The position numbers and the translations under genes are program-made. DNA of 64,000 bases from Terriglobia bacterium (lineage in GTDB: Bacteria; Acidobacteriota; Terriglobia; Terriglobales; Acidobacteriaceae): assembly GCA_020073665.1 (NCBI GenBank), contig JAIQEU010000012.1, positions 62,001 through 126,000 of the forward strand, in the 5' to 3' direction. This document shows, in pieces, positions 1-64,000 of the stretch; within the stretch, counting starts at the first letter, position 1, and each line of letters opens with the position of its first letter. The notes below the pieces were generated by a model. The model was given only the letters and a program-made list of their open reading frames with translations. It ran no database searches and was not told the origin of the DNA.

Positions 1-1
1 G

Positions 2-1147
2 CATCCCACTCTGCACATGCCGCCGCTTACCCGGTTCATCGATGGCTCGGGACCGGTCTTTGCCGGAACCATCTTTCCCTTCGCCTTCATCACTATTGCC
101 TGCGGGGCGATCAGCGGCTTCCATGCGCTGATTTCTAGTGGCACCACGCCCAAGCTGATTCGCCGCGAGCCGGAAGCCCGCATGGTGGGATACGGCGCCA
201 TGATGGCCGAGTCCATGGTGGCGATCATGGCGACCATCGCCGCCTGTGTGCTGCAGCCGGGCACATATTTTGCCATCAACAGCCCCGCGGGCATTGTGGG
301 ACAGGCGCCCGAAACCGCGGCCACCACCATCAGCGGCTGGGGATTTCCCATCACCGCTGCCGAAATGCATACCCTAGCCCAGGCGGTCGGCGAGCAGACC
401 CTCTACAACCGCACCGGCGGCGCACCAGCCTTTGCCGTCGGTATGGCCCACATTTTCTCCAGCAGCCTGGGTGGGCAGGCGGTGATGGCGCTCTGGTATC
501 ACTTCGCCATCATGTTCGAGGCGCTATTCATCCTTACCATTCTCGACGCCGGTACCCGGGTAGGCCGGTTCATGTTGCAGGATGCACTTGGCCACGTGTG
601 GAGGCCGCTGGGACGAACCAGTTGGTATCCCTCGATTCTGTCGACCAGTGCGCTGATCGTCGGCGCCTGGGGATTTTTCCTGTGGCAAGGAGTGCGCGAT
701 CCGCTGGGCGGGATCAACTCGCTGTGGCCGCTGTTCGGAATCTCCAATCAACTGCTGGCGACGGTTGCGCTCTGCGTGGCCACCACCATCATCATCAAGA
801 TGCATAAGGCTCGCTACGCCGCCGTGACCCTGGCCCCGCTGGCGTGGCTGGTAGTGGTGACGTTCACCGCGTCATGGCACAAGATTTTCGACGACAACCC
901 ACGCATCGGCTTTCTGGCCCATGCCCGTCAGTTGGCTGCTTTGCCAACTCCCGTCCCTGACATGGCTCGCCTCGTCTTCAATGACCGCCTCGATGCCCTG
1001 GTAACCGGCGTGTTGATCTGCATGGTGGGGTTGATCCTGCTCGAGTCTGCACGGGCGTGGATGGGCGTGCTTTCCGGCCGCAAGCAAGCCAGCGTAAGAG
1101 AAGCGCCGTTTGTGGCCAGCCGCTTCGCCACCGAGGAGCAGGGATGA
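2..1147 (+). CDS. cstA: Carbon starvation protein CstA (peptide/pyruvate transporter), 3' part
   Basis: The gene runs in from the left edge; about 381 C-terminal residues are visible and the frame is open from base 2. The segment with [11 protein letters not shown] followed by [14 protein letters not shown] is the conserved CstA core, and several long hydrophobic stretches alternate with short loops, as expected for this multi-spanning inner-membrane family. CstA proteins import peptides or pyruvate. The stop codon overlaps the start of the next gene (ATGA at 1144-1147), a small YbdD/YjiX-type protein, which is the classic CstA partner. The true N-terminus is outside the window. Family assignment is confident; substrate is not shown by the sequence. 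Confidence 0.93.
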
Positions 1148-1386
1148 ATCAGAGACCACGAAGGAACGGCCGCCTCCGGCTGTCCACCTCGCCGAAGGCC
1201 GGAAGGTTTGGGGACGGATTGAGAAGGGCAGCCAGGCTGCTGCTCGCAGCGCTCCGCGAAATTTTCGACGAATCCGCGTATGCCCGTTTCCTTGAGCGCA
1301 ATCGCGTCGTTTCGTCGCCCTCGACCTACGCGGCGTTCTTGCGGGAGCATGAAGTCGCGAAGGCACGTCGACCACGCTGTTGCTGA
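1144..1386 (+). CDS. Small YbdD/YjiX-family (DUF466) protein
   Basis: An 80-residue protein whose ATG overlaps the cstA stop codon (ATGA), implying translational coupling. The middle carries the family pattern of a basic helix followed by [13 protein letters not shown] and a C-terminal FLREHE stretch, and it ends in Arg-Cys-Cys. YbdD/YjiX proteins are encoded directly after CstA-type transporters in many bacteria; their role is poorly known. Length fits the family (about 65-85 residues). The basic N-terminal 20 residues are longer than in E. coli homologues. A longer in-frame start exists at 1057 inside cstA but is unlikely. The last two codons are both Cys, right before a TGA stop. Confidence 0.8.
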
Positions 1387-1401
1387 GGTAAACTGGCTGC
1401 A

Positions 1402-1905
1402 ATGCGTGTCCTCGGGATTGATTGCGGCAGCGAGTACACCGGGTTCGGCGTGGTCGAACTCTGCCCCGACGGCAAGCTGGTATGCCTAGCCTGCGGGGCC
1501 ATCAAGCTTTCCACCCGGGAATCACTCCCCGCACGCCTGGCCACCATTTTCGATCGCCTGGGCGCCCTCATCCGGGAGCACCAGCCCGATAACGTCGCGA
1601 TTGAAGACGTCTTTTATGCGCTCAACGTGAAATCTGCGCTCAAACTCGGACAGGTGCGCGGCGTGGCCATGCTGGCCGCATCTTCAGCGGGACTGGAAGT
1701 TGCCGAATACGCGCCACTGACTATCAAGTCGGCAGTGGTGGGATACGGCAAGGCGGAGAAGCAACAGGTGCAGCACATGGTGACTCGGCTGCTGAATCTC
1801 GCGGAGGTTCCTCAGCCCCCTGATGCCGCCGATGCCCTCGCCATTGCCATTTGCCACTTGCATACCGCAGCTACGCTCGAGCGCCAGCGCGCCGTGGCCA
1901 GATGA
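1402..1905 (+). CDS. ruvC: Crossover junction endodeoxyribonuclease RuvC
   Basis: RuvC resolves Holliday junctions together with RuvAB during recombination. The 167-residue protein starts with the RNase H-like first strand (MRVLGIDCG) and shows the four acidic catalytic residues at the expected places: Asp7, Glu68 (in VAIEDVF), Asp141 and Asp144 (in DAADALA). Length matches the family. No ruvA or ruvB follows; the next gene is an exported protein of unknown role. A -10-like TAAACT (1389-1394) ends only 7 nt before the ATG and the Shine-Dalgarno signal is weak, so the mRNA could be leaderless. Confidence 0.95.
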   Translation: MRVLGIDCGSEYTGFGVVELCPDGKLVCLACGAIKLSTRESLPARLATIFDRLGALIREHQPDNVAIEDVFYALNVKSALKLGQVRGVAMLAASSAGLEVAEYAPLTIKSAVVGYGKAEKQQVQHMVTRLLNLAEVPQPPDAADALAIAICHLHTAATLERQRAVAR

Positions 1906-1946
1906 GTCCACCCCGCGGCGCGGATTTTTGGCATAATTCCTTCTGC

Positions 1947-2642
1947 ATGGTTTCCGGCAAATCTGGCCAACTTCACTGCCCGGCGCTGCGGCATCTGGCG
2001 CTGGCTCTCGGTTTCCTGCTGGTCTGCGGCGTTCCGGGGCTGGCGCAGGACGCCGTACCTGCAGTGAATTTCAATTTCTCCTTTCCCGGTTCCCAGCCGG
2101 AGCACTACGACATCTGGGTACCTTTGAGCGGCAGCGCCACCTACGAGTCGGATGGCAAACTGACCGCCAACTCGGATAGTGATGCTTTTCGTGTGGATTT
2201 CGCCATCTCCGAAGCAACCCGTACCCGCATCTTTGACCTGACCAAGCGGGCCAACTACTTCGATGGTGAACTAGACTCCAAGAAAAAAGGTCTGGCCTCG
2301 ACCGGAGTCAAGACCCTTACGTACAAAGACGCGCAGCACAACCGGCAAGCCACCTACAACTACTCGCCGATTCCGGCGGTGCAGGAACTCACTCGAATCT
2401 TCCAGAACCTTTCGACCACCATGGAGTTTGGCCGTCGCCTCGAGTATTACCACCGCTACCAGAAGCTGGCGCTGGACGATGAACTGAAGCGCATGGAAGA
2501 AATGGTTAAGCAGAACAACCTGCAGGACGTGGCCGCGGTGGCTGCAATGCTGGAGCAGATCGCGAACGACCAAACCGTGATCAACCCCGTCCGCGCCCGG
2601 GCGCAGCGCCTGCTGGAGCAGGCTGGCGCAGCCTCCCACTGA
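1947..2642 (+). CDS. Exported hypothetical protein
   Basis: I do not recognise the family. The ATG at 1947 gives a signal peptide with hydrophobic core (LALALGFLLVCGVPG) and an Ala-Gln-type cleavage site (GLAQD), so the mature protein is probably periplasmic or surface-exposed. The mature part has a beta-rich first half and a helical, charged C-terminus (residues about 165-231). Upstream in-frame starts at 1851 and 1902 would put a soluble extension before the signal peptide. There is no clear ribosome-binding site, but a CATAAT box at 1932-1937 sits 9 nt before the ATG. It lies 41 bp after ruvC on the same strand; a shared transcript is possible. Confidence 0.65.
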   Translation: MVSGKSGQLHCPALRHLALALGFLLVCGVPGLAQDAVPAVNFNFSFPGSQPEHYDIWVPLSGSATYESDGKLTANSDSDAFRVDFAISEATRTRIFDLTKRANYFDGELDSKKKGLASTGVKTLTYKDAQHNRQATYNYSPIPAVQELTRIFQNLSTTMEFGRRLEYYHRYQKLALDDELKRMEEMVKQNNLQDVAAVAAMLEQIANDQTVINPVRARAQRLLEQAGAASH

Positions 2643-2863
2643 GCGGCAAGCCAGCCCCAACCCCAGGGGCATCTAAACCACTGAGCCTAATGAGATAAGA
2701 CCCCAGCTCTCCAGATGGCGGACACTACACCGTCTCGCTGTCCACTGTCCCCCGGTACAGTAAAGGCCAGGAATTTGTACGCCAGCCGAGGATATATAGA
2801 AGACACAACTAAAAGAGCTGATTGGTGTTCTAATGAATTAAAGGGACTATCTCGGGAGAACCT

Positions 2864-4204
2864 ATGTCTAAGCGGAATTTGTGGATCGTAGTGGTCGCGC
2901 TGGTTGCAGTGGCGTGTGGGCTCATGGCCGTTCCATCGTTTGCCGATTCGCAGGCGCGCATTGTGCGATTGAGCAGCGTCGAAGGGGACGTGCAAATCGA
3001 TCACAACGCCAGCCAAGGCTACGAAAAAGCATTTCTGAATCTGCCCATCACCCAGGGAGCCAAACTGCGTACCGGTGTGGATGGACGCGCGGAAGTCGAA
3101 TTCGAGGATGGCAGCACCATCCGCATCACGCCGAACAGCGTAGTTGAATTCCGGGAACTCGCGCTGCGCGATTCCGGCGGCAAGCTTTCGACCGTCTACC
3201 TGCAGGAAGGCACCGCATACCTGAATTTCACCGCCGCCAAGGATGACGAGTTCACGCTGAATTTCGGGCACGAGAAACTCTCACTCATCAATGCAGCGCA
3301 CCTGCGGGTGCGGATGGGCGATACGGATGCTTCCCTGGCAGTGTTCAAGGGTGATGTCAGCGTTGCCGGCCCGTCCGGAACGGTGCAGGTTGGGAAAAAG
3401 GAATCGGCCACTTTTGACCTGGCCGATCAGGACAAATACACCGTGGCCAAGAATCTGGAAGAAGATCCCTACGACGCCTGGGACAAACAGGCGGCGGATT
3501 ATCACCAGCGGTACATGGCCAGCAGCAGTTCTTACAGCAGTTACTCGCCCTATGCCTATGGCACCAGCGACCTGAATTACTACGGCAACTTCATGAACGT
3601 GCCCGGCTACGGAAACATGTGGCAGCCATACTTTACGGGCGCGGGTTGGGATCCCTTTCAGAATGGTGCATGGGGTTACACTCCGGGCTTCGGTTACGGA
3701 TGGGCTTCCGCGTATCCATGGGGATGGACGCCCTATCACACTGGATCATGGGTATTCGTTCCGGCTTATGGATGGTTGTGGCAGCCGGGCGGCTCATGGT
3801 CTGGCTTGGCCATACCTCGAGTAGTGAATCCTCCGGGACACTTCGTAGTTCCTCAGCCGCCGGCGACTGGGCACAACACCGTCGTGGTCGGTCGGCCCGT
3901 GGCAGGCACGCCGGTGGTGAATCCGCACACAGTTGTCATTCAGAATGGCTCCGCGGGCTTGGGAGTTCCAAGGGGCACGATAAAGAACCTGGGCAAGCTC
4001 GACCAGCAAGTTCGGCAGGCGGGCTCGGCGACAGCAACCGTTCACACTACTGTTGTCAGACCGGTCAGCCCGATGGCAATAGGTGCGAATTCGGCGCCGC
4101 ATTCCGGTGCGCCGCATTCGGGCTCGCCGCGTATGAGCAGCCCTTCGCACTCGGCTCCGGCTCCGCACTCGACGCCGCACGCGAGCATGCCGCCGCACCA
4201 CTAG
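2864..4204 (+). CDS. FecR-domain exported protein with Tyr/Trp/Gly-rich and His/Pro/Ser-rich C-terminus
   Basis: A 446-residue exported protein. Residues 1-28 form a signal peptide ending ...PSFADS. Residues about 32-190 match a FecR-type beta domain (VEGDVQID, then LRTGVDGRAEVEFEDGSTIRI). The middle (about 215-310) is rich in Tyr, Trp and Gly with repeated YG/W motifs, and the C-terminal 60 residues are a low-complexity His/Ser/Pro/Ala tail. In the classical system FecR is an anti-sigma regulator, but this one has no transmembrane sigma-binding N-terminus and no sigma factor beside it, so a cell-surface or matrix role is more likely. GGGAGA precedes the ATG. A strong terminator follows at 4230-4252, making this a single-gene unit. 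Confidence 0.8.
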   Translation: MSKRNLWIVVVALVAVACGLMAVPSFADSQARIVRLSSVEGDVQIDHNASQGYEKAFLNLPITQGAKLRTGVDGRAEVEFEDGSTIRITPNSVVEFRELALRDSGGKLSTVYLQEGTAYLNFTAAKDDEFTLNFGHEKLSLINAAHLRVRMGDTDASLAVFKGDVSVAGPSGTVQVGKKESATFDLADQDKYTVAKNLEEDPYDAWDKQAADYHQRYMASSSSYSSYSPYAYGTSDLNYYGNFMNVPGYGNMWQPYFTGAGWDPFQNGAWGYTPGFGYGWASAYPWGWTPYHTGSWVFVPAYGWLWQPGGSWSGLAIPRVVNPPGHFVVPQPPATGHNTVVVGRPVAGTPVVNPHTVVIQNGSAGLGVPRGTIKNLGKLDQQVRQAGSATATVHTTVVRPVSPMAIGANSAPHSGAPHSGSPRMSSPSHSAPAPHSTPHASMPPHH

Positions 4205-4229
4205 ACTTGAAAGCTAGTTATGAACCAAG

Positions 4230-4252
4230 GGCGGCTTCGGCCGCCTTTTTTT
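4230..4252 (+). terminator. Rho-independent terminator after the FecR-domain gene
   Basis: GGCGGC (4230-4235), a TTCG tetraloop, GCCGCC (4240-4245) and then seven T. This is a textbook intrinsic terminator 25 bp after the stop codon at 4204. Confidence 0.93.
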
Positions 4253-4280
4253 GTGGAAATCGGGTCTGTTTTTTGGGCTC

Positions 4281-4296
4281 GTTCTGCTTTCGGAAC
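4281..4296. promoter_or_regulatory. Inverted repeat, copy 1 (putative operator)
   Basis: GTTCTG-CTTT-CGGAAC: 6-bp arms with one mismatch. It lies 85 bp before the start of the first Asp-box gene and 15 bp before a plausible -35 box. The same element recurs at 5787 and 7310. Confidence 0.55.
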
Positions 4297-4311
4297 AAGA
4301 AAGAAAAGTCG

Positions 4312-4339
4312 TTGTGTTGGGTGCGAATGGGTGTAATGT
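4312..4339 (+). promoter_or_regulatory. Candidate promoter of first Asp-box gene
   Basis: TTGTGT (4312-4317), 16-bp spacer, TAATGT (4334-4339). The arrangement is conserved in the duplicated copy upstream of the second paralogue. Confidence 0.4.
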
Positions 4340-4381
4340 ATCTTGCCCCTGTAAGGGGTTCCGTCGGAGTGGGAGGCAGTT

Positions 4382-5743
4382 ATGGGAGCGTCGTGCAAAC
4401 TTAAGAATGGGTTCTTTGTACTCATCGTTTTGACCTGCTGCTCCCTAGCCCATGGCCAGCTGACCGCCGCGACTAACGCAGGCAAGCCTCCCAACACGCT
4501 TACCTGCAGCCCAGCGCCGTGCGCCTTGCCCAATGTGCAGGTGGATGATCTGACGTATGGGGGTGAGCCAGGTGCGCTGGTGCCAAACCCCAACAGCACA
4601 AACGAAATGGTACTGGCTGCACATGATGCGAATTGCTTCTCAGACCAAGGCTTCTACTCCACAGCCGATGGCGGCTCTACGTGGTCGGCCCACAGCTGCA
4701 TCTTGAGCAATAACCCGGGGGGACAGCCCATCGTTGGCTACGATCTGAATAACAGAGTCTTTGGCGGCGGCAGCGACGACCTTGCTGCTATCCTTTTGCG
4801 CTATTCCGACAACAACGGTGTGCACTGGAGCCGGTCGAGGGTGGTGGATGCATCCCCTTTCGGCGTACTGTCCCCTCAAATTACTGTTGACACCTCTCTG
4901 TTCAGTCCGTTCGAGAACTCAATTTACGTTTACTCGGTTCATGGCGGCGTATCCGGTTTAGCAACGAGGGTGGTCGTCTCGCATTCCAGCGATGGTGGAA
5001 AACATTGGAAAGCTGTGCCCCTGGACCAATGGCAGATACCCAACTGGGACTCCTTCCCGAGACTGTCAGTGGGCGAGGATGGGACACTATATGCAACTTG
5101 GCTAAGATGCGACCGCCCACAGGGCGGGTTTTGCGTTAAAGATGCAGTTCCCATTCTTCTTTCAAAGTCCGTTGATGGAGGCATGAGCTGGACGCCGCCT
5201 TCGGTGATAGCCACCACGAACCTGGCTCCCGGCAACTGCCTCTATGGCTGCCTGCCCAATGCGAGATTAGTACTTGGCGTGCCCAATGACCCAGTCAACG
5301 CAGTGGTCGGCAGCGGCGCCACCGCGGGAGTCTACGTAGTTTTCTACAACTGGACCGGAACCCAGATGCAGGTTGAGGTTGTAACTTCGACCGATGGTGG
5401 GAAAACATTCGGTTCCCCGGTACCAGTGTCTAATTCCAATGTCGGCGATCAGTTTCTGTCCTGGATTTCTGCGGCACCGGACGGAACGATTGCCGTCTCC
5501 TGGATGGACCGACGAAACGACCCCGCAAACGCGATGTACCAGCCGTTTCTGGCCACGTCAGTGGATGGTCTGCACTTCAATCCTAGTTGGCAACTCTCGT
5601 CGCAACTTTCAGATCCGAACGCCTGGGGACTAATAATTGTGGAAACCGTGCCCAGCCTTTGGGTTGGAAACGCAGTGTATTCCACTTGGACTGATACACG
5701 CTCTGGACTTCCCCGGCCCGAGCTGGGGGGAGTGCAGTTTTGA
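4382..5743 (+). CDS. Secreted Asp-box (BNR) beta-propeller protein, paralogue 1
   Basis: A 453-residue secreted protein of the sialidase-like superfamily. An N-terminal signal peptide (hydrophobic core FFVLIVLTCCSLAHG) precedes the mature part. At least four Asp-box motifs are visible: TADGGSTW, SSDGGKHW, SVDGGMSW and STDGGKTF, spaced about one propeller blade apart, which indicates a six- or seven-bladed beta-propeller. Whether it is an enzyme (exo-sialidase or other glycosidase) or a binding protein cannot be told: I could not place the sialidase arginine triad. GGGAGG lies 5 nt before the ATG. The whole unit, including about 100 bp of leader, is duplicated immediately downstream (5787-7261). 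Confidence 0.8.
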   Translation: MGASCKLKNGFFVLIVLTCCSLAHGQLTAATNAGKPPNTLTCSPAPCALPNVQVDDLTYGGEPGALVPNPNSTNEMVLAAHDANCFSDQGFYSTADGGSTWSAHSCILSNNPGGQPIVGYDLNNRVFGGGSDDLAAILLRYSDNNGVHWSRSRVVDASPFGVLSPQITVDTSLFSPFENSIYVYSVHGGVSGLATRVVVSHSSDGGKHWKAVPLDQWQIPNWDSFPRLSVGEDGTLYATWLRCDRPQGGFCVKDAVPILLSKSVDGGMSWTPPSVIATTNLAPGNCLYGCLPNARLVLGVPNDPVNAVVGSGATAGVYVVFYNWTGTQMQVEVVTSTDGGKTFGSPVPVSNSNVGDQFLSWISAAPDGTIAVSWMDRRNDPANAMYQPFLATSVDGLHFNPSWQLSSQLSDPNAWGLIIVETVPSLWVGNAVYSTWTDTRSGLPRPELGGVQF

Positions 5744-5786
5744 TCGACGCCTCTTCCAGTCTGACTAAAGAACTCGCCTGTGCCTC

Positions 5787-5802
5787 GTTCTGCTTTCAGA
5801 AC
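5787..5802. promoter_or_regulatory. Inverted repeat, copy 2 (putative operator)
   Basis: GTTCTG-CTTT-CAGAAC, perfect 6-bp arms. It lies 85 bp before the start codon at 5888, the same distance as copy 1, and 44 bp after the preceding stop codon. Confidence 0.6.
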
Positions 5803-5817
5803 AAGAAAGAAAAGTTG

Positions 5818-5845
5818 TTGAGTTGGGTGCTAATGGGTGTAATGT
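5818..5845 (+). promoter_or_regulatory. Candidate promoter of second Asp-box gene
   Basis: TTGAGT (5818-5823), 16-bp spacer, TAATGT (5840-5845). It corresponds base for base in layout to 4312-4339, so the promoter was duplicated with the gene. Confidence 0.42.
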
Positions 5846-5887
5846 GTCTTGCCACTGTGAGGGGTTCGGTCGGAGTGGGAGGCAGTT

Positions 5888-7261
5888 ATGGGTGCGGCGT
5901 GCAAACTTAAGAATGTGTTCTTTGTACTTATCGTTTTGACCTGCGGCTCGCTGGCCCAGAGTCAAATGACCGCCGCGAATAACGCAGGCGGGTCCCCAAA
6001 CGTCCTTACTTGCAGCCCGGCGCCCTGCGTGTTGCCGATTGTGCAGGTGAGTAACTTGACGTACGGAGCGATACCAGCCCGCCTCGTGGCCAATCCTAAC
6101 AATTCAAGCGAAATGGTTTTGGGTACAGACGATGGGAACTGCGGCGGATCCGGTGAAGGGTTCTACTCGACCAGAGACGGCGGCTCCACGTGGCTGGGGC
6201 ATAGTTGCATCTCTCCCAGGGATTACCCCTTTGGTCTCGACATCGCCTACGATCTGAACAATAGGGTCTTCGCGGGCGCGGGCGACGGTGACGCTATCCT
6301 CACGCTGCGTTATTCCGACAACAACGGCGTGTTGTGGAGCCGGGCCAGGGTGTTGGGTGGATCGGGCTTGGGAGGCCCGGGTTCGCCCCGATTGGCTATT
6401 GATGCCTCACCGTCCAGTCCGTTCAAGAACTCCATTTACATGTCCTCAATTCACGACTGCTGCGGGGAAGGTGGTGGAGCTACGAGAGTGTTCGTCTTAC
6501 ATTCCAGCGATGGCGGACAACATTGGAAAAGTGTGCCCCTGGATCAATGGCAGCTTCCCAGCGTGGACGCCTTCCAGAGGTTGTCCGTGGGTGAAGACGG
6601 CATAGTGTACGTGACTTGGATGAGATGCAGCCGCCCACAGCTCGGGCCTTGCGTCAAAGATGGAGTTCCCATTTATCTTTCCAAGTCCGCAGACGGAGGC
6701 ATGACTTGGACACCGCCCTCCCTGGTCGCAACCACGAGTCTCGCGCCCGGCAACTGCCTGTTTGGCTGCATACCCAACGTAGGCGTTACTCCCATAGACA
6801 ACGAGCCAGTCATTACCGTAGTCGGCAGCGGCGGCACAGCGCGGGTCTACGTGGTCTTTTACAATTGGAGCGGAACCCAAATGCAGGTTGAGGTCGTGAC
6901 TTCAACAGACGGTGGGAAGACATTCGGCACCCCGGTTCGAGTATCCAATTCAGACGTGGGTGACCAGTTCGTTCCCTCGATTTCTGCCGCTCCGGACGGA
7001 ACGGTTGCGGTTTCCTGGCTGGACCGGCGCAACGATCCGGCAAATCTGAAATATCAGCCATTCCTGGCCACTTCGAAAGATGGCCAAGCCTTTGGAACCA
7101 ATTTTCTACTGACCTCGTACCAAACCGACCCCACGCCTTTCCTGGGCGGTGGAATTCCAGGCCCCCCCCCGGCCTTGTGGAAAGGCAGTGCGGCCTACTC
7201 CACGTGGACGGATGACAGCTTTGGGGATTTTCGAGCGAAACTGGGGGGAGTACAGTTTTAA
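5888..7261 (+). CDS. Secreted Asp-box (BNR) beta-propeller protein, paralogue 2
   Basis: A 457-residue close paralogue of the preceding gene, colinear along its whole length, with the same signal peptide pattern (FFVLIVLTCGSLAQS) and the same Asp-boxes in slightly changed form (TRDGGSTW, SSDGGQHW, SADGGMTW, STDGGKTF). The C-terminal 40 residues and the loops between boxes 1 and 2 differ most. Conserved Cys pairs (CSPAPC near residue 42; NCLFGC near 287) suggest disulfides in the exported protein. It arose by tandem duplication of promoter plus gene. Function is unknown beyond the beta-propeller fold; extracellular glycan or protein binding is an inference. Confidence 0.8.
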   Translation: MGAACKLKNVFFVLIVLTCGSLAQSQMTAANNAGGSPNVLTCSPAPCVLPIVQVSNLTYGAIPARLVANPNNSSEMVLGTDDGNCGGSGEGFYSTRDGGSTWLGHSCISPRDYPFGLDIAYDLNNRVFAGAGDGDAILTLRYSDNNGVLWSRARVLGGSGLGGPGSPRLAIDASPSSPFKNSIYMSSIHDCCGEGGGATRVFVLHSSDGGQHWKSVPLDQWQLPSVDAFQRLSVGEDGIVYVTWMRCSRPQLGPCVKDGVPIYLSKSADGGMTWTPPSLVATTSLAPGNCLFGCIPNVGVTPIDNEPVITVVGSGGTARVYVVFYNWSGTQMQVEVVTSTDGGKTFGTPVRVSNSDVGDQFVPSISAAPDGTVAVSWLDRRNDPANLKYQPFLATSKDGQAFGTNFLLTSYQTDPTPFLGGGIPGPPPALWKGSAAYSTWTDDSFGDFRAKLGGVQF

Positions 7262-7309
7262 CTAACCCCCTTTCCCTCTCTGGGTAATCACTCTCGCAAA
7301 AGATGTTTT

Positions 7310-7325
7310 GTTCTGATTTCAGAAC
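7310..7325. promoter_or_regulatory. Inverted repeat, copy 3 (putative operator)
   Basis: GTTCTG-ATTT-CAGAAC; here the symmetry extends to 9-bp arms (TTGTTCTGA / TCAGAACAA, 7308-7327). It sits 118 bp before the start codon at 7444 of an unrelated secreted protein, so the element is shared beyond the duplicated pair. Confidence 0.6.
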
Positions 7326-7443
7326 AAATTCAGGATTATTTACTCAAGTATCCGAACCCCTGCTATAAGTCCATTCGCGGCACCGTCTCGCCGCATTTCC
7401 CTGGGTGAGTTGTCTAATTCCACATTCGACGGGGGAGGTCCCG

Positions 7444-8962
7444 ATGCGAAAAACAGAACGCTTATTTCACGAGGTCACGCGAACCATCTGCCTTGCTCTC
7501 CACAACTTCTGCTCTCGCTCAGCAGGCTCCAACTTATTGGACCGCTCACACACCGCTTATCGAAGGAGATGATGTGTCTGGCGACAACTCTCAATATCAC
7601 TGTCCGCAGGGCACTCCTCCGATGTACAAGTGCCAATACAGAGGATCCCTCTACGGCCACTGGAGCGATGGCAGTAATCTACCAGATACGCAACATGACA
7701 CGTATGGCAGGAACCTGGCGACGAATGGTATATCTGCCAAGTGTCCGCCGTTTGATCCCACATGCAGCACCCACAGCCCAAGGATCGTAGTGGTGGCGAT
7801 CGGTTTCTCGAACTGGACGAAAGAGATGTGCGGCAACCAACCGACCCAGAATCAGGACGGAACATGGGAAATTAGTCACCAGGTACCGCTGCCTCCGAAG
7901 GCCTCGGATCTAAACTGCAGCCTTGACGACAACATCCCACCCAAGTCCGCGGCCTGGTCGTTCATCAACAAGGCGAAAATCAATCCCGACGTTAATCCCA
8001 GCTTAGTGTTTGTCGACTGCGCCGAAATTGGCGCGGTAGCGGGCGTTTGGCTGGACGATCACACTAACTTTCCACCACATATAAACACGGGCGCGTACAC
8101 GAATTGCAACAATATCCTGGCTAGGTGGCCTGGAGGGGGAATCGATCCCGCAGAGGTTCAGGTAGTCCTGCTGAAAAATGCCGATTCAGGGGAGACTGGA
8201 GCCCCCAATCCGCTGCCATTGGTGGAACTACCCAGTAGCGGTTTCTCGGGTTGTACCGGTATTGTTAGTACGCCATACGATGCCTGCATCCTGGAAGAGT
8301 ATCTGACACAGATTGCACAGAATTTACTCAAAGACCCACCGGGAGATACTTACAAGGTTTTCTCCGGGGTCAAGCAGCTATTCGTGCACACCCGGATTGA
8401 CGGCCACTATGCGAACCCAGACCCATTGGTGTCTCCGCTCAACCCTGAACCACACGCATATGAGACCGGCTTTGCCGTCAAGTGGCTGATCCAGGCACAA
8501 GTTGACGACGTTAATACCCCAGGAATCAGTCACGTATTCCCGGGCCCCCTGGACTACACGACTACTCCGCCTGAGGCTCCATGGATGGATTGGGGAGCAT
8601 ACATGTGGGCCTCGGACACGCGGATTCCGTGCCCGCATTGCCCGATTCCCAGCGTGCCGCAGCCTAACGCTACCCCTCTCACCTGGCAGCAGCAGGTTGC
8701 TGGGCCATCATATTGCGTCAGCGGCGGCTCCGGCCTAGAGTGCGATTTCCAAGCGAAGTCAGGCTCGCACACGGACAACACGCACCCGTCGCTCTGCGGC
8801 CGCAGTAAGACCTCGGACGAGATGATGTATTTCTTCTGCAATTCGCCCTACACGAAACCCTGGTTCACGGTGGCGGGCGGGGGGTGTACGGCGCAGCATG
8901 TTCCTGTACCGCAAGATAGTTGTGATGGCTTCGGGCAAGGAACCGATACCACGGGCGACTAA
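7444..8962 (+). CDS. Secreted protein, possibly SGNH-hydrolase-like; signal peptide split by a 1-base frameshift
   Basis: The main open frame (7493-8962, TTG at 7493) begins in the middle of a signal peptide (LLSTTSALAQQ). The missing first half lies in another frame: ATG at 7444, preceded by GGGGGAGG, encodes MRKTERLFHEVTRTICLAL. Joining the two by skipping one base near 7490-7500 gives a perfect signal peptide. So the gene has a one-base insertion, or the sequence has an error. The mature part is Cys-rich and shows IGFSN early, VQVVLLKNAD in the middle and an AYETGFAVKWLIQ stretch late; from memory of similar secreted proteins I suspect an SGNH-like fold, but this is weak. Terminator follows at 8987. 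Confidence 0.6.
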
Positions 8963-8986
8963 GACGTTCAGGCTGGGAATACTCCA

Positions 8987-9010
8987 AGGCCGCCTGCGGG
9001 CGGCCTTTTT
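8987..9010 (+). terminator. Rho-independent terminator
   Basis: AGGCCGCC (8987-8994), short loop, GGCGGCCT (8999-9006), then a run of five T. It ends the transcript of the frameshifted secreted-protein gene and separates it from the convergent MEMO gene. Confidence 0.9.
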
Positions 9011-9032
9011 GTTTCGGACTCTCACATGTTCG

Positions 9033-9845
9033 CTACCTCACCGTGATCCCCGCGTAGCCGACCACCATATCGCGGTCGCCGGAGACGTCGCCAGAAGTCG
9101 CGTACTTAATCAGCTCCGCCTTGGTCGCGCCTAGCCGCTTGGCGGCGGTGAGCATAGCGACGGTGGGGCCGAAGCCGCACATGCTGATCTCTTCCTTCAT
9201 CACCACGTCGAAAAGTCCGCGGGCGTCGAGCGCCAGAATGCGGTCAATCGCTTTGTGGTCTTTCACTCGCGTGACTTTGTCGCTCTCATAGTGGTTCATG
9301 TCGCTGGACGCAATGATCAGCACGCTTTCGTCCTGAGCGGCGATGACATCGGCGAGCGCCTCGCCTAAGGCTTCCAGCGTTTCAAACGAGCCCGTGCCGA
9401 GTGCAATGGGGACGAAGCTGAAGTGTGGACGGCGCACCTGCATGAACGGCAATTGCACCTCGGCGGCGTGCTCGCTGCGATGGGCTTCCATGTCCTCGCT
9501 CAGCATGGGAAAGCGTTGCTGCAGCGTGTCAGCCAGGGCGGCATCGATTGGTACCGGCCCCAGAGGCGTCTCCCAACTGCCGGTCGCACCCATCGCCAGC
9601 GGCTGCCCTCGGCCGGTGTGATTGGGGCACATCAGAATGCAGCGGCGTGGGATGTGCAAGGCCGCATACACGGCGCCAGCAACGGATCCAGAGTAAATGT
9701 AGCCGGCATGAGGCACCACGCAGCCTAGCGCGGGAATACCTTCGCTGCGGGGCGAGAGGTAGGAGGCAACGTCTTGGGCGAGGATGTCCGGTTCTCCCGG
9801 GTAGAAGCGTCCGGCAACGGCCGGATGACGTACGTTTGTGCCCAT
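9033..9845 (-). CDS. amrB: MEMO-family protein (AmmeMemoRadiSam system protein B)
   Basis: A 270-residue MEMO-family protein. The conserved start RHPAVAGRFYPG is followed by the metal-site signatures VPHAGYIYSG (His46), CPNHTG (His76), DMNHYE (His185) and Cys223 in SMCGFGPT, the same residues that form the iron site in human MEMO1. In bacteria the family is often encoded with an AMMECR1-like and a radical SAM protein (AmmeMemoRadiSam); neither is present here. GGAGG precedes the ATG. It is 47 bp downstream of rsmA on the same strand and probably co-transcribed with it. The molecular role in bacteria is unsettled. Confidence 0.88.
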   Translation of the reverse strand: MGTNVRHPAVAGRFYPGEPDILAQDVASYLSPRSEGIPALGCVVPHAGYIYSGSVAGAVYAALHIPRRCILMCPNHTGRGQPLAMGATGSWETPLGPVPIDAALADTLQQRFPMLSEDMEAHRSEHAAEVQLPFMQVRRPHFSFVPIALGTGSFETLEALGEALADVIAAQDESVLIIASSDMNHYESDKVTRVKDHKAIDRILALDARGLFDVVMKEEISMCGFGPTVAMLTAAKRLGATKAELIKYATSGDVSGDRDMVVGYAGITVR

Positions 9846-9892
9846 CGCACACCTCCGTTTCGGAAGCGGGGCAACGCGGCGGAGCCGGCGGG

Positions 9893-10753
9893 TCAGTCGC
9901 CCGCGCTGGCCGCCGGTAAGGCGCGGAACAGAGCCGCGCTTTTCTCCAGAGATAAAGTTTCAGCGCGCACGGTCGGGGCGATACCAGCTTTTGTCAACGC
10001 GGCGCGCAGGTCGTCGGGCTTGTAACGTTCCTTCAGGTTGTTCCAAAGCGTCTTGCGTTTCTGTCCGAAGCCGAGCTTCAGGAAGTTCACGAAACCGGCC
10101 TCCGGCACCTTCAAGTGCTCGACACGGGGCGCCATGGTGAGCCGAACCACCGTGGACTGAACTTTCGGAGGAGGCGAGAACGAACTCGGCGGCAGGGTGA
10201 AAAGTCTCTCGACCCTGGCATAAAGCTGGGTGGTGGCGGAAAGCAGCCCGTACTCGCTTCCACCCGGCGCGGCTGCCAGCCGGTCGGCTACCTCGCGCTG
10301 CACCATGAGGACGAGGGTGTCGAAATATCGCCGGTATGCGAACAGCCGCAGCAGGATGTCGGAGGTGATGTAGTAGGGCAGATTGCCCACCACCGGCACG
10401 GGCTCAGGGGTGAACTCAATCCCGGGCCGGCGGGTGCCGGGCTTGGGGCCGAACACGGTGTCGAGGTCAATGGCGAGGATGTCGCCTTCGATGATCTCTA
10501 CGTTCGGGGCCAGGGCGAAATTCATCCGCAATTGCGCCGAGAGTACGCGGTCGAGTTCGATAGCGATCAGCCGCCGCGCGCGCCGCAGCAGCAGGGAAGT
10601 GAGTGCTCCGCGCCCGGGACCGATTTCCAGGACGGTGCGGTTGGAGATGTCACCCAGAGCCTCCACAATACGCAAAGCAGCCGCGTCGTTGGCCAGGAAA
10701 TGCTGTCCCAACTTTGGTTTGCTGCTGGGGCGCGAGGCCGAGACTTTTGGCAC
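9893..10753 (-). CDS. rsmA: 16S rRNA (adenine1518/1519-N6) dimethyltransferase RsmA (KsgA)
   Basis: RsmA dimethylates two adjacent adenines near the 3' end of 16S rRNA with S-adenosylmethionine during 30S maturation. The 286-residue protein shows the GQHFL start motif, the SAM-binding loop LEIGPGRGALT (about residues 42-52), the acidic ribose-binding residue in IAIELD, and the catalytic NLPYY (124-128), followed by the C-terminal helical domain. A Pro/Gly-rich insert of about 15 residues precedes NLPYY. It is divergent from glgA across a 142-bp intergenic region, and the MEMO gene follows on the same strand. Confidence 0.95.
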   Translation of the reverse strand: MPKVSASRPSSKPKLGQHFLANDAAALRIVEALGDISNRTVLEIGPGRGALTSLLLRRARRLIAIELDRVLSAQLRMNFALAPNVEIIEGDILAIDLDTVFGPKPGTRRPGIEFTPEPVPVVGNLPYYITSDILLRLFAYRRYFDTLVLMVQREVADRLAAAPGGSEYGLLSATTQLYARVERLFTLPPSSFSPPPKVQSTVVRLTMAPRVEHLKVPEAGFVNFLKLGFGQKRKTLWNNLKERYKPDDLRAALTKAGIAPTVRAETLSLEKSAALFRALPAASAGD

Positions 10754-10822
10754 GTTGACCCTCTTTCTTCCGGGCGTTTAGACTGAACAGTTCATCCCGC
10801 GAGTCTTTTCGGCGCAGGCGGG

Positions 10823-10851
10823 GTGTGCCGTTGCCGGCACACTCCTATGAT
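10823..10851 (+). promoter_or_regulatory. glgA promoter with overlapping inverted repeat
   Basis: A perfect inverted repeat GTGTGCCG-TTGC-CGGCACAC (10823-10842) is followed 3 bp later by a -10-like TATGAT (10846-10851). With a 17-bp spacer the -35 position would fall on the left arm, so a protein bound here would block or modulate glgA transcription. rsmA diverges on the other side. Confidence 0.5.
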
Positions 10852-10895
10852 AACGTGTGCCCGAGGAACGCGGCACCCCTGGAGGATTGGGCTTC

Positions 10896-12359
10896 ATGCA
10901 TATTGCCTTTGCGGCTTCGGAATGCGTTCCGTTCTCAAAAACCGGCGGACTGGCGGACGTGGTGGGCGCCCTGCCCCGCGCACTGGCCTCGGCCGGACAC
11001 CAGGTCAGCGTCTATCTGCCGCGGTACCGCCAGACCAAGCTTACGGACCCCCAGACCGTGGTCCGCAGCATTACCGTGCCCTTTGATGACCGTTACCGTT
11101 TCTGCTCGGTGGTGAGCGGAGGCAATCACTCCGGGGTGCGCTTTTATTTCATCGATTACCCGCCTTATTTTGATCGGGACGCGCTCTATGGTACCTCGGC
11201 CGGGGATTATCCCGACAACGCCGAGCGCTTTGCGCTGTTTTCCCGCGCCGTGCTCGAAGCTTCCAAGATCCTGGGTGTTCCCCACGCCTTCCACTGTCAC
11301 GACTGGCAATCGGCGCTGGTGCCGGTGCTGCTGCGCACGCAATATGCGGAGGACCCTGCGTTCCGGGATGTGGCCACGGTATTCACCATCCACAACATGG
11401 GGTACCAGGGACTGTTCCCACCCGAGACTTTGCCGTTGCTTACCCTGCCCTGGGACCTGTTTGCGATGTCGAAGATGGAGTTCTTCGGCAATGTAAATTT
11501 CCTGAAGGGCGCCCTGGTGTACTCCGATTTCATCACTACCGTCAGCCGCAAGTACAGCCAGGAAATCCAGACCACGGAATTCGGGTTCGGCCTGGAAGGC
11601 GTGCTGCGGGACCGGGCTGCCACTGTCACTGGCATTCTCAATGGAGTGGACTACGAGGAATGGAGCCCGCAGACCGACAAATTCGCCGCGGCCAAGTACT
11701 CGCCTCAGGATCTCAGTGGTAAGGTGAAGTGCAAGCAGGACCTGCTGGCGACGTTCGGCGTGACTAATGCCAATCCCAAGCTTCCGGTGATCGGGATTGT
11801 CTCTCGTTTCGCCGCCCAGAAGGGTTTCGATCTGATCGCCCAGATCATGGACCGGCTGGCGCGCGAAGAGATGATCGTGGTGGCACTCGGCAACGGCGAC
11901 AAGCAGTACGAGGAGATGTTCCTGCGCCTGCAGAAACAGTTTCCGCAGAAGATCGCGGTGAAGGTCGCCTATGACAACGCTGTCGCCCACAAGATCGAGG
12001 CCGGGAGCGACATGTTCCTGATGCCATCGAAATACGAGCCCTGCGGACTCAACCAGATCTACAGCCTGAAATACGGTACGGTGCCCATTGTGCGGGCGAC
12101 CGGCGGCCTGGATGACACCATCGAACCGTGGGACGCGCGCACCGGCAAGGGGACGGGCTTCAAGTTCAGCGAGTACAGCGGCGAGGCCCTGCTGCTCACC
12201 ATCAAGCAGGCGCTACAGGCGTTCCGCGACCAGGCTTCCTGGCAGGCGCTCATGCGCAACGGCATGAACAAGGATTTCTCCTGGGACGCCTCGGCCAAGG
12301 AGTACGTGCGAATTTACGAGCGGGTACGGCAGGCACGGGCCGTTGCGGTGCCAGCCTAG
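10896..12359 (+). CDS. glgA: Glycogen synthase (ADP-glucose, GT5)
   Basis: GlgA elongates alpha-1,4-glucan from ADP-glucose. Starting at the ATG at 10896 (GGAGGA 10 nt upstream) gives 487 residues beginning MHIAFAASE, typical of the family; a GTG at 10857 would add 13 unrelated residues. The ADP-glucose binding KTGGLADV lies at residues 15-22, FTIHNMGYQG in the first domain, a PVIGIVSRFAAQKG start of the second Rossmann domain, and the C-terminal PSKYEPCGLNQIYSL and RATGGL motifs. No other glycogen gene is in the window. A palindrome overlaps the probable promoter. Confidence 0.96.
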   Translation: MHIAFAASECVPFSKTGGLADVVGALPRALASAGHQVSVYLPRYRQTKLTDPQTVVRSITVPFDDRYRFCSVVSGGNHSGVRFYFIDYPPYFDRDALYGTSAGDYPDNAERFALFSRAVLEASKILGVPHAFHCHDWQSALVPVLLRTQYAEDPAFRDVATVFTIHNMGYQGLFPPETLPLLTLPWDLFAMSKMEFFGNVNFLKGALVYSDFITTVSRKYSQEIQTTEFGFGLEGVLRDRAATVTGILNGVDYEEWSPQTDKFAAAKYSPQDLSGKVKCKQDLLATFGVTNANPKLPVIGIVSRFAAQKGFDLIAQIMDRLAREEMIVVALGNGDKQYEEMFLRLQKQFPQKIAVKVAYDNAVAHKIEAGSDMFLMPSKYEPCGLNQIYSLKYGTVPIVRATGGLDDTIEPWDARTGKGTGFKFSEYSGEALLLTIKQALQAFRDQASWQALMRNGMNKDFSWDASAKEYVRIYERVRQARAVAVPA

Positions 12360-12381
12360 AGAGCAGAAACCGGGAGAAATG

Positions 12382-12405
12382 AGGCGCTGCCGCGCGACAG
12401 CGCCT
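12382..12405 (+). terminator. Hairpin after glgA (weak terminator)
   Basis: AGGCGCTG (12382-12389) pairs with CAGCGCCT (12398-12405) 22 bp after the glgA stop. There is no T run, so termination by this element alone is doubtful. Confidence 0.3.
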
Positions 12406-12532
12406 GTCCAGTTAGAACGTGCACATCAGTGTAGGCAGACGGATTCGCACCTTTTTAGGCTAGGACTCCGACGTGGCCTATTCCTGTTCGTCGCGAATGT
12501 ACCTTCGATCCAGTTTCGGCTCGCCTCCGTCT

Positions 12533-13549
12533 TTACCAATCATCGAAGTACTCATTCACACTATTGTTAGTGAGTCGTTTCTGGTTCGTTCCGTCGAGGT
12601 TCATGCTGTAAACCTCGTTACCAGTCGCGTTGTTGCGCCAGGAGAGGAATACAATCTTGTCTCTCACGAACATCGGATCCCAGCTCATCCCGTCGTGAGT
12701 GAGCTGCTTGGCATTGGTCCCGTCGATGTTGACCGTCCAAATGTCTTCCCCGCTACTTTCGGTGGCCGGGTAGCGGCTGAACACGATGGTCTTCCCGTCC
12801 GGCGAGACAGATGGGCATTCATCGAAGTAAACATGATCGGGGTTGGTCAGCGGGGTGTTGCCGGTGCCATCCAGGTTCATGATGTTGATGGTGTCATTGT
12901 CCTCCTGTTCGAACACAATCTTGCTATTCGGCGCGAAAGTGGGGTAGCTCAAATCGAAGGGAGTGGTGATCGGAGTTTCGGTGTTGCTGCCGGAGGTGGG
13001 CATGATCACCGCCTGTCCGATATCGCTCTCGCCCGCGTACTTTACAAAAATGACCTTCTTGCCGTCCGCTGACAGCTGGGGAGACCAGTGATACTCGGCA
13101 TCGGTCGTGATGGGTGTCGCCACCGGGTTTTTCTTGTCGGCTAAATTAACATAGATGACTTGGTAGTAACCGTTGGGGTCCTCGGCGGTGCCCACGCCCT
13201 TCATGGTGTCAGAGGATTCCTGAACAGCTTCGAACCATCCCATTTTGGGGGCGATGACCATTTCGCCGGTACCGTCGTTGTTCATCAAAACCACTGAATC
13301 AGATCCGGGGGAAAGATCGGTGGCCCACGCCTTCAGTCCGAAGCCCTGATGCAGCCTAGGGGTTCTCCGAAACGCCCGGGAATGCTCCATCTGGAAATGC
13401 CGCTCCTGAGCTGAAACAGAGCCGAGCCCACTGCCGGGTGCCGAGCGAATGAAAGCGAATTGCTTCGGGATGCTGGTTTCGTCGCCGCAGTTGACCAGCG
13501 CCACGGCGACAAAAATAAGGAGTAACGAGAAAAATATTGCCTTGCGCAT
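12533..13549 (-). CDS. TolB-like PD40 beta-propeller lipoprotein
   Basis: A 338-residue lipoprotein. The ATG at 13549 is preceded by GGAG and gives a type II signal peptide (FFSLLLIFVAVALVNC, lipobox LVNC, Cys21). The mature part has repeated PD40-type blades: SADGKKVIFVKY, FAPNSKIVFEQ, SPDGKTIVFSR and FVRDKIVFLSW, each followed by a NLDGT-type turn, forming a beta-propeller like that of TolB or the DPP-IV N-domain. A longer upstream frame to 13831 exists but lacks a signal peptide. No Tol-Pal genes are adjacent, so it is probably a stand-alone envelope protein. The leader can fold over the ribosome-binding site (13554-13574). Confidence 0.8.
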   Translation of the reverse strand: MRKAIFFSLLLIFVAVALVNCGDETSIPKQFAFIRSAPGSGLGSVSAQERHFQMEHSRAFRRTPRLHQGFGLKAWATDLSPGSDSVVLMNNDGTGEMVIAPKMGWFEAVQESSDTMKGVGTAEDPNGYYQVIYVNLADKKNPVATPITTDAEYHWSPQLSADGKKVIFVKYAGESDIGQAVIMPTSGSNTETPITTPFDLSYPTFAPNSKIVFEQEDNDTINIMNLDGTGNTPLTNPDHVYFDECPSVSPDGKTIVFSRYPATESSGEDIWTVNIDGTNAKQLTHDGMSWDPMFVRDKIVFLSWRNNATGNEVYSMNLDGTNQKRLTNNSVNEYFDDW

Positions 13550-14225
13550 GGGAGATCTCCAGGGAGGCGAGATCGTCATGCCCGCAGAGCGAAGGGGGGA
13601 GGTACCGCGCGACGGCCCGAGCTTGCCCATCGTGGTACCTTCGTGCAGGCAAGTGTCTGCGGATAGCAGACAGTTCACCTCCACGTGCATGCCTACTGGA
13701 TACACCCTTTCGCACTCCGAGTGGTGGTTTCCGCAAGGGAAACTGAACAAACGCGGTGTGACCAATTCCCGTTCTTGGACGTATCCCGATCTGGGTGCGG
13801 GCCGGCCCGCCACAAATGATTCTGCCAGCAAAAGTCTGGAAATTGTGCCTGTGTCGAGGATTTTGCCCTTAGGCTGCCTGAAATCTGTACAGCTTCCTCG
13901 TGGCGGTGAGGGGTGGGTTTTCGTGGCGGACTACTGGATCGTGTCTTAACAGTAACGTTAATACTTTATTGAAAATACGACAGAAGATTTGACAGGGTAA
14001 GGGCTTTTGGCCTAGGCTGCAAGCCAGCGTATTTTCTGCTTGCCTGGAGTTTGGGGGCTTCTGATTCCGCTTCGCTCTCCGTGTGGGGAGCATGGCCGCT
14101 CCACTCCCGTTTCCCTTAACAGCAACATTCGCGCCGCTCAGAAGAGCGAAACGACGCGGAGCCTTTCAGCTTCGGACGGGCCCTGGTCCGCTCGATGGCA
14201 TCGGCCACAGAAAAGGAGCTCCGGC
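13550..14225. other. Intergenic region between divergent lipoprotein and radical SAM genes
   Basis: About 680 bp without a convincing gene. The minus-strand leader of the lipoprotein gene carries an SD-sequestering hairpin (13554-13574: GATCTC / GAGATC around GGAG), two GGTACC words about 30 bp apart and two adjacent small hairpins (about 13710-13745). An AT-rich patch lies at 13945-13990. A plus-strand promoter candidate follows at 13989. I do not recognise a known riboswitch. Confidence 0.4.
13989..14018 (+). promoter_or_regulatory. Candidate promoter for the radical SAM gene
   Basis: A consensus TTGACA (13989-13994) is followed after 18 bp by TAGGCT (14013-14018), at the edge of an AT-rich stretch. 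It would leave a leader of about 200 nt before the GTG start at 14226. Confidence 0.3.
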
Positions 14226-15731
14226 GTGCGCGTTCATCTGGTCAATCCCAGCAGTGTGTCGTTCGGAACCGCAGTGATCACTCCGCGCTGGCAGTACGTG
14301 ATCGCCGCCGCCACCCCGAGGTCTTTCGGGGACCCCATCCTGGTGGACGAAACCCTGGCGCAAATCGACCCCGAGACCATCCAAAAAGGTGATGCCGTGG
14401 GCATCGGCATCCACACCGCCAACGCGCTGCGAGGCTACGAAATTGGAAAGATTGCGCGGGAGCGAGGGGCCTATGTCATCTTTGGCGGAATCCACGCCAC
14501 GCTTTTCCCCGAGGAGGCGCAGGAACTCGGCGGGGCGCATGCGGTGGTGAAAGGAGATGGCGACCTGGCGTGGCCTAAAGTCCTGAGCGACTGCAGCCAT
14601 GGTGAGCCGCAGCCCGTCTATGTCGGGGGCCAGATTGAGGCCAGTGATTTCCTTCCGGCGCGTTGGGACCTGATCCCGCGCCATCGCTACATGTGGGCGT
14701 CGGTGCAAACCGTTCGCGGTTGCCCCAAGCATTGCTCATTCTGCTCGGTCTGGCGCACCGACGGACAGCGCCCGCGGCAACGGGCTTCGGATGTGGTGCT
14801 GGAAGAAATTGTGCAACTGCGCCGCCTGGGCTTCCGTTTTATCGCCCTGGCCGACGACAACTTCTATCCCGTCACCCTGACCGACCTCCAGCTGGCCGCG
14901 CAGCAAAAGAACGAATCGCGCCTCAAGGAACTGATCGCGATTCGGGCCGAACGCTTCGAGTTGATGTCGCGACTGGCGCGCCTTCCCGACGATATGGTTT
15001 TCTTCACCCAGATCACCATGGAGGCGGCGGAAGATCCGGAGTTTCTCGATGCCATGCAGGCGGCACGTATTAAGGGCGCGTTGGTGGGCGTGGAAGCAGT
15101 GACTCCCGAGGGACTGAAAGACGTGTACAAGGATTTCAACCTGGCGGGAGAAAAGCTCGCCGAGCGCCTAAGAACATTTCGACGCCATGGTGTCCACGTG
15201 CTGGGCTCCTTCATTTTCGGTCTACCCAGCGACCGCCCCGAAACTTTCGAAACGACTGCGGCCCTGGCCAAGATTGCGGATCTCACCTTTGCCCAGTTTG
15301 TGACGCTCAGCCCTTACCCCGGGACGGTGGACTTTATTCGCTGGGAGAAGGGGCTGGGGGCCAATCCGCCCACCATCGCGGGGGTGCCGCTCACCCGGCG
15401 CTGGCTCATCCCGCAGGCACTGCGGCCCAAGCTGTACTGGGACCATCCGGTCATGTCGGCGGAGGAGATCCGGTCGCGGACCCAGGGAGTCTGGGACAAC
15501 TTCTACAGCTGGGGATCGATCTGGGACCGCTCCAGCTTCATCAAGTCCAGCAAGGGTCGCTTGGCTTTTGTTCTAATCTCCAGGATTTATCGCCACATGT
15601 ACGCAGACACCGGAATCGCCACCGACAGCGCCCGCGTGACCTGGTCGGGACGGTGGACGCGGTGGATGGCCAAGCCTTGCCAGCGCCTGTTTGCAGGGCG
15701 TCCGATGCCCAACCTGGAAGTGCCGGTCTAG
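14226..15731 (+). CDS. Cobalamin-binding radical SAM protein
   Basis: A 501-residue B12-binding-domain radical SAM enzyme. The GTG at 14226 is preceded by AAAAGGAG with 7-nt spacing, and translation then starts directly with a Rossmann-like B12 domain (RVHLVNPSS; VIFGGIHATLFPEEA). The radical SAM 4Fe-4S motif is C166-x3-C170-x2-C173 (RGCPKHCSFCSVW). A C-terminal extension of about 120 residues (WDNFYSWGSIWDRSS, then YADTGIATDSAR) resembles the tail found in several B12-radical SAM proteins of lipid or hopanoid pathways, but the substrate is not determinable here. The B12 ligand motif DxHxxG is not evident, as in many of this class. No biosynthetic neighbours. Confidence 0.82.
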   Translation: MRVHLVNPSSVSFGTAVITPRWQYVIAAATPRSFGDPILVDETLAQIDPETIQKGDAVGIGIHTANALRGYEIGKIARERGAYVIFGGIHATLFPEEAQELGGAHAVVKGDGDLAWPKVLSDCSHGEPQPVYVGGQIEASDFLPARWDLIPRHRYMWASVQTVRGCPKHCSFCSVWRTDGQRPRQRASDVVLEEIVQLRRLGFRFIALADDNFYPVTLTDLQLAAQQKNESRLKELIAIRAERFELMSRLARLPDDMVFFTQITMEAAEDPEFLDAMQAARIKGALVGVEAVTPEGLKDVYKDFNLAGEKLAERLRTFRRHGVHVLGSFIFGLPSDRPETFETTAALAKIADLTFAQFVTLSPYPGTVDFIRWEKGLGANPPTIAGVPLTRRWLIPQALRPKLYWDHPVMSAEEIRSRTQGVWDNFYSWGSIWDRSSFIKSSKGRLAFVLISRIYRHMYADTGIATDSARVTWSGRWTRWMAKPCQRLFAGRPMPNLEVPV

Positions 15732-15798
15732 GCCGGGTTGCGAGCCTCGGGAACCATGGGCATCCCGGCTGCTACAATCGGCTCCAGGCAGCGCTCCC

Positions 15799-17055
15799 AT
15801 GTCCGCCGGGCTCAGAACCATCTTCCACGTCGATATGGACGCATTCTTCGTGTCCGTGGAAGAACTGTTCGATCCATCCCTTAAAGGTAAGGCGGTAGTA
15901 GTGGGCGGGCAGCGGAACGAGCGCGGGGTGGTTTCCGCGGCATCGTACGAAGCCCGCAAGTTCGGCGTGCACTCCGCAATGCCGCTGCGCACCGCCGCCA
16001 AGCTTTGTCCCCATGCCATCTTTGTGGATGGCCATCGCGAACGCTATGTTGAGTACTCTCGGAAGGTACACCATGTACTGACGACATTCTCACCTCTGGT
16101 GGAGATGGCGTCGATCGACGAAGCCTATCTGGATATGACTGGCACCGACCGCCTACACGGCCCGCCGTTGCGAGCCGCTCACTCTTTGCATCAGAAAATG
16201 AAGACCGAGACGCAGCTCAATTGCTCCATCGGGATCGGCATTTCCCGCTTGATTGCCAAGGTTTCCTCGGCCAAGGCCAAGCCCAATGGCGTGCTGTGGG
16301 TGGTGCCCGGGCAGGAGGCAAAATTCCTGGCGCCGTTGGACGTTCGTGACATCCCGGGCGTCGGCAAGGTAACCGAGCAGAATCTGCTATCCCTGGGTAT
16401 CCGCAAAGTCGGCGATCTGGCCCGCTTCGACGATGCTTTTCTGGAGGAGCACTTCGGAAAGTGGGGCCTGGCGCTGGCCGGCAAGGCGCGCGGGGAAGAT
16501 GCCGGAGGATGGTTCGACAGCGAGGTGGGCGCCGACGCCGATCCCAAGTCTATCAGTCACGAACACACCTACACCGAAGATACCGCCGATGCCGAGCAGA
16601 TGGAATCTACACTGATGCGGCTTTCCGAGATGGTAGGCCGCCGCTTGCGCGAAGGCGGACTGCACGCTCGCACCATCCAGCTCAAGCTGCGCTACAAGGA
16701 TTTCACCACCATCACCCGCGCACACTCGCTGCCCGCGCCCACGCAGCTTGACACCGAGATATTCGAACAGGTGCGGTCCCTGTTCCGTGAGAACTGGCGC
16801 AAGGGTGCGGAGGTGCGCCTGCTGGGGGTGCACACTTCATCGTTCGCGGATGAGGCGGAACAAGGCGACCTGCTGGAAGGGAACCGGCGTGAGCGCTGGA
16901 AACAGGCGCTCTCCGCGGCGGACCGCCTGCGCGACCGGTTTGGGGAGTCCAGTGTGTCGTTGGCGACCGGCATGAAGGGCGGCTTCCGCGAGCGCATCCA
17001 CGAGAACCCGGTAGACTTACCGGGTAAACAGAAGCCAGGGCGGAGTAACGAGTAG
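15799..17055 (+). CDS. dinB: DNA polymerase IV (Y-family translesion polymerase)
   Basis: DinB copies damaged DNA with low fidelity. From the ATG at 15799 the protein has 418 residues. Catalytic carboxylates are visible in HVDMDAFF (Asp12, palm) and SIDEAYLDMTG (Asp107, Glu108). The steric-gate region, helix-hairpin-helix thumb (IPGVGKVTEQNLLSLGI) and a complete little-finger domain follow. The C-terminal 25 residues are basic; I see no clear beta-clamp pentapeptide of the QxxLF type. A TACAAT box at 15772-15777 could be the -10. No LexA-type operator is obvious. A long hairpin after the gene separates it from the convergent M48 peptidase. Confidence 0.95.
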   Translation: MSAGLRTIFHVDMDAFFVSVEELFDPSLKGKAVVVGGQRNERGVVSAASYEARKFGVHSAMPLRTAAKLCPHAIFVDGHRERYVEYSRKVHHVLTTFSPLVEMASIDEAYLDMTGTDRLHGPPLRAAHSLHQKMKTETQLNCSIGIGISRLIAKVSSAKAKPNGVLWVVPGQEAKFLAPLDVRDIPGVGKVTEQNLLSLGIRKVGDLARFDDAFLEEHFGKWGLALAGKARGEDAGGWFDSEVGADADPKSISHEHTYTEDTADAEQMESTLMRLSEMVGRRLREGGLHARTIQLKLRYKDFTTITRAHSLPAPTQLDTEIFEQVRSLFRENWRKGAEVRLLGVHTSSFADEAEQGDLLEGNRRERWKQALSAADRLRDRFGESSVSLATGMKGGFRERIHENPVDLPGKQKPGRSNE

Positions 17056-17110
17056 CGAGGTGGAAAAGCTGTTGGCCCGCAAACGCTGACGACAGCCCTC
17101 CAAATACGAA

Positions 17111-17144
17111 GGCCGGGACTCCGGAATTGCTTCCGGTCCCGGCC
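17111..17144. terminator. Bidirectional terminator hairpin between dinB and the M48 gene
   Basis: A very stable stem (GGCCGGGA... CCGGAA, TTGC loop, TTCCGG... TCCCGGCC) sits between two convergent genes ending at 17055 and 17179. T-runs are short on both sides, so efficiency is uncertain. Confidence 0.55.
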
Positions 17145-17178
17145 TCGCTTACTGCAACTTGTGGTTTACGGTTTCCCG

Positions 17179-18975
17179 CTAGTTTGCGGCAGCGGGAGCC
17201 GTGTTGGCTGCCGTCGTCGGGTTGCCCGTGTTTCCGCCGCTGGTGATGCGGGTCAGCCGCGGGAAGAAAGGCGTGACTTCAAACGGCATCTTGTCGCGGG
17301 CCGAGGTGATGGCCACGGGCGCCGTCTTGGTCAGTTCCACCTGATTGCTCCAGGGATTGAGTTTCACGCGTCCGCCCAAGGGCAGGGCCGCGATCTGGTC
17401 CAGCTTGTTCATGTCCAGGGCTGGGCCTGTGGTCATCAGCGCCGACATACGATCAATCTGGCCCTTGTTGTCGGTAAAGCTGTTGCCCAGGTGCGGGGTC
17501 AGCAACGCGGACAACGAGGGTGACCGCTGGGACAATTCCTTCAGGAATAAACCCGCCGTATCCAGTTTCTGGGCGTAGGGCGAGGCCTTCAGCATGTCCA
17601 TGGCTTTCTTGTCAGCCGCAATTTCTTCTTCGGGAACGTGCCGGAAGCCGAAGTTGTTGTAAGTCGACTCGTCGGAGAAGAGCATGCGGTCGTTGAAAGC
17701 GAACTTGCTGCCCAGGTTGTGTCCCAGAACAATGTGCGCCAGTTCATGGGAGAGCACCATGGCGAGGCTGGCCTCGTCGGGCAAGGTATCGATCAGGCCG
17801 CGGCTGACGATGATGGTGTTGCCTACGCTGAAGGTTTCCAGCGGGGCAGTGAGCATCACGCGCGTCCGTACGGGACGGGGCAGGTCAATGTTGTTGGTGA
17901 TTTCCAGGTTGCTGACGACAGTCATCAGGATCTTGTCGACATCGCCTTCCGGAGCCAGCAAGCCGGCGTTCTGCAGGCGCTCGACCACGTTGTCTTCTGC
18001 CTGCTGCTGCCATTCCCGCTGGGCCTGGAGCGGAGAAGCGTCCGCTGCGGCGGCGCTTTCGTCCTTCACGCTGTCCACGCTGATATTGGTCAGTTCGTCG
18101 GTCTGGCCGTTCTTCTTCAGGTCATAACCCCAAATGCGGGTCTGCGCCTTGAAGGCCATCTTGTCCTTGGCGCCGTAGCTGAAATCGCCTTCTTCGCTGT
18201 AGATATAGGACGGCACCCAGTAGCCCGGAATCAGGTTCAGGCGCCAGCTATCCATGTGGAAGAAGTACGAATTCCTGGGGCGCGGCGCGTAGGTCCCATT
18301 CAGGCGGACGATGTTGTAGTCCTGGTCTTCCACCCAAATCCGGCCCAGGAAGCGGCCTTTGCCGGCGTCCTTTTTCGGGGTGATGTCGAACACGATGCAG
18401 CGCACGTCGCCGAGAAATTCGCGGCGCACGTACTTGAAGTCGTAGTGGCTGCGGTCAAAGTCCTCGCGGTCGGCGTAGATCATCCAGGAAAAACCCATGG
18501 GCTTGTATTCGAACTTGAACAGCTTGGTGAATCCGCCCATCATGCGGTTCTGGAAGCTGGCATCTTTCGACAGGTAGTCGCGACGGTCCACGGTTTCGCC
18601 CATGTCCATGCGTCCGAGGAAGTAGTGATCTTCCTTGGGCACCGGGCCAAGCTGCGGATCGGGCTTCAGGTTCTGCAGATAAGTTTCGACCAGCGGCGTC
18701 CGGTTCTTCAGCATGGTCATGAGCGCGTGTTCGCGTTCAATGGTGCGGTCCACCACCTGGTCCATGGTGGTGGGCGCGGCGGCCGCAGGCTGCGCCACAT
18801 TCTGCGGCTGCGAGCTTGCCGACGTCTCCGAAGCGGCGGACGACGGCTGCGAGACAGTAGCGGCCGCGGGCTGGGCTGCCGGGGCTTGGGATGACGATTG
18901 TCCCGCCGTCTGCTGTGCCGTTGCGCTCAGCGTGATCAGCAGGAACGCGGTGACCATCGATTTCCGAGTACTCAT
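17179..18975 (-). CDS. Exported M48-family zinc metallopeptidase
   Basis: A 598-residue exported protein. The ATG at 18975 follows AGAGAGG and gives a signal peptide (MVTAFLLITLSATAQQ). A Ala/Gln/Ser-rich linker (about 20-70) leads to a beta-rich middle domain (about 95-300), then the M48 peptidase domain with HELAH (H410, E411, H414) and the downstream EEEIAADKKA segment that supplies the third zinc ligand (E450) before D454. M48 peptidases of this type act in the periplasm on damaged or misassembled outer-membrane proteins. It is 22 bp downstream of a TonB-family gene, and the two likely form an operon. Confidence 0.87.
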   Translation of the reverse strand: MSTRKSMVTAFLLITLSATAQQTAGQSSSQAPAAQPAAATVSQPSSAASETSASSQPQNVAQPAAAAPTTMDQVVDRTIEREHALMTMLKNRTPLVETYLQNLKPDPQLGPVPKEDHYFLGRMDMGETVDRRDYLSKDASFQNRMMGGFTKLFKFEYKPMGFSWMIYADREDFDRSHYDFKYVRREFLGDVRCIVFDITPKKDAGKGRFLGRIWVEDQDYNIVRLNGTYAPRPRNSYFFHMDSWRLNLIPGYWVPSYIYSEEGDFSYGAKDKMAFKAQTRIWGYDLKKNGQTDELTNISVDSVKDESAAAADASPLQAQREWQQQAEDNVVERLQNAGLLAPEGDVDKILMTVVSNLEITNNIDLPRPVRTRVMLTAPLETFSVGNTIIVSRGLIDTLPDEASLAMVLSHELAHIVLGHNLGSKFAFNDRMLFSDESTYNNFGFRHVPEEEIAADKKAMDMLKASPYAQKLDTAGLFLKELSQRSPSLSALLTPHLGNSFTDNKGQIDRMSALMTTGPALDMNKLDQIAALPLGGRVKLNPWSNQVELTKTAPVAITSARDKMPFEVTPFFPRLTRITSGGNTGNPTTAANTAPAAAN

Positions 18976-18997
18976 AACACGTTTCCTCTCTCTGGTT

Positions 18998-20044
18998 TCA
19001 GTACGCCAACTGGAAAACCACATGTACGATTGCAGTCGAATCCACCGGCACGCCGTTGCGCAGTGCTGGCTTGAAACGCATCTTGCCGGCGGCATTGATG
19101 GCGGCTTCATCCAAGCCGTGACCCATGCCGCGTACCACACGATTCACATGTAACTGCCCGTTCGCGCCGAACATCACTTCCAACAGAACCTCGCCTTCCA
19201 GCTTCAAATTGCGCGCTTCGTCGGTATAAACCGGGTTGGGCTTGTAAGTGATTTCCACCGGGTTGGTGGGCGGCCCGCTGTCCGGCAGTTTCTGGGTCTT
19301 CATTCCGCCCTGGGCGACTTCCTGGGCGGCAAAGCCCGCGGTCTGCACTCCCCCGGAGCCTCGTCCGTTGCTGCGGCCGTCACCTTGTCCCCCGACGGCG
19401 ATGCCATTTCCGAAGCCGGCGCTCGCAATCGTTCCCTTGATGCCTTTTGCTCCTCCTGAACCATTGCCGGTTCCAGGACCGCTGGGTAGATCAAACGAGC
19501 CGGCCTGGGCGATGGTCAGGTGAGCGCCTTCCTTGCCGTGTCCCGGAACACCATTGGGGTCGCCAAAGCCGCCAGTCTGCACTTTCTGAATCGGGGCGTT
19601 GACCGTGGGCACTGCGGAACTGCCGAATTCGCCGGTGTGAATGATCTGCGTCGGACGGGCGCCGCCCGCAACTTGCTTCAGGACTGCAGGAGTAAAGGTA
19701 TTGACCACGATCTTGGGAGGCGCCACCTCAGAGGCTGGTTGCTGATGTGCGCGGACTTCGCGCGGCACCACCAGCTTGGGTGCTGGAAAAACGGTAGAGG
19801 GCGGCAGCAGCTTGGCATGCACCACCGGCGGCGCCTTCGGCTTGAACGCCTTCGGCTGCAGGCTGGGCATGGGAATCAGCTCGGTAACATGATACTTGCG
19901 CGCAATCTGCAGGCTATCGGGCCAGATCAATCCGATATTGATCAGGAGCAGAACGAACAGAACCTCCAGACCGTAGCTGGTAGCCAGCGTACGCCAGTCC
20001 ATCTTCCGCTCGGGGAGAAGCCCCAACTTAAAGTCGTTAGGCAT
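18998..20044 (-). CDS. TonB-family energy-transducing protein
   Basis: A 348-residue protein. The start at 20044 has GGAG 8 nt upstream. A single membrane helix lies near residues 22-40 (LEVLFVLLLINIGLIWP), followed by a Pro/Lys/Val-rich stretch, a Gly-rich central region (about 165-240) and a C-terminal TonB domain (about 265-348) with PVYTDEARNLKLEGEV and the MRFKPALRNGVPVDS motif. TonB proteins couple the proton-motive force to outer-membrane transport. No ExbB/ExbD or receptor gene is adjacent; the M48 peptidase follows 22 bp downstream. The Gly-rich linker is unusual, since most TonB linkers are Pro-rich. Confidence 0.85.
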   Translation of the reverse strand: MPNDFKLGLLPERKMDWRTLATSYGLEVLFVLLLINIGLIWPDSLQIARKYHVTELIPMPSLQPKAFKPKAPPVVHAKLLPPSTVFPAPKLVVPREVRAHQQPASEVAPPKIVVNTFTPAVLKQVAGGARPTQIIHTGEFGSSAVPTVNAPIQKVQTGGFGDPNGVPGHGKEGAHLTIAQAGSFDLPSGPGTGNGSGGAKGIKGTIASAGFGNGIAVGGQGDGRSNGRGSGGVQTAGFAAQEVAQGGMKTQKLPDSGPPTNPVEITYKPNPVYTDEARNLKLEGEVLLEVMFGANGQLHVNRVVRGMGHGLDEAAINAAGKMRFKPALRNGVPVDSTAIVHVVFQLAY

Positions 20045-20346
20045 GCAAAAAGCTCCAAAAAAGGGGACCCGAGCCTGGGGAGGAGAGCCGGGTGGAAGCT
20101 CTAACTTACGGGAGACTGGACGAGGGGTAAACGTGTCCGCCGCCCGTGTACCTTGGTAACCCAGGGGGTATCGAATGCGGAATTGGCCCAAAAACAGCCC
20201 GCCTTGAACCACCCAAACTCAAACCGCAATGCGCCCGGAGAAGGACTCCTGAGGGTTGCCAGGCAGCGCCCTCGATGACCCAAGTTTCTCGGGGAAGACT
20301 GCAAAACTTCAGTACCTGGTGGGCAAAAACTCGTGGGCCCGCAGCT
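20045..20346. other. Intergenic region upstream of the TonB-family gene
   Basis: About 300 bp between two minus-strand genes. I see no convincing gene, strong terminator or recognisable promoter; it presumably holds the promoter of the TonB-M48 unit. Confidence 0.3.
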
Positions 20347-21723
20347 CTAGGCCGCCCGTCTCCGGGCAAAACCATAGAAAACCGGTACACCTGCCAGAAT
20401 GACGGCACAACCCCACGCCGAATTACGGAGATTGTCGGTAAAGGTGTAGTAGAGCAGCAGGGCGGAGGCCAGCACGAACAGAACCGGAACGACGGGATAT
20501 CCCCAAACCCGGTAGGGTCGCGGGAGGTCCGGTTCGCGCCGCCGGAATACGAAGACGGTGCTGCCGGCAATCATGTAGAAGAGCCACTCGGCGAAGATGG
20601 CCAGCGAAAAGAATTGCCGGAAATTGCCGCCCAACAACAGCAAGATGATGGATAGAACGGCTTGCACAAAGATCGACACTGAGGGGGTATGGAAGCGGGG
20701 ATGGACCTCGGCCAGGGCGGAAAAGAAATAGCGGTCGCGGGCGACGGCGAAGGGCACGCGGGCGCCACTCATGATGGTTCCATTCAGCGTGACTAGCATG
20801 GAGACCGCCATCCCGGCGGCCACGATGCCGGCGCCCAAGCTGCCCAGTACCAGCCCGATGGCATCGGAGGCAGGCCGAGGCGAGGCGGCAATCACAGTGG
20901 CGGGCAAAACAAACTGCACGGACGCGTTGACCATGACATAGAGCGCGCCCACTGTGGCCACGCCGGCGATCAGAGCGATGGGAATGGTGCGTTCGGGCTG
21001 GCGGATTTCTCCGGCCACCATGTTCAGGTCATTCCAGCCGTCATAGGCCCAGAGCGCAGCCACCAGCGCAGCCATAAATCCAGCGATGCCACCTTTGGCG
21101 CCGGCGTATCCGCCCGCGAAGTGGTTCCAACTTCCGGCACTGTAGCTGAAGCCGATGGCCACGATGCCGACGATGATCGCCACTTTCAGCAGGGTGAAAA
21201 CCAACTGGAATTCGCCGGCTTTCTTGATTCCGAGGTAATTCAGCAACGAGATGAGAATGGTGGCGAGGATGGCGACCAATTGCCCGTAAGTGATGGCCAG
21301 CGGCGAGGTGATCAAGTTGTTCGCGAAGAACGCGAAAACCGGGAAAGTTTCCAGGATGCGTACCAACCCGGTGGTGACGGTTGCGATGGAGGCTGGCTTA
21401 GCGATCACGAACCAGGTCCAGCCGTAGAGAAATCCGGCGAGTGGCCCATAAGCGTCGCGGACGTACACATACTCGCCGCCAGCTTGCGGCTTCAGGGCTC
21501 CCAATTCGGCGTAGGTGAGCGCGCCGAAAAACGAAAGCACGCCGCCGACCACCCAGGCCAGGTAGACCAGCTTGGCGGAGCCGACCGCCTGCATCATTTC
21601 GGCGGGAACCAGGAAAATTCCGCTGCCAATAATGGTGCCGACAACCACCGCCGTGGCGTGACTCACGCCCAGATCGCGGGCAAGTTCCGGACGGGGAGAC
21701 TCCAGTTGTGCTGGTGGTTGCAT
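20347..21723 (-). CDS. APC-family amino-acid permease
   Basis: A 458-residue inner-membrane transporter with about 12 hydrophobic segments. The first helix contains the APC fold signature GTIIGSGIFLVPAEM (substrate-contacting GxG), followed by TYAELGALKPQAGGEYVYVRDAYG, a pattern close to LAT/SteT-type exchangers and other amino-acid permeases. The middle WAYDGWNDLN motif is also typical of the L-type transporter branch. Substrate is not determinable. It stands alone; a perfect palindrome lies upstream at 21887-21902. Confidence 0.88.
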   Translation of the reverse strand: MQPPAQLESPRPELARDLGVSHATAVVVGTIIGSGIFLVPAEMMQAVGSAKLVYLAWVVGGVLSFFGALTYAELGALKPQAGGEYVYVRDAYGPLAGFLYGWTWFVIAKPASIATVTTGLVRILETFPVFAFFANNLITSPLAITYGQLVAILATILISLLNYLGIKKAGEFQLVFTLLKVAIIVGIVAIGFSYSAGSWNHFAGGYAGAKGGIAGFMAALVAALWAYDGWNDLNMVAGEIRQPERTIPIALIAGVATVGALYVMVNASVQFVLPATVIAASPRPASDAIGLVLGSLGAGIVAAGMAVSMLVTLNGTIMSGARVPFAVARDRYFFSALAEVHPRFHTPSVSIFVQAVLSIILLLLGGNFRQFFSLAIFAEWLFYMIAGSTVFVFRRREPDLPRPYRVWGYPVVPVLFVLASALLLYYTFTDNLRNSAWGCAVILAGVPVFYGFARRRAA

Positions 21724-22290
21724 TTAAGCAGGCGAGTATACGCGAAAATCTTGAACCGCAGGCAGGGCAGAGATCGCGAGGCGATGCTAAGAAACCAACG
21801 CAGCCTCGCGTGCTCGGTGACCTTCCTCGCGGTGATTCAAGTTGTGGGTGTTCGGACCCTTTCTCCCTAACTTTGCGGATAGCGCACTATCCGATCGGAT
21901 AGCACTCTTTTGTCAGGCCGCGAGCCTGGCTCGGGTGCGAGTGCAATCCGGGTGAATCACGCCGTTTGAATTCAACCTCCTGGAACCCTCACACCAGGAG
22001 GCCGGCTGCGCCCCGCAATGGCAACTGAGATGCAAGTCGACCACAGTCGCTCTTCCCAGCATGGGGTCGCTACGAACTGGCAACCTACTCCCGCGAACGT
22101 GAATGTACCGATTACGCACTGCCTCTATGTCGGCGAAAAACCTGATCGAAGTGATCGGCGCTCTGACCTCCGGCATGCAGGCCCTGCTTAACCCTTGTCC
22201 GCCGGGCCGCGAACTGCCCGATTGAAGGAGCGCTCAATGATCCGCCAGGCAAAACGCGGTCACGGCAAGCCAAACGAAAGGAGATCCAGC
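21724..22290. other. Divergent intergenic region between permease and HETGGH-protein genes
   Basis: About 570 bp between divergent genes. Apart from the operator-like palindromes at 21877-21902 and the ribosome-binding site at 22278, I see no supported gene. An 87-codon minus frame (21913-22176) has Cys/Arg-rich, non-protein-like composition. Confidence 0.4.
21877..21902. promoter_or_regulatory. Overlapping palindromes (operator-like)
   Basis: GGATAG-CGCA-CTATCC (21877-21892) overlaps the perfect 16-bp palindrome CTATCCGATCGGATAG (21887-21902). The same 6-bp arm appears three times in 26 bp. It lies about 155 bp upstream of the permease start, on its promoter side. Confidence 0.45.
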
Positions 22291-23715
22291 ATGAGTCAAC
22301 CTGACATTAGCAATCTGCCAAACTGCATTGAGGACGTCCGGCAGGGGGGACTCGACCAAGACCCCGGCCCAGCGGATCCTTTACAGTTCGATGTACTCCG
22401 CGGGGACCTTCAGGCCGCACGCTCGAAGATGCCTCCGATCTACCTCGACGCCGTGTTCAATCCATACGTTGCGACCCTGGACCAACTCGGCGAGAACAAG
22501 TTCAACCAGATACTGCTCCGCGACCCAAATCGTGAAGGTGAAGCCGGCCTCATGCTCGACATCGCTCAGGCGATTCTGCAGAGGGGAGAAGGGTTCGAGC
22601 CCAAAGCGGAGCCGGCTTTTCAGGAGGTGGTCAGCGATCTTTACGACGGCTTCCTCAGCGCCGAGGACCGCGGTGGAGTCTTGCCCCCTGACCACGAGAC
22701 CCTCGCACCCCTGGTCAAGTTCGGCAATCCCGACTTTGGGCCGTACACCTGGCCGGTCGACGCGACCGAAAGCTTCGGGCTCACAGTGGGCATCGTTAAC
22801 TTGCCACCGGCGAACGCGAGGCGTGGCCTGTTCGCCTGGCCGGCGCTGGGGCATGAGACCGGAGGGCACGACATCCTGCACGCGGACGACGGCTTGCTCG
22901 AGCAGACCAGCAGCGCGGTACGCGATGCGCTGTCGAGCGATGCTGCCACTCGCGCCCTCGCGGGCTACTGGGCCGATCGGATTGACGAGACTGCGTCGGA
23001 TGTCCTCGGCATCCTCAACATGGGGCCGTCCCCAGCCATCGGGTTGCTGGGGTACTTCCGCGGGCTGAACGCTGCGTTTACGGGCAGTGCCACGCTGCGG
23101 AACGTCGGTCCCGACAACGATCCCCACCCGGCGGATATTGTCCGTGGCTTCCTGGCAGCGGCCACGGTACGGCAATTGGAGTTCTCGGACGCTTCCGCCT
23201 GGGCGGACACGATCGAGGCCGAGACCATGAAAGACGTAACATCGATCCAGTTGGCGGGAAAAACAGTGGATACCAAAGTCGCCAAACGGTCTGCGGAGAT
23301 TGTTTCTCAAGCCATCGCGGCCCATCCCATGGCGAGTCTGGAAAATCATGCCTTCATCCAGATTCAGAACTGGCGGGACCACGACGAAGACATCGTTGCT
23401 CAGCTGCGCGGCGTATTGACCACGGCCAACCCGCTGCCGTCGGAATTGACCACCGGCGTTTTCGCGGCGCACCTGGTCGCTGCTGCCACCACGGCAGCAT
23501 TGACCAACGGCGCGAACATCTCACTCTTGTTCCAACGGATGCTGGATTTGCTCAAAGCCATGAACGACAAGAATCCATCGTTCGGGCCGTTGCGAGTGCG
23601 GCACCCGGGGAACATGGTGCGGGATCGGATGTACATTCCATCCAGACCACAAACTCGAGTGGCAACCATGTCGATTGCGGCAGAGCCCCGTCAGCCACAA
23701 AGGAGACGGGCCTGA
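22291..23715 (+). CDS. Uncharacterised protein with zincin-like HETGGH motif
   Basis: I do not recognise this family. The ATG at 22291 is preceded by AAAGGAG with 6-nt spacing, giving 474 residues without signal peptide or membrane helices. The notable segment is GHETGGHDILHADD (residues 187-200): His188, Glu189 and His193 form an HExxxH motif, one residue longer than the normal HExxH zinc site. About 40 residues later, WADRIDETASDVLG (Glu233, Asp236) resembles the third-ligand ExxxD helix of gluzincins. The second half is helical and Ala-rich and ends in a basic tail. A metal-dependent hydrolase is possible but unproven. It stands alone, with its own terminator at 23739. Confidence 0.7.
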   Translation: MSQPDISNLPNCIEDVRQGGLDQDPGPADPLQFDVLRGDLQAARSKMPPIYLDAVFNPYVATLDQLGENKFNQILLRDPNREGEAGLMLDIAQAILQRGEGFEPKAEPAFQEVVSDLYDGFLSAEDRGGVLPPDHETLAPLVKFGNPDFGPYTWPVDATESFGLTVGIVNLPPANARRGLFAWPALGHETGGHDILHADDGLLEQTSSAVRDALSSDAATRALAGYWADRIDETASDVLGILNMGPSPAIGLLGYFRGLNAAFTGSATLRNVGPDNDPHPADIVRGFLAAATVRQLEFSDASAWADTIEAETMKDVTSIQLAGKTVDTKVAKRSAEIVSQAIAAHPMASLENHAFIQIQNWRDHDEDIVAQLRGVLTTANPLPSELTTGVFAAHLVAAATTAALTNGANISLLFQRMLDLLKAMNDKNPSFGPLRVRHPGNMVRDRMYIPSRPQTRVATMSIAAEPRQPQRRRA

Positions 23716-23738
23716 ACCCATGCCGGTTTGTCGAATCG

Positions 23739-23770
23739 GGCGGCATCCCTTATGGAATGCCGCCTTTCTT
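23739..23770 (+). terminator. Rho-independent terminator overlapping the convergent gene
   Basis: GGCGGCAT (23739-23746), a 10-nt loop, ATGCCGCC (23757-23764), then TTTCTT. It serves the plus-strand gene ending at 23715. The right arm lies inside the last codons of the convergent symporter gene. Confidence 0.8.
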
Positions 23771-25207
23771 GTCTTCGCGTAGTGCAGTGCCAAGAAAAGT
23801 ACTCGTCACCCAGCCCAGCGTGAATGTCACTGTCGTTCCGATGGCGACCCACCACGTCCAGGGCACGCGCGTCCACAACCAGAGGTAGAGTTCTACTGCG
23901 AACCCGCACAGCATGCCGATTATCGCGCCCTGCTGGTTCGCCCGTTTGGTCAGCACCCCCAGCAAGAACACACCCAGCAGCGCACCATAGGCTACCGATG
24001 CGATCTGCAATCCTACCTCAACCACGCGGCCTACCTTGTGCAGCGCCAAGACCGCCAGTCCGAACAGCACCAGGGCCCAGATGAAGGTCGCTATCCGAGC
24101 AAACTGCATCTTGCGGTGATCGTCCACTGGCTGCCGGTTGTGCAGATAAAAATCGATCACCGAGCTGGAAGAAAGGGAATTCAGTGCCGCACTCAAGTTC
24201 GACATGGCCGCGGCCAGGATGGCGGCAATCAGCAGTCCGGAGATTCCGTGTGGCATCTGGCTGACAATGAAGGTTGGATAGATCCGGTCTGGCTTGACGA
24301 AATTCGCCGAAGGCACGCGATAAAAGGCAAACAGCATCACGCCTACGAGAAGGAACAGAGCGAATTGGAAGAGGATCGCAATTCCGCTGGAGAGCAGGGC
24401 GGTCACTGATTCCCGCTGGTTCCGTGCCGCCAGCAATCTTTGCACGATCAACTGGTCGGTGCCGTGGCTGGCCGTGGTCAGAAAAGCGCCACCCACCAGC
24501 CCAGCCCAGAAGGTGTAGGGTTTCCAGAAATCAGGCGTGAAGTCGAACACTCGCAGCTTGCCAGCGCTTTCGGCGACACCGTGAATCGCAGTCCAGCCGC
24601 CCGGGACCAGGTGCAGGATGGTGAACAGCCCGACGACGGTCCCGCCCACATAAATTACGGTCTGCACCACGTCGGTCCAGATCACCGCCGCCAGACCGCC
24701 CTCGAAGGTGTAGATCAGGGTCAGCGCGGTGATAATGGCGATGGAGGCAATCTCGCCCGTCCCCAGCGCGATTGCCACCACGATAGACACGGCATAAACC
24801 CGAACTCCCTCGGCTGCCGCGCGGGTTACCAGGAAAAGTCCAGCGGTCAGCGAGCGCAGCCTTGGGCCGAAACGGCGCTCGATCAGTTCATAGGCGGTGT
24901 AAAGGTCGCCGCGAAAATACTGGGGCAGAAGCACAAAGCTGATGATGACGCGTCCGGCAAGATACCCCAGCACGACCTGGAGAAAAGTCAGGTTGGTGTC
25001 GTAGGCCAGGCCAGGAATGCTGATGATGGTCAGCGTGCTGGTTTCCGCCGCCACGATCGACAACGCGATCGCCCACCATGGTATGTTGCGATCGGCGAGA
25101 AAGTAATCCCGCAGTGACCGTTGGCGCTTGCGGAAGCGCAGCCCGAACAGGGTGATCCCGGCGAGATATAGCGCGATGATCGCGAGGTCAAGCTGGTTCA
25201 GACCCAT
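23750..25207 (-). CDS. Sodium:solute symporter (SSS family)
   Basis: A 485-residue transporter with 13 or so predicted membrane segments. Features of the SSS/SGLT family: RSLRDYFLADRNIPWWAIALSI in the first loop and helix, AETSTLTIISIPG (sodium-site helix), GGLAAVIWTDVVQT in helix 5-6 and TASHGTDQLIVQRLLAARN. The branch resembles sialic-acid or sugar symporters, but the substrate is unproven. It is divergent from a BadF/NagK-type kinase 141 bp away. Together they could form an amino-sugar uptake and phosphorylation pair. The 3' end overlaps the terminator of the opposing gene. Confidence 0.9.
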   Translation of the reverse strand: MGLNQLDLAIIALYLAGITLFGLRFRKRQRSLRDYFLADRNIPWWAIALSIVAAETSTLTIISIPGLAYDTNLTFLQVVLGYLAGRVIISFVLLPQYFRGDLYTAYELIERRFGPRLRSLTAGLFLVTRAAAEGVRVYAVSIVVAIALGTGEIASIAIITALTLIYTFEGGLAAVIWTDVVQTVIYVGGTVVGLFTILHLVPGGWTAIHGVAESAGKLRVFDFTPDFWKPYTFWAGLVGGAFLTTASHGTDQLIVQRLLAARNQRESVTALLSSGIAILFQFALFLLVGVMLFAFYRVPSANFVKPDRIYPTFIVSQMPHGISGLLIAAILAAAMSNLSAALNSLSSSSVIDFYLHNRQPVDDHRKMQFARIATFIWALVLFGLAVLALHKVGRVVEVGLQIASVAYGALLGVFLLGVLTKRANQQGAIIGMLCGFAVELYLWLWTRVPWTWWVAIGTTVTFTLGWVTSTFLGTALREDKKGGIP

Positions 25208-25348
25208 GAGTTTCTAAAGAGTATCGGGCTTTGACGCCAGGGATGTGACGATTCTGATTGCGGGGTACCTAGCTCATAAAGTGACTCCCAGCTTCTGGGT
25301 TCCCAATTGCGAATTCAACAATGAACTATGACGTGGTAGAACTACCCG

Positions 25349-26269
25349 GTGGCGATCTTTCTGGGCATCGACGGCGGAGGCAGCAAGACCGCGTGTGCGA
25401 TCGGCGATGAGACCTCCCTGCTGGGCAGCGGCGCCGCCGGCGGCAGCAATGTTGTGCGCGTGGGCGAGTCACAAGCGCGCGCCGCAATCGCAGCGGCAAT
25501 CCGCCAGGCCTGTGCCGCAGCCAACATCGCCCCAACCCAGATACAGCGAACTTGTGTAGGTCTGGCTGGCGGAGCGCGCGCCGAAGTCAGCGATGCGGTT
25601 CGACGCATTGTCGCGGAGTCGGTGTCGGGCGAGGTCCAAGTCGTCGGCGACATGGTAATCGCGATGGAAGCGGCCTTTGGCAGCGGACCGGGCGTAATCG
25701 TCATCGCCGGTACGGGATCGATTGCCTACGGGCGCGACTGCCACGGTCAAACCGTGCGGGCGGGAGGTTGGGGGTTCGCCATCTCCGACGAAGGCTCAGG
25801 GCACTGGATCGGGCGTTCCGCGGTCGCGGCTGCCATTCGAGCCGTCGACGATCCCAAAGCCTCAGCCCAGGGTGCTGGGCTACTCGAAAGCCTGATCAAG
25901 TCCTGGCAGTTGAGCAGCCGCGAACAGTTGATCATGGCCGCAAATGCCACGCCCTCGCCTGATTTTTCCGCGCTGCTTCCCGCGGTGCTGTCGGCTGCCG
26001 AGGCGGGCGATCCGCTGGCGCGCAGCGTTCTGACCCAGGCGGGTAACGAACTGGCGAACCTGGCCAAGATGGTTCTGCGGCGACTTTTCCCCGAGGGGGA
26101 GGATGTCCCAGTGGCCATGTCCGGTGGTGTGTTCGGCAACAGCCCGCTGGTTCGCCAGGTTTTCTACAATAGTGTGCGAGCGGAATATCCCCAGGCTGTG
26201 ATAGGCGCGGCAGTGGTCGAGCCGGTGCAAGGTGCGCTGGCCCTGGCGCGGAGCGGTGGCCCCCGGTAG
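25349..26269 (+). CDS. BadF/BadG/BcrA/BcrD-type ATPase, probable N-acetylglucosamine kinase
   Basis: A 306-residue ASKHA-fold kinase. The phosphate-1 loop IFLGIDGGGSKTACAI is at residues 3-18, phosphate-2 VIVIAGTGSIAYG near 112-124, and WGFAISDEGSGHWIG near 140-154, which is characteristic of bacterial and eukaryotic N-acetylglucosamine kinases. C-terminal SGGVFGNSPLV is the adenosine-binding motif. The GTG start at 25349 fits the alignment; no better start is in frame. It is divergent from a sodium/solute symporter, supporting a role in cell-wall amino-sugar uptake or recycling (inference). Confidence 0.87.
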   Translation: MAIFLGIDGGGSKTACAIGDETSLLGSGAAGGSNVVRVGESQARAAIAAAIRQACAAANIAPTQIQRTCVGLAGGARAEVSDAVRRIVAESVSGEVQVVGDMVIAMEAAFGSGPGVIVIAGTGSIAYGRDCHGQTVRAGGWGFAISDEGSGHWIGRSAVAAAIRAVDDPKASAQGAGLLESLIKSWQLSSREQLIMAANATPSPDFSALLPAVLSAAEAGDPLARSVLTQAGNELANLAKMVLRRLFPEGEDVPVAMSGGVFGNSPLVRQVFYNSVRAEYPQAVIGAAVVEPVQGALALARSGGPR

Positions 26270-26292
26270 AACTCGGCGCTACGGCTGGATGC

Positions 26293-27081
26293 ATGTCTTC
26301 CTACGATTCCAACTCGGTTCAGCCAGTGGAGGGACCAGCGAAACCGATCTCCCTGGGGCAAGCCTCTCAGAGCTCTTCGATAGAAGAACTGAAGGCCGCT
26401 GCTACCGATCCTGTGCTCACCGAAGATCTCGCGCTTGCCCTGTTGAAACGCGCGGACCTGCCTGGCGAAGTAATCGAACAGCTCAGCAGGAATGGCGGCT
26501 TGATGAAGAGTCGCAAAGTAAAGCTTGCGTTGGTGGAGCATCCGCGAGCGCCGCGGCACATCACCATGCCGATGGTAGGCCACCTGTTCACTTTTGACCT
26601 GATGCAGGTGGCGCTTGCACCGGTGGTGCCGGCCGACGTCAAGGTCGCGGCGGACCGGGCGCTCATCCACCGGCTGGAAAAGATCTCTACCGGGGAAAAA
26701 CTGTCTCTGGCGCACCGTGCTTCCGGTCGCGTGGCTGGTGCACTGTTGCTCGATGCCGAACCGCGGGTGATGCAGGCTGCGCTGGAGAACTCGCGACTGA
26801 CCGAAGCTGCGGTAATCAAGGCGTTGATGCGCCACCGCACACCGGCGCCGTTCGTGGAGTCCGTCTGCCGTCACCCTAAGTGGTCAGTGCGTCGCGAAAT
26901 CAGAGTCGCGCTGTTGCGCAATGAAAAAACGCCGCTCGCCCGCGCGCTGGAGTTTGCCCGGCTGCTTCCGCCGGCGTTGGTACACGAAATCCTGCAGGGC
27001 TCACGTCTTCCGGGGAACATCAAGTCGTATGTCCTGCATGAGCTTCAACCTCACGATGGCAACGGTTCGGCCGGCAGGTGA
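26293..27081 (+). CDS. Helical-repeat (HEAT-like) hypothetical protein
   Basis: A 262-residue, cytosolic, all-helical protein without recognised catalytic motifs. From about residue 35 it consists of repeated helix pairs of about 22-28 residues (LTEDLALALLKRADLP, ALVEHPRAPRHI, MQAALENSRLTEAAV, VCRHPKWSVRREIRVALL), each with a short His/Pro turn. This resembles leucine-rich-variant or HEAT-type solenoids that bind proteins. It starts 23 bp after the NagK-type kinase and could be co-transcribed. It is convergent with the MscS gene, with only 30 bp between stops. Function unknown. Confidence 0.7.
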   Translation: MSSYDSNSVQPVEGPAKPISLGQASQSSSIEELKAAATDPVLTEDLALALLKRADLPGEVIEQLSRNGGLMKSRKVKLALVEHPRAPRHITMPMVGHLFTFDLMQVALAPVVPADVKVAADRALIHRLEKISTGEKLSLAHRASGRVAGALLLDAEPRVMQAALENSRLTEAAVIKALMRHRTPAPFVESVCRHPKWSVRREIRVALLRNEKTPLARALEFARLLPPALVHEILQGSRLPGNIKSYVLHELQPHDGNGSAGR

Positions 27082-27111
27082 ATCGCGCGGCCGGGACGGG
27101 ACTAAACTCGG

Positions 27112-28926
27112 CTATCCTGCCGCCACCGAGCCGCCTGCCGGAGTGGTGTCCTCTCGGCGTTGATGCAGCAGGCCCACTAACTCCTGGTACAGCTTGGCCC
27201 GCATGGCATAGCGTTCGTGGGCGCGAGTGATGTAGCGGACGTGAACTTCCACTCCGGAGGTGGTTGGCCGCAGATTGATGGCGGGTGCGGCTGAAACCGT
27301 GTGCATGCGCTCGCGGTTGGTGGCTTTCCGCCATTCCTCTTCCGCCTCGCGCGCGTTCACCTCGGTGGCCTTGGTGACCAACTTCTGAATGGCATCAAGC
27401 ACCGGGTAGGGATTCTCGCTGGCAGGCACCAGTATCTGGATTTCGTCCCACAGCCACTGTCCGGTGGTGGAAAAGTTGAAGAAATGTCCCTCAATCGCAA
27501 AGCTGTTTACGAACGCCACCTTGCGCCCCGTGGGATGTCCAGCGTCGGTCCAGTTTCCGGTCTCCAGCAGCACGGTGCGGAGCAGGCCGATCTCGGCGAC
27601 TTCGCCGACTACGCCGTTGATTTCAACCCAGTCGCCTACGCGAATCCCATTGCGTCCCATCAGCACGAACCAGCCAAAGAAGCCCACGATGAAATCTTTC
27701 AGTGCAACCGTAAGCCCGGCGCCGGCCAGGCCGAGGATCGTAGGCGTCTGGTTGGGCACCCCGAACAGCACGAACAGCACCAGCAGCACGGCTAGCGCCT
27801 GTAGCACAAAGCGAGCTACCACACGCAAGGTGCGCAGCCGCCTCTGATCGGGAGTAAGGCCGGTGAAGAAACGGTCGATCATCCGCCCGCCCAGGTAAAC
27901 TGCGAGCACAATCACAATGATCAGCAGCGTGGACAGGATGATGCCACGGAGGGCTGCGCGCTGGTGCGCCCGGGTCATGTGGACCCAGTTGCGGTAGACG
28001 GCAACGAGCTGGGTCTGGGTCTGGATTTGTTTATCCAGATCCGCAAGACTTTTCTGATCTTCAGAAAGGCGATGCAATGAGTCAATCACCGCACGGGAAC
28101 TGTCGGCGGCAACTGGCGGCGCCTGCGGGGTGCTAGACGCGGTCTGTCCGGCGCCTTGGCCGCTGAACTGCTTTTCCATCTCCGCGTGTTTTAGTTTGAT
28201 ATGTTCTACCGCTTGACGCGATTGGTCGCGAGCCTGCCGCAATTGTCGTACTTTGCCGCGGAGCCCGTACCAGGCGTTGAACTGGGCGACCAGATTACCG
28301 GTTGGGGAAGTTGTTCCAGGAGCGCTGACGGGGGTTTGGGGGTGCGCGTCCTTTTCCTGCTGGGCGGCCTCGAACTGCGCATACTGGCGCTGAATCATGC
28401 TGAGCGGATCCGCACCCGAACGAATCAGGTCGCCTTTGGCATCATCCAGTTCGTCATTGTCCAGTTCCAGTTGCGCCTGTACCAGATCAACTTGCTGCTG
28501 CAGGTCGTCAAGGGTGGAACCGTGAGCGCCGGGAGACTCCTTCTTCAATTCGGCGATCAGATCTTGATCGGTCTTGACCTGGGCCTCGGCGCGGCTCACC
28601 CGGGCATAGAGATCCTTGGTGTCGGCCGTTTCGTGAACGGGATGGGCGGCCGCCACCCGCATGGCGTAGGAGAATTCGAGGTCCACTTCATGATCGGCCA
28701 GGCGCAACGCTTCAGCGGCCAACCGCTGCTCGTCCGCACCGGTAGCCAACGTTGCCACATCACGCGCCGTGTTTAAGGGGCTCTCGTCCACCAGCGGGGG
28801 TGGCTCGTTTGTCCCCGCGTCATTCGCATCCGAACGGATGGCATCGCGCGTGAGCAGTAGAGCAGTCAGCACCAGCCCTACCAGGCATGCCAACCCGGTG
28901 ACGGTTATCCAATGACGCACCTTCAT
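27112..28926 (-). CDS. MscS-family mechanosensitive channel with long N-terminal coiled coil
   Basis: A 604-residue membrane protein. An N-terminal helix (about 8-26) anchors or exports the protein. A 250-residue charged, Gln/Glu/Lys-rich region with coiled-coil character follows (about 110-320). Four hydrophobic segments (about 325-430) precede the MscS pore and beta domain: GLTVALKDFIVGFFGWFVLMGRN, then VGDWVEINGVVGEVAEIGLLRT and a C-terminal alpha/beta domain. This layout resembles the large MscK/YbdG-type members, whose N-terminal part modulates gating. No ligand-binding module is recognisable. The gene is monocistronic as far as visible. Confidence 0.88.
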   Translation of the reverse strand: MKVRHWITVTGLACLVGLVLTALLLTRDAIRSDANDAGTNEPPPLVDESPLNTARDVATLATGADEQRLAAEALRLADHEVDLEFSYAMRVAAAHPVHETADTKDLYARVSRAEAQVKTDQDLIAELKKESPGAHGSTLDDLQQQVDLVQAQLELDNDELDDAKGDLIRSGADPLSMIQRQYAQFEAAQQEKDAHPQTPVSAPGTTSPTGNLVAQFNAWYGLRGKVRQLRQARDQSRQAVEHIKLKHAEMEKQFSGQGAGQTASSTPQAPPVAADSSRAVIDSLHRLSEDQKSLADLDKQIQTQTQLVAVYRNWVHMTRAHQRAALRGIILSTLLIIVIVLAVYLGGRMIDRFFTGLTPDQRRLRTLRVVARFVLQALAVLLVLFVLFGVPNQTPTILGLAGAGLTVALKDFIVGFFGWFVLMGRNGIRVGDWVEINGVVGEVAEIGLLRTVLLETGNWTDAGHPTGRKVAFVNSFAIEGHFFNFSTTGQWLWDEIQILVPASENPYPVLDAIQKLVTKATEVNAREAEEEWRKATNRERMHTVSAAPAINLRPTTSGVEVHVRYITRAHERYAMRAKLYQELVGLLHQRREDTTPAGGSVAAG

Positions 28927-28997
28927 AGCAGATCCACTTGCCTGGGAAACAATGTAGCAGGAAATTGCGCTGCCGTGCTCAGGGGTGCACTCGCGTG

Positions 28998-29864
28998 TCA
29001 GGGGTGGAAGAACTCGGCCATGTTGGCTGCGGATTTTGCTTTACCGGGAAACGAAGTCAGGCCGATTCCTTCCATCATGAGCCGTAGAGCGTTCTGGTGC
29101 TGGTACAGCGTGGCCGACTTGTAACTCTTCTTCGAGAACCTGGGGCTGATCGCGACCCAGGCAACGCGTCCGCCGCCATTGGTGTTGTCCGTGGCCGCCT
29201 CATCGAAAAGAATGACCAGGAGGTCGCCATTTTGAAAGCTGGCGCTTTGAATCAACGGGTCAATGTTGGTCTGCAGCCAGCTGTCGGCGGTGGCCAATGA
29301 GCAATCGTGTGCATCGTTACACAGGTTTGGAGTGATGAAGGAGTAGTCGGGGAAGCTGCCGCTCGCGAGGTCGGCGGCGAATTGGGTAAACGGCACCAGG
29401 TTGAGTATCTGCATCGAGCTGTTGATGACATCAGAAAGAAAGGAAAGGGGACAATGGCGACGTGCATAGTTCCCCACGTCGGGACTGAGATAGCCGGCAT
29501 AGGGAAGGTCCTCCTCGTAGGCCTTCCAGGTCTTGCCCGCCGCCAGCAGGTGGCGCACGACGTTGTCGGCCTTGACCGTTCCATGGAAACTGTCGTTGTT
29601 GGTAATGATCTGCCCAGTGGTCAGCATGAAATAGTTGCCAATCGAAGGATGCGTATTGGCGTAGTACTGAGTGGCCAGGCCATACTGGCCGACCAAGCTG
29701 TTCAAGTACGGCATCGAGCGGCTGCCGATTACGCTGGAGTAGTTGTGATTTTCTTCCAGGACAACGAACACATGGTTGAACTGGGGAAGCTGTGCAAAGC
29801 CGGAAGCGGCCATCGCGCCCAGGATGGCCGCAAGCAGCAAGGCGAAGCGCAGCCGCATTTTCAT
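28998..29864 (-). CDS. Exported phosphoesterase / acid phosphatase-like (PF04185-type)
   Basis: A 288-residue exported protein with signal peptide FALLLAAILGAMAASGFAQ and a GAGG ribosome-binding site. The mature start FNHVFVVLEENHNYSSVIG carries the metal-binding ExN pattern of the phospholipase C/acid phosphatase (alkaline-phosphatase-like) family. THPSIGNYFMLTTG corresponds to the nucleophile region and LVILFDEAATDN supplies further metal ligands. Such proteins hydrolyse phosphoesters outside the inner membrane. It is shorter than true bacterial phospholipase C. Substrate unknown. Confidence 0.82.
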   Translation of the reverse strand: MKMRLRFALLLAAILGAMAASGFAQLPQFNHVFVVLEENHNYSSVIGSRSMPYLNSLVGQYGLATQYYANTHPSIGNYFMLTTGQIITNNDSFHGTVKADNVVRHLLAAGKTWKAYEEDLPYAGYLSPDVGNYARRHCPLSFLSDVINSSMQILNLVPFTQFAADLASGSFPDYSFITPNLCNDAHDCSLATADSWLQTNIDPLIQSASFQNGDLLVILFDEAATDNTNGGGRVAWVAISPRFSKKSYKSATLYQHQNALRLMMEGIGLTSFPGKAKSAANMAEFFHP

Positions 29865-30054
29865 GGCGGAACCTCTGCAAAGAAAAGTGAAAGGGCGCGG
29901 TCCGGAAGGCTCGGGCCGGTCGGAACTTGCCCCCTAGGCTAACGGTGCCGGCGAGACACGTCAAGCGGTGTAGTCAGGCGTGCGAAAGGGATAGAACCGC
30001 CTGATACCGGGGTAATCTCCTGCCGCGGGAAGGCGATGCTTACAATATCTACTC

Positions 30055-30606
30055 ATGCGCGCCTTGCTTTCCGGAATCATTGATCATGAGTGGCAGCCGG
30101 TGTCGCGATGGGCTCTGGGGGCGTGGCTGCTGTTTTATGCGGCGTTCCTGGCTTACGCGTTTGCCATGCACGGTACGTTTCTGTTCATTGATCTTGCGAA
30201 CCTCATCGTGCATGAAGGCGGGCACCTGCTGTTTGGATGGTTTGGGCCGACGCTGGGAATCTGGGGCGGCACCATCTTGCAGTGGCTGGTCCCGTTGCTG
30301 CTGGCGGCATACTTTTTCGCGCAAGGTCAAACCGCCGCGTTTGCCTTCTGCATGTTTTTCTTTTTCGAAAACTGGCTGTATACGGCCACCTACATGGCCG
30401 ACGCACGCGCCATGGCGCTGCCGTTGGTCACGACTGGAGACTCGGAATTTGTCGAGCACGACTGGCATACGATCTTTTCCAGCCTTGGGGTGCTGCAGTA
30501 CGACGCCACGATTGCCAGTACGGTGCGCCTGCTGGGCTGGGGCGGGATGCTGGGAACGGTCGGCTGGTTAGCGATGCGTTCGCCTAGGGCACCCAATCCG
30601 CAATAA
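30055..30606 (+). CDS. Small membrane protein with HEGGH motif
   Basis: A 183-residue integral membrane protein with about four hydrophobic segments. The helix at residues 45-62 contains HEGGH (H53, E54, H57), an HExxH zinc motif set inside a hydrophobic stretch, as in site-2/M50-like intramembrane peptidases. It lacks an obvious NPDG-type second motif. Mature family identity is unknown; it may instead be a non-proteolytic relative. The gene lacks a ribosome-binding site, but a TACAAT box (30041-30046) ends 8 nt before the ATG, suggesting a leaderless mRNA. Its 3' end overlaps the convergent PD40 gene by 23 bp. Confidence 0.7.
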   Translation: MRALLSGIIDHEWQPVSRWALGAWLLFYAAFLAYAFAMHGTFLFIDLANLIVHEGGHLLFGWFGPTLGIWGGTILQWLVPLLLAAYFFAQGQTAAFAFCMFFFFENWLYTATYMADARAMALPLVTTGDSEFVEHDWHTIFSSLGVLQYDATIASTVRLLGWGGMLGTVGWLAMRSPRAPNPQ

Positions 30607-31636
30607 AGATGTTGGTCTCGTGCGGCACTTTGCCATTGCGGCCGGAGACCCACACCAACTTCTTGCCGTCAGGACTAAACATGGGAAACCCGTCGAAGCC
30701 GTCGGTGAAGGTGATGCGCTCCAGATTCTTGCCGTCCCGATCGACCGAGTAAAGTTCAAAGTTGCCCATGCCGCCGGTGGATCCCACGTTGGACGAGAAA
30801 ATGATGCGTTTGCCGTCGGGAAAGAACGAGGGGGCAAAACTGGCCGCTCCCAGGCTGGTGATTTGCCGCTTCTGGCTGCCATCCGCTCTCATTAGCCACA
30901 GTTCAAGATAGGTGGGGCGGATCAGGTTCTGTTTGAGCAGATCCTGGTAATCCGTAGTTTCCTGGCCGGGCTGGGGATGATGCGCGCGATAGACGATCCA
31001 CTGGCCGTCGGGCGAGAAAAACGGGCCGCCATCGTACCCGAGTTCGTGGGTAACCTGCTTCACGTGCTTGCCGTTGGCGTCCATGGTGTAGATGTCGAGG
31101 TCGCCATTGCGCAGGGAAGTGAAGACGATCTTCTTGCCGTCGCTGGAAAACGTAGCTTCGGCGTCGTATCCCGGCGTGGTCGTGAGGCGTTTCAGATGGG
31201 AGCCGTCCGGATTCGCGGTGAAGATGTCATAGCTCGGATAAATTCCCCAAACGTAGCCGCGGGAATAGTCCGGCTTGGGCGGACACTCGGCGCTGCCGAG
31301 GTGCGTGGAGGAATACAAAATCTTTTTGCCGTTGGGATAGAAGTAGGAACAGGTGGTGCGCCCCTTGCCGGTCGAAACCATGTGGACATCCGATCCGTCC
31401 AGCTTCATGGTGAAAATCTGGTCGCACTTAAGGTCGTCGCGGGTGGACTGAAAGATCAGCCCGGTGCCGTCGGCGGAAAAGTACGCTTCGGCGTTCTGGC
31501 CACCGAACGTGAGTTGGCGCACGTTGCGCAGATGCTTTTCCGCGCCCGTACTCTCTGGTGTCCCTTGGGCAGCGGCGCGCGGTAGCATGGCCAACGCGGC
31601 AATAGCGAGCAATAGAAAAGACAAAACTCGGGTCAT
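30584..31636 (-). CDS. Exported PD40/TolB-type beta-propeller protein
   Basis: A 350-residue exported protein. Starting at 31636 gives a signal peptide (VLSFLLLAIAALAMLPRAAAQG). Six or so PD40 blades are readable: SADGTGLIFQST, YPNGKKILYSS, SSDGKKIVFTS, SPDGQWIVYRA, FPDGKRIIFSS and SPDGKKLVWVS, each followed by a short IYTMDANG-type strand. This makes a complete TolB-like propeller, usually for protein or ligand binding in the periplasm. It is a second, separate PD40 protein in this window, unlike the lipoprotein at 12533. uvrC lies 105 bp upstream on the same strand. Confidence 0.8.
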   Translation of the reverse strand: MTRVLSFLLLAIAALAMLPRAAAQGTPESTGAEKHLRNVRQLTFGGQNAEAYFSADGTGLIFQSTRDDLKCDQIFTMKLDGSDVHMVSTGKGRTTCSYFYPNGKKILYSSTHLGSAECPPKPDYSRGYVWGIYPSYDIFTANPDGSHLKRLTTTPGYDAEATFSSDGKKIVFTSLRNGDLDIYTMDANGKHVKQVTHELGYDGGPFFSPDGQWIVYRAHHPQPGQETTDYQDLLKQNLIRPTYLELWLMRADGSQKRQITSLGAASFAPSFFPDGKRIIFSSNVGSTGGMGNFELYSVDRDGKNLERITFTDGFDGFPMFSPDGKKLVWVSGRNGKVPHETNIFIADWVP

Positions 31637-31740
31637 GGGACTTTGTGTTGTTGTAGTACTCAAGAAGATAGCGCAACCGCTACTTCTTTGTCGCTCAGGA
31701 TGGTACTTCTCCGCGGCCGTTCCCCCCCGCACTCTGCGAC

Positions 31741-33642
31741 TCAAGGTTTGGACTTGCTCTCGAAGTGATTCAGGATTGCCTCGGCTTGGGCCCTGGTTAC
31801 GACTGCCGACAATGCCGCCGCGTCCGCTTGTTTCACCGCTTGCACGCTTCCGAAGTGTTCCAGAAGGCGCCGCGTCGTGCTTTCGCCGACCCCTGAAATC
31901 TCGCGCAGTTCAGTCGCCCGGTCGCGCATCTGGCGGCGCTTGCGATGGAAAGTCACGGCAAAGCGGTGGGCCTCATCGCGAATCAACTGCACCAGGTGAA
32001 GTACGGGCGAATGGTGATCGAGAACCACGGGCTCGTCCTCCTGGCCGAAGATGTAGATGATCTCCTCCCGCTTGGCGATGGCCGCCAGCGGCTGGTTGAT
32101 GACCTCGATGGCCTCCAGCGCCTCTGCGGCTGCGTGCAACTGGCCCAGGCCGCCGTCGATCAGCACCAGGCTGGGCATTTTCTTTTTCTCTTCCTGCAAC
32201 CGCTTGTAGCGCCGCGTGACCACCTCTCGCATGGAGGCGAAATCGTCCACCCCATCTACACTGCGGATAATGAATTTGCGATAGTCAGACTTCTTCATCT
32301 GGCCATCTTCCCAGACCACCATCGAGGCCACGGTCTCCGCGCCCTGGATGTGAGAAATATCGAAGCACTCGATACGGCGGGGCAACTCCGGGAGAGCAAG
32401 CGCATCCTGCAGCGCCTCCTGAATGGCCTTGGCGTTCGGCTTCATTACGCGGAAACGCTGGTCGTAGGACTGCTTGGCGTTGTTTCCTGCGAGATCCAGC
32501 AGCGCGCGTTTATCGCCCCGCTGCGGAACCAGGATGTGCACCCGCGTGGCGCGGACACTCTTGTCCGCCAGTTGCTCGGAGAGCAGCTCCTCCAGAGCCT
32601 CGCGATCTTCGAACTCCACCGGGACGTAAATGTTCCGCGGCACGTAGGGCTGGCCGATATAGAGCTGGTTGAGCAGGGCAGAGAAAAATTCACCGGGATT
32701 GAGCACATCCGCATGCTCGGTGGAGGCCGCTGAGCCTTCGCCAGCGACTTCTCCACTGGGCGGCCCGGGCACCGCGAACTCCGGCAGATCTTCCCAGAAG
32801 AACTCCCGCCGATCGAGCACCCGTCCGCCGCGCATATGAAACAGATTCACCGCCAGCATGCCGTTCTCGTAGTGATAGCCAAACACGTCGGCATCGTCGC
32901 CTTCCACCGCGGCAATGCGCTGTTTTTCCTGCAGCTGCTCAACGGTTGCGATCAGGTCGCGGTACTTGGCCGCCCGCTCGTACTCCTCGGCATCAGCGGC
33001 TTTGTCCATGCGCTCGCGCAGAGAGCGCGAGAGATCGGTGGGTCGGCCCTCCAGAAACAGCTTCACATCACGGACTGCTTCCTGGTAAGCCTCCGCCGTG
33101 GTCAATCCTTCGACACACGGCCCCAGGCAGCGCCTGATGTAGAACTGCAGGCATGGACGCGGATGGTAACGCGTGAGGTCCACCTTGCACGACGGAATCA
33201 GAAAGTGGCGGTGGATCAGGTCGACGATTCGGTAAGCCAGGTTGGCAGGGAAGTAGGGGCCGTAATACGAACTGCCATCCTTGCGCAGCCGCCGGGTGAC
33301 GTACACCCGTGGAAAACGCTCGCCCAGGGTGAGCTTCACGTAGGGGTAGGTCTTGTCGTCGCGCAGAAGAATGTTGAACCGCGGTTGTTTCTGCTTGATG
33401 AGATGGTTTTCGAGCGCCAGCGCCTCTTTGTTGTTGGCGACTACGATGTAGTCAACGTCTACGGCCTCGCGCACCAGCGTACCGGTCTTGGCGTCTTCCC
33501 AGCGGCCTTCATGGAAGTAGGAACTGACGCGGCTGCGCAGGTTCTTGGCCTTGCCGACGTAGATGATTTCGCCCTCGGCATTCTTGTAGAGATACACGCC
33601 GGGCGACATGGGCAAGGTGCGTATTTTCTGGGCAAGATCCAT
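31741..33642 (-). CDS. uvrC: Excinuclease ABC subunit C
   Basis: UvrC makes both incisions in nucleotide excision repair after UvrAB finds damage. The 633-residue protein has the N-terminal GIY-YIG nuclease (GVYLYKN ... IIYVGKAKNLRSRVSSYF, residues about 15-45), the Cys-rich PCLQFYIRRCLGPC segment, a UvrB-interacting UVR region near 205-240, an RNase H-like endonuclease domain (CFDISHIQGAETVASMVV; LVLIDGGLGQL) and a C-terminal helix-hairpin-helix (REISGVGESTTRRLLEHFG). All expected parts are present. uvrA and uvrB are not in the window. Confidence 0.96.
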   Translation of the reverse strand: MDLAQKIRTLPMSPGVYLYKNAEGEIIYVGKAKNLRSRVSSYFHEGRWEDAKTGTLVREAVDVDYIVVANNKEALALENHLIKQKQPRFNILLRDDKTYPYVKLTLGERFPRVYVTRRLRKDGSSYYGPYFPANLAYRIVDLIHRHFLIPSCKVDLTRYHPRPCLQFYIRRCLGPCVEGLTTAEAYQEAVRDVKLFLEGRPTDLSRSLRERMDKAADAEEYERAAKYRDLIATVEQLQEKQRIAAVEGDDADVFGYHYENGMLAVNLFHMRGGRVLDRREFFWEDLPEFAVPGPPSGEVAGEGSAASTEHADVLNPGEFFSALLNQLYIGQPYVPRNIYVPVEFEDREALEELLSEQLADKSVRATRVHILVPQRGDKRALLDLAGNNAKQSYDQRFRVMKPNAKAIQEALQDALALPELPRRIECFDISHIQGAETVASMVVWEDGQMKKSDYRKFIIRSVDGVDDFASMREVVTRRYKRLQEEKKKMPSLVLIDGGLGQLHAAAEALEAIEVINQPLAAIAKREEIIYIFGQEDEPVVLDHHSPVLHLVQLIRDEAHRFAVTFHRKRRQMRDRATELREISGVGESTTRRLLEHFGSVQAVKQADAAALSAVVTRAQAEAILNHFESKSKP

Positions 33643-33714
33643 GGAAGGCGGATATTTCTATTTTAGTGGAAACCGGTCGTTGCTGTGGTGCGGCGGCCCT
33701 GAGTGAACGGAAGC

Positions 33715-34941
33715 TTAGCTCTCGGTGGGCTCGGGTTCGATGACGGGTACGAGCAGGGAACCACCTAACCTCGATTTTGTGGCAGTGGCAACGGTTTGCC
33801 CGGCGAGGCGACCTTTTAGCCGCAAGAAGGGTTCTTCGAAATACCAGCGCGAAAGATAGGCCACGGCGAATGTGCAGGATGCGCCCAAACAGAACCGAAG
33901 CAATATGCGCCCAAAATCGCCCTGCGTTGCAACCAGGGTTGGAGCCACGCGAGAGACAGCATGGTCGACAACGTCAAACACAAGCATGTGGATGAGATAT
34001 ACGCCGTAGCTGACTTCGCCGAGGAATTGCAGGACTGGACGGTTAACGATCGCCTTCCAGCGCGAAGTGCCAACCAGCAATGTAGACGAGACGAGTCCGA
34101 AGCAGAAGAGGTCAAGAGTGGTTTCTCGAAAAATGAAACCGACCAACCGGCTCGTTAGAAGGATTCCAAAGGGGGCTCCTAAAGAAAATATGAGGAGGCT
34201 CGCCGTGAGCGATCCAATCGCCACTTGCTTGAATCGCGGGCGTTTCACCCATGAACTGCGGGAAAGAATGGCTAACAACACGCCTAAGGCCAGGCCATCG
34301 GCAGAGAGCCAGCCGTAACCAACACCGGCGTAGTGGCGCCAGTAGAACAGCGCACGAAGTAGAGGACACGCAAAACAAATCGCTGCCGCCATGCACACTA
34401 GGCCGCGTCTCGACAAGAGTCGGACAGCTGTCGGCCAAAGCAAATAGAAATGTTCCTCCACGGCGAGGGACCAAAGCACGCCGTATTGCATCGGAACTCC
34501 AAACAACTGCGTAACATTAGCCAGATAGATGAACGAAAGACCCAGGAATGACCAGGAAGCAGGGCGCGCGATAAGTCCTGTGCGGGACAAGACGGCCAAA
34601 AGAATCAAGACCGCATAGTAAAGCGGCAGGATACGCAGAGCGCGGCGGAGATAAAAGCGGCGGTAGTAGTCTCTGCACTCACGGGTGTCAAGAAGAATGC
34701 CGGTAATCAGGAACCCTGACAGAACGAAGAAGAGATTTACCCCTGCCCAACCAGGGAGTGTCGCGGCAACCAACAGCTTGGGAAGTCCCGTCAGACCTTT
34801 GAGTCCATATTCCAAACCGAAGCCGTGGAACAGAACGACGGACAGAACCGCAATTCCGCGCAACGTATCCAGTTCAGGCATCCGGGAGCGCAGCAGATTC
34901 TGCGAAACGGAATTCGATTCCGAGATGGAAGGCGTAGGCAC
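33715..34941 (-). CDS. Acyltransferase family 3 (OafA/YrhL-type membrane O-acyltransferase)
   Basis: A 408-residue protein with about ten membrane segments. The start of the domain, LDTLRGIAVLSVVLFHGFG, carries the family's RxxA...H pattern with the catalytic-type His. GWAGVNLFFVLSGFLITGIL and the RRALRILPLYY motif follow. Such enzymes transfer acetyl or other acyl groups to surface polysaccharides or lipids. A GTG at 34941 or an ATG at 34881 can start it; neither has a clear ribosome-binding site. Codon use looks less GC-biased than its neighbours, which hints at acquisition, though I have not computed this. Confidence 0.88.
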   Translation of the reverse strand: MPTPSISESNSVSQNLLRSRMPELDTLRGIAVLSVVLFHGFGLEYGLKGLTGLPKLLVAATLPGWAGVNLFFVLSGFLITGILLDTRECRDYYRRFYLRRALRILPLYYAVLILLAVLSRTGLIARPASWSFLGLSFIYLANVTQLFGVPMQYGVLWSLAVEEHFYLLWPTAVRLLSRRGLVCMAAAICFACPLLRALFYWRHYAGVGYGWLSADGLALGVLLAILSRSSWVKRPRFKQVAIGSLTASLLIFSLGAPFGILLTSRLVGFIFRETTLDLFCFGLVSSTLLVGTSRWKAIVNRPVLQFLGEVSYGVYLIHMLVFDVVDHAVSRVAPTLVATQGDFGRILLRFCLGASCTFAVAYLSRWYFEEPFLRLKGRLAGQTVATATKSRLGGSLLVPVIEPEPTES

Positions 34942-35055
34942 GAAACAGTCTGCTCGGATGGTTGTTCAAACATACCTTGCGGATTACGAATTCACAAGAC
35001 GGGTTGATGGTTCCTTCGCGCGAACTTTGCGCTGTCGCCGCGGCTAGTTGTTGTG

Positions 35056-35155
35056 GAACTGGAGGGAACCCTCTGGGAACCCTCCGGTTCTTGTTCGGTC
35101 CGTTCGGGAAGCCGTTACAGACCTAACGGCGCTCTGGACCTTGCGGCAGTCCGCG
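35056..35155. other. Hairpin cluster, candidate structured RNA
   Basis: Consecutive inverted repeats: GAACTGGAGGG (35056-35066) with CCCTCCGGTTC (35080-35090, one G-T wobble; inner CCC/GGG pair in the loop), GCCGTTA / TAACGGC (35111-35130), and GCGG-CAGT-CCGC (35143-35154). The density of stems is higher than in other gaps of this window. Strand and function are unknown. Confidence 0.35.
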
Positions 35156-35280
35156 AGCCGCTCGGGCGCGGCCTAGACCGTATAAAAATTCCTTGGTGGA
35201 TGTTTCCTTTTCGCAGTATTTTTGCCTTGCCTGGCGGACGAATGGTGTAAACTGTTGTCCCGCAAGTATTTCCAGCATCT

Positions 35281-35322
35281 GGCACGAAGGGGCGATTGGC
35301 ACCCCTCGTGCTTAGGTACAAT
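35281..35322 (+). promoter_or_regulatory. Promoter-like element with hairpin, sigma-54-like
   Basis: TGGCAC (35297-35302) and TGCT (35309-35312) place GG and GC exactly 10 nt apart, as in sigma-54 promoters. Overlapping it, TTGGCA (35296) and TACAAT (35317-35322) could be a sigma-70 promoter with a short 15-bp spacer. A hairpin GCACGA-a-GGGG / CCCCTCGTGC overlaps both. Confidence 0.35.
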
Positions 35323-35408
35323 GCGGGACGCGAAAGCGGCGAACCCCGAACGCAAAGATATTCGATCCCCAGGTTTTCCGAGACACGAGAGGAAGGAGCC
35401 CTCCTAAA

Positions 35409-36143
35409 ATGATTCGCACTTCGTTAGTCGTTCTGCTGGCAGCCTGCATGGTGGCTGCAATCGGTTGCTCCAGCAAGAACTATGTTCGGCAACAGACGAC
35501 CCCGCTCATTAACAAGACCAATGAGCTGGACGACATGACCGCCAAGAATTCCAAGGACATCAAGGACGTGGATGCCCGCGCCCAAGCTGGAATCCAGCAG
35601 GTGCAGGCCAAGGCCGCAGAGGTTGACCAGAAGGCGCAGGCAGCCGGCCAGCAGGCAGCGCAGGCTCAGACCCTGGCTGACAATGCCGTCCATCGGGTCG
35701 ACTCGCTGCAGAATACCGTGGCCAACCTGGATAACTATCGCGTGGTGACCGAGACCTCGGTGCACTTCGGCTTCAATAAAGACAATCTGACGAAGAACGC
35801 CAAAGAAGCGCTGGATCAACTCGCCACCGACGTGGCCAGCGCCAAGGGTTACATTATTTCGGTCGAAGGCGGCACCGACTCAGTCGGCAACGAGGATTAC
35901 AACTACGGCCTGAGCGAACGGCGTGCCGACGCGGTTATTCAATACTTGGCTTCCCAGCACAACATCCCCGCCCACAAAATTTATTTGATCGGGCTGGGCA
36001 AGGACAAGCCGGTGGAGTCGAACAGCACCCGTGAAGGCCGGGCCAAGAATCGCCGGGTGGATGTGCGCTTGCTGACCAACACTACGGGCGACAGCACTAC
36101 GCCCCAGCAGCCGACCACTGGAGCGACACCGCCGTCTATGTAA
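35409..36143 (+). CDS. OmpA/Pal-family peptidoglycan-associated lipoprotein
   Basis: A 244-residue lipoprotein with lipobox AAIGC (Cys20) after a short signal peptide. Residues about 35-115 form a Gln/Ala/Lys-rich helical, coiled-coil-like region similar to Lpp-type repeats. The C-terminal OmpA domain (about 118-225) shows VHFGFNKDNLT, the peptidoglycan-binding loop EGGTDSVGNEDYNYGLSERRA and NRRVDVRL. The protein probably links the outer membrane to the cell wall. AGGAAGGAG is 10 nt before the ATG. A terminator follows at 36182, so the gene is monocistronic. A coiled-coil spacer before the OmpA domain is unusual for classical Pal. Confidence 0.88.
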   Translation: MIRTSLVVLLAACMVAAIGCSSKNYVRQQTTPLINKTNELDDMTAKNSKDIKDVDARAQAGIQQVQAKAAEVDQKAQAAGQQAAQAQTLADNAVHRVDSLQNTVANLDNYRVVTETSVHFGFNKDNLTKNAKEALDQLATDVASAKGYIISVEGGTDSVGNEDYNYGLSERRADAVIQYLASQHNIPAHKIYLIGLGKDKPVESNSTREGRAKNRRVDVRLLTNTTGDSTTPQQPTTGATPPSM

Positions 36144-36181
36144 AAGGGTTTTCCCTCCTCCCCGGAGGACTTCGCCAACAC

Positions 36182-36218
36182 AGGCCGGCCCATCCCCAGG
36201 GTCGGCCTGCTTTTTTTT
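36182..36218 (+). terminator. Rho-independent terminator after the OmpA/Pal gene
   Basis: AGGCCGGCCC (36182-36191) pairs with GGGTCGGCCT (36199-36208) with one mismatch, then eight T. The remaining gap to 36472 shows no other feature than the -10-like box at 36460. Confidence 0.88.
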
Positions 36219-36472
36219 CATGCAGGCCGCCAGTTCCCACAAATACGTCCAGCCGTTGTTTATCCCTGACACAAGCTCCACAGCCCAGCAGATTCCCTTT
36301 GCTCGTGAGGCTCGTCTATTGCAGTGGCAGGCGCAGCACTCCCGGACTTCCACCATAACCGGAAGCGGGGACTGCGCCTGAGCCTCCGCCGGGCGTTTGG
36401 GAGCCATGTCCCAGGCCCGGCGGGGTATAGGGATGTTCCTGTCGCTATGCCAAACGCGCTAGAATAAGCTTC

Positions 36473-37060
36473 GTGCTTCGCCGCTTTTCAGTCTTGGTCG
36501 TATCGCTTGTCCTTGTCGGTTGGGCCGTCGCCCAAGTGGAGACCGTTCCTCCGTCTGACAAGGGACCGGGACCGACCCAGGCTCCCCCGCGTTCGGACAA
36601 GGGTCGCGGAAGTGAAGAGAGTTCCAGCCGCGATACCCGCATTGATCTCAGTCCCCCGAGAGACGACGCCAAGAACCACCCGTATAGCGGCGCCGCGCTG
36701 TCGGACGCCAAGGACGCAGCGGGCGAGGGTGAGGCCAATGCCGACGCTGAGGTGCAGGAGTTCCATCCCTGGGACCCCCACAAAGCCGCGAAAAATGTGG
36801 AAGTCGGCGACTTCTATTTCAAGAAGAAGAACTATCGCGCCGCGCTCGATCGTTATCGCGAAGCACTGCAGTGGAAGGACAACGATGCCATCGCGAACTT
36901 CCGCATGGCGCTGTGTCTGGAAAAGCTGAACCAGCCCGAGGAAGCCAGCCTGCACTACCAGGAGTATTTGAAAATCCTGCCCCACGGCGAGTTCTCGGAG
37001 CAGGCGCAGAAAGCGCTGGATCGCCTAAAGGAAAAAAGCCAGGCCTCAGACAAGAAGTAA
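36473..37060 (+). CDS. Exported tetratricopeptide-repeat protein
   Basis: A 195-residue exported protein with a GTG start and signal peptide (FSVLVVSLVLVGWAVAQ). Residues about 25-100 are a low-complexity Pro/Asp/Ser/Lys/Glu region. Residues about 103-175 form two TPR-like units: AAKNVEVGDFYFKKKNYRAALDRYREAL and IANFRMALCLEKLNQPEEASLHYQEYL. TPR proteins of this layout often serve in envelope assembly complexes. No ribosome-binding site is seen; TAGAAT (36460-36465) ends 7 nt before the GTG, consistent with leaderless transcription. Confidence 0.75.
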   Translation: MLRRFSVLVVSLVLVGWAVAQVETVPPSDKGPGPTQAPPRSDKGRGSEESSSRDTRIDLSPPRDDAKNHPYSGAALSDAKDAAGEGEANADAEVQEFHPWDPHKAAKNVEVGDFYFKKKNYRAALDRYREALQWKDNDAIANFRMALCLEKLNQPEEASLHYQEYLKILPHGEFSEQAQKALDRLKEKSQASDKK

Positions 37061-37099
37061 ACTACCAACTCACGCAATTCCCGAACTACCAGTCGTTCT

Positions 37100-37714
37100 C
37101 TATTTTTCTACCCGCAGGAAGTCCCCACTGGTGGCATTTACCGCCACCCGGAGCGTCGCGCTGTCACGACTGGTACCGTAGATCACGTGCCACACCAGTT
37201 CGCTGGTGGGGCCGCTCCACTCCAACAAATAAGAAACCGGCGTATCCGGATTCTTCTCCAGGACTTTATCACCGCCATGCTTCTGTGCTACCTCGAAAGC
37301 TTTGTCGGAATCGACCTTGAGGAACCCGACGTCGAAGATTTGGGTGGAAGCATTGGTCGGAGAGTAGGAATCCTCGGTGCCGGGGTTTAGGCCTCGCGGC
37401 GGAGCGTCCGCCGCATCGGTGCCCGACCAGATGTAAGGCTTCGTGCCTCGATTGGCCGCCGAGGCAAAGGACCCGCGCCAAACCCCCGACTTGCCATCCT
37501 TGCCCTTGGCATCGGCGGTGGTCTGCGACTCCAGGCGGTAAGGTTGGGCGTCGCGTGCCCAGCCGTGGGCAGCAACGTAGAGCTTCTGGAAGGCAGTGCG
37601 TCCGGTCACAAATTCCGCCGGCTTGGGCTGTGGTTTCTCAGCCGGCTTCGAGGGTTCGGACGAGCAACCCGTCATCAGCGCCAGCGCAAACATCGCCATT
37701 AGCAGCTTCTTCAT
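37100..37714 (-). CDS. Hypothetical lipoprotein
   Basis: A 204-residue lipoprotein of no recognised family. The ATG at 37714 follows AGGAG and gives a lipoprotein signal MKKLLMAMFALALMTGC. A Pro/Lys linker follows; the mature domain begins with TGRTAFQKLYVAAHGWARDAQ and ends with a hydrophobic beta segment SELVWHVIYGTS and VAVNATSGDFLRVEK. The latter resembles the last strands of PepSY-like domains, but I am not confident. It is convergent with the TPR gene. A longer in-frame start at 37747 is less likely. Confidence 0.65.
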   Translation of the reverse strand: MKKLLMAMFALALMTGCSSEPSKPAEKPQPKPAEFVTGRTAFQKLYVAAHGWARDAQPYRLESQTTADAKGKDGKSGVWRGSFASAANRGTKPYIWSGTDAADAPPRGLNPGTEDSYSPTNASTQIFDVGFLKVDSDKAFEVAQKHGGDKVLEKNPDTPVSYLLEWSGPTSELVWHVIYGTSRDSATLRVAVNATSGDFLRVEK

Positions 37715-37795
37715 GGCCGCTCCTGTCATGAGCAAGAAATTTTGCAACCGGGAATTCCGGAATTCATTCTACTAGAAGCAGCCGCGAGGCTCGCT

Positions 37796-38299
37796 ATGGA
37801 TTTGTATTTGCAAAAGTTACAGGACGCGCTTGCAGCCGCCACCCGGGGCCTAACGCCTGAGGAACTCATTCAGCATCCTCCCGGGAAGTGGAGTGTGGCG
37901 GAAGTATTGGAACACCTCTACCTCACCTACGCGGGCACCACCAAAGGCTTTGCACGCTGCTTGGAAGCGGGAACGCCACTGGCGAGTGCGCCCACTCTGA
38001 AGCAGCAGTTCATCGTCGCGGCCGTGACCGGAGCGGGTTACTTTCCGACTGGACGAAAGGCTCCGAAACAGACCGAGCCCAGGGGCACGCCGGCGGAGAA
38101 GGTTGTGGCAGAGATCGGGCCTCAAATCTCCGCCATGGACGGAGCGATTGCGCGCTGTGAGGCACGCTATGGCAAGCGTACCCGGTTGCTCGATCATCCC
38201 GTGCTCGGCCCCCTCACCGCACAGCAGTGGCGAAAATTCCATTGGGTCCACGGGCGCCATCATGTGAAGCAGATTCAGCGGTTGCGGACGTCGAGCTAG
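37796..38299 (+). CDS. DinB/YfiT-like four-helix protein (DUF1569-type)
   Basis: A 167-residue cytosolic protein. ATG at 37796 follows GAGG. The N-terminal helix pair with GKWSVAEVLEHLYLTYAG carries the first His of the metal site, and the C-terminal WRKFHWVHGRHHVKQIQRL carries the other two, as in the DinB/YfiT superfamily of four-helix-bundle enzymes (thiol-dependent transferases). This is a DinB-like bundle, unrelated to DNA polymerase IV at 15799. Substrate is unknown. It diverges from the lipoprotein gene at 37714. Confidence 0.75.
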   Translation: MDLYLQKLQDALAAATRGLTPEELIQHPPGKWSVAEVLEHLYLTYAGTTKGFARCLEAGTPLASAPTLKQQFIVAAVTGAGYFPTGRKAPKQTEPRGTPAEKVVAEIGPQISAMDGAIARCEARYGKRTRLLDHPVLGPLTAQQWRKFHWVHGRHHVKQIQRLRTSS

Positions 38300-38330
38300 T
38301 GGCTGAAAAGCTCGCCGCGGAAGAATCTCC

Positions 38331-38368
38331 CAGAAAAACAGAAGCCCTCGGCGTTTCGGCCGAGGGCT
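38331..38368 (-). terminator. Rho-independent terminator (minus strand)
   Basis: A perfect 10-bp stem AGCCCTCGGC / GCCGAGGGCT (38343-38368) with a 6-nt loop; on the minus strand it is followed by TCTGTTTTTC. It ends the coiled-coil secreted protein gene at 38389. Confidence 0.85.
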
Positions 38369-38388
38369 GGATTACAGCAACTGTTCCT

Positions 38389-39027
38389 CTACTCCCGCAT
38401 GCCCGAGGGCACGCCCGCTTTGCGGGCCTGCTCCTGCAAATCGTCGAGAGCTTCCTTGGCCTTGTCCAAAGCTTTCTGCTTGTCGGCAATCTGTTGTTTG
38501 TACTGGGCGTCTTCCTGGTCCCAGCTGCCGGAACTGCGCAGGCGATTGCCGGCATCTGCATAGAAGGCCGCTGCGCGCAGGCGATACTCGCGCTGCACCA
38601 CGTCCAGTTCGCGGGCCAGCAGGTCCACCTGGTCTTTCTGGGTTGAAATCTTCTTCTGCCAGTCTTTGTACATCTGCTGCTTTTCTTCAGCTGACTGGGC
38701 GGCGGTGTTGTCGGATTTCTGGTCCGTCTGGGCTGTAGCCGGGGCCTGGTCGCCTTCCGCCGGCTGGGCGGTTTGGGCTTCAGCGGCGGCCTCGCCGTCA
38801 ACTGTCTTGTCCGCGGTTTCTTCTGGTGCTTTACCCACTACGCTGAGCTTGTTGGCCGCCGGCAGGTTGTCGTTATCGAACTGCTTGACGGCTGGCGTTT
38901 TCTTGTTTTTGTCCTTGCGAACCGCCCGGGCGTAGTCACCCAGGGATCCCGACTGTGCGCCGGCGAGCGGCACCATCACACCTGCCAGCAGCAACCCACA
39001 CAAGCAAACATAGGCAATGCGCTTCAT
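38389..39027 (-). CDS. Exported coiled-coil hypothetical protein
   Basis: A 212-residue exported protein with signal peptide (YVCLCGLLLAGVMVPLAGAQ). After a Lys/Asp stretch, residues about 65-115 are low-complexity Ala/Glu/Gln/Thr, and residues about 118-205 form a long charged helix pair with heptad character (QQMYKDWQKKISTQKDQVD; KQKALDKAKEALDDLQEQA). There is no recognised domain. It lies 21 bp downstream of the PAS gene on the same strand and shares the terminator at 38331, so it is the last gene of the pilD group. Confidence 0.65.
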   Translation of the reverse strand: MKRIAYVCLCGLLLAGVMVPLAGAQSGSLGDYARAVRKDKNKKTPAVKQFDNDNLPAANKLSVVGKAPEETADKTVDGEAAAEAQTAQPAEGDQAPATAQTDQKSDNTAAQSAEEKQQMYKDWQKKISTQKDQVDLLARELDVVQREYRLRAAAFYADAGNRLRSSGSWDQEDAQYKQQIADKQKALDKAKEALDDLQEQARKAGVPSGMRE

Positions 39028-39048
39028 AGTAGCTCCATCCTCCGAAAA

Positions 39049-39906
39049 TTAACCTTCTGCGGCTGCCTTCGCGGCTCTTGCGCCGGCGAGGAAGCCGCCA
39101 ATGGTCCGATCCAAGTGTGCCGACTCAGCGGCAATGTCGGCTGCCAACTGCCGTGCCAGATCCGGGTCATGGTTGGCCGCCAATTGCTGCGCGTATCCGG
39201 AAATCGTGGTGAGCGAGTTACGCAACTCCAGCGCCATCTCGGCGGACATCTCTCCGCGCAATTCCTGCTGCCGCCGGATCTGGGCAATCTCGGTCTGATC
39301 GGTGATCAGGCAGGCGGCGCCCAGCACGTCGCCGCTGGGGGTGCGCACAGCGGTCACGGTGATGTCCAAAACGCGCTCCTCGTTCGCGGGGGTGGAGTAC
39401 CGTATCCCCAGCCGCTGGAAAGGCATGCGTTCACGAAAACTGGCTTGGATGGTGGCCACCAGGTTGGGTTCTTCGCGCCCCGAAAACAGAGCGGCTTCGC
39501 GAAATAGTTCAGCGGCACTCATGCCCACGGGGGATACGTATCCCAAAATCTGTTTGGCGGCGGCGTTGGCCTGGCGCACCAGCCCGTTGGGAGTGAAGAA
39601 CAGCACCCCGCTGGAAAGATTGGAAAGGATGGCGGCACTGATGTTCTCTGACGTCTTGGCGCGACGCCGTTCCACCAGTTGCAGGCTCTGCAGTTCGTGT
39701 TTCTGCTGCTTAAGCTCCTGAATAACCGCGTGGTAGGTCTCGAGCGGCAGCCGGTCCGAGGTATGCGATTCGTGGGTAAGCGTGGCATCGTCGACGATGG
39801 ACTGGCGCATGCGCCGCATCATCAACTTGCCCATGACAAACGCGAACACCGCGGCAGCCAATACCAGCGCCATGCGGAGCGCGACCGGATTGGAGAGCAG
39901 TTTCAC
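39049..39906 (-). CDS. PAS protein with degenerate histidine-kinase core (no His, no ATPase domain)
   Basis: A 285-residue membrane protein. GTG at 39906 overlaps the stop of the upstream prepilin peptidase (GTGA). One membrane helix (about 8-26), a coiled-coil signalling helix (about 55-90), a PAS domain (about 90-205: AILSNLSSGVLFFTPNGLV ... GAACLITDQTEIAQIR) and a HisKA-like helix pair follow. In that region MALELRNSLTTISGY, the residue that should be the phosphoacceptor His is Leu226, and the protein ends about 60 residues later without any ATP-binding N/G1/G2 boxes. So it cannot be an autophosphorylating kinase; a sensory, dimerising or scaffold role is likely. Coupling to pilD suggests a pilus or secretion link. 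Confidence 0.78.
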   Translation of the reverse strand: MKLLSNPVALRMALVLAAAVFAFVMGKLMMRRMRQSIVDDATLTHESHTSDRLPLETYHAVIQELKQQKHELQSLQLVERRRAKTSENISAAILSNLSSGVLFFTPNGLVRQANAAAKQILGYVSPVGMSAAELFREAALFSGREEPNLVATIQASFRERMPFQRLGIRYSTPANEERVLDITVTAVRTPSGDVLGAACLITDQTEIAQIRRQQELRGEMSAEMALELRNSLTTISGYAQQLAANHDPDLARQLAADIAAESAHLDRTIGGFLAGARAAKAAAEG

Positions 39907-40826
39907 AGCAGCCCCCAATACCAGTGTAGGAACTGGTTGCCAAAAAAGAAGGCGATCATCGCCATGCCGCCGAGAAATACGCCGAAAGGCATCTGGTGGC
40001 GGCGCAGTGCGATGGTAGCCGACTCCCAGGCGCGGCGCCGGGCCTCGCCGGCGGATTCGTGGTGCCGGGTCATGCGCCGGCGAGTGCGTTTCATCCACAC
40101 CACAAAGACGGTGGAGAGCCCGAACAGCGATCCCGCAATGGACGCAGTGAACAGGGTGAAGATGGTCAGCTTCATGCCCAGAAACGCGCCCACCATGGCC
40201 ATCAATTTGACATCGCCGAAGCCCATACCTTCCACGCCGCGAGCGCGCAGATAAATCGCGCCCGCTCCGTAGATGAACGATGCGCCCACCGCGGCCCCCA
40301 GCAGCGAGTCTACGAGCGAAAGCACACGCCAGGAAACCTCGGCGCTGACCGGCAGCGAGCCCAGGCCCGGCAGGAGCTGCGAGGCCATGTCATTCACAGG
40401 AACAAACAGGCTGAACACCAACCCCAGGGCCAATCCCGGCAAAGTCATCTTGTCCGGCAAGAGATGGGTTTCGGCGTCGGTAAAAATCAGTCCCAGCAGC
40501 AAAAATCCGAAGACGCAGTATTTCAATGTATCCAGGGTGAGTCCGAAGTAGGCGTAGCAGGCCAGCCACAGCGTAGCCGTCAGCAGCTCCACCACCAGGT
40601 AACGCGGCGAGATACGGGCTTTGCACTTGCGGCAGCGGCCAAGAAGAACCACCCAGCTCACTACCGGGATGTTGTCGTAGAAGCGAATGGGACTATTGCA
40701 TTTCGGGCAGGCCGAACCTGGGCGTACTACGGACAAGTCCAACGGCAGACGGTAAATGCACACGTTCAGAAAACTGCCGAAGGCCAGCCCAAATGCGAAA
40801 ATCGCCACCGCGGAAAGCGGATCCAC
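39903..40826 (-). CDS. pilD: Type IV prepilin peptidase / N-methyltransferase
   Basis: PilD cleaves and N-methylates type IV prepilins and pseudopilins in the inner membrane. The GTG at 40826 gives 307 residues starting right before the conserved FGSFLNVCIYRLP. The cytosolic zinc motif has two CxxC pairs (C40/C43, C65/C68). The two catalytic aspartates are in FTDAETHLLPD (Asp117) and GFGDVK (Asp205). All functional residues are present. No pilin genes are in the window. Its stop overlaps the start of the degenerate kinase-like gene. Confidence 0.93.
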   Translation of the reverse strand: MDPLSAVAIFAFGLAFGSFLNVCIYRLPLDLSVVRPGSACPKCNSPIRFYDNIPVVSWVVLLGRCRKCKARISPRYLVVELLTATLWLACYAYFGLTLDTLKYCVFGFLLLGLIFTDAETHLLPDKMTLPGLALGLVFSLFVPVNDMASQLLPGLGSLPVSAEVSWRVLSLVDSLLGAAVGASFIYGAGAIYLRARGVEGMGFGDVKLMAMVGAFLGMKLTIFTLFTASIAGSLFGLSTVFVVWMKRTRRRMTRHHESAGEARRRAWESATIALRRHQMPFGVFLGGMAMIAFFFGNQFLHWYWGLL

Positions 40827-41000
40827 CGTGCCCCTTTTGCTCTTGCGAGCGCAGATTTCTGCTGATTTTGCGTTGATTATAGAGCGATTGGCACCGCGCG
40901 GCCTAAGGTACCAAAGGTACTGTCCGTGTGGGCATGTACAGCAAGTTATTGCAGGCATGGCACTTAACGTGCGGAGGGGTGTACTGCCATGGTGCTCCGG

Positions 41001-42443
41001 TCAGGAGACCCTCTCGGTTTCCGCGCGTTCCGGCAAGAAGATGGAAAACACCGTGCCACTGTTCCCTGGCGTGGTGCGGCTCCGCACTCGGATTGAGCCT
41101 CCGTGCTTCTGCACAATTCCGTGAGCCAGCCACAAGCCCAAGCCGGTTCCGATGTCTTTCTTGGTAGTGTAAAAAGGCTCAAAAATATGCAGCATGTCCG
41201 CTGGGCTGATGCCGCTGCCGTTGTCGGCCACCGTTACGCGCACTCCTGGCTGAAGACCATTGGACCACAAGTGAGTGCGGGCTACGCGGAGCCGCAACTT
41301 GCCATGGTCATCCATGGCGTCAATGGCGTTGAGGATCAGGTTGGAGAAGAGTTGGCGCAACTCTCCGGCAAAACCGCGAATCTCGACCTCGGCGTCGTAC
41401 TCCTTCTCTGTCTCGATATGCTTCTCTTCCAGCTTGCGGCCGTAGAGCTGCAGCACCTGGTCAAAGGTTTCAGCAATGCTCAGCGGCGCGGCTGGAGACT
41501 CGCGCACGAAACCCAAAGTCTGCTGCGCGATGGCCGCGACCCGCTGCAGCTCTTTTTCGGCTTGGGCCAGGTATTCATCCTGGCGGCTGTGATCATGGCG
41601 GGCCAGGTAAAGAAGATTGGTGACGGCTTCCAAGGGATTGTTGATCTCGTGGGCGATGGTGGCGGCGAGGCGTCCGGCCGTTGCCAGTTTCTCGTTGCGG
41701 CGCAGGGCCTCTTCGGCGCGCCGTTGCGCGCTGATGTCACGAGCGATCGCGGATGAGCCTACGATGGCACCGCTGCTGTTGCGCAAGGGGGAAATGGAGA
41801 GCAGAACATTGACCCGGCTCCCGTCTTTCCGCAGGCGTTCCGTCTGGTAGCTGTCGACGTACTCTCCCTGCTTCAAGCGGGCGGTATTGTGTGCGACTTC
41901 ATTGGAACGTTCCGGGGGAGCGACGAATGAAACGTGACGGCCAATGGCCTCGTCGGCGGTGTAGCCGTAGAGCGTTTCAGCGCCGCGGTTCCAACTGGTG
42001 ATGATGCCTTCCGAAGTCGTACTGAGAATGGCATCCTCAGAAGATTCCACGATGGCGGCCATGCGCTGGCGCATTTCTCCCGCCCGGGTCTCTGCCCGCG
42101 AGCGCTGCCGGGCCAGTCCGGCGGTGAGGATCGCCACCAGAACAAATACCAGTAAACGCTCGGAGTCTTTGGGGCCGACCTCGAAGCCGGTGGGTGGGAA
42201 GACAAAGTAAGCGAGCGCGGCCACCGAACTGCCAGTGCAGAGAAGGGCGGGACCAAAGCCGAAGAAACGAGCCGTCACGATCACGGCCGCAATGAATATG
42301 GCAAATGGGTCCTCGTGCATTACAGGCCAGAGAAACCAAATCCACAAAGCGACCGCGGTGGCCAGCAATGCGGCCCCAAAACGCACCGCCCAGTGTTGGC
42401 CGGATAGGCGGACATTCGGTGGCGTGCTGTCTGCGTAGGCCAT
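41001..42443 (-). CDS. PAS-domain sensor histidine kinase
   Basis: A 480-residue membrane sensor kinase from the ATG at 42443 (a GTG at 42500 would add 19 residues). The N-terminal membrane region (about 20-100) resembles the four-helix DUF4118/KdpD-type domain. A PAS domain with PAC follows (about 120-245: AIVESSEDAILSTTSEG; RDISAQRRAEEALRR). The H-box is TIAHEINNPLEAV, and the ATPase domain has LILNAIDA (N), VADNGSGI (G1) and TGLGLWLAHGIV (G2). No response regulator is adjacent, so it is an orphan kinase. It lies upstream of pilD on the same strand. Confidence 0.9.
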   Translation of the reverse strand: MAYADSTPPNVRLSGQHWAVRFGAALLATAVALWIWFLWPVMHEDPFAIFIAAVIVTARFFGFGPALLCTGSSVAALAYFVFPPTGFEVGPKDSERLLVFVLVAILTAGLARQRSRAETRAGEMRQRMAAIVESSEDAILSTTSEGIITSWNRGAETLYGYTADEAIGRHVSFVAPPERSNEVAHNTARLKQGEYVDSYQTERLRKDGSRVNVLLSISPLRNSSGAIVGSSAIARDISAQRRAEEALRRNEKLATAGRLAATIAHEINNPLEAVTNLLYLARHDHSRQDEYLAQAEKELQRVAAIAQQTLGFVRESPAAPLSIAETFDQVLQLYGRKLEEKHIETEKEYDAEVEIRGFAGELRQLFSNLILNAIDAMDDHGKLRLRVARTHLWSNGLQPGVRVTVADNGSGISPADMLHIFEPFYTTKKDIGTGLGLWLAHGIVQKHGGSIRVRSRTTPGNSGTVFSIFLPERAETERVS

Positions 42444-42601
42444 GGGGAAGGAGTGACTCGAGCCGCTACCGAAGTGAGTGTGCAGGCAGACCATCTGCAC
42501 ACCGGAGAAGCACGGCTCTTAAAGATGAATCTAGCAGGGACGGACGGGGGGCGCAATCTGGCCGGAATCCTGGCGCTTCTTGCCGGCTCTCGCTGACGAT
42601 G

Positions 42602-42641
42602 AAAACCACTGGCCCAGGGGATTTTGCCTGCGCCAGTGGTT
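42602..42641 (-). terminator. Terminator after the cytochrome c gene (minus strand)
   Basis: AACCACTGGC (42604-42613) and GCCAGTGGTT (42632-42641) form a perfect 10-bp stem; on the minus strand TTTTC follows. Confidence 0.7.
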
Positions 42642-42650
42642 GTGGCCGAA

Positions 42651-43088
42651 TTACTTCGCCTGCAGCGATTCAATGTACTGGTTGAGGTTGGCAACTCGTT
42701 GTTGCACTTCCGAGTCGTGCCCGCCGCTCATGCTGCGGAAAAGCCTGCCCCAGACCGGCATCTCGGCGGAGCCGTGAGCCGGGAGCGTGGCCTCGCCGCG
42801 AATGGTGGCCGATACCTTCAACGACGGATATTTGCCGCCATTGTTCTTGCTCAGCATGGTGAGATCGGTGGGCGGCACCTTTAGCGCTTCGGCTGCTGGG
42901 CCTGCGCCTTTTCCATCCTTGCCATGGCAAACAGCGCAGTAAGTCGAATACATCTCGCTGCCCGATGCCGCCGACGTGGGCTTGATCGGGACGTGCTTAA
43001 TTTCCTTCTTAGGCTGGTCCTGCGCCCCCAAGGTGAGGGCGAAAGCCACCAGGGCCACCAGGATCCAGATGATTCTGCGTGTGGGCAT
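42651..43088 (-). CDS. Exported class I cytochrome c
   Basis: A 145-residue periplasmic monohaem cytochrome. ATG at 43088 follows AAGGAGA and gives a signal peptide (IIWILVALVAFALTLGAQ). The haem-binding motif is CAVCH (in TYCAVCHGKDGKGAGPAA) and the distal methionine is probably in EMPVWGRLF. A single domain, as in small soluble c-type electron carriers. No oxidase genes are nearby. It has its own terminator at 42602. Confidence 0.9.
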   Translation of the reverse strand: MPTRRIIWILVALVAFALTLGAQDQPKKEIKHVPIKPTSAASGSEMYSTYCAVCHGKDGKGAGPAAEALKVPPTDLTMLSKNNGGKYPSLKVSATIRGEATLPAHGSAEMPVWGRLFRSMSGGHDSEVQQRVANLNQYIESLQAK

Positions 43089-43231
43089 GATGTTCTCCTT
43101 ATGACTGCGGGGTAAGCGAAAATCAAGGTCGCTTTCCAACCCGTCAGTGTACGGTGCGAATTGTACCTCTGACTGTGAGGTTAGTCACAAGAGGAAGTGA
43201 TTCTCAGGCGGGAAGCGGTGAAGTAAACACG

Positions 43232-43264
43232 AAAAAAAAGGGGCGCGGCAAGCGCCTGCGCCCC
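43232..43264 (-). terminator. Rho-independent terminator after the BON gene (minus strand)
   Basis: GGGGCGC (43240-43246) pairs with GCGCCCC (43258-43264); on the minus strand eight T follow the stem. Strong. Confidence 0.93.
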
Positions 43265-43280
43265 GGCAAATCCATGGAAT

Positions 43281-44342
43281 CTACTGGTCGGTAGGGAGCT
43301 TCTGGCGTCCTTCATTCGGACCTTTGCTCGTCGGAACCACGGTCAGCGGTCCCTGCAAGGCGAAGTTCAGGACAGTTTCCGACGACAGCTTGATCTGCTG
43401 GCCCTTGGTCGCAGCCTGTACGCCGCCACCCAGGCCGCCCCCGGCCGCTGCTCCGATGGCCGCGCCTTTGCCGCCACCTGCAATCGCGCCGATGATGGCG
43501 CCAATTCCAGCCCCCGCGCCGACCTTCTCGGCGGTGTTCTTCCCGCGGGACTGGCCTTCACGCTTATAGTGGTCGGTCTGGATGTTGTAGTACTTGCTGC
43601 CGACGGCGATGCGGTCCAGTTGCAGTTCTACCACCGATTTGCCCGCAAACTTGCCGGCACTCTGCACTGTCACAATATGACCTTCGACGTCATAGCCCGC
43701 GGGAATCACCACGTCGCCTTCAACGGCCAGGGGTGAATCCAGAGTGGCATGGAAGGTTTGTCCGGGCTGGCTGGTTTCCGAGTCGATGGTGTCCACCAGC
43801 CGCACCGCCAGAGTAGTTCCCGAGGGAATCGTGACTTTCTGCGGGGGTGGTGGAGTCGAAGGGGCGGTCGGCGTGGGTGTCATCTGCGCCATGGCCGGAG
43901 CGGGGGCCGCGGCTGGAGCAGGTGAGCTATCACTGGAGGTGACGGGCAACGTCCGGCTGCGGGGTCGGCTCGCGGCGGGCTTGGTACGTGCCGGCTTGGG
44001 CGGCTCCGGCTGCATCGCCGGCTGCTCCTCCGTAGTTTGCGCGGCTACCGGCGGCGCCACTTGCAGGTTGTTCACTACCTGCTTGATTCCCGCCGCCGAG
44101 GCAGCATACCGGGCTGCGGCGTCGCGCTGGTTCTCGTTATCCACGGTTCCGGAAAGCGTGGCTGTGCCATTCGCGGCCTGCACACTGATCTGCTTGCCTT
44201 GCAATCCGGAATCGGCGTTGAGCTTGGTCTGGATGTCGCTGGCAATCTGCGCGTCATTCGGGGCCTTGGAGCAACCCAAGGTTGCGGTCAGAACCGCCAG
44301 CACCACGATTGCGCTAAGGAAGAGAGAAACTCTCGCCTTCAT
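43281..44342 (-). CDS. BON-domain lipoprotein with Gly-zipper segment
   Basis: A 353-residue lipoprotein with lipobox TATLGC (Cys24). A BON domain occupies about 28-95 (DAQIASDIQTKLNADSGL ... GTATLSGTVDNENQRDAAA), binding phospholipid in other proteins. A long Pro/Ala/Thr/Lys-rich linker (about 100-170) leads to a C-terminal beta domain (about 170-270) and a Gly-zipper (GAGAGIGAIIGAIAGGGKG and GAAAGGGLGGG, about 280-315) of the kind found in outer-membrane-associated proteins. Function is unknown; an envelope role is inferred. Own terminator at 43232. Confidence 0.8.
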   Translation of the reverse strand: MKARVSLFLSAIVVLAVLTATLGCSKAPNDAQIASDIQTKLNADSGLQGKQISVQAANGTATLSGTVDNENQRDAAARYAASAAGIKQVVNNLQVAPPVAAQTTEEQPAMQPEPPKPARTKPAASRPRSRTLPVTSSDSSPAPAAAPAPAMAQMTPTPTAPSTPPPPQKVTIPSGTTLAVRLVDTIDSETSQPGQTFHATLDSPLAVEGDVVIPAGYDVEGHIVTVQSAGKFAGKSVVELQLDRIAVGSKYYNIQTDHYKREGQSRGKNTAEKVGAGAGIGAIIGAIAGGGKGAAIGAAAGGGLGGGVQAATKGQQIKLSSETVLNFALQGPLTVVPTSKGPNEGRQKLPTDQ

Positions 44343-44523
44343 AGAATTACTCCTAATGGTGGTTAACCCGATACTGATAGTTTAGATGCACGGTGGGGCA
44401 TATCTCCGGGCAAAATTTTGTCGTGTAGCCTAACTGTACCACGCCCGTAACCTGCTAGCGGGAAAGCATTTGCGAGATTGGATTGCACGTTTCCGGCGCT
44501 TGCAGGTTTTCTGTACGCGGAAC

Positions 44524-45078
44524 TCAGCTGTGGTGGAGAAACTTATAGTCCAGAATGGAGGCCGCCAGCACCGTGGTTTCCGCCGTCGCTTGGGCCGGTT
44601 TCGCATCCTTGGTCTCTTTGGCCCGGGTAATGCGCCCCTGACAGAGGACGCTGCTGTTCTTCTGGCCAGAAATTTCTTCCGGCATCTCGAACACCATTTC
44701 CACTAGCGTGTTCTCCGGCAGGTGCTGCGGACCTTGCAGCAATACGCCGGATTGGCTCAGATTCTGGAGGATGCCCTCGAACCAGCTGCCCAGATTCTTC
44801 ACCCGGTAACGCACTGGAGTGTCCAGCTTCAGGCGCCGGGCCCGCGGAACCCAAGTGGGCTTCTTGCTGTGGCTTCGGCTGCGGCGTGTGGTCGTGGTCG
44901 ATTCGGGCGCGCCGCGGTCCACCCGCTCGGTGCGACGCATGGTTTTCCAGTCATACTTGTACTCGGTGGCGCAAATCAGGCAGACCTGGTAGTAGTCGCC
45001 GTCGGCTGCCCGACGCGGCCAGGAAAACTCGTGCGAGCAACGCCCTAGCATAAGAACGTCCAGTAGCTTTTGAGCCAT
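44524..45078 (-). CDS. PilZ-domain protein with Cys/His-rich N-terminus
   Basis: A 184-residue cytosolic protein. The N-terminal 50 residues hold CSHEFSWPRR and YQVCLICATEYKYDW, a Cys/His pattern (C-x-H and C-x-x-C) that could bind zinc. A basic linker follows. The C-terminal half (about 80-184) matches PilZ: RRLKLDTPVRYRV, then NLSQSGVLLQGPQHL and VEMVFEMPEEI. The c-di-GMP motif RxxxR is replaced by RARRLKL..., and NLSxSG corresponds to D/NxSxxG. It probably responds to c-di-GMP. An HD-GYP protein lies 6 kb away. Confidence 0.8.
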   Translation of the reverse strand: MAQKLLDVLMLGRCSHEFSWPRRAADGDYYQVCLICATEYKYDWKTMRRTERVDRGAPESTTTTRRSRSHSKKPTWVPRARRLKLDTPVRYRVKNLGSWFEGILQNLSQSGVLLQGPQHLPENTLVEMVFEMPEEISGQKNSSVLCQGRITRAKETKDAKPAQATAETTVLAASILDYKFLHHS

Positions 45079-45226
45079 GGTAATGATTCCGGCCAGCATC
45101 ACCGGACAGCCCATCATCTACCGCCTTGGGGAACTTGTGTAGGTTACTTTCGTGTAGCTCGGAACAGTGGCCGGGTGCGAACAGGACGGTCGGCAGGTGC
45201 TACTGCCATGAATCCATGGAGATGGC

Positions 45227-45838
45227 GTGTATCATCAGCCGGTGAGCGACTTAATGGCTTTCGTCCTGGCTGGCGGCAAGAGCACGCGCATGGGACGCGA
45301 CAAAGCCTTCCTCGAGTTGGACGGACAGACGCTGCTGGTGCGAGCCCTGGCGTTGGCCCGATCCGTGGCGCGGGATGTGCAAATTGTCGGCGACCGCAAA
45401 AAGTTCTCCGCCTTTGGGCCGGTGGTGGAGGACGTATATCCGGAGCGCGGGCCTCTGGGCGGGATTCATGCCGCGTTGGCAGGCTCCGCAACCGAGTTCA
45501 ACCTGATGTTGGCGGTAGACTTGCCATTCATTGCTCCGCCGTTCCTGGAGTACTTGATAGCTCAGGCCCGTGCCGGCGGCGCGGTGGTGACGGTACCCCG
45601 AACAGGCGGCCGCTGGCAGCCTTTATGCGCCGTGTACCGCCGGGCATTTGCCACGGTGGCGGAACGATCGCTGCTCGCAGGTATGAACAAGATCGATACA
45701 CTTTTTCTTGAAGTTGAGACCCGGGTGTTGGACGACTCCGAATGGTCGAAGGCGGGTTTTTCCGCCGGGATGTTCCGCAACCTGAACACGCCCGAGGAAC
45801 TGGAGACAGCACGTCGGGGCCGAGAAGAACCGGGGTAG
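45227..45838 (+). CDS. mobA: Molybdenum cofactor guanylyltransferase
   Basis: MobA transfers GMP from GTP to molybdopterin. The 203-residue protein has the nucleotidyltransferase loop FVLAGGKSTRMGRDKAFLELDG near residues 12-33, the YPERGPLGGIHAAL segment, and LMLAVDLPFI with the metal-binding Asp. A GTG at 45227 is 5 nt after GGAG; later starts (GTG 45242, ATG 45254) are possible and closer to the family's usual N-terminus. No other molybdopterin gene is in the window. Confidence 0.88.
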   Translation: MYHQPVSDLMAFVLAGGKSTRMGRDKAFLELDGQTLLVRALALARSVARDVQIVGDRKKFSAFGPVVEDVYPERGPLGGIHAALAGSATEFNLMLAVDLPFIAPPFLEYLIAQARAGGAVVTVPRTGGRWQPLCAVYRRAFATVAERSLLAGMNKIDTLFLEVETRVLDDSEWSKAGFSAGMFRNLNTPEELETARRGREEPG

Positions 45839-45840
45839 CT

Positions 45841-45895
45841 GATGGCTGGGTTTGCTGGAAACTGACGGCTGACAGCTGACAGCTAGAACCCGATG
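45841..45895. repeat. Word-like palindromic repeat (GCTGACAGCT type)
   Basis: The 55-bp intergenic stretch repeats GCTGG / CTGACGGCTGACAGCTGACAG-like words, with the core GACAGCTGACAGC. It belongs to the same class of intergenic word repeats as 47398-47542 and 55355-55440. Confidence 0.4.
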
Positions 45896-45944
45896 GTGTC
45901 CGCCCTGCATTAGGATAGAAGAAGCGCTGGTACCGAGAACAAGC

Positions 45945-46712
45945 ATGTCCAGCAACGGCAATCCGGGACCGTATATCGACTTCAAGAACGTTTCCAAGTC
46001 GTTCGGTAATAATCACGTGCTGGTGAACGTCAGCTTCGACGTCATGCCTGGAGAAACGGTGTGCATCCTGGGACGCAGCGGCGTAGGCAAGTCGGTCTCG
46101 CTGCACAACATCATGGGGTTCCTGAAGCCGGACTCGGGACGCGTCATCGTGGCATCCGAAGACATCACCGACTACGGCGAAGCCGACATGGAACGTATCC
46201 GCAAGAAGGTCACCATGGTGTTTCAGAACGGCGCGTTATTCGATTCGCTGACCGTGGGCGAGAACGTGGCCTTTCCCCTGCGTGAGCGTCGCGACCTGAG
46301 CGAAGACCAGATTTTCCAGATTGTCGACGGATTGCTGGAGATGGTGGGCGTAAAGGAAATGCGCGACCAGTTGCCTTCGGACTTGTCGACCGGCATGAAG
46401 CGCTCGGTAGCGATTGCCCGCGCCTTGTCGGCACAGCCCGAGTGCGTGCTCTACGATGAGCCCACGACCATGGTCGATCCGTTGATGGCGCAACTTCTAG
46501 GCGACCTGATCAAGCGATTGAAGATACAGTTACACCTCACAAGCGTAGTCGTGACCCACGACATGCGCCTGGCCAAGAAACTGGCGGACCGAATTGTCTT
46601 CCTGCATGAGGGAAAGGTGCTGTTCTTTGGGACCTCACCCGAGATGCAAAAGTGTGAGGAGCCGATCGTGCAGGAATTCCTGGAATTGGATGAGCTGAAA
46701 CTTGAAGTGTGA
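45945..46712 (+). CDS. MlaF-type ABC transporter ATPase, orphan
   Basis: A 255-residue ATPase of the Mla/Mkl phospholipid-transport branch. Walker A is GRSGVGKS (about 43-50), the Q-loop is in VFQNGALFDSLTVGENVAFPL (typical of MlaF), the signature is LSTGMKRSVAIARAL (a Thr where most have Gly), and Walker B is VLYDEPTTMVDP. The Mla system moves phospholipids between membranes and needs MlaE, MlaD and others; none is adjacent. It is preceded by mobA and a word-like repeat. Confidence 0.85.
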   Translation: MSSNGNPGPYIDFKNVSKSFGNNHVLVNVSFDVMPGETVCILGRSGVGKSVSLHNIMGFLKPDSGRVIVASEDITDYGEADMERIRKKVTMVFQNGALFDSLTVGENVAFPLRERRDLSEDQIFQIVDGLLEMVGVKEMRDQLPSDLSTGMKRSVAIARALSAQPECVLYDEPTTMVDPLMAQLLGDLIKRLKIQLHLTSVVVTHDMRLAKKLADRIVFLHEGKVLFFGTSPEMQKCEEPIVQEFLELDELKLEV

Positions 46713-46722
46713 GAATTCCCCG

Positions 46723-47367
46723 CTAAAACCCTTGCTGCACTAGGCGCTCCACCGTCAGAGGGCTATTGCCCGATTCGCCTTGCAGCATTTTCTCCACGTA
46801 CTTCGCAATCATGTCTACTTCCAGGTTCACCGGGTCTCCCGACTTTAACGAGCCCAGGTTGGTCATCTTCACGGTGTGAGGAATGATGGCCACGGTCACC
46901 TGCGTGCGTTCGATCTTGGCTACCGTCAGGCTGATGCCTTCGATCGAAAGCGAGCCCTTGAAAATCACATAGCGCGCCAGTTCCGGAGGGATCTCAATGC
47001 GCAGCCAGTAGTCGTCCGCACCGCGAATGGGGTCGAGTGCGAGGAACTTACCGGCTCCGTCCACATGTCCCTGGACGATGTGTCCCCCAAAGCGCCCGTC
47101 GGCCCGCATAGGGAGTTCGAGATTGACCAGCGCGCCCTCTCTGATGCGAGAGAATGAAGTGCGGTGCCAGGTTTCATCGGCCAGATCGGCCCCGAATGAC
47201 TTGGGCCCGATATCAACTGCAGTTAGACAGACACCACTCACTGCGATGCTGGCGCCCTTCTTAAGTTCCTTCACCAGCTCCGAAGACGCAACCGTGAGCC
47301 GGCGATTGCCGCCGTCCTGCTTGATGCTGATGACCTTTCCGACTTCTTCAATGATGCCGGTGAACAT
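46723..47367 (-). CDS. ribE: Riboflavin synthase (alpha subunit)
   Basis: Riboflavin synthase dismutates two 6,7-dimethyl-8-ribityllumazines to riboflavin. The 214-residue protein begins MFTGIIEEVGKV, the invariant start, and has two homologous lumazine-binding barrels: first about 1-95 (VSGVCLTAVDI, WHRTSFSR) and second about 96-200 (GHIVQGHVDGAG, SIEGISLTVAKI). The first repeat's SCLT-type motif appears as GVCLTAV. It lies downstream of ribD on the same strand, separated by a 176-bp word-repeat region; no FMN riboswitch is seen. Confidence 0.94.
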   Translation of the reverse strand: MFTGIIEEVGKVISIKQDGGNRRLTVASSELVKELKKGASIAVSGVCLTAVDIGPKSFGADLADETWHRTSFSRIREGALVNLELPMRADGRFGGHIVQGHVDGAGKFLALDPIRGADDYWLRIEIPPELARYVIFKGSLSIEGISLTVAKIERTQVTVAIIPHTVKMTNLGSLKSGDPVNLEVDMIAKYVEKMLQGESGNSPLTVERLVQQGF

Positions 47368-47397
47368 GGTGGACTCCTGATGAACCTAACATCATAG

Positions 47398-47542
47398 ACG
47401 AGCAGTCAGCATTCAGCACTCAGCCGGGAAACAGCAACCAGCAATTAGCACTTGGCTGTCAGAGCTTGGTTAAAGGACTTGCAACAACTTAAGCGAGCGA
47501 AATTGTTAGTTGCTGGGACCCCTGAATGCCGAGTGCTGAGTG
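47398..47542. repeat. Long imperfect palindrome of repeated words (AGCACTCAGC type)
   Basis: The stretch between ribE and ribD starts with CAGTCAGCATTCAGCACTC and ends with its near reverse complement (GAATGCCGAGTGCTGAGTGC). Inner parts (CAGCAACCAGCAATTAGC; GTTAGTTGCTGG) are also roughly complementary. It is an about 145-bp imperfect palindrome made of short recurring words. Confidence 0.5.
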
Positions 47543-47543
47543 C

Positions 47544-48707
47544 TCACTCCCACGGATCCCGCAGATAGCCTTCCACCGCGAAGTCCTCGCCGAAGCGGTG
47601 CAAGCGAATTGACTTTACGTGCGCCGCGTCGCTCATGTGACGGAAGCCGGCACCGGCGGCAAAAGGAACTGAACCCGTACCGGCAAGAATCTTCGGGGCA
47701 TAGTAAAGGAAGACCTTGTCCACAATGCCTGAGGCCAGCGCCGCCCAATTCACCAGAGCCCCGCCTTCGATCAGCAGGCTGGTAATCTCCATTTCCCCCA
47801 GGCGGCGCGCCACCTGGGCCATGTCGGGGCGTCCGTCGGCGGTGGCGTAGGAGACCTGCTCCACGCGAATGCCGTGCTGCAGCAGCCGCTTTTTTTTCTT
47901 TTCCTCGGCCAGCGAGCACAGCACCAGCACGTCGTCTTTCGCGGTTCCGACCACCCGCGATTCGAGCGGCAACCTGAGATGCGAATCGACGATTACGCGC
48001 AGCAGCGGACGGCGGCGGGCGTGGCCGCTGCGGTCAGTGAGCAGGGGATCGTCCGCGATGATGGTTCCAACTCCCACCAGGATGGCATCGTGGGCATGGC
48101 GAAGCTCCTGCACATGGGCGCGGGCCGGTTCACTGGTGATGTAGCCCCCGGTGGCTCCGCCTGCGCCCAGCGCAGTGGGATTCTGCGATTCGTTCGCCGG
48201 CGGCGCAATCTTGCCGTCGAGCGTCATCGCTGCCTTCAGCGTGACCAGCGGGACTTTGTGCCGGATGTAGCGGGCGAAGCCTTCATTCAGCCTTTTCGCC
48301 TCGGGCTCGAGCAATCCGCTGGCGACCGCTACGCCAGCCGCGCGCAGACGCTCGAAGCCGCGTCCTCCCACCGCTGGATTCGGGTCCAGCGTGCAGGCCA
48401 CAACCCGGCGGATTCCGGCCGCGATAATTGCGTCCGCACAAGGGCCGGTGCGTCCCTGGTGCGAGCAGGGCTCGAGGTTGAGGTAGAGAGTTGCGTCTCG
48501 GGCCTTGTCACCCGCTTGTTCCAGCGCCAGGATTTCAGCGTGTTTGATGCCGTCGTAGGTGTGACAGCCGGAGCCGACGATCGCGCCGTTGGCGTCCACG
48601 ATAACGGCACCGACGCAGGGATTGGGCGAAGCTAAACCAACACCTTCCCCCGCCAGCTCAACAGCGCGGCGGAGAAAGGCTTCGTCGGTTTGGCGCGATG
48701 TGGTCAC
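47544..48707 (-). CDS. ribD: Bifunctional riboflavin biosynthesis protein RibD (deaminase/reductase)
   Basis: RibD deaminates and then reduces the pyrimidine intermediate of riboflavin synthesis. The 387-residue protein has an N-terminal cytidine-deaminase-type zinc site (HAEILALEQAG with catalytic Glu; PCSHQGRTGPC supplying two Cys) and a C-terminal reductase domain (LKAAMTLDGKIA; ARAHVQELRHAHDAILVGVGTIIADDPLLTDR; SLLIEGGALVNWAAL). Both domains are complete. ribE follows downstream, upstream lies a small ORF then ftsY. Confidence 0.94.
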   Translation of the reverse strand: MTTSRQTDEAFLRRAVELAGEGVGLASPNPCVGAVIVDANGAIVGSGCHTYDGIKHAEILALEQAGDKARDATLYLNLEPCSHQGRTGPCADAIIAAGIRRVVACTLDPNPAVGGRGFERLRAAGVAVASGLLEPEAKRLNEGFARYIRHKVPLVTLKAAMTLDGKIAPPANESQNPTALGAGGATGGYITSEPARAHVQELRHAHDAILVGVGTIIADDPLLTDRSGHARRRPLLRVIVDSHLRLPLESRVVGTAKDDVLVLCSLAEEKKKKRLLQHGIRVEQVSYATADGRPDMAQVARRLGEMEITSLLIEGGALVNWAALASGIVDKVFLYYAPKILAGTGSVPFAAGAGFRHMSDAAHVKSIRLHRFGEDFAVEGYLRDPWE

Positions 48708-48721
48708 TGGAAAAACATTAT

Positions 48722-48753
48722 TTCACCACAGAGGCACAGAGACACAGAGAAGC
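48722..48753. repeat. CACAGAG-type simple repeat
   Basis: The gap between ribD and the small ORF carries the run ACCACAGAGGCACAGAGACA followed by CAGAGAAG, a low-complexity word repeat (CACAGAG). It is not conserved coding sequence in any frame. Confidence 0.4.
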
Positions 48754-48756
48754 ACT

Positions 48757-48990
48757 CTATTGCTTGCGTGGCGGGAAGGACAGGTAGTTATCGTCTTCGG
48801 GTTCCGCAACGGCGGCGCCACTGCGGCCCTTGGGCCCGCGCCGTACCGGTACGAAACGGTCAGCATACGGGTCTCCCGGTGGGGCTTTTGGCCCCCGCAG
48901 CCGGCGCAGGAGGTCTTTCATCACTTGCAGTAACGAACGGCGGGTCTTCGCTTCTTTCAGAGTGATACCCTCACGAACGAATTCAAGCAA
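48757..48990 (-). CDS. Small hypothetical protein downstream of ftsY
   Basis: A 77-codon frame from a TTG overlapping the ftsY stop by 8 bp. It has a helical basic start ([20 protein letters not shown]), then a Pro/Arg/Gly-rich C-terminus with [21 protein letters not shown] and an acidic end. The composition is protein-like and matches a type of short Pro/Arg-rich protein I associate with Acidobacteriota, but I cannot name the family. An ATG at 48921 would give a 54-residue version. It lies in the ftsY-ribD interval and may be translationally coupled to ftsY. Confidence 0.45.
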
Positions 48991-49939
48991 ACAACGACTC
49001 CACGAACTCCCTAGGATCGAACGGCAACAGGTCTCCCGCTTTTTCTCCTACGCCCACATACCGCACTGGAACTCCCAATTCGCGCGAGATTGCCACTACA
49101 ACGCCGCCTTTGGCGGTGCCATCGAGCTTGGTAAGAACAATGCCGGTCACGCCAGCCGCCTCAGTGAACAATCGGGCCTGCTGTAAGCCATTTTGTCCGG
49201 TGGTGGCATCCATTACCAGCAGGGTCTCGTGGGGCGCGCCGGGGATGATGCGTTGCGCGGTGCGCCGCATCTTTTCCAGTTCCAGCATAAGGTTGGTCTT
49301 GGTGTGCAGGCGCCCGGCCGTATCCACAATCACGTAATCAGTCTTGCGGGCCGAGGCCGCCTGCAACGCGTCGAACAGCACCGCCGACGGGTCACCGCCA
49401 GGCTTGGTACGGATCACTTCCGTCCCGGTACGCTGTCCCCAGATCTCGAGTTGCTCGATAGCAGCGGCGCGGAACGTGTCCGCGGCGCACAGCAGAACAG
49501 TCTTGCCACTGGAACGGAACACTTGCGACAACTTGCCGATGGTCGTGGTCTTGCCAGTGCCGTTCACGCCCACCACCAGAATCACTTCCGGGGTTCCGTC
49601 CACCGCCTTCACAGGCTGTGTATTTGACGCAACCAGAATGGCTAGCAACTCTTCCTTCAACAAACGCTTGAGCTCGCTGACATCCTTGATCTGCTTGCGA
49701 TCGGCCTTCTCCCGCAGCTTGCCCAGAACTTCGCGTGTGGTAGCGTTGCCGAGGTCAGCGGCGATGAGGGTAGCTTCCAGGTCGTCGAGCGTGGAGCGGT
49801 CAATTTCCTTGCCGAATGAAACGACTTCTTCGATACGCTCGCTCAGGTTCTCGCGGGTGCGCGTGACCGCCTCTTTCATGCGCTCGAGAAAGCTGGGCTT
49901 CTGCTGTTCGTCCAGGCTGCCAAAAAGGGTCTGAATCAT
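48983..49939 (-). CDS. ftsY: Signal recognition particle receptor FtsY
   Basis: FtsY docks SRP-ribosome complexes at the membrane. The 318-residue protein (from the ATG at 49939) is a compact FtsY without the long acidic A domain. The N-domain helix bundle covers about 15-95. The G-domain has [14 protein letters not shown] (G1), [14 protein letters not shown] (insertion box), DTAGRLHT (G3), [10 protein letters not shown] (G4) and the closing [21 protein letters not shown] box (49957-49962) lies upstream. A small ORF and the rib genes follow on the same strand. Confidence 0.95.
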
Positions 49940-49956
49940 AAGGATGCCAGAGATCA

Positions 49957-49962
49957 ATTATA
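49957..49962 (-). promoter_or_regulatory. -10 box of the ftsY promoter
   Basis: TATAAT read on the minus strand, 17 nt before the ftsY ATG. No clear -35 hexamer; GTGACC about 17 bp upstream is the best candidate. Confidence 0.4.
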
Positions 49963-50032
49963 GCGGTGAAGGTGGCAGGTCACATGGGGCGGGTCGCTGG
50001 CGCAGGTACAGTTTACGGGACGGCGACTGCAA

Positions 50033-51937
50033 CTACAGTTTCTGTGAAGGCACCGCTGGCTGGGCTTCCTCGATCATCACATCGCGAAGCGACGGCCGTC
50101 CGCTTTCGGTGGCGGCCATGGCGAGCGCCGGAGAATTGGCGAGAACTGACGCCGGAGCCGATACCGGTGGTTGGGCGGAGGGCGTCGGGGCTGGCGCCGG
50201 AACGGACCCGCGCGGAACACGGATTTCGCCGCGGTGGTACACCGCATCCAGGGCAAAGACCGCCACCGGATCCAGGCGCTTGCCGGAGAGCGAGTGAATG
50301 ATCTTCAACGCGTCGTTGGTTTCTTTTGCCTGCTGGTAAGGCCGGTTGGTGGTCAGGGCGTCGAAAGTATCGGCCACTGCAATGATACGCGGCAGCAACG
50401 GAATGTCGTCACCCTTCAAGCCATGGGGATAGCCGCGACCATCCAGCGACTCGTGATGCAATTCGATGCCGGGCAGCATTTCCTTGAGCTGGGCCACCGG
50501 ACGCAGAATGTTGGCGCCCTTGGTGGTGTGCGTCTTCATGACGTCGAATTCTTCCGGAGTCAGCGCGCCGGGCTTTTTCAGAATGCGGTCCTCGATGCCG
50601 ATCTTGCCCACATCGTGCAACTGCGCCGAAACCCGGACGATTTCAATGAAGTCTTCCTTCAAGCCCATTTCGCGGGCAATCATCACCGAGTAGCGGGTGA
50701 CGCGATCGGAGTGGCCGCGGGTGTAAGGGTCTTTTTCGTCAACCGCGCCGGCCAGCATTTGAATGGAGGCCATGAACAGAGCGCGGTTTTCGCTGGCCGC
50801 CCGTTTCAGGTCGAGCACGAACTGCTCGAGCTCCTCGGACATGGTGTTGAAGGTCGCGGCCAACTCGCCAATCTCGGTATGTGTCTTCACCTTCACCCGC
50901 TGCGAGAAGTCGCCGCGGGCGATGGCGCGGCTGGACTCGGTCAAAACTTCCAGCGGATTGGTGATGCGGCGGGCGGCGTAAATGCTGATGCCAACACTGA
51001 GCAGCACGGCGAGCAACGCCAGTAGCCGGGCCGTGCGCTGCATCTCGTACACCCCGCGATAGGCTTCGTCGCGAGGCTTCTGTACCACTACGGCCCACTC
51101 CAGGTTCACTACCGGGCTGTAGGTGCCAAGCATCTTGGTGCTGCTTTTGCCCCGGGTGACGCTGAACTCCCGGGTCGCAGCTACCAGTTGTGCTTTGCTG
51201 CCTTCCTCGACGAAGTTCTTGACGATTTCGATGTTGGCCACATCCTGGCCGGTAGCGTAGTCAGGCGTGGCGGCGGCCACCAGGCGTCCCTGGCTGTCGA
51301 CCACGTAGGGCGTGAGTCCTCCGCGGTTGACTTCCTGCAAACGGCGAATAAGGAAGTCCAGGTCTTCGACTGCCCCGATCATGCCCAGGAAGCGTCCCGC
51401 ATACATGACCGGTGTACTCACCAACATGACCGTGCGTGATCCTTTTCCGCTGCCCACGACCAGCGCCTGCCCGTTGTAGACGCGGCCTTCGCGGGCGGCG
51501 GCATAAGCGCGTTCCAGTTCGCGCTGCAGAAAGGCGTCAGGCGCAATGCGGCCGGCGGAAATTCCCTTGGCTTCCGAGTTCAGCAGCGTGGCGTAGGCGA
51601 GGTCGTTCGAGGAAGAAACGAAGTTCTCCAGCAAGGCGCGCAATTCCGGCGCCTGCACGTGTTCGGAAGTGATATCGCCACCGCTGGCCACCTGCAAGGC
51701 CGAAGACAGGTTGGCCAGCATCATGCGCAGGGTTTCCTGATGCTGCGAAATGTCGTCGGCCAGAGAGCGCGTCACCGTATTCTGCAGCAGGCGTTCGTTG
51801 GTGATCAGGCGGTCCCGGTTGATGGCTTCCACCTGGGCCGAGTAAAAATACATCGGCACCACGCTGATGAGCACGAGGACGCTCAGGATCACGTACAGAA
51901 TCGGGACGCGTGTTGGAATCGGTAGCTTCAGCGACAA
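50033..51937 (-). CDS. Membrane HD-GYP protein with dCache sensor (probable c-di-GMP phosphodiesterase)
   Basis: A 634-residue signalling protein. Two membrane helices (about 12-32 and 305-322) flank a periplasmic Cache-type sensor (about 35-300). HAMP is at about 323-375 (ITNPLEVLTESSRAIARGDFS). The HD-GYP domain covers about 385-560: HDVGKIGIEDRIL (metal-binding HD, 441-442) and HHESLDGRGYPHG (GYP, 501-503), both intact, so c-di-GMP hydrolysis is expected. A Pro/Ala/Ser-rich C-terminal tail of about 70 residues is unusual for the family. The gene stands alone. Confidence 0.93.
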   Translation of the reverse strand: MSLKLPIPTRVPILYVILSVLVLISVVPMYFYSAQVEAINRDRLITNERLLQNTVTRSLADDISQHQETLRMMLANLSSALQVASGGDITSEHVQAPELRALLENFVSSSNDLAYATLLNSEAKGISAGRIAPDAFLQRELERAYAAAREGRVYNGQALVVGSGKGSRTVMLVSTPVMYAGRFLGMIGAVEDLDFLIRRLQEVNRGGLTPYVVDSQGRLVAAATPDYATGQDVANIEIVKNFVEEGSKAQLVAATREFSVTRGKSSTKMLGTYSPVVNLEWAVVVQKPRDEAYRGVYEMQRTARLLALLAVLLSVGISIYAARRITNPLEVLTESSRAIARGDFSQRVKVKTHTEIGELAATFNTMSEELEQFVLDLKRAASENRALFMASIQMLAGAVDEKDPYTRGHSDRVTRYSVMIAREMGLKEDFIEIVRVSAQLHDVGKIGIEDRILKKPGALTPEEFDVMKTHTTKGANILRPVAQLKEMLPGIELHHESLDGRGYPHGLKGDDIPLLPRIIAVADTFDALTTNRPYQQAKETNDALKIIHSLSGKRLDPVAVFALDAVYHRGEIRVPRGSVPAPAPTPSAQPPVSAPASVLANSPALAMAATESGRPSLRDVMIEEAQPAVPSQKL

Positions 51938-52128
51938 AGTGGCCCCAGCGCCGTCTTTTGACCGGCGGAACGATTCGCCAGATATCCCTAAAATTCTACT
52001 TTGAATATCTCAGGCAAGCAGGGGACGTTAGGGAGGAAAACCATTACGAAAGTACTTGACAAAATGCGGCGTCGGGACAGGGTTTGGCAAAAGACAGCTG
52101 TTTGTTATCAATAGCCTGACTGTGCCGC

Positions 52129-53004
52129 TCAGTGGTTTCCCGCTTCCAGCTTGAGATGCGTCTTGAGCCACTGGTCGCGATCAGTACCAGCTTGCGAGTT
52201 CAGCCCGTGCCCGGCGTCATACCAGAGGACCTGTTTCGGAGACTTCGCGGCCTCGACAAACATCTGCGCTTTGTCTTTCGGGATGTATTCGTCCTTGTTC
52301 GAAAATTGAAATAGTATTGGCCCCTTGGCCTTGCCTACGTAGTTGGTGGGATCCAAGGGCGCGATTTTCTTGATGTAGTTCTCCCGCTCCTGTCCCGCGA
52401 TTTTCGCGTCCAACAGGAACCAATCGCTCAGGATGGGAGTCCCGGCCATGAGCACGGCACAACGCAGGCGAGAGTCAACTCCCAGAAGCATCGCCCCATA
52501 GGTGGCCCCGAAATCATGCCCTACCAGGGCGATCCGCCTCTTGTCTACTCCCTTCACGTTGGAAAGCACGTCCAGCGCCCGCCGCAGGTTCTTCACTTGG
52601 CGTATGGAGAAATCATAGTCATCGTCCAGCTTTCGGGTTTCAAACCACTGGGGGACGGACCAGGGCATGTTTACCAGCAGACTAGCGACGCCGGAACCGG
52701 CCAGCGTTTCGGCTTCATTGAGAAACTGGCTGCGGTTGGTGGTGGCCGGTTCTCCCAGCCAATGCACGAACAGAATACCGGCGAATGGGCCCTTGCCCGC
52801 GGGACTTACCTGATAAGCATCTATCTTCTCGCCATCCACGCCGGAGAAACTGGTGTCGTGGACGACGACCGTGCCGTGGGTTTCAGTGCTTTTCTCGGTG
52901 ATCTGCAAAGGGCGCGAGGCATCGTCGCGGAAGAGGTCATGGTTCTCTGCGGCCATGGCCGCGATTGACAGGAAGCAGACAACCATAACTAACACGCTCT
53001 TCAT
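52129..53004 (-). CDS. Exported dienelactone-hydrolase-like alpha/beta hydrolase
   Basis: A 291-residue exported protein. The ATG at 53004 follows AAGGAG and gives a signal peptide (SVLVMVVCFLSIAAMAAE). The alpha/beta-hydrolase core shows GILFVHWLGEPAT (oxyanion region), VGHDFGATYGAML in place of the usual GxSxG nucleophile elbow, and a C-terminal WYDAGHGL with the catalytic-type His. Because the elbow is GHDFG (Asp where Ser or Cys is expected), the nucleophile may be Asp as in haloalkane dehalogenases, or the protein may be inactive. KDEYIPKDKAQMF is the acid-loop region. Substrate unknown. It follows gpsA after 59 bp. Confidence 0.72.
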   Translation of the reverse strand: MKSVLVMVVCFLSIAAMAAENHDLFRDDASRPLQITEKSTETHGTVVVHDTSFSGVDGEKIDAYQVSPAGKGPFAGILFVHWLGEPATTNRSQFLNEAETLAGSGVASLLVNMPWSVPQWFETRKLDDDYDFSIRQVKNLRRALDVLSNVKGVDKRRIALVGHDFGATYGAMLLGVDSRLRCAVLMAGTPILSDWFLLDAKIAGQERENYIKKIAPLDPTNYVGKAKGPILFQFSNKDEYIPKDKAQMFVEAAKSPKQVLWYDAGHGLNSQAGTDRDQWLKTHLKLEAGNH

Positions 53005-53063
53005 GCTGTTCTCCTTGGGTTCTGCGGCGGCGAATCCTCTTAGACGGCAGGCTGGATTACTGG

Positions 53064-54086
53064 TTAGCCGCCCTCGGTCTCGCGTTTTGCAGTGCGAGTC
53101 ATCAGTTCGCGAATCGCATCGCGGGCCGGCTTGCCAGCGTGCAGGATGGCATCCATCTGCTCGGTGATGGGCATTTCAACCCCGCGTGCGCGCGCCAGGC
53201 CCACCGCGGCCTGGGTAGTGAACACACCCTCGGCCACCATGCCGTGCATGCCGGCGATGATCTCCGGCAGGCGGCGGCCGCGGCCCAGTTCCACTCCGAC
53301 GCTGCGATTGCGGGAAAGTCCTCCGGTGCAGGTAAGAACCAGATCGCCCAAGCCGGCGAGTCCCGCCATGGTTTCCTGCCGTCCGCCACAGGCCACCACC
53401 AGGCGCGTGATCTCTGCCAGGCCTCGCGTGATCAGAGCAGCAATGGAGTTGTAGCCAAGTCCCAACCCGTCGCAGACACCAGCTGCGATGGCGATGATGT
53501 TCTTGAGCGCGCCTCCCAGTTCCACCCCGGCAACGTCGTCATTGGTGTAGACGCGAAAGTTGGGATCGCTGAACTCACGCTGGATGATTTCTCCGAGTTC
53601 GGCATCCTTAGAGGCAATGGTGATGGCGGTGGGATCGCCGCGCGCCACTTCCTTGGCGAACGACGGCCCACTGAGCGCGCCGATGCGCGGGTTGAGTCCA
53701 GGCCTGGACGCCAGCACCAGTGCGATGACCTCGCTCATGCGCAGCAGAGTCGCTTCTTCCAGGCCCTTGGTCGCGCTCACGATCAGCACGCCCGGTTTCA
53801 GGTGCGGGCCCATCTCCTGGAACAGGCGGCGGCAATGCTGCGAGGGCATCACGCTCACGATGATTTCTGCCCCGCGCAGAGCCTCTTCCAGATCGCCGGT
53901 GGCCGCGACGGACTCAGGAATGGTGTGGCCCGGAAGAAAAAGCTCGTTCACATGGCGGGCCGCAATGGACTCGCAGATTTCTTTTTCGCGCGCCCACAGA
54001 CGAACCCGATGAGTACCTTTGCGTCCCAGAACCATGGAGAGGCCCGTGCCCCAGGCGCCTGCGCCGATGACCGCGATCTTGCTCAT
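53064..54086 (-). CDS. gpsA: Glycerol-3-phosphate dehydrogenase [NAD(P)+]
   Basis: GpsA reduces dihydroxyacetone phosphate to sn-glycerol-3-phosphate for phospholipid synthesis. The 340-residue protein has the N-terminal nucleotide-binding loop IGAGAWGTGLSMVLG, the conserved SGPSFAKEVARGDPTA, the catalytic Lys in GGALKNIIAIAAG, and the C-terminal GLAGLGDLVLTCTGGLSRNRSVG. Its start overlaps the stop of plsY by 4 bp (ATGA), so the acceptor for PlsY and the enzyme making its substrate are encoded together. Confidence 0.96.
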   Translation of the reverse strand: MSKIAVIGAGAWGTGLSMVLGRKGTHRVRLWAREKEICESIAARHVNELFLPGHTIPESVAATGDLEEALRGAEIIVSVMPSQHCRRLFQEMGPHLKPGVLIVSATKGLEEATLLRMSEVIALVLASRPGLNPRIGALSGPSFAKEVARGDPTAITIASKDAELGEIIQREFSDPNFRVYTNDDVAGVELGGALKNIIAIAAGVCDGLGLGYNSIAALITRGLAEITRLVVACGGRQETMAGLAGLGDLVLTCTGGLSRNRSVGVELGRGRRLPEIIAGMHGMVAEGVFTTQAAVGLARARGVEMPITEQMDAILHAGKPARDAIRELMTRTAKRETEGG

Positions 54087-54697
54087 CCGTGCCTCAGGTG
54101 CAGACGGTTTTCGGTACCCGCGAACAGGCGGCGGAGGTTGGCGCGATGTTTCACGATTATCAAGGCAGAGGCCGCGGTCATAACTCCGAGCATCAGGGGT
54201 GTATCGCGCCAGCCGTCAAGGAACGCAGCCAAGGCCGGCAATAGCGCTGTCGCCGTGATGGACGCGAGCGACACGTAGCGGAAAGCAAGTACGACCAGGA
54301 CGAAGACCACCACCATAACCAGGATCGCTTTGGGCGCCAGCGTGACAAAGGCACCGAGCCCGGTCGCCACGCCCTTGCCGCCGGAGAATTTAAGCCACAC
54401 CGGAAACATGTGCCCAACGACGGCGAACAACGCAGCCGCGCCTGCGGCCAGGTAAGCCCGCTCATGCGGCAACACCAACGCCTGAGCCAACCAAACCGCA
54501 AGCCATCCCTTCAGGGCATCGAGAACCAAGGTAAGGATGCCGAGCGCTGGCGAGGTGCGGGAAACGTTCGTGGCTCCGATGTTGCCGCTGCCGCTTTCCC
54601 GAACATCCTGGCCGTGAAAAATACGCACCAGCAGATATCCGAACGGAATGGAACCCAACAGATAGCCCAAGGCCGCAGTAAGGAAGAGATCAGTCAT
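54083..54697 (-). CDS. plsY: Acyl phosphate:glycerol-3-phosphate acyltransferase PlsY
   Basis: PlsY acylates glycerol-3-phosphate with acyl phosphate, the first membrane step of phospholipid synthesis. The 204-residue protein has five or more membrane segments and the three cytoplasmic motifs: GSIPFGYLLVRI, ESGSGNIGATNVSR and GGKGVATGLGAFV. It precedes gpsA with a 4-bp overlap and follows thpR by 69 bp. The partner PlsX is not in the window. Confidence 0.95.
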   Translation of the reverse strand: MTDLFLTAALGYLLGSIPFGYLLVRIFHGQDVRESGSGNIGATNVSRTSPALGILTLVLDALKGWLAVWLAQALVLPHERAYLAAGAAALFAVVGHMFPVWLKFSGGKGVATGLGAFVTLAPKAILVMVVVFVLVVLAFRYVSLASITATALLPALAAFLDGWRDTPLMLGVMTAASALIIVKHRANLRRLFAGTENRLHLRHG

Positions 54698-54766
54698 GTA
54701 TGGCGCCGGCGTTCCTGTCAGGTTGAGTTTCTCGATCGTCTCTATCAGCCCTGAGCAATGGCCACG

Positions 54767-55354
54767 TTATTTCAGCTCGAAGGCCGCGAGCTTGGTGTAG
54801 CGCGAACCACCCCGTCCAAGCTGACTTTGATACAGAAAGAACTCGCGGGCCGTCATGGTACCAAACTCGGGTGTAGCCATGGCGGCTAATTTCTCCTGCA
54901 GGCGCTGGAAGCGCCGGTTGGGGCCGTCGCCGTCTTGCCGACGCGGCGCGCCCGAGCCGCCACCTCCACGGGCCAGCGTCAGATGCGGGCTGAAGGGGTG
55001 ATCCTCCTTTGCAATGCCGAGCCTGCTGGTGACGTCGTCCACTGCCTCGGCCAGCGCCGCGAGCTGCGGGCCGGACTCAATGCCAATCCAGAAGACCCGC
55101 GGCGCCTTGGCGCTGGGAAAGAAGCCGAAGCCACGAATGGCGATTTCCATGGCCTCGCCACGGATTGTGGCCAGGGCCCGCTTGATTTCTTCTACCGCTT
55201 CTGCAGGTTTCTCCCCGATAAATTTCAGCGTCATGTGCAGGGATTCAGGGCGAACCCAGCGCGTATCGAGCGCGAACCCGGACACTCCATCCACAAAGCG
55301 CCGGATCCGCTCTCGGATGGAGTCGTCAATGTCGAGGGCGATAAAAATGCGCAT
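54767..55354 (-). CDS. thpR: RNA 2',3'-cyclic phosphodiesterase (2H family)
   Basis: A 195-residue 2H phosphoesterase. The two HxTx motifs are HMTLKFIGE (about residue 39) and HLTLARGGG (about 128), and the start is MRIFIALDID as in ThpR/LigT. These enzymes hydrolyse 2',3'-cyclic phosphates on RNA. A Gly-rich insert after the second motif carries extra basic residues. No ribosome-binding site precedes the ATG; the word-like repeat at 55355-55440 abuts the start codon directly. Confidence 0.88.
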   Translation of the reverse strand: MRIFIALDIDDSIRERIRRFVDGVSGFALDTRWVRPESLHMTLKFIGEKPAEAVEEIKRALATIRGEAMEIAIRGFGFFPSAKAPRVFWIGIESGPQLAALAEAVDDVTSRLGIAKEDHPFSPHLTLARGGGGSGAPRRQDGDGPNRRFQRLQEKLAAMATPEFGTMTAREFFLYQSQLGRGGSRYTKLAAFELK

Positions 55355-55440
55355 AGTACCGAGTACCCAGTACCGACTACCTAGTACCGAGTCAACAGCC
55401 CCTGTGCTTGCTCGGTACTTGGTACTAAGTACTCGGGACT
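55355..55440. repeat. Palindromic word repeat (AGTACC type) between cinA and thpR
   Basis: AGTACC, GAGTACC, CAGTACC and TAGTACC words on the left, and CGGTACTTGG, TACTAAGTACTCGGGACT on the right, give an 86-bp imperfect palindrome with many GTAC cores. It fills the whole gap between two co-oriented genes. Confidence 0.5.
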
Positions 55441-56683
55441 ATTTCAGTTTCCTTCTCACCATATCCAACGCCTGCTGGGTGGCGAACCAGCGGATGCGTT
55501 TGCGATCGCCGGGAAAATTCTTTTCCACCACCTCGGTGCCATCTTCGCTGGCCAGGGCGTGAAACACCAAACCCACCGGCTTTTCCGCGGTGCCTCCGGT
55601 TGGCCCGGCGACGCCCGTAATCCCGATGCCGAAGGTCGTGCCGCAGCGTTTGCGAATCCCCTCGGCCAAAGCGACAGCCACCTCGCGGCTCACGGCGCCG
55701 TGCCGCTTGATCATCGCGGGCGGCACATCCGCAAAGGCAGTCTTCAGTTGGTTGGAATAAACCACCGCTCCTCCCAGGAAATACCGCGAGCTGCCGCTGA
55801 TGTGGGTGAGCCGTTCCGCCAGCAGGCCACCGGTGCAAGACTCGGCCACGGCCACGGTCGCGTTCCTCATCTGCAGGTAGTAGCTCACGATCTGTTCCAA
55901 CGAATCGCCATTGTCGGAGACCACGAAATCGCCCAGCTCCTCTTCGAGCTTTTCCACCAGGTCATCGACCCGTTGCTGGGCGTGCTCCAGGGAGTCCGAG
56001 CGAGTCTTCAGATGCAATTGGATTTCGCCCGCGCCGGCCAGGATGGTGGTCTGCACATCGGCGTACCGCTTGTAGATGGGAGCAATGCGGGCGTCACACA
56101 GCGACTCGCCCATCATGGCAATCTTCAGTTCGCGAGTCGCGATAAACAGCGGCGGCACCTTGGCGCGCAGGCGCTCCACGCACTGCTGGTCGAACAGGGC
56201 CTTGAGTTCATGGGGCGGACCGGGCAGAAGCAGGATGATCTTTTCGCGGTCCTCGTATTTGCCGCTGATCCACTGTCCGGGTGCGGTGCCGTTGGCGTTC
56301 GGCAGGACAACGGCGCCAGTGATGACATCGGCCTGCTTGTGGTTGTTGGGCGACATTTTCATGTTGCGCGCCGCGAAGCGCCGTTCCAGGCTGGCCACGA
56401 GTTCAGCGTCACGATGCATGCCGAGGCCCAGGGCGTCGGCCACTGCTTCGCGGGTCAAATCGTCTTCCGTGGGCCCCAGGCCTCCCATGAAGATGACGAT
56501 ATCCGTCCGCGACAACGCCTGGTGCGCGGCGGCAGTGAGGTGGGCGCGACTGTCGCCCACGATGGTTTTGAAGATTACATCCACGCCCAGTTGGTTGAGC
56601 TTTTCGGTCAGGTAAAGGGAGTTGGTGTCCTGACGGAAGGGGGTCAGCAGCTCCGAGCCAATGGCAATGATCTCGGCATTCAC
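55439..56683 (-). CDS. cinA: CinA-family protein (competence/damage-inducible; NMN deamidase)
   Basis: A 414-residue two-domain protein. The N-terminal MoeA/MogA-like domain (about 1-170: IIAIGSELLTPFRQDTNSLYL; MGGLGPTEDDLTREAVADALG) and the C-terminal PncC-type NMN deamidase domain (about 255-414: VAVAESCTGGLLAERLTHISGSS; GIGITGVAGPTGGTAEKPVGLV) are both complete. In other bacteria the latter recycles nicotinamide mononucleotide. It lies between the IPT/NHL gene and thpR on the same strand. No competence genes are adjacent. TAAACT about 11 nt before the ATG could be a -10. Confidence 0.92.
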   Translation of the reverse strand: MNAEIIAIGSELLTPFRQDTNSLYLTEKLNQLGVDVIFKTIVGDSRAHLTAAAHQALSRTDIVIFMGGLGPTEDDLTREAVADALGLGMHRDAELVASLERRFAARNMKMSPNNHKQADVITGAVVLPNANGTAPGQWISGKYEDREKIILLLPGPPHELKALFDQQCVERLRAKVPPLFIATRELKIAMMGESLCDARIAPIYKRYADVQTTILAGAGEIQLHLKTRSDSLEHAQQRVDDLVEKLEEELGDFVVSDNGDSLEQIVSYYLQMRNATVAVAESCTGGLLAERLTHISGSSRYFLGGAVVYSNQLKTAFADVPPAMIKRHGAVSREVAVALAEGIRKRCGTTFGIGITGVAGPTGGTAEKPVGLVFHALASEDGTEVVEKNFPGDRKRIRWFATQQALDMVRRKLK

Positions 56684-56719
56684 GGATAGAAGTTTAAACG
56701 ATAACCAACCACCTCACAC

Positions 56720-57787
56720 TCAGGCGGGCAGTTCCGCCAGCGCCGGCAGCCCCTGGATATTCCACGACAGGTGATGAACTCCATCGATGGTGGCGAGAAC
56801 CGCAGCGCGGCCGGGAGCGAAGGCCAGTCCCACCAGTCCTTGGCCGGCGACTTCCATGGAGGCTTTGCCCTCGGGAGTCAGCTTCACGATGCCGCGTTTG
56901 CCGGCCAGCGATGCGGCCACGTAGAGGTTGCCCTCCACGTCGAAAGCCATGCCCTGCGGGCGTCCCAAGCCGCGGTAGAAGGTGGAGACATTGCCCTGGG
57001 GATCGACTTTATGAACGCAATCGAAGCTGGAGGTGGTTGGTCCAGCCACGAACAGGTCCCCATGCGGACCGAACGCCAGGTGATAGGCGGAAACGCTCGG
57101 CTCGAGCGTGGCAAACACAAAAATCTGGCGGTCGCGCGCGATCTTGAAGATGGTGCCGCTGCGGTCGCCCACGTACAAGTTCTCCTGGCGATCGAACGCG
57201 ATTCCGGTGGCAATGCCCATGCCTTCCGCGTAAGACGACATGGTGCCGTTGGGAGCGACCCGGTACACCGTCCCGTCGAATCGCGAAGAAACATACATCT
57301 GGCCAGCGCGGTCGAAGACGATGGCGGTGGGATTCATCAGGTCCGCAAGGAAGGGTTTGACACTGTAGTTGGTGTCGATCTTGTAGATGGAAACCGGGAC
57401 CTTCTGGCCGCGCGAGCCGGAAAAGGTCACAAAAATGTTGCCTTCGGCGTCGAGCGCGGGATTGGTTACGGGATGCAGTTTCTCCGCGATGGGTACCGCC
57501 ACCTTGATTTCGTGCGGGTTGCTGGCGTGACCATTGGTGGAAACGACCACCGGCCCGGAGGCAGCGCCTGGCGGCACGCGCGCCACCAGGAAATCATCAG
57601 AACTGATGACCACCGCGCCATCGACCGCGCCAAATTGAACCCGTGGGCGGCGCAGATCCATGGGGCGTAGACCTCTGCCGATTATGCGCACTTCGCCGCC
57701 GGGCAGGGCAGCCGCCGGGTAGACCGCCTCAATATGCGGATTCCCGTTCACGTTCTTCTTGCCCACCAGACGGTCGGAGATTCCCAT
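56720..57787 (-). CDS. IPT/TIG plus NHL-type beta-propeller protein
   Basis: A 355-residue protein without a signal peptide. Residues about 17-95 form an IPT/TIG Ig-like fold (AVYPAAALPGGEVRIIGRGL ... SGPVVVSTNGHAS). From about 105 on, NHL/SMP-30-like blades repeat (NPTAIVFDRAGQMYVSSRFDG; TGIAFDRQENLYVGDRSG; GPHGDLFVAGPTTS; MAFDVEGNLYVAASLAG), closing a beta-propeller. It probably binds a ligand or a protein, or is a lactonase relative. It is unexpected inside the pgpA-cinA interval; spacing (23 bp after pgpA, 36 bp before cinA) suggests operon membership. Confidence 0.75.
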   Translation of the reverse strand: MGISDRLVGKKNVNGNPHIEAVYPAAALPGGEVRIIGRGLRPMDLRRPRVQFGAVDGAVVISSDDFLVARVPPGAASGPVVVSTNGHASNPHEIKVAVPIAEKLHPVTNPALDAEGNIFVTFSGSRGQKVPVSIYKIDTNYSVKPFLADLMNPTAIVFDRAGQMYVSSRFDGTVYRVAPNGTMSSYAEGMGIATGIAFDRQENLYVGDRSGTIFKIARDRQIFVFATLEPSVSAYHLAFGPHGDLFVAGPTTSSFDCVHKVDPQGNVSTFYRGLGRPQGMAFDVEGNLYVAASLAGKRGIVKLTPEGKASMEVAGQGLVGLAFAPGRAAVLATIDGVHHLSWNIQGLPALAELPA

Positions 57788-57810
57788 GGACTTCAGCTTC
57801 CTTGCAGTAC

Positions 57811-58320
57811 TTACCGGGGCAGCAGGCCAAAATGCAAAAGTAGGTGCATGCAGGCCAATGCGTAGAGCCCCGCTCCCACATCGTCGATCACGATGCCCGT
57901 GCCTTCCGGAAGGCGTTCCAGGCTACGCACCGGCGGCGGCTTGACGATATCGAACCCTCGAAAAAGTATAAAGCCCAGCACCAGAGATTGCCACGCCACT
58001 GGAACCGCGATCAAAGTGATCAGTTGTCCGGCAACTTCGTCGATTACCACGAAGCCGGGGTCTTTGATCCCCGACGCTCGCGCCACCCGAGTGGCTGCCG
58101 GAATGCCGACGATCACGACTGCCAGCGCCAGCAGGCATGCGGCGGGCGTCTGCCAGGCGGGAGCGATCCAGCGGGTGAGAAGCCACCACAGGAATACGGT
58201 CGCAGCCGAACCCCAACTGCCCGGGCCAGGTCGCAGGCGTCCCGCGCCGAAGACAGTGGCAATCAGGGTAGCCCAGAGCGGAGCAGGAGCGGCGCTACCG
58301 GACTCACTTCGGTCACTCAT
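57811..58320 (-). CDS. pgpA: Phosphatidylglycerophosphatase A
   Basis: PgpA dephosphorylates phosphatidylglycerophosphate to phosphatidylglycerol. The 169-residue membrane protein has an N-terminal [15 protein letters not shown] loop, the [16 protein letters not shown] segment with the metal-ligating Asp-Glu, and [38 protein letters not shown], all hallmark motifs. Its start overlaps yacG by 8 bp. With plsY and gpsA nearby it makes this region a phospholipid-synthesis neighbourhood. Confidence 0.92.
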
Positions 58321-58510
58321 TCTCGTCCGAACCGTTCTCGATGGCGTCGCTGGTGTCGCTTACCGGCGTCGAAATCACATAGGCGCCGCTGGCCCACTTT
58401 CCCAGGTCGATCAGGCGGCAGCGGTCGCTGCAGAAGGGAAACTCCGCATCGGTGCGCTTTAACACTTTCTTGCACGTGGGGCAACGAAGGCTGAGGACGC
58501 GCTTGGCCAT
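58313..58510 (-). CDS. yacG: YacG-like zinc-ribbon protein (DNA gyrase inhibitor family)
   Basis: A 65-residue protein with two Cys pairs: CPTCKKVL and [22 protein letters not shown], the exact pattern of YacG. E. coli YacG binds zinc and inhibits DNA gyrase. The Glu/Asp-rich tail is typical. It sits 6 bp after rimO and overlaps pgpA by 8 bp, so all three are probably co-transcribed. Confidence 0.9.
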
Positions 58511-58516
58511 AAACTT

Positions 58517-60007
58517 CTACACGATCTTTGCTACTAGATCATAATCGTGGGCTTCGGTGACCTGGCAACGGTAGAACCCGCCGGGCTGCGGTTCCAACCC
58601 CTCCGGAACATCGTTCACCAGGACCTTGCCATCGATTTCGGGAGCGTGCATTGGGGTGCGGCCTTCGAGCAGCAGGTCGCTTTCCTCCGACGCGCCCTCG
58701 AGCAGCAGGTCGAATTCCCGGCCGACCAGAGCTTTCTTCCTGCGTTTGCTGATGGTGCGCTGGATCTGCATCAGGCGCTTGCGGCGGCGCTCGATTTCAC
58801 GCGCCGGAAGCTTGCGCTCCTGTGAGAATGCCGAGGCGCCTTCCTGGTCGGAATAGCCGAACGCGCCCATCCAGTCAAACTCGGCAGCGCGCACAAACTC
58901 GCACAGTTCTTCGAATTCGGCTTCTGTCTCTCCCGGGAAGCCCACGATGAACGAGGTGCGCAGGGTCACGCCCGGAATGGTGCGCCGTATCTTTTCCAGG
59001 GAGCGCAGGAAAACGTCGGCGCCCCCGCCGCGCTTCATCCGTTTCAGAACCGACGCGGAAGCGTGCTGCAAGGGAACGTCAACGTACGAGCAGATTTTGT
59101 CGTGGGCAGCGATCGTTTCCAGCAGGCGGCTGGTGATCTTGTTGGGATACGCATACAGAAAGCGGATCCAGCGCAACTCTTCAATACCGGCCAACTTTTC
59201 CAGCAGCAACGCCAGGCCATCTTTCAATCCGAAATCTTCGCCGTAGCAAGTCGTGTCCTGGCCGATCAGGGTGATCTCGCGTACCCCGCCGCGGGCCAGT
59301 CGTTCCGCTTCCGCCACAACCGACTCAAAGCGGCGGGATCGGAACTTGCCGCGCAACTGCGGAATGATGCAGAAAGTGCAGGGATGATCGCAACCCTCAG
59401 CAATTTTGATGTACGCGGTGTAACCCGGCGTCGCCAGGATACGCGGTGTGGCCTCATCGTAGAGATAGTTGGGCAGGTCGGCAATGGCGCCATTCCAGGA
59501 TTCGCGGGAGAACCGTCCCTGCGCTGCGCGTGCGTCCCCCTCGGGCCGCGACGGCAGAATCTGGATCAGAGAATTGCTCGCAGGAGGGGCCGCAATCCCC
59601 GCGGCAGAAAGAATATTTTCAAGCTCTCCGGTGCCGACCACGGCGTCAACTTCGGGAATGTTCTTGCGGATGTCGTCGCGAAACCGTTCCACCAGGCAGC
59701 CGGCAACCACCAACTTGCGTGCTCGGCCGTCGCTCTTGTGGCGGGCCATCTCCAGGATCGTGTTCACCGATTCCTGCTGGGCTGACTCGATGAACGAACA
59801 GGTGTTGACCACAATCACGTCGGCGTCTTCGGCACGGTTGATGAGTTGCGCTCCGGCCCGCGCCAGCATGCCCATCATGACCTCGCTGTCGACGAGGTTT
59901 TTGGGGCATCCCAGGCTGACAAAACCGACCTTGGGCGCGTCGGCGGGCTTGCGCTTCGGGGTCTCATCCAGATCCCGGACCGCCACAGTAAGGGTCTTTT
60001 CAGGCAT
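58517..60007 (-). CDS. rimO: Ribosomal protein S12 methylthiotransferase RimO
   Basis: RimO adds a methylthio group to an aspartate of ribosomal protein S12 with two 4Fe-4S clusters and radical SAM chemistry. The 496-residue protein has a UPF0004 domain (SLGCPKNLVDSEVMMG; NTCSFIESAQQES; GCLVERF), the radical SAM motif CDHPCTFCIIPQLRGKFRSR (C-x3-C-x2-C) and a TRAM domain at the C-terminus. Length is slightly above average because of a 25-residue insert after the first domain (SNSLIQILPSRPEGDARA). It heads the rimO-yacG-pgpA run. Confidence 0.95.
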   Translation of the reverse strand: MPEKTLTVAVRDLDETPKRKPADAPKVGFVSLGCPKNLVDSEVMMGMLARAGAQLINRAEDADVIVVNTCSFIESAQQESVNTILEMARHKSDGRARKLVVAGCLVERFRDDIRKNIPEVDAVVGTGELENILSAAGIAAPPASNSLIQILPSRPEGDARAAQGRFSRESWNGAIADLPNYLYDEATPRILATPGYTAYIKIAEGCDHPCTFCIIPQLRGKFRSRRFESVVAEAERLARGGVREITLIGQDTTCYGEDFGLKDGLALLLEKLAGIEELRWIRFLYAYPNKITSRLLETIAAHDKICSYVDVPLQHASASVLKRMKRGGGADVFLRSLEKIRRTIPGVTLRTSFIVGFPGETEAEFEELCEFVRAAEFDWMGAFGYSDQEGASAFSQERKLPAREIERRRKRLMQIQRTISKRRKKALVGREFDLLLEGASEESDLLLEGRTPMHAPEIDGKVLVNDVPEGLEPQPGGFYRCQVTEAHDYDLVAKIV

Positions 60008-60249
60008 GCAATCTCATTATTTTAACATTCTGGCGACCTCGCAGCGCCGGGGTCTCGCCAGCCACGAGCAATGCGTATTCTTGGTGCACTTCTGATTCCA
60101 AAATTTCCGCAGCGGCCGTCGGCTGCAGAAGTTTCCCTGCGCCAACACCAAAGGCCGCACCAAGGCAGGTACTGGAGTGTTGCCAATAACCTGCAGACAC
60201 CGTGCTAACCTAATCGCACACACTCAAGCCACTTTGCAGGGGAGGAGAG

Positions 60250-60879
60250 ATGGCGCTGCAACGGTCATGGGTCGCGGTTTTGCTGGCGATGGCGCTTCTG
60301 GCAGCGCACGCCGCTGCCCAGCAGAAAAACGAGGTGGCGGTAGTAGTTGGCCGCATCTTTGTTGACGGGCAGAAGGTACCGAACACGAATTTCTTCAACA
60401 ACACCGTCAATTTCGGTGAGGGCCTTACCTTCGAAGGTAGCTACGGCCGCCGGATCAAGGGCGGCGAGTTCGCGGCGCTTACGTTTGAGGTCCCGGTTCT
60501 GTTCACTCCCGACCAACAATTGAACTACGGGATCAATACCATACCGGAAAGCTACAAGGCTTTCTTTGTCACGCCTTCGTTGCGCGCCAGCATCTTTGCG
60601 GCCAACGCGGTGTCGCCGTGGGTCAGCTTCGGCGGCGGTTTCGGGCACTTCAGCGAAAGCTCCACCCTGGTATTCGGCGGTCCTAACCCCGGAAAGACTG
60701 GGACCACAACCGGAGTATTTCAGATCGGGGTCGGGGCTGACGTCAGGATTTGGAAAAACTTCAGTCTGCGCGGAGAGTGGCGTGACTACAGTTCAGGCGT
60801 GCCCCAGCTTAACGTGAACACCGGCAAGAGCCGGCAAAGCAACTATTTCGTTGGTGGCGGAGTGGTCTGGCACTTCTGA
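60250..60879 (+). CDS. Outer-membrane beta-barrel protein
   Basis: A 209-residue exported protein. The ATG at 60250 follows GGGGAGGAG and gives a signal peptide (SWVAVLLAMALLAAHAAAQQ). The rest consists of alternating hydrophobic strands with turn residues, for example TFEGSYGRRIKG, AALTFEVPVLF, VTPSLRASIFAANAVSPWVSFGGGFGHF, FQIGVGADVRIWKNFSLRGEWRDYSSG, ending in SNYFVGGGVVWHF with a C-terminal Phe, the signal for outer-membrane insertion. This fits an OmpW/OmpX-sized eight-stranded barrel. Convergent with tgpA, only 5 bp apart. Confidence 0.83.
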   Translation: MALQRSWVAVLLAMALLAAHAAAQQKNEVAVVVGRIFVDGQKVPNTNFFNNTVNFGEGLTFEGSYGRRIKGGEFAALTFEVPVLFTPDQQLNYGINTIPESYKAFFVTPSLRASIFAANAVSPWVSFGGGFGHFSESSTLVFGGPNPGKTGTTTGVFQIGVGADVRIWKNFSLRGEWRDYSSGVPQLNVNTGKSRQSNYFVGGGVVWHF

Positions 60880-60884
60880 GCCGG

Positions 60885-63074
60885 TCAGCGTCGGCCGGCG
60901 GTTGAAATCTCCTCGAACAGCTCTGGCAGGCGACCAGCATCTTCTGCGGAATCTCCGAAGCGCGCACCCTCGTAGTGACGAGTGAACTGCGCGACCCAAT
61001 CGCGCAAAGCGGCATCTTCAATACATTCGACAAATTCTCTTGGGGTCTGCACCGGCGACTTGCGCCAGCCCCGCTGTGCCAGCCTGCGGATCATGCGCTG
61101 GTACCAGATGGTCGCTGCCCGGCGGGGCGATTTTTCCGGACGCGCCGCCAGTTGGCGGTTACGCAGCAGGTGCCAGAGCCCGCGCGCATTGGCCGCCAGC
61201 AGCAGGAGGACCGCCGCCAATACCCCTCCGCTTGTCCAGCGTCCCGGGTCAGCCGCCATGGTCTTCTGCGCCTTCCGTATCCCGGCCATCAATCGGTCGT
61301 AACGATGGCGCAAGCCCTGCCGCAGTTCCGAAAATACCTGATGGCCGCTGCGTTTCGCGCCCTCGCTCAGCAACCGCTGGTGGCTGGCGTCGTAGTCAAT
61401 CACCCACTCCCGCCAGAAGGATGCCATGGCATCCAGGTACAGCATGGCGCGGCCCCAGCCGGTGTGCATCTCAGACGGACCCGCGGGTGTGGGATCGAAG
61501 CTGACCCATCCCCAGCCCGGGAAATAGACTTCCACCCAGGAGTGCGCATTGCTGGCCCGCACTAGGTACTGCGATGTGATGTCGTTGAACTCCCCGGTAC
61601 GGAAGCCGTTGACCACCCGCGAGGGAATCCGTTGCGTGCGTAGCATGACCGCCATGGCCGACGCGAAATATTCGCAGTGTCCCCGCTTGCGCTCGAATAA
61701 GAATTCAGCGAGCGGATCGCGCGGGACGGTGCGCGAAAGCTGCAACGTATATCCGAACTTGGTGCGGAGATAGGTCTCGATGGCCAGTGCTTTGTCGTAG
61801 TTGTTACTGAAGCTGGTGGTGATCTGCTCGGCCAACCGCGGAATGCGAGGATCGACGGCGGGCAGCTGCAGGTAGTTCCGCAGAATTTCCGGTGGATAGG
61901 GCGCAGACGTGGCCCGCAGATCGCGCGGATCCGGCTGCGAAAGGACGGACGACGCCTCATAAAGATTTACCGGGCGCTCAGGATCAAGGTCATAGACGGC
62001 GCCACCGCCGTCCATGGAAACGGTGCGGTAGCTGCCTTCGAGCAAACGCGGCGTGGGCGCCAGGAAGAATACGTTAGTGCCCACCGGTTCCATGAGCACG
62101 CGGTAGTGAATCGCGTGAGCGCCTTTTCTCCTTAACGAACTGGCGTCGGGCGGGGCCAGCTGGAAACCGCCGGTGGGCAGGCGAGGTACTACCAGCTGCC
62201 CGTGGGGATTCGACCAGCTGCGGCCGTCAAACAGGCTGAGCGTGACCCCGCGCCATTTCAGATCGTATTCGCCGCCGCGATCGCCATCGATCTGAATGTG
62301 CATGACGACGGAGCTCGACTGCTGGATTTCCCCGATCTGGCCCAGTTGCACGTGGTCGCTGAAACCGGTGCTCAGTTCCTTCCCCGGGGCGTAGGCGCTG
62401 AGATAGCCGGCGGAAATGCGCGGCAGGATGAAGAAGATGCCCGCTGCACCCAACAAAATAAACAGCACTAGAACGGGTGAGGCCCCAGCGAGGGAAAAGG
62501 CCATGTGCCGGTAGGCGAGCGCATCGGTAGTGTCTTTGGAATGGATAGTCGCCTTGCCGGCGGCATGGCGCATTTCCATCAGGATGAAAGTGACCACTGC
62601 CATCAGCATGAACCCGGCGAAAGACAGCAGAAAAATGCTGTCTACAGTCAGCACGGCAGCGGCCAACACCATGAGGAACGCGATCACTGCCAGAAAGTAA
62701 TAATCGCGATCGCGATGAGCGGAAAACAGCCTCACCACCATGACGAACAGCACCAGGTGGACCGTGGCGTTGAGAAAACTACCGGAAATCAGGAAGTAAT
62801 CCGCCAGGTAAAACGCGACATAAACCAGCGTCAGGGTGGTGGTCCAGCGCTCCGAGATGACCAGGATGCGCCGCGTAGCCAGCAGGTAGCCGCGAAACAG
62901 CAGCGCCCCTCCGACCAGCAACACGGTGGGAATATCGAGCCCTCCGGTCGAGGCCAGACATCCGAATCCGGTGAACACCAACAAATAGATTGCGACCTCG
63001 AAATAGCGCTCGATGGCAACCGGCAACGGAATGGTCGCCGACCGAAGATGACTGGCCGTAAGCATGAGATGCAC
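60885..63074 (-). CDS. TgpA-family transglutaminase-like membrane protein
   Basis: A 729-residue protein. About six hydrophobic segments (about 25-225) precede a periplasmic region with the transglutaminase-like domain (about 425-535): RGHCEYFASAMAVMLR (Cys467), RASNAHSWVEVYFPGWGWVSFDPTP (His511, Asp527), so the Cys-His-Asp triad is intact. One more membrane helix (about 615-635) and a charged C-terminal domain (about 650-729) follow. TgpA homologues usually sit beside MoxR and DUF58 genes; here none is adjacent. The start may be GTG 63074 or ATG 63065. Confidence 0.85.
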   Translation of the reverse strand: MHLMLTASHLRSATIPLPVAIERYFEVAIYLLVFTGFGCLASTGGLDIPTVLLVGGALLFRGYLLATRRILVISERWTTTLTLVYVAFYLADYFLISGSFLNATVHLVLFVMVVRLFSAHRDRDYYFLAVIAFLMVLAAAVLTVDSIFLLSFAGFMLMAVVTFILMEMRHAAGKATIHSKDTTDALAYRHMAFSLAGASPVLVLFILLGAAGIFFILPRISAGYLSAYAPGKELSTGFSDHVQLGQIGEIQQSSSVVMHIQIDGDRGGEYDLKWRGVTLSLFDGRSWSNPHGQLVVPRLPTGGFQLAPPDASSLRRKGAHAIHYRVLMEPVGTNVFFLAPTPRLLEGSYRTVSMDGGGAVYDLDPERPVNLYEASSVLSQPDPRDLRATSAPYPPEILRNYLQLPAVDPRIPRLAEQITTSFSNNYDKALAIETYLRTKFGYTLQLSRTVPRDPLAEFLFERKRGHCEYFASAMAVMLRTQRIPSRVVNGFRTGEFNDITSQYLVRASNAHSWVEVYFPGWGWVSFDPTPAGPSEMHTGWGRAMLYLDAMASFWREWVIDYDASHQRLLSEGAKRSGHQVFSELRQGLRHRYDRLMAGIRKAQKTMAADPGRWTSGGVLAAVLLLLAANARGLWHLLRNRQLAARPEKSPRRAATIWYQRMIRRLAQRGWRKSPVQTPREFVECIEDAALRDWVAQFTRHYEGARFGDSAEDAGRLPELFEEISTAGRR

Positions 63075-63293
63075 CTATTGTTCGCGATTTGCGGGAAGAA
63101 GGGAAGAGTACCGCGGGTACTGAGGATATTCGCTCGGAGAGAGGTCGGGAAGGGCACAACCTCAGTCATGCCGCCGATGGCGAAGGTTGTCAAGGCTTCA
63201 GCCGCTGTGGAGCGTTTAGGGTTGTCAATGAGTGTAAACGCCTGTTAACAACAGTTGCCACCGCCCGATCCTGTATCCCGTGAAGAGGGCGAA

Positions 63294-64000
63294 TCAAGGA
63301 GTGATCTTGAAGACCGTCCCGAAGTCGAAAGTGCCACCTCCCCATGTAGTCCCATAGAGATTACCCGCCTCATCCCGGATAAGATCGCCCAGAGGAGAGG
63401 CCCCGTCCGGCCTGCCGGTGAAGGTGTGAAGTACTCTCAATCTGCCAGTCGGAGTGAGTTCAAAGACTGTTCCGACGCTGGAGAATCCATTTCCCAGGGT
63501 AGTCCCGTAGAGATTGCCTGCCCCGTCCCGAGCAAGACCTCCCCACGGATATCCCCCATCGAACCCGTCAGTGAAGGAGTAGAGCACGGTTTCGTTGCCA
63601 AATGCATCCACCTTGAACACGGTTCCGTACCCGTTAGCGCCGCCATACAACGTCGTTCCGTAGAGGTTGCCCGCAGCGTCTACAACCAAACGTGAGTGCG
63701 GAGAAGCGCCGTCCGGTGCGCCGTTGAAGCTGTGAAGTAGCCTACCCTTGCCGGTCGCATTCATCCTGAACACAGTTCCGCAGTTGCGATCGCCACCCAT
63801 TGGTGAAGTCCCGTAGAGGTTCCCCGCCGCGTCGCGGATCAAGCCTGATAGCGACCCTCGTCCATCGAGTCCATCGAAGTTGTGTACAACCCGGAAATAG
63901 CCAGTGGCCGTAACTTTGAATATGGTTCCTAAACCGAAAACGCCGCCAATACCTGTGGTGCCATAGAGATTTCCGCCCCGATCGGGGACGAGACTAGTCC
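63294..64000 (-). CDS. GloVer-type tandem-repeat protein, C-terminal part (runs off the window)
   Basis: Frame open from the right edge on the minus strand to the stop at 63294, about 235 residues. It consists of repeats of about 45-50 residues: DGASPLGDLIRDEAGNLYGTTWGGG, then GTVFKITP, HTFTGRPDGASP and so on, at least five units with the core NLYGTT and GTVF(K/E). This is the GloVer repeat of choice-of-anchor tandem-repeat proteins (beta-propeller-like, secreted). The N-terminus with signal peptide lies outside the window. Confidence 0.85.
   Translation of the reverse strand, partial: TSLVPDRGGNLYGTTGIGGVFGLGTIFKVTATGYFRVVHNFDGLDGRGSLSGLIRDAAGNLYGTSPMGGDRNCGTVFRMNATGKGRLLHSFNGAPDGASPHSRLVVDAAGNLYGTTLYGGANGYGTVFKVDAFGNETVLYSFTDGFDGGYPWGGLARDGAGNLYGTTLGNGFSSVGTVFELTPTGRLRVLHTFTGRPDGASPLGDLIRDEAGNLYGTTWGGGTFDFGTVFKITP

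Follow-up and report, generated by a model that had tools for sequence, protein, structure and literature searches.

A 20-bp palindrome found ahead of three consecutive genes is a regulatory box that stands at a fixed distance from the promoter in many soil Acidobacteriota and is most likely read by a protein that we call XRE-A. Computation on the genomes gave the motif and showed that it is mostly intergenic, that it is in excess across the family and that a -10 element follows it at a fixed distance. In the mechanism we propose, a dimeric transcription factor would bind the 20-bp box just upstream of sigma-70-type promoters. This factor would be XRE-A, a protein with a lysine-less LexA-like C-terminal domain, which would activate the box targets from a class-I-like position and, in many relatives, would also control its own gene and a convergent neighbour.

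The box and its copies in the window

The window, meaning the whole stretch of 64,000 nucleotides that was analysed, contains three boxes with the following surroundings.

4279..4298, forward strand: box 1, TCGTTCTGCTTTCGGAACAA, 83-nt gap to ATG 4382
4334..4339, forward strand: predicted -10 element TAATGT, 35 nt past box 1
4382..5743, forward strand: secreted BNR/Asp-box repeat protein 1, 453 aa, signal peptide, Pfam BNR_2 (E 2.5e-10)
5785..5804, forward strand: box 2, TCGTTCTGCTTTCAGAACAA, 83-nt gap to ATG 5888
5840..5845, forward strand: predicted -10 element TAATGT, 35 nt past box 2
5888..7261, forward strand: secreted BNR/Asp-box repeat protein 2, 457 aa, 66% identity to protein 1
7308..7327, forward strand: box 3, TTGTTCTGATTTCAGAACAA, matching the family-wide consensus in full
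7364..7369, forward strand: predicted -10 element TATAAG, 36 nt past box 3
7444..8962, forward strand: third gene, exported-type protein, ATG 7444 with a ribosome-binding site

The first-pass annotation had placed the shorter sequence GTTCTGN4CAGAAC at 4281, 5787 and 7310. The latter two copies are exact, whereas that at 4281 reads GTTCTGCTTTCGGAAC and has one mismatch; as a 20-mer, box 1 deviates by TC at its left end and by one mismatch in the right arm. The placement of copies 1 and 2 at 85 bp ahead of ATG 4382 and ATG 5888 was confirmed, as were the longer, 9-bp arms of copy 3 (TTTGTTCTG-ATTT-CAGAACAAA, 7307-7328). Boxes 1 and 2 lie inside a tandem duplication that shows 82% identity from just ahead of the box. 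Sequence comparison agrees that the third gene is unrelated to the first two, which supports the earlier view that the element was kept beyond the duplication. The statement that each copy precedes an exported protein holds for copies 1 and 2 but is less certain for copy 3, because ATG 7444 does not share the frame of the open reading frame that begins at TTG 7493. A strong ribosome-binding site, GGGGGAGG, accompanies this out-of-frame ATG. The frame break ahead of the main reading frame (TTG 7493-8962) falls in the signal-peptide region (7444-7500) and is either real or an assembly error. Pfam and NCBIfam gave no family above cut-off for the third gene. Directly upstream of the three genes is a gene for an exported FecR/DUF6600 protein (2864-4204) with a clear terminator at 4227-4248.

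The 5.42-Mb genome has three exact copies of the 16-mer GTTCTGN4CAGAAC, two of these in the window, and one copy of the reversed control sequence. Searching the genome for the core alone (GTTCNGN4CNGAAC) gave no excess (20 versus 18 for the control), and an excess appeared only once the flanks TTG...CAA were added. As matches with the extended flanks are in excess and those to the core are not, the real element is the 20-bp sequence TTGTTCNG-N4-CNGAACAA, which has an AT-rich centre. The family was searched for exact YTGTTCNGN4CNGAACAR in 100 related genomes with the reversed motif as control, and about 75 sites were found versus 6 for the control. The source genome (G000) has 7 versus 0, G007 has 16 versus 0 and G085 has 7 versus 1; other genomes have 5, 4 and 4, and many have none, so copy number is low (0-16 per genome). 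The flanks of the boxes are unrelated, and no further shared sequence was found in them. Predicted genes contain only 5 of 67 sites although they cover 74% of the loci according to a crude codon-usage gene finder; the motif is thus not as frequent within genes as upstream of them. Going by the loci recovered in a protein search, the lineage is Acidobacteriota, represented by Terriglobales-like metagenome bins. In G085 exact boxes occur in pairs 85-87 bp apart, or about eight helical turns (C2:135552/135639 and C12:54776/54861). A literature search for the motif or the regulator found no description of either among the papers covered.

These counts bear on the simplest alternative, that one duplication produced two copies of a chance palindrome and that the third is a coincidence. 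Copies 1 and 2 are indeed one duplicated promoter and the core shows no genome-wide excess, but copy 3 is a full match to a consensus found seven times in the genome versus none for the control, and its -10 element is at +36 as elsewhere in the family. We consider chance refuted.

Spacing to the promoter and the genes behind the box

The hexamer TANNNT begins exactly 36 nt past the box in 28 cases among 70 sites read in both orientations, versus about 1.3 at other offsets. When variant sites were added, it was present at +36 in 34 of 95 distinct sites ahead of unrelated genes versus about 1.6 expected, although the sites used to pick the offset also supplied its p value, and sites at orthologous genes are not independent of one another. 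Variant sites, which were found separately, again have their peak at +36/+37, which is a partial replication. The -10 element is exactly phased at only those 34 of the 95 sites. A composite of box, N36 and TANNNT with three mismatches gave 27/23 versus 21/18 for the control, little above background, and for this reason only matches with 0-1 mismatch were used. The sequence past the box is T-rich from +8 to +12 and has G at +13, which suggests a poor -35 element. Counting the first base of the -10 element as -12, the fixed 36-nt offset puts the predicted box centre near -58, close to the placement of class-I activators. The same fixed spacing supports the earlier estimate that the box lies about 50 bp before the transcription start.

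The spacing also speaks to whether the palindromes serve the upstream genes, as transcription terminators or RNA hairpins. Copies 2 and 3 are 44-49 bp past a stop codon, and on the minus strand copy 3 has a terminator-like score. However, none of the three copies is followed by a T-run on the plus strand (as the first-pass annotation had argued from the sequence), gene 2864-4204 has its own terminator at 4227-4248, boxes also occur between divergent genes (L070, L147 and L148), and the fixed spacing is to the downstream -10 element. Taken together, these points make this explanation extremely improbable.

Targets were taken to be the genes behind phased or close boxes. The idea of a small regulon of secreted proteins was not upheld: signal peptides, called by a crude rule, are no more frequent among phased targets (5/32) than in the background (31/198). 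Among about 23 BNR homologues only one has a box (G069:C11:112387), the two exact boxes of G069 both being at this locus, and no box was found upstream of the two C47 paralogues. Secreted BNR repeat proteins with a CSPAPC signature number about ten paralogues each in G069 and G116, some of them in tandem, and this is a lineage-specific expansion. The box targets of the source genome include, besides the two BNR genes and the third window gene, two genes for sigma-54 activators and a further one for an exported protein. About four of nine targets there encode exported proteins, as do several in G006, and a lineage-specific lean toward export is therefore possible. In G073 an exact box stands about 170 bp ahead of a gene whose protein resembles that of the third gene (C17:40429), but no phased -10 element accompanies it.

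The box controls a mixed gene set rather than secreted proteins only. Boxes precede genes encoding PilZ proteins (six), a sensor kinase, peptidoglycan enzymes of the GH25 and M15 types, an ORF6N protein and sigma-54 activators with GAF, FHA or receiver domains (twice in G000 and also in G073, G077 and G007). In G001 a box is 63 bp from the DprA gene, and in G007 one is 125 bp from the RecA gene, which was identified from reading the sequence. Other regulator genes behind boxes encode LuxR-type (L171), Trans_reg_C (L153/L316) and NtrC-type (L127) proteins. Some box positions are kept at orthologous genes of different genera: at the sigma-54 activator gene in G000, G073 and G077, at a gamma-carbonic-anhydrase/TonB-type pair in G001 and G007, and at a Trans_reg_C gene in G030 and G062.

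G007 also has boxes 50-110 bp upstream of about seven genes for Y1 IS200-like transposases, which differ from one another, as if under common control. The loci concerned, with IS200/RAYT-like genes, are L115, L117, L119, L120, L126, L129 and L130. This arrangement, together with the ability of the box sequence to form a hairpin, could be read as a repeat or mobile element between genes, such as a REP/RAYT hairpin or an IS200-type end. Such an element would not be expected to give the low copy number, the unrelated flanks, the exact 36-nt spacing to a -10 element ahead of unrelated genes and the orthologous positions kept between genera, and this reading is largely refuted.

XRE-A as the candidate reader of the box

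XRE-A came to attention through relatives in G003 (twice) and G085 that have a box ahead of their genes. The source genome encodes it at G000:C27:166984-167787, and it is present in 48 of the 100 genomes. The co-occurrence test, which counts 45 XRE-A genomes because weak matches were left out, showed XRE-A present in 20 and absent from 7 genomes with an exact box, versus 25 and 48 for the others (Fisher p 6e-4; p 0.007 within the family only). Boxes are also concentrated around XRE-A. Of the 49 exact boxes in genomes that carry it, six are no more than about 3 kb away from the gene (in G000, G073, G077, G003 twice and G085), whereas we estimate that about 0.15 would be expected. With a box called at a score of at least 11/14, 63 of 80 named Acidobacteriota XRE-A loci have a box within 350 bp upstream of XRE-A (control 4/80), and 37 have one ahead of the start of the convergent neighbour (control 1/80). 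Two boxes, near -220 and -110, are present at 26 XRE-A loci.

The boxes at XRE-A are often slightly different, with the form TTGTTACG-N4-CNGAACAA. This variant, searched for genome-wide as YTGTTCNGN4CGTAACAR, is found mainly in G006, where it accounts for 9 sites, 3 of them at XRE-A, and where the standard box is absent. The variant box of G006 is thus found both genome-wide and at XRE-A, indicating that the box and the regulator locus change together. Apart from G031 and G084, whose single variant sites have GC-only centres, all 12 genomes with variant sites carry XRE-A. The exact standard box is missing from 15 family members that have XRE-A, some of which carry the variant. In the source genome no good box was found at the XRE-A promoter itself; a near match, GTTTTCGGAAATCTGAACAA, stands immediately ahead of the ATG of the convergent neighbour, and a full box 2 kb from XRE-A precedes a sigma-54 activator gene. 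The convergent neighbour is a small conserved gene ('MTLKSALEDL...'; L067:1727-2137, minus strand; L232-L311). At many of the 80 loci its box coincides with the ATG or immediately precedes it, a placement that differs from that at the targets and is more like that of a repressor site. No Pfam or NCBIfam family was above cut-off for its product.

The structural model of XRE-A has an XRE helix-turn-helix (pLDDT over 90) followed by a LexA-like domain. Its best Foldseek matches are LexA (E 9.5e-7), and the VIA comparison with the LexA C-terminal domain gave Z 10.7 over 88 residues with an rmsd of 3.2. Residues 1-78 align to CI/XRE-type domains, the sole Pfam match being a sub-threshold one to HTH_31; no Pfam or NCBIfam family was above cut-off, and an XRE-A profile gave nothing better than E 0.1 against PDB sequences. 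In a manual fit to the lysine strand of E. coli LexA, the corresponding stretch of XRE-A is CCWC in nearly every member (C, C/S, W and C by position) and contains no lysine. The serine position is threonine in 24/29 and 34/36 sequences. With the catalytic lysine lost and the serine mostly threonine, XRE-A would not be expected to cleave itself, and another signal would be needed. Location and co-variation make XRE-A, in which the lysine is gone and the serine usually also lost, a strong candidate for the reader of the box. More tentatively, the position of the box suggests that XRE-A activates its targets, from a class-I-like position beside a poor -35 element.

A second LexA-like protein, XRE-B (L315:909-1625; G000:C34:4716-5426), has an intact catalytic motif (GMSMYP, TVKY) and is possibly the self-cleaving LexA-like repressor of the family. 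It was rejected as box reader, since it occurs in almost all of the family whether or not boxes are present and is absent from G085, which has seven boxes; at the two loci examined for a box, L315 and L313, none was found.

The same fixed-position box could instead be read by another regulator (an XRE/LexA-like protein, a response regulator or another factor), with XRE-A merely a target. No XRE-A was found in G007, which is 89% complete and has 16 boxes, or in G081, which is 85% complete and has 2, the half-site at XRE-A boxes often differs, and the LuxR-type, Trans_reg_C and NtrC-type genes also follow boxes. Against this, XRE-B fails as the alternative, and XRE-A, which is the family examined most deeply, has boxes at its own gene in most loci and changes jointly with the box in G006. 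We regard another reader as unlikely, and the earlier proposal of one regulator is supported. A broader form of the XRE-A reading is that a non-cleavable LexA-like XRE protein became a class-I activator throughout the family, using one promoter architecture to link functions in DNA recombination (RecA, DprA and Y1 transposases) to c-di-GMP through PilZ proteins, to sigma-54 activators and to exported proteins, with box and reader changing together between lineages. We put this forward tentatively, as the less probable part of the proposal.

Relation to known regulatory systems

Acidobacteriota are among the most abundant soil bacteria and, to our knowledge, their regulons have been little mapped. 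Here a motif with its exact promoter geometry can be put beside a candidate regulator, and hence a single binding experiment would identify targets across dozens of genomes. Among these targets are recA, dprA, the RAYT-like transposase genes and those of the BNR repeat proteins.

REP/RAYT systems likewise have small palindromes beside Y1 transposase genes, as in G007, but the box is low-copy, phased to promoters and without shared flanks. The XRE regulators DdrO, SinR and ComR share the helix-turn-helix fold with XRE-A (VIA Z 9.5-10 over 62-66 residues), and DdrO has weak sequence similarity to it (E 0.1). They differ in that the C-terminal domain of XRE-A is LexA-like and its box is another, and no IrrE-type protease or peptide partner was identified for XRE-A. 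CRP-type class-I activators, which are placed at about -61.5, resemble the proposed system in that their palindrome, too, keeps a constant position just upstream of a promoter whose -35 element is poor; the protein family, the motif and the box centre near -58 are different.

The likeness to LexA/SOS and to lambda CI-type repressors lies in the helix-turn-helix with a LexA/UmuD/CI-type C-terminal fold, in the palindromic box and in the presence of recA (G007) and dprA (G001) behind it. In contrast to LexA, the catalytic lysine is replaced by cysteine and, in most members, the serine by threonine; the helix-turn-helix aligns to XRE/CI-type domains, most box targets are not repair genes, and the site is upstream of the promoter in an activator-like position. 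If the proposal is correct, a LexA-fold activator devoid of the cleavage residues would be a useful example of a repressor fold that has taken on another role.
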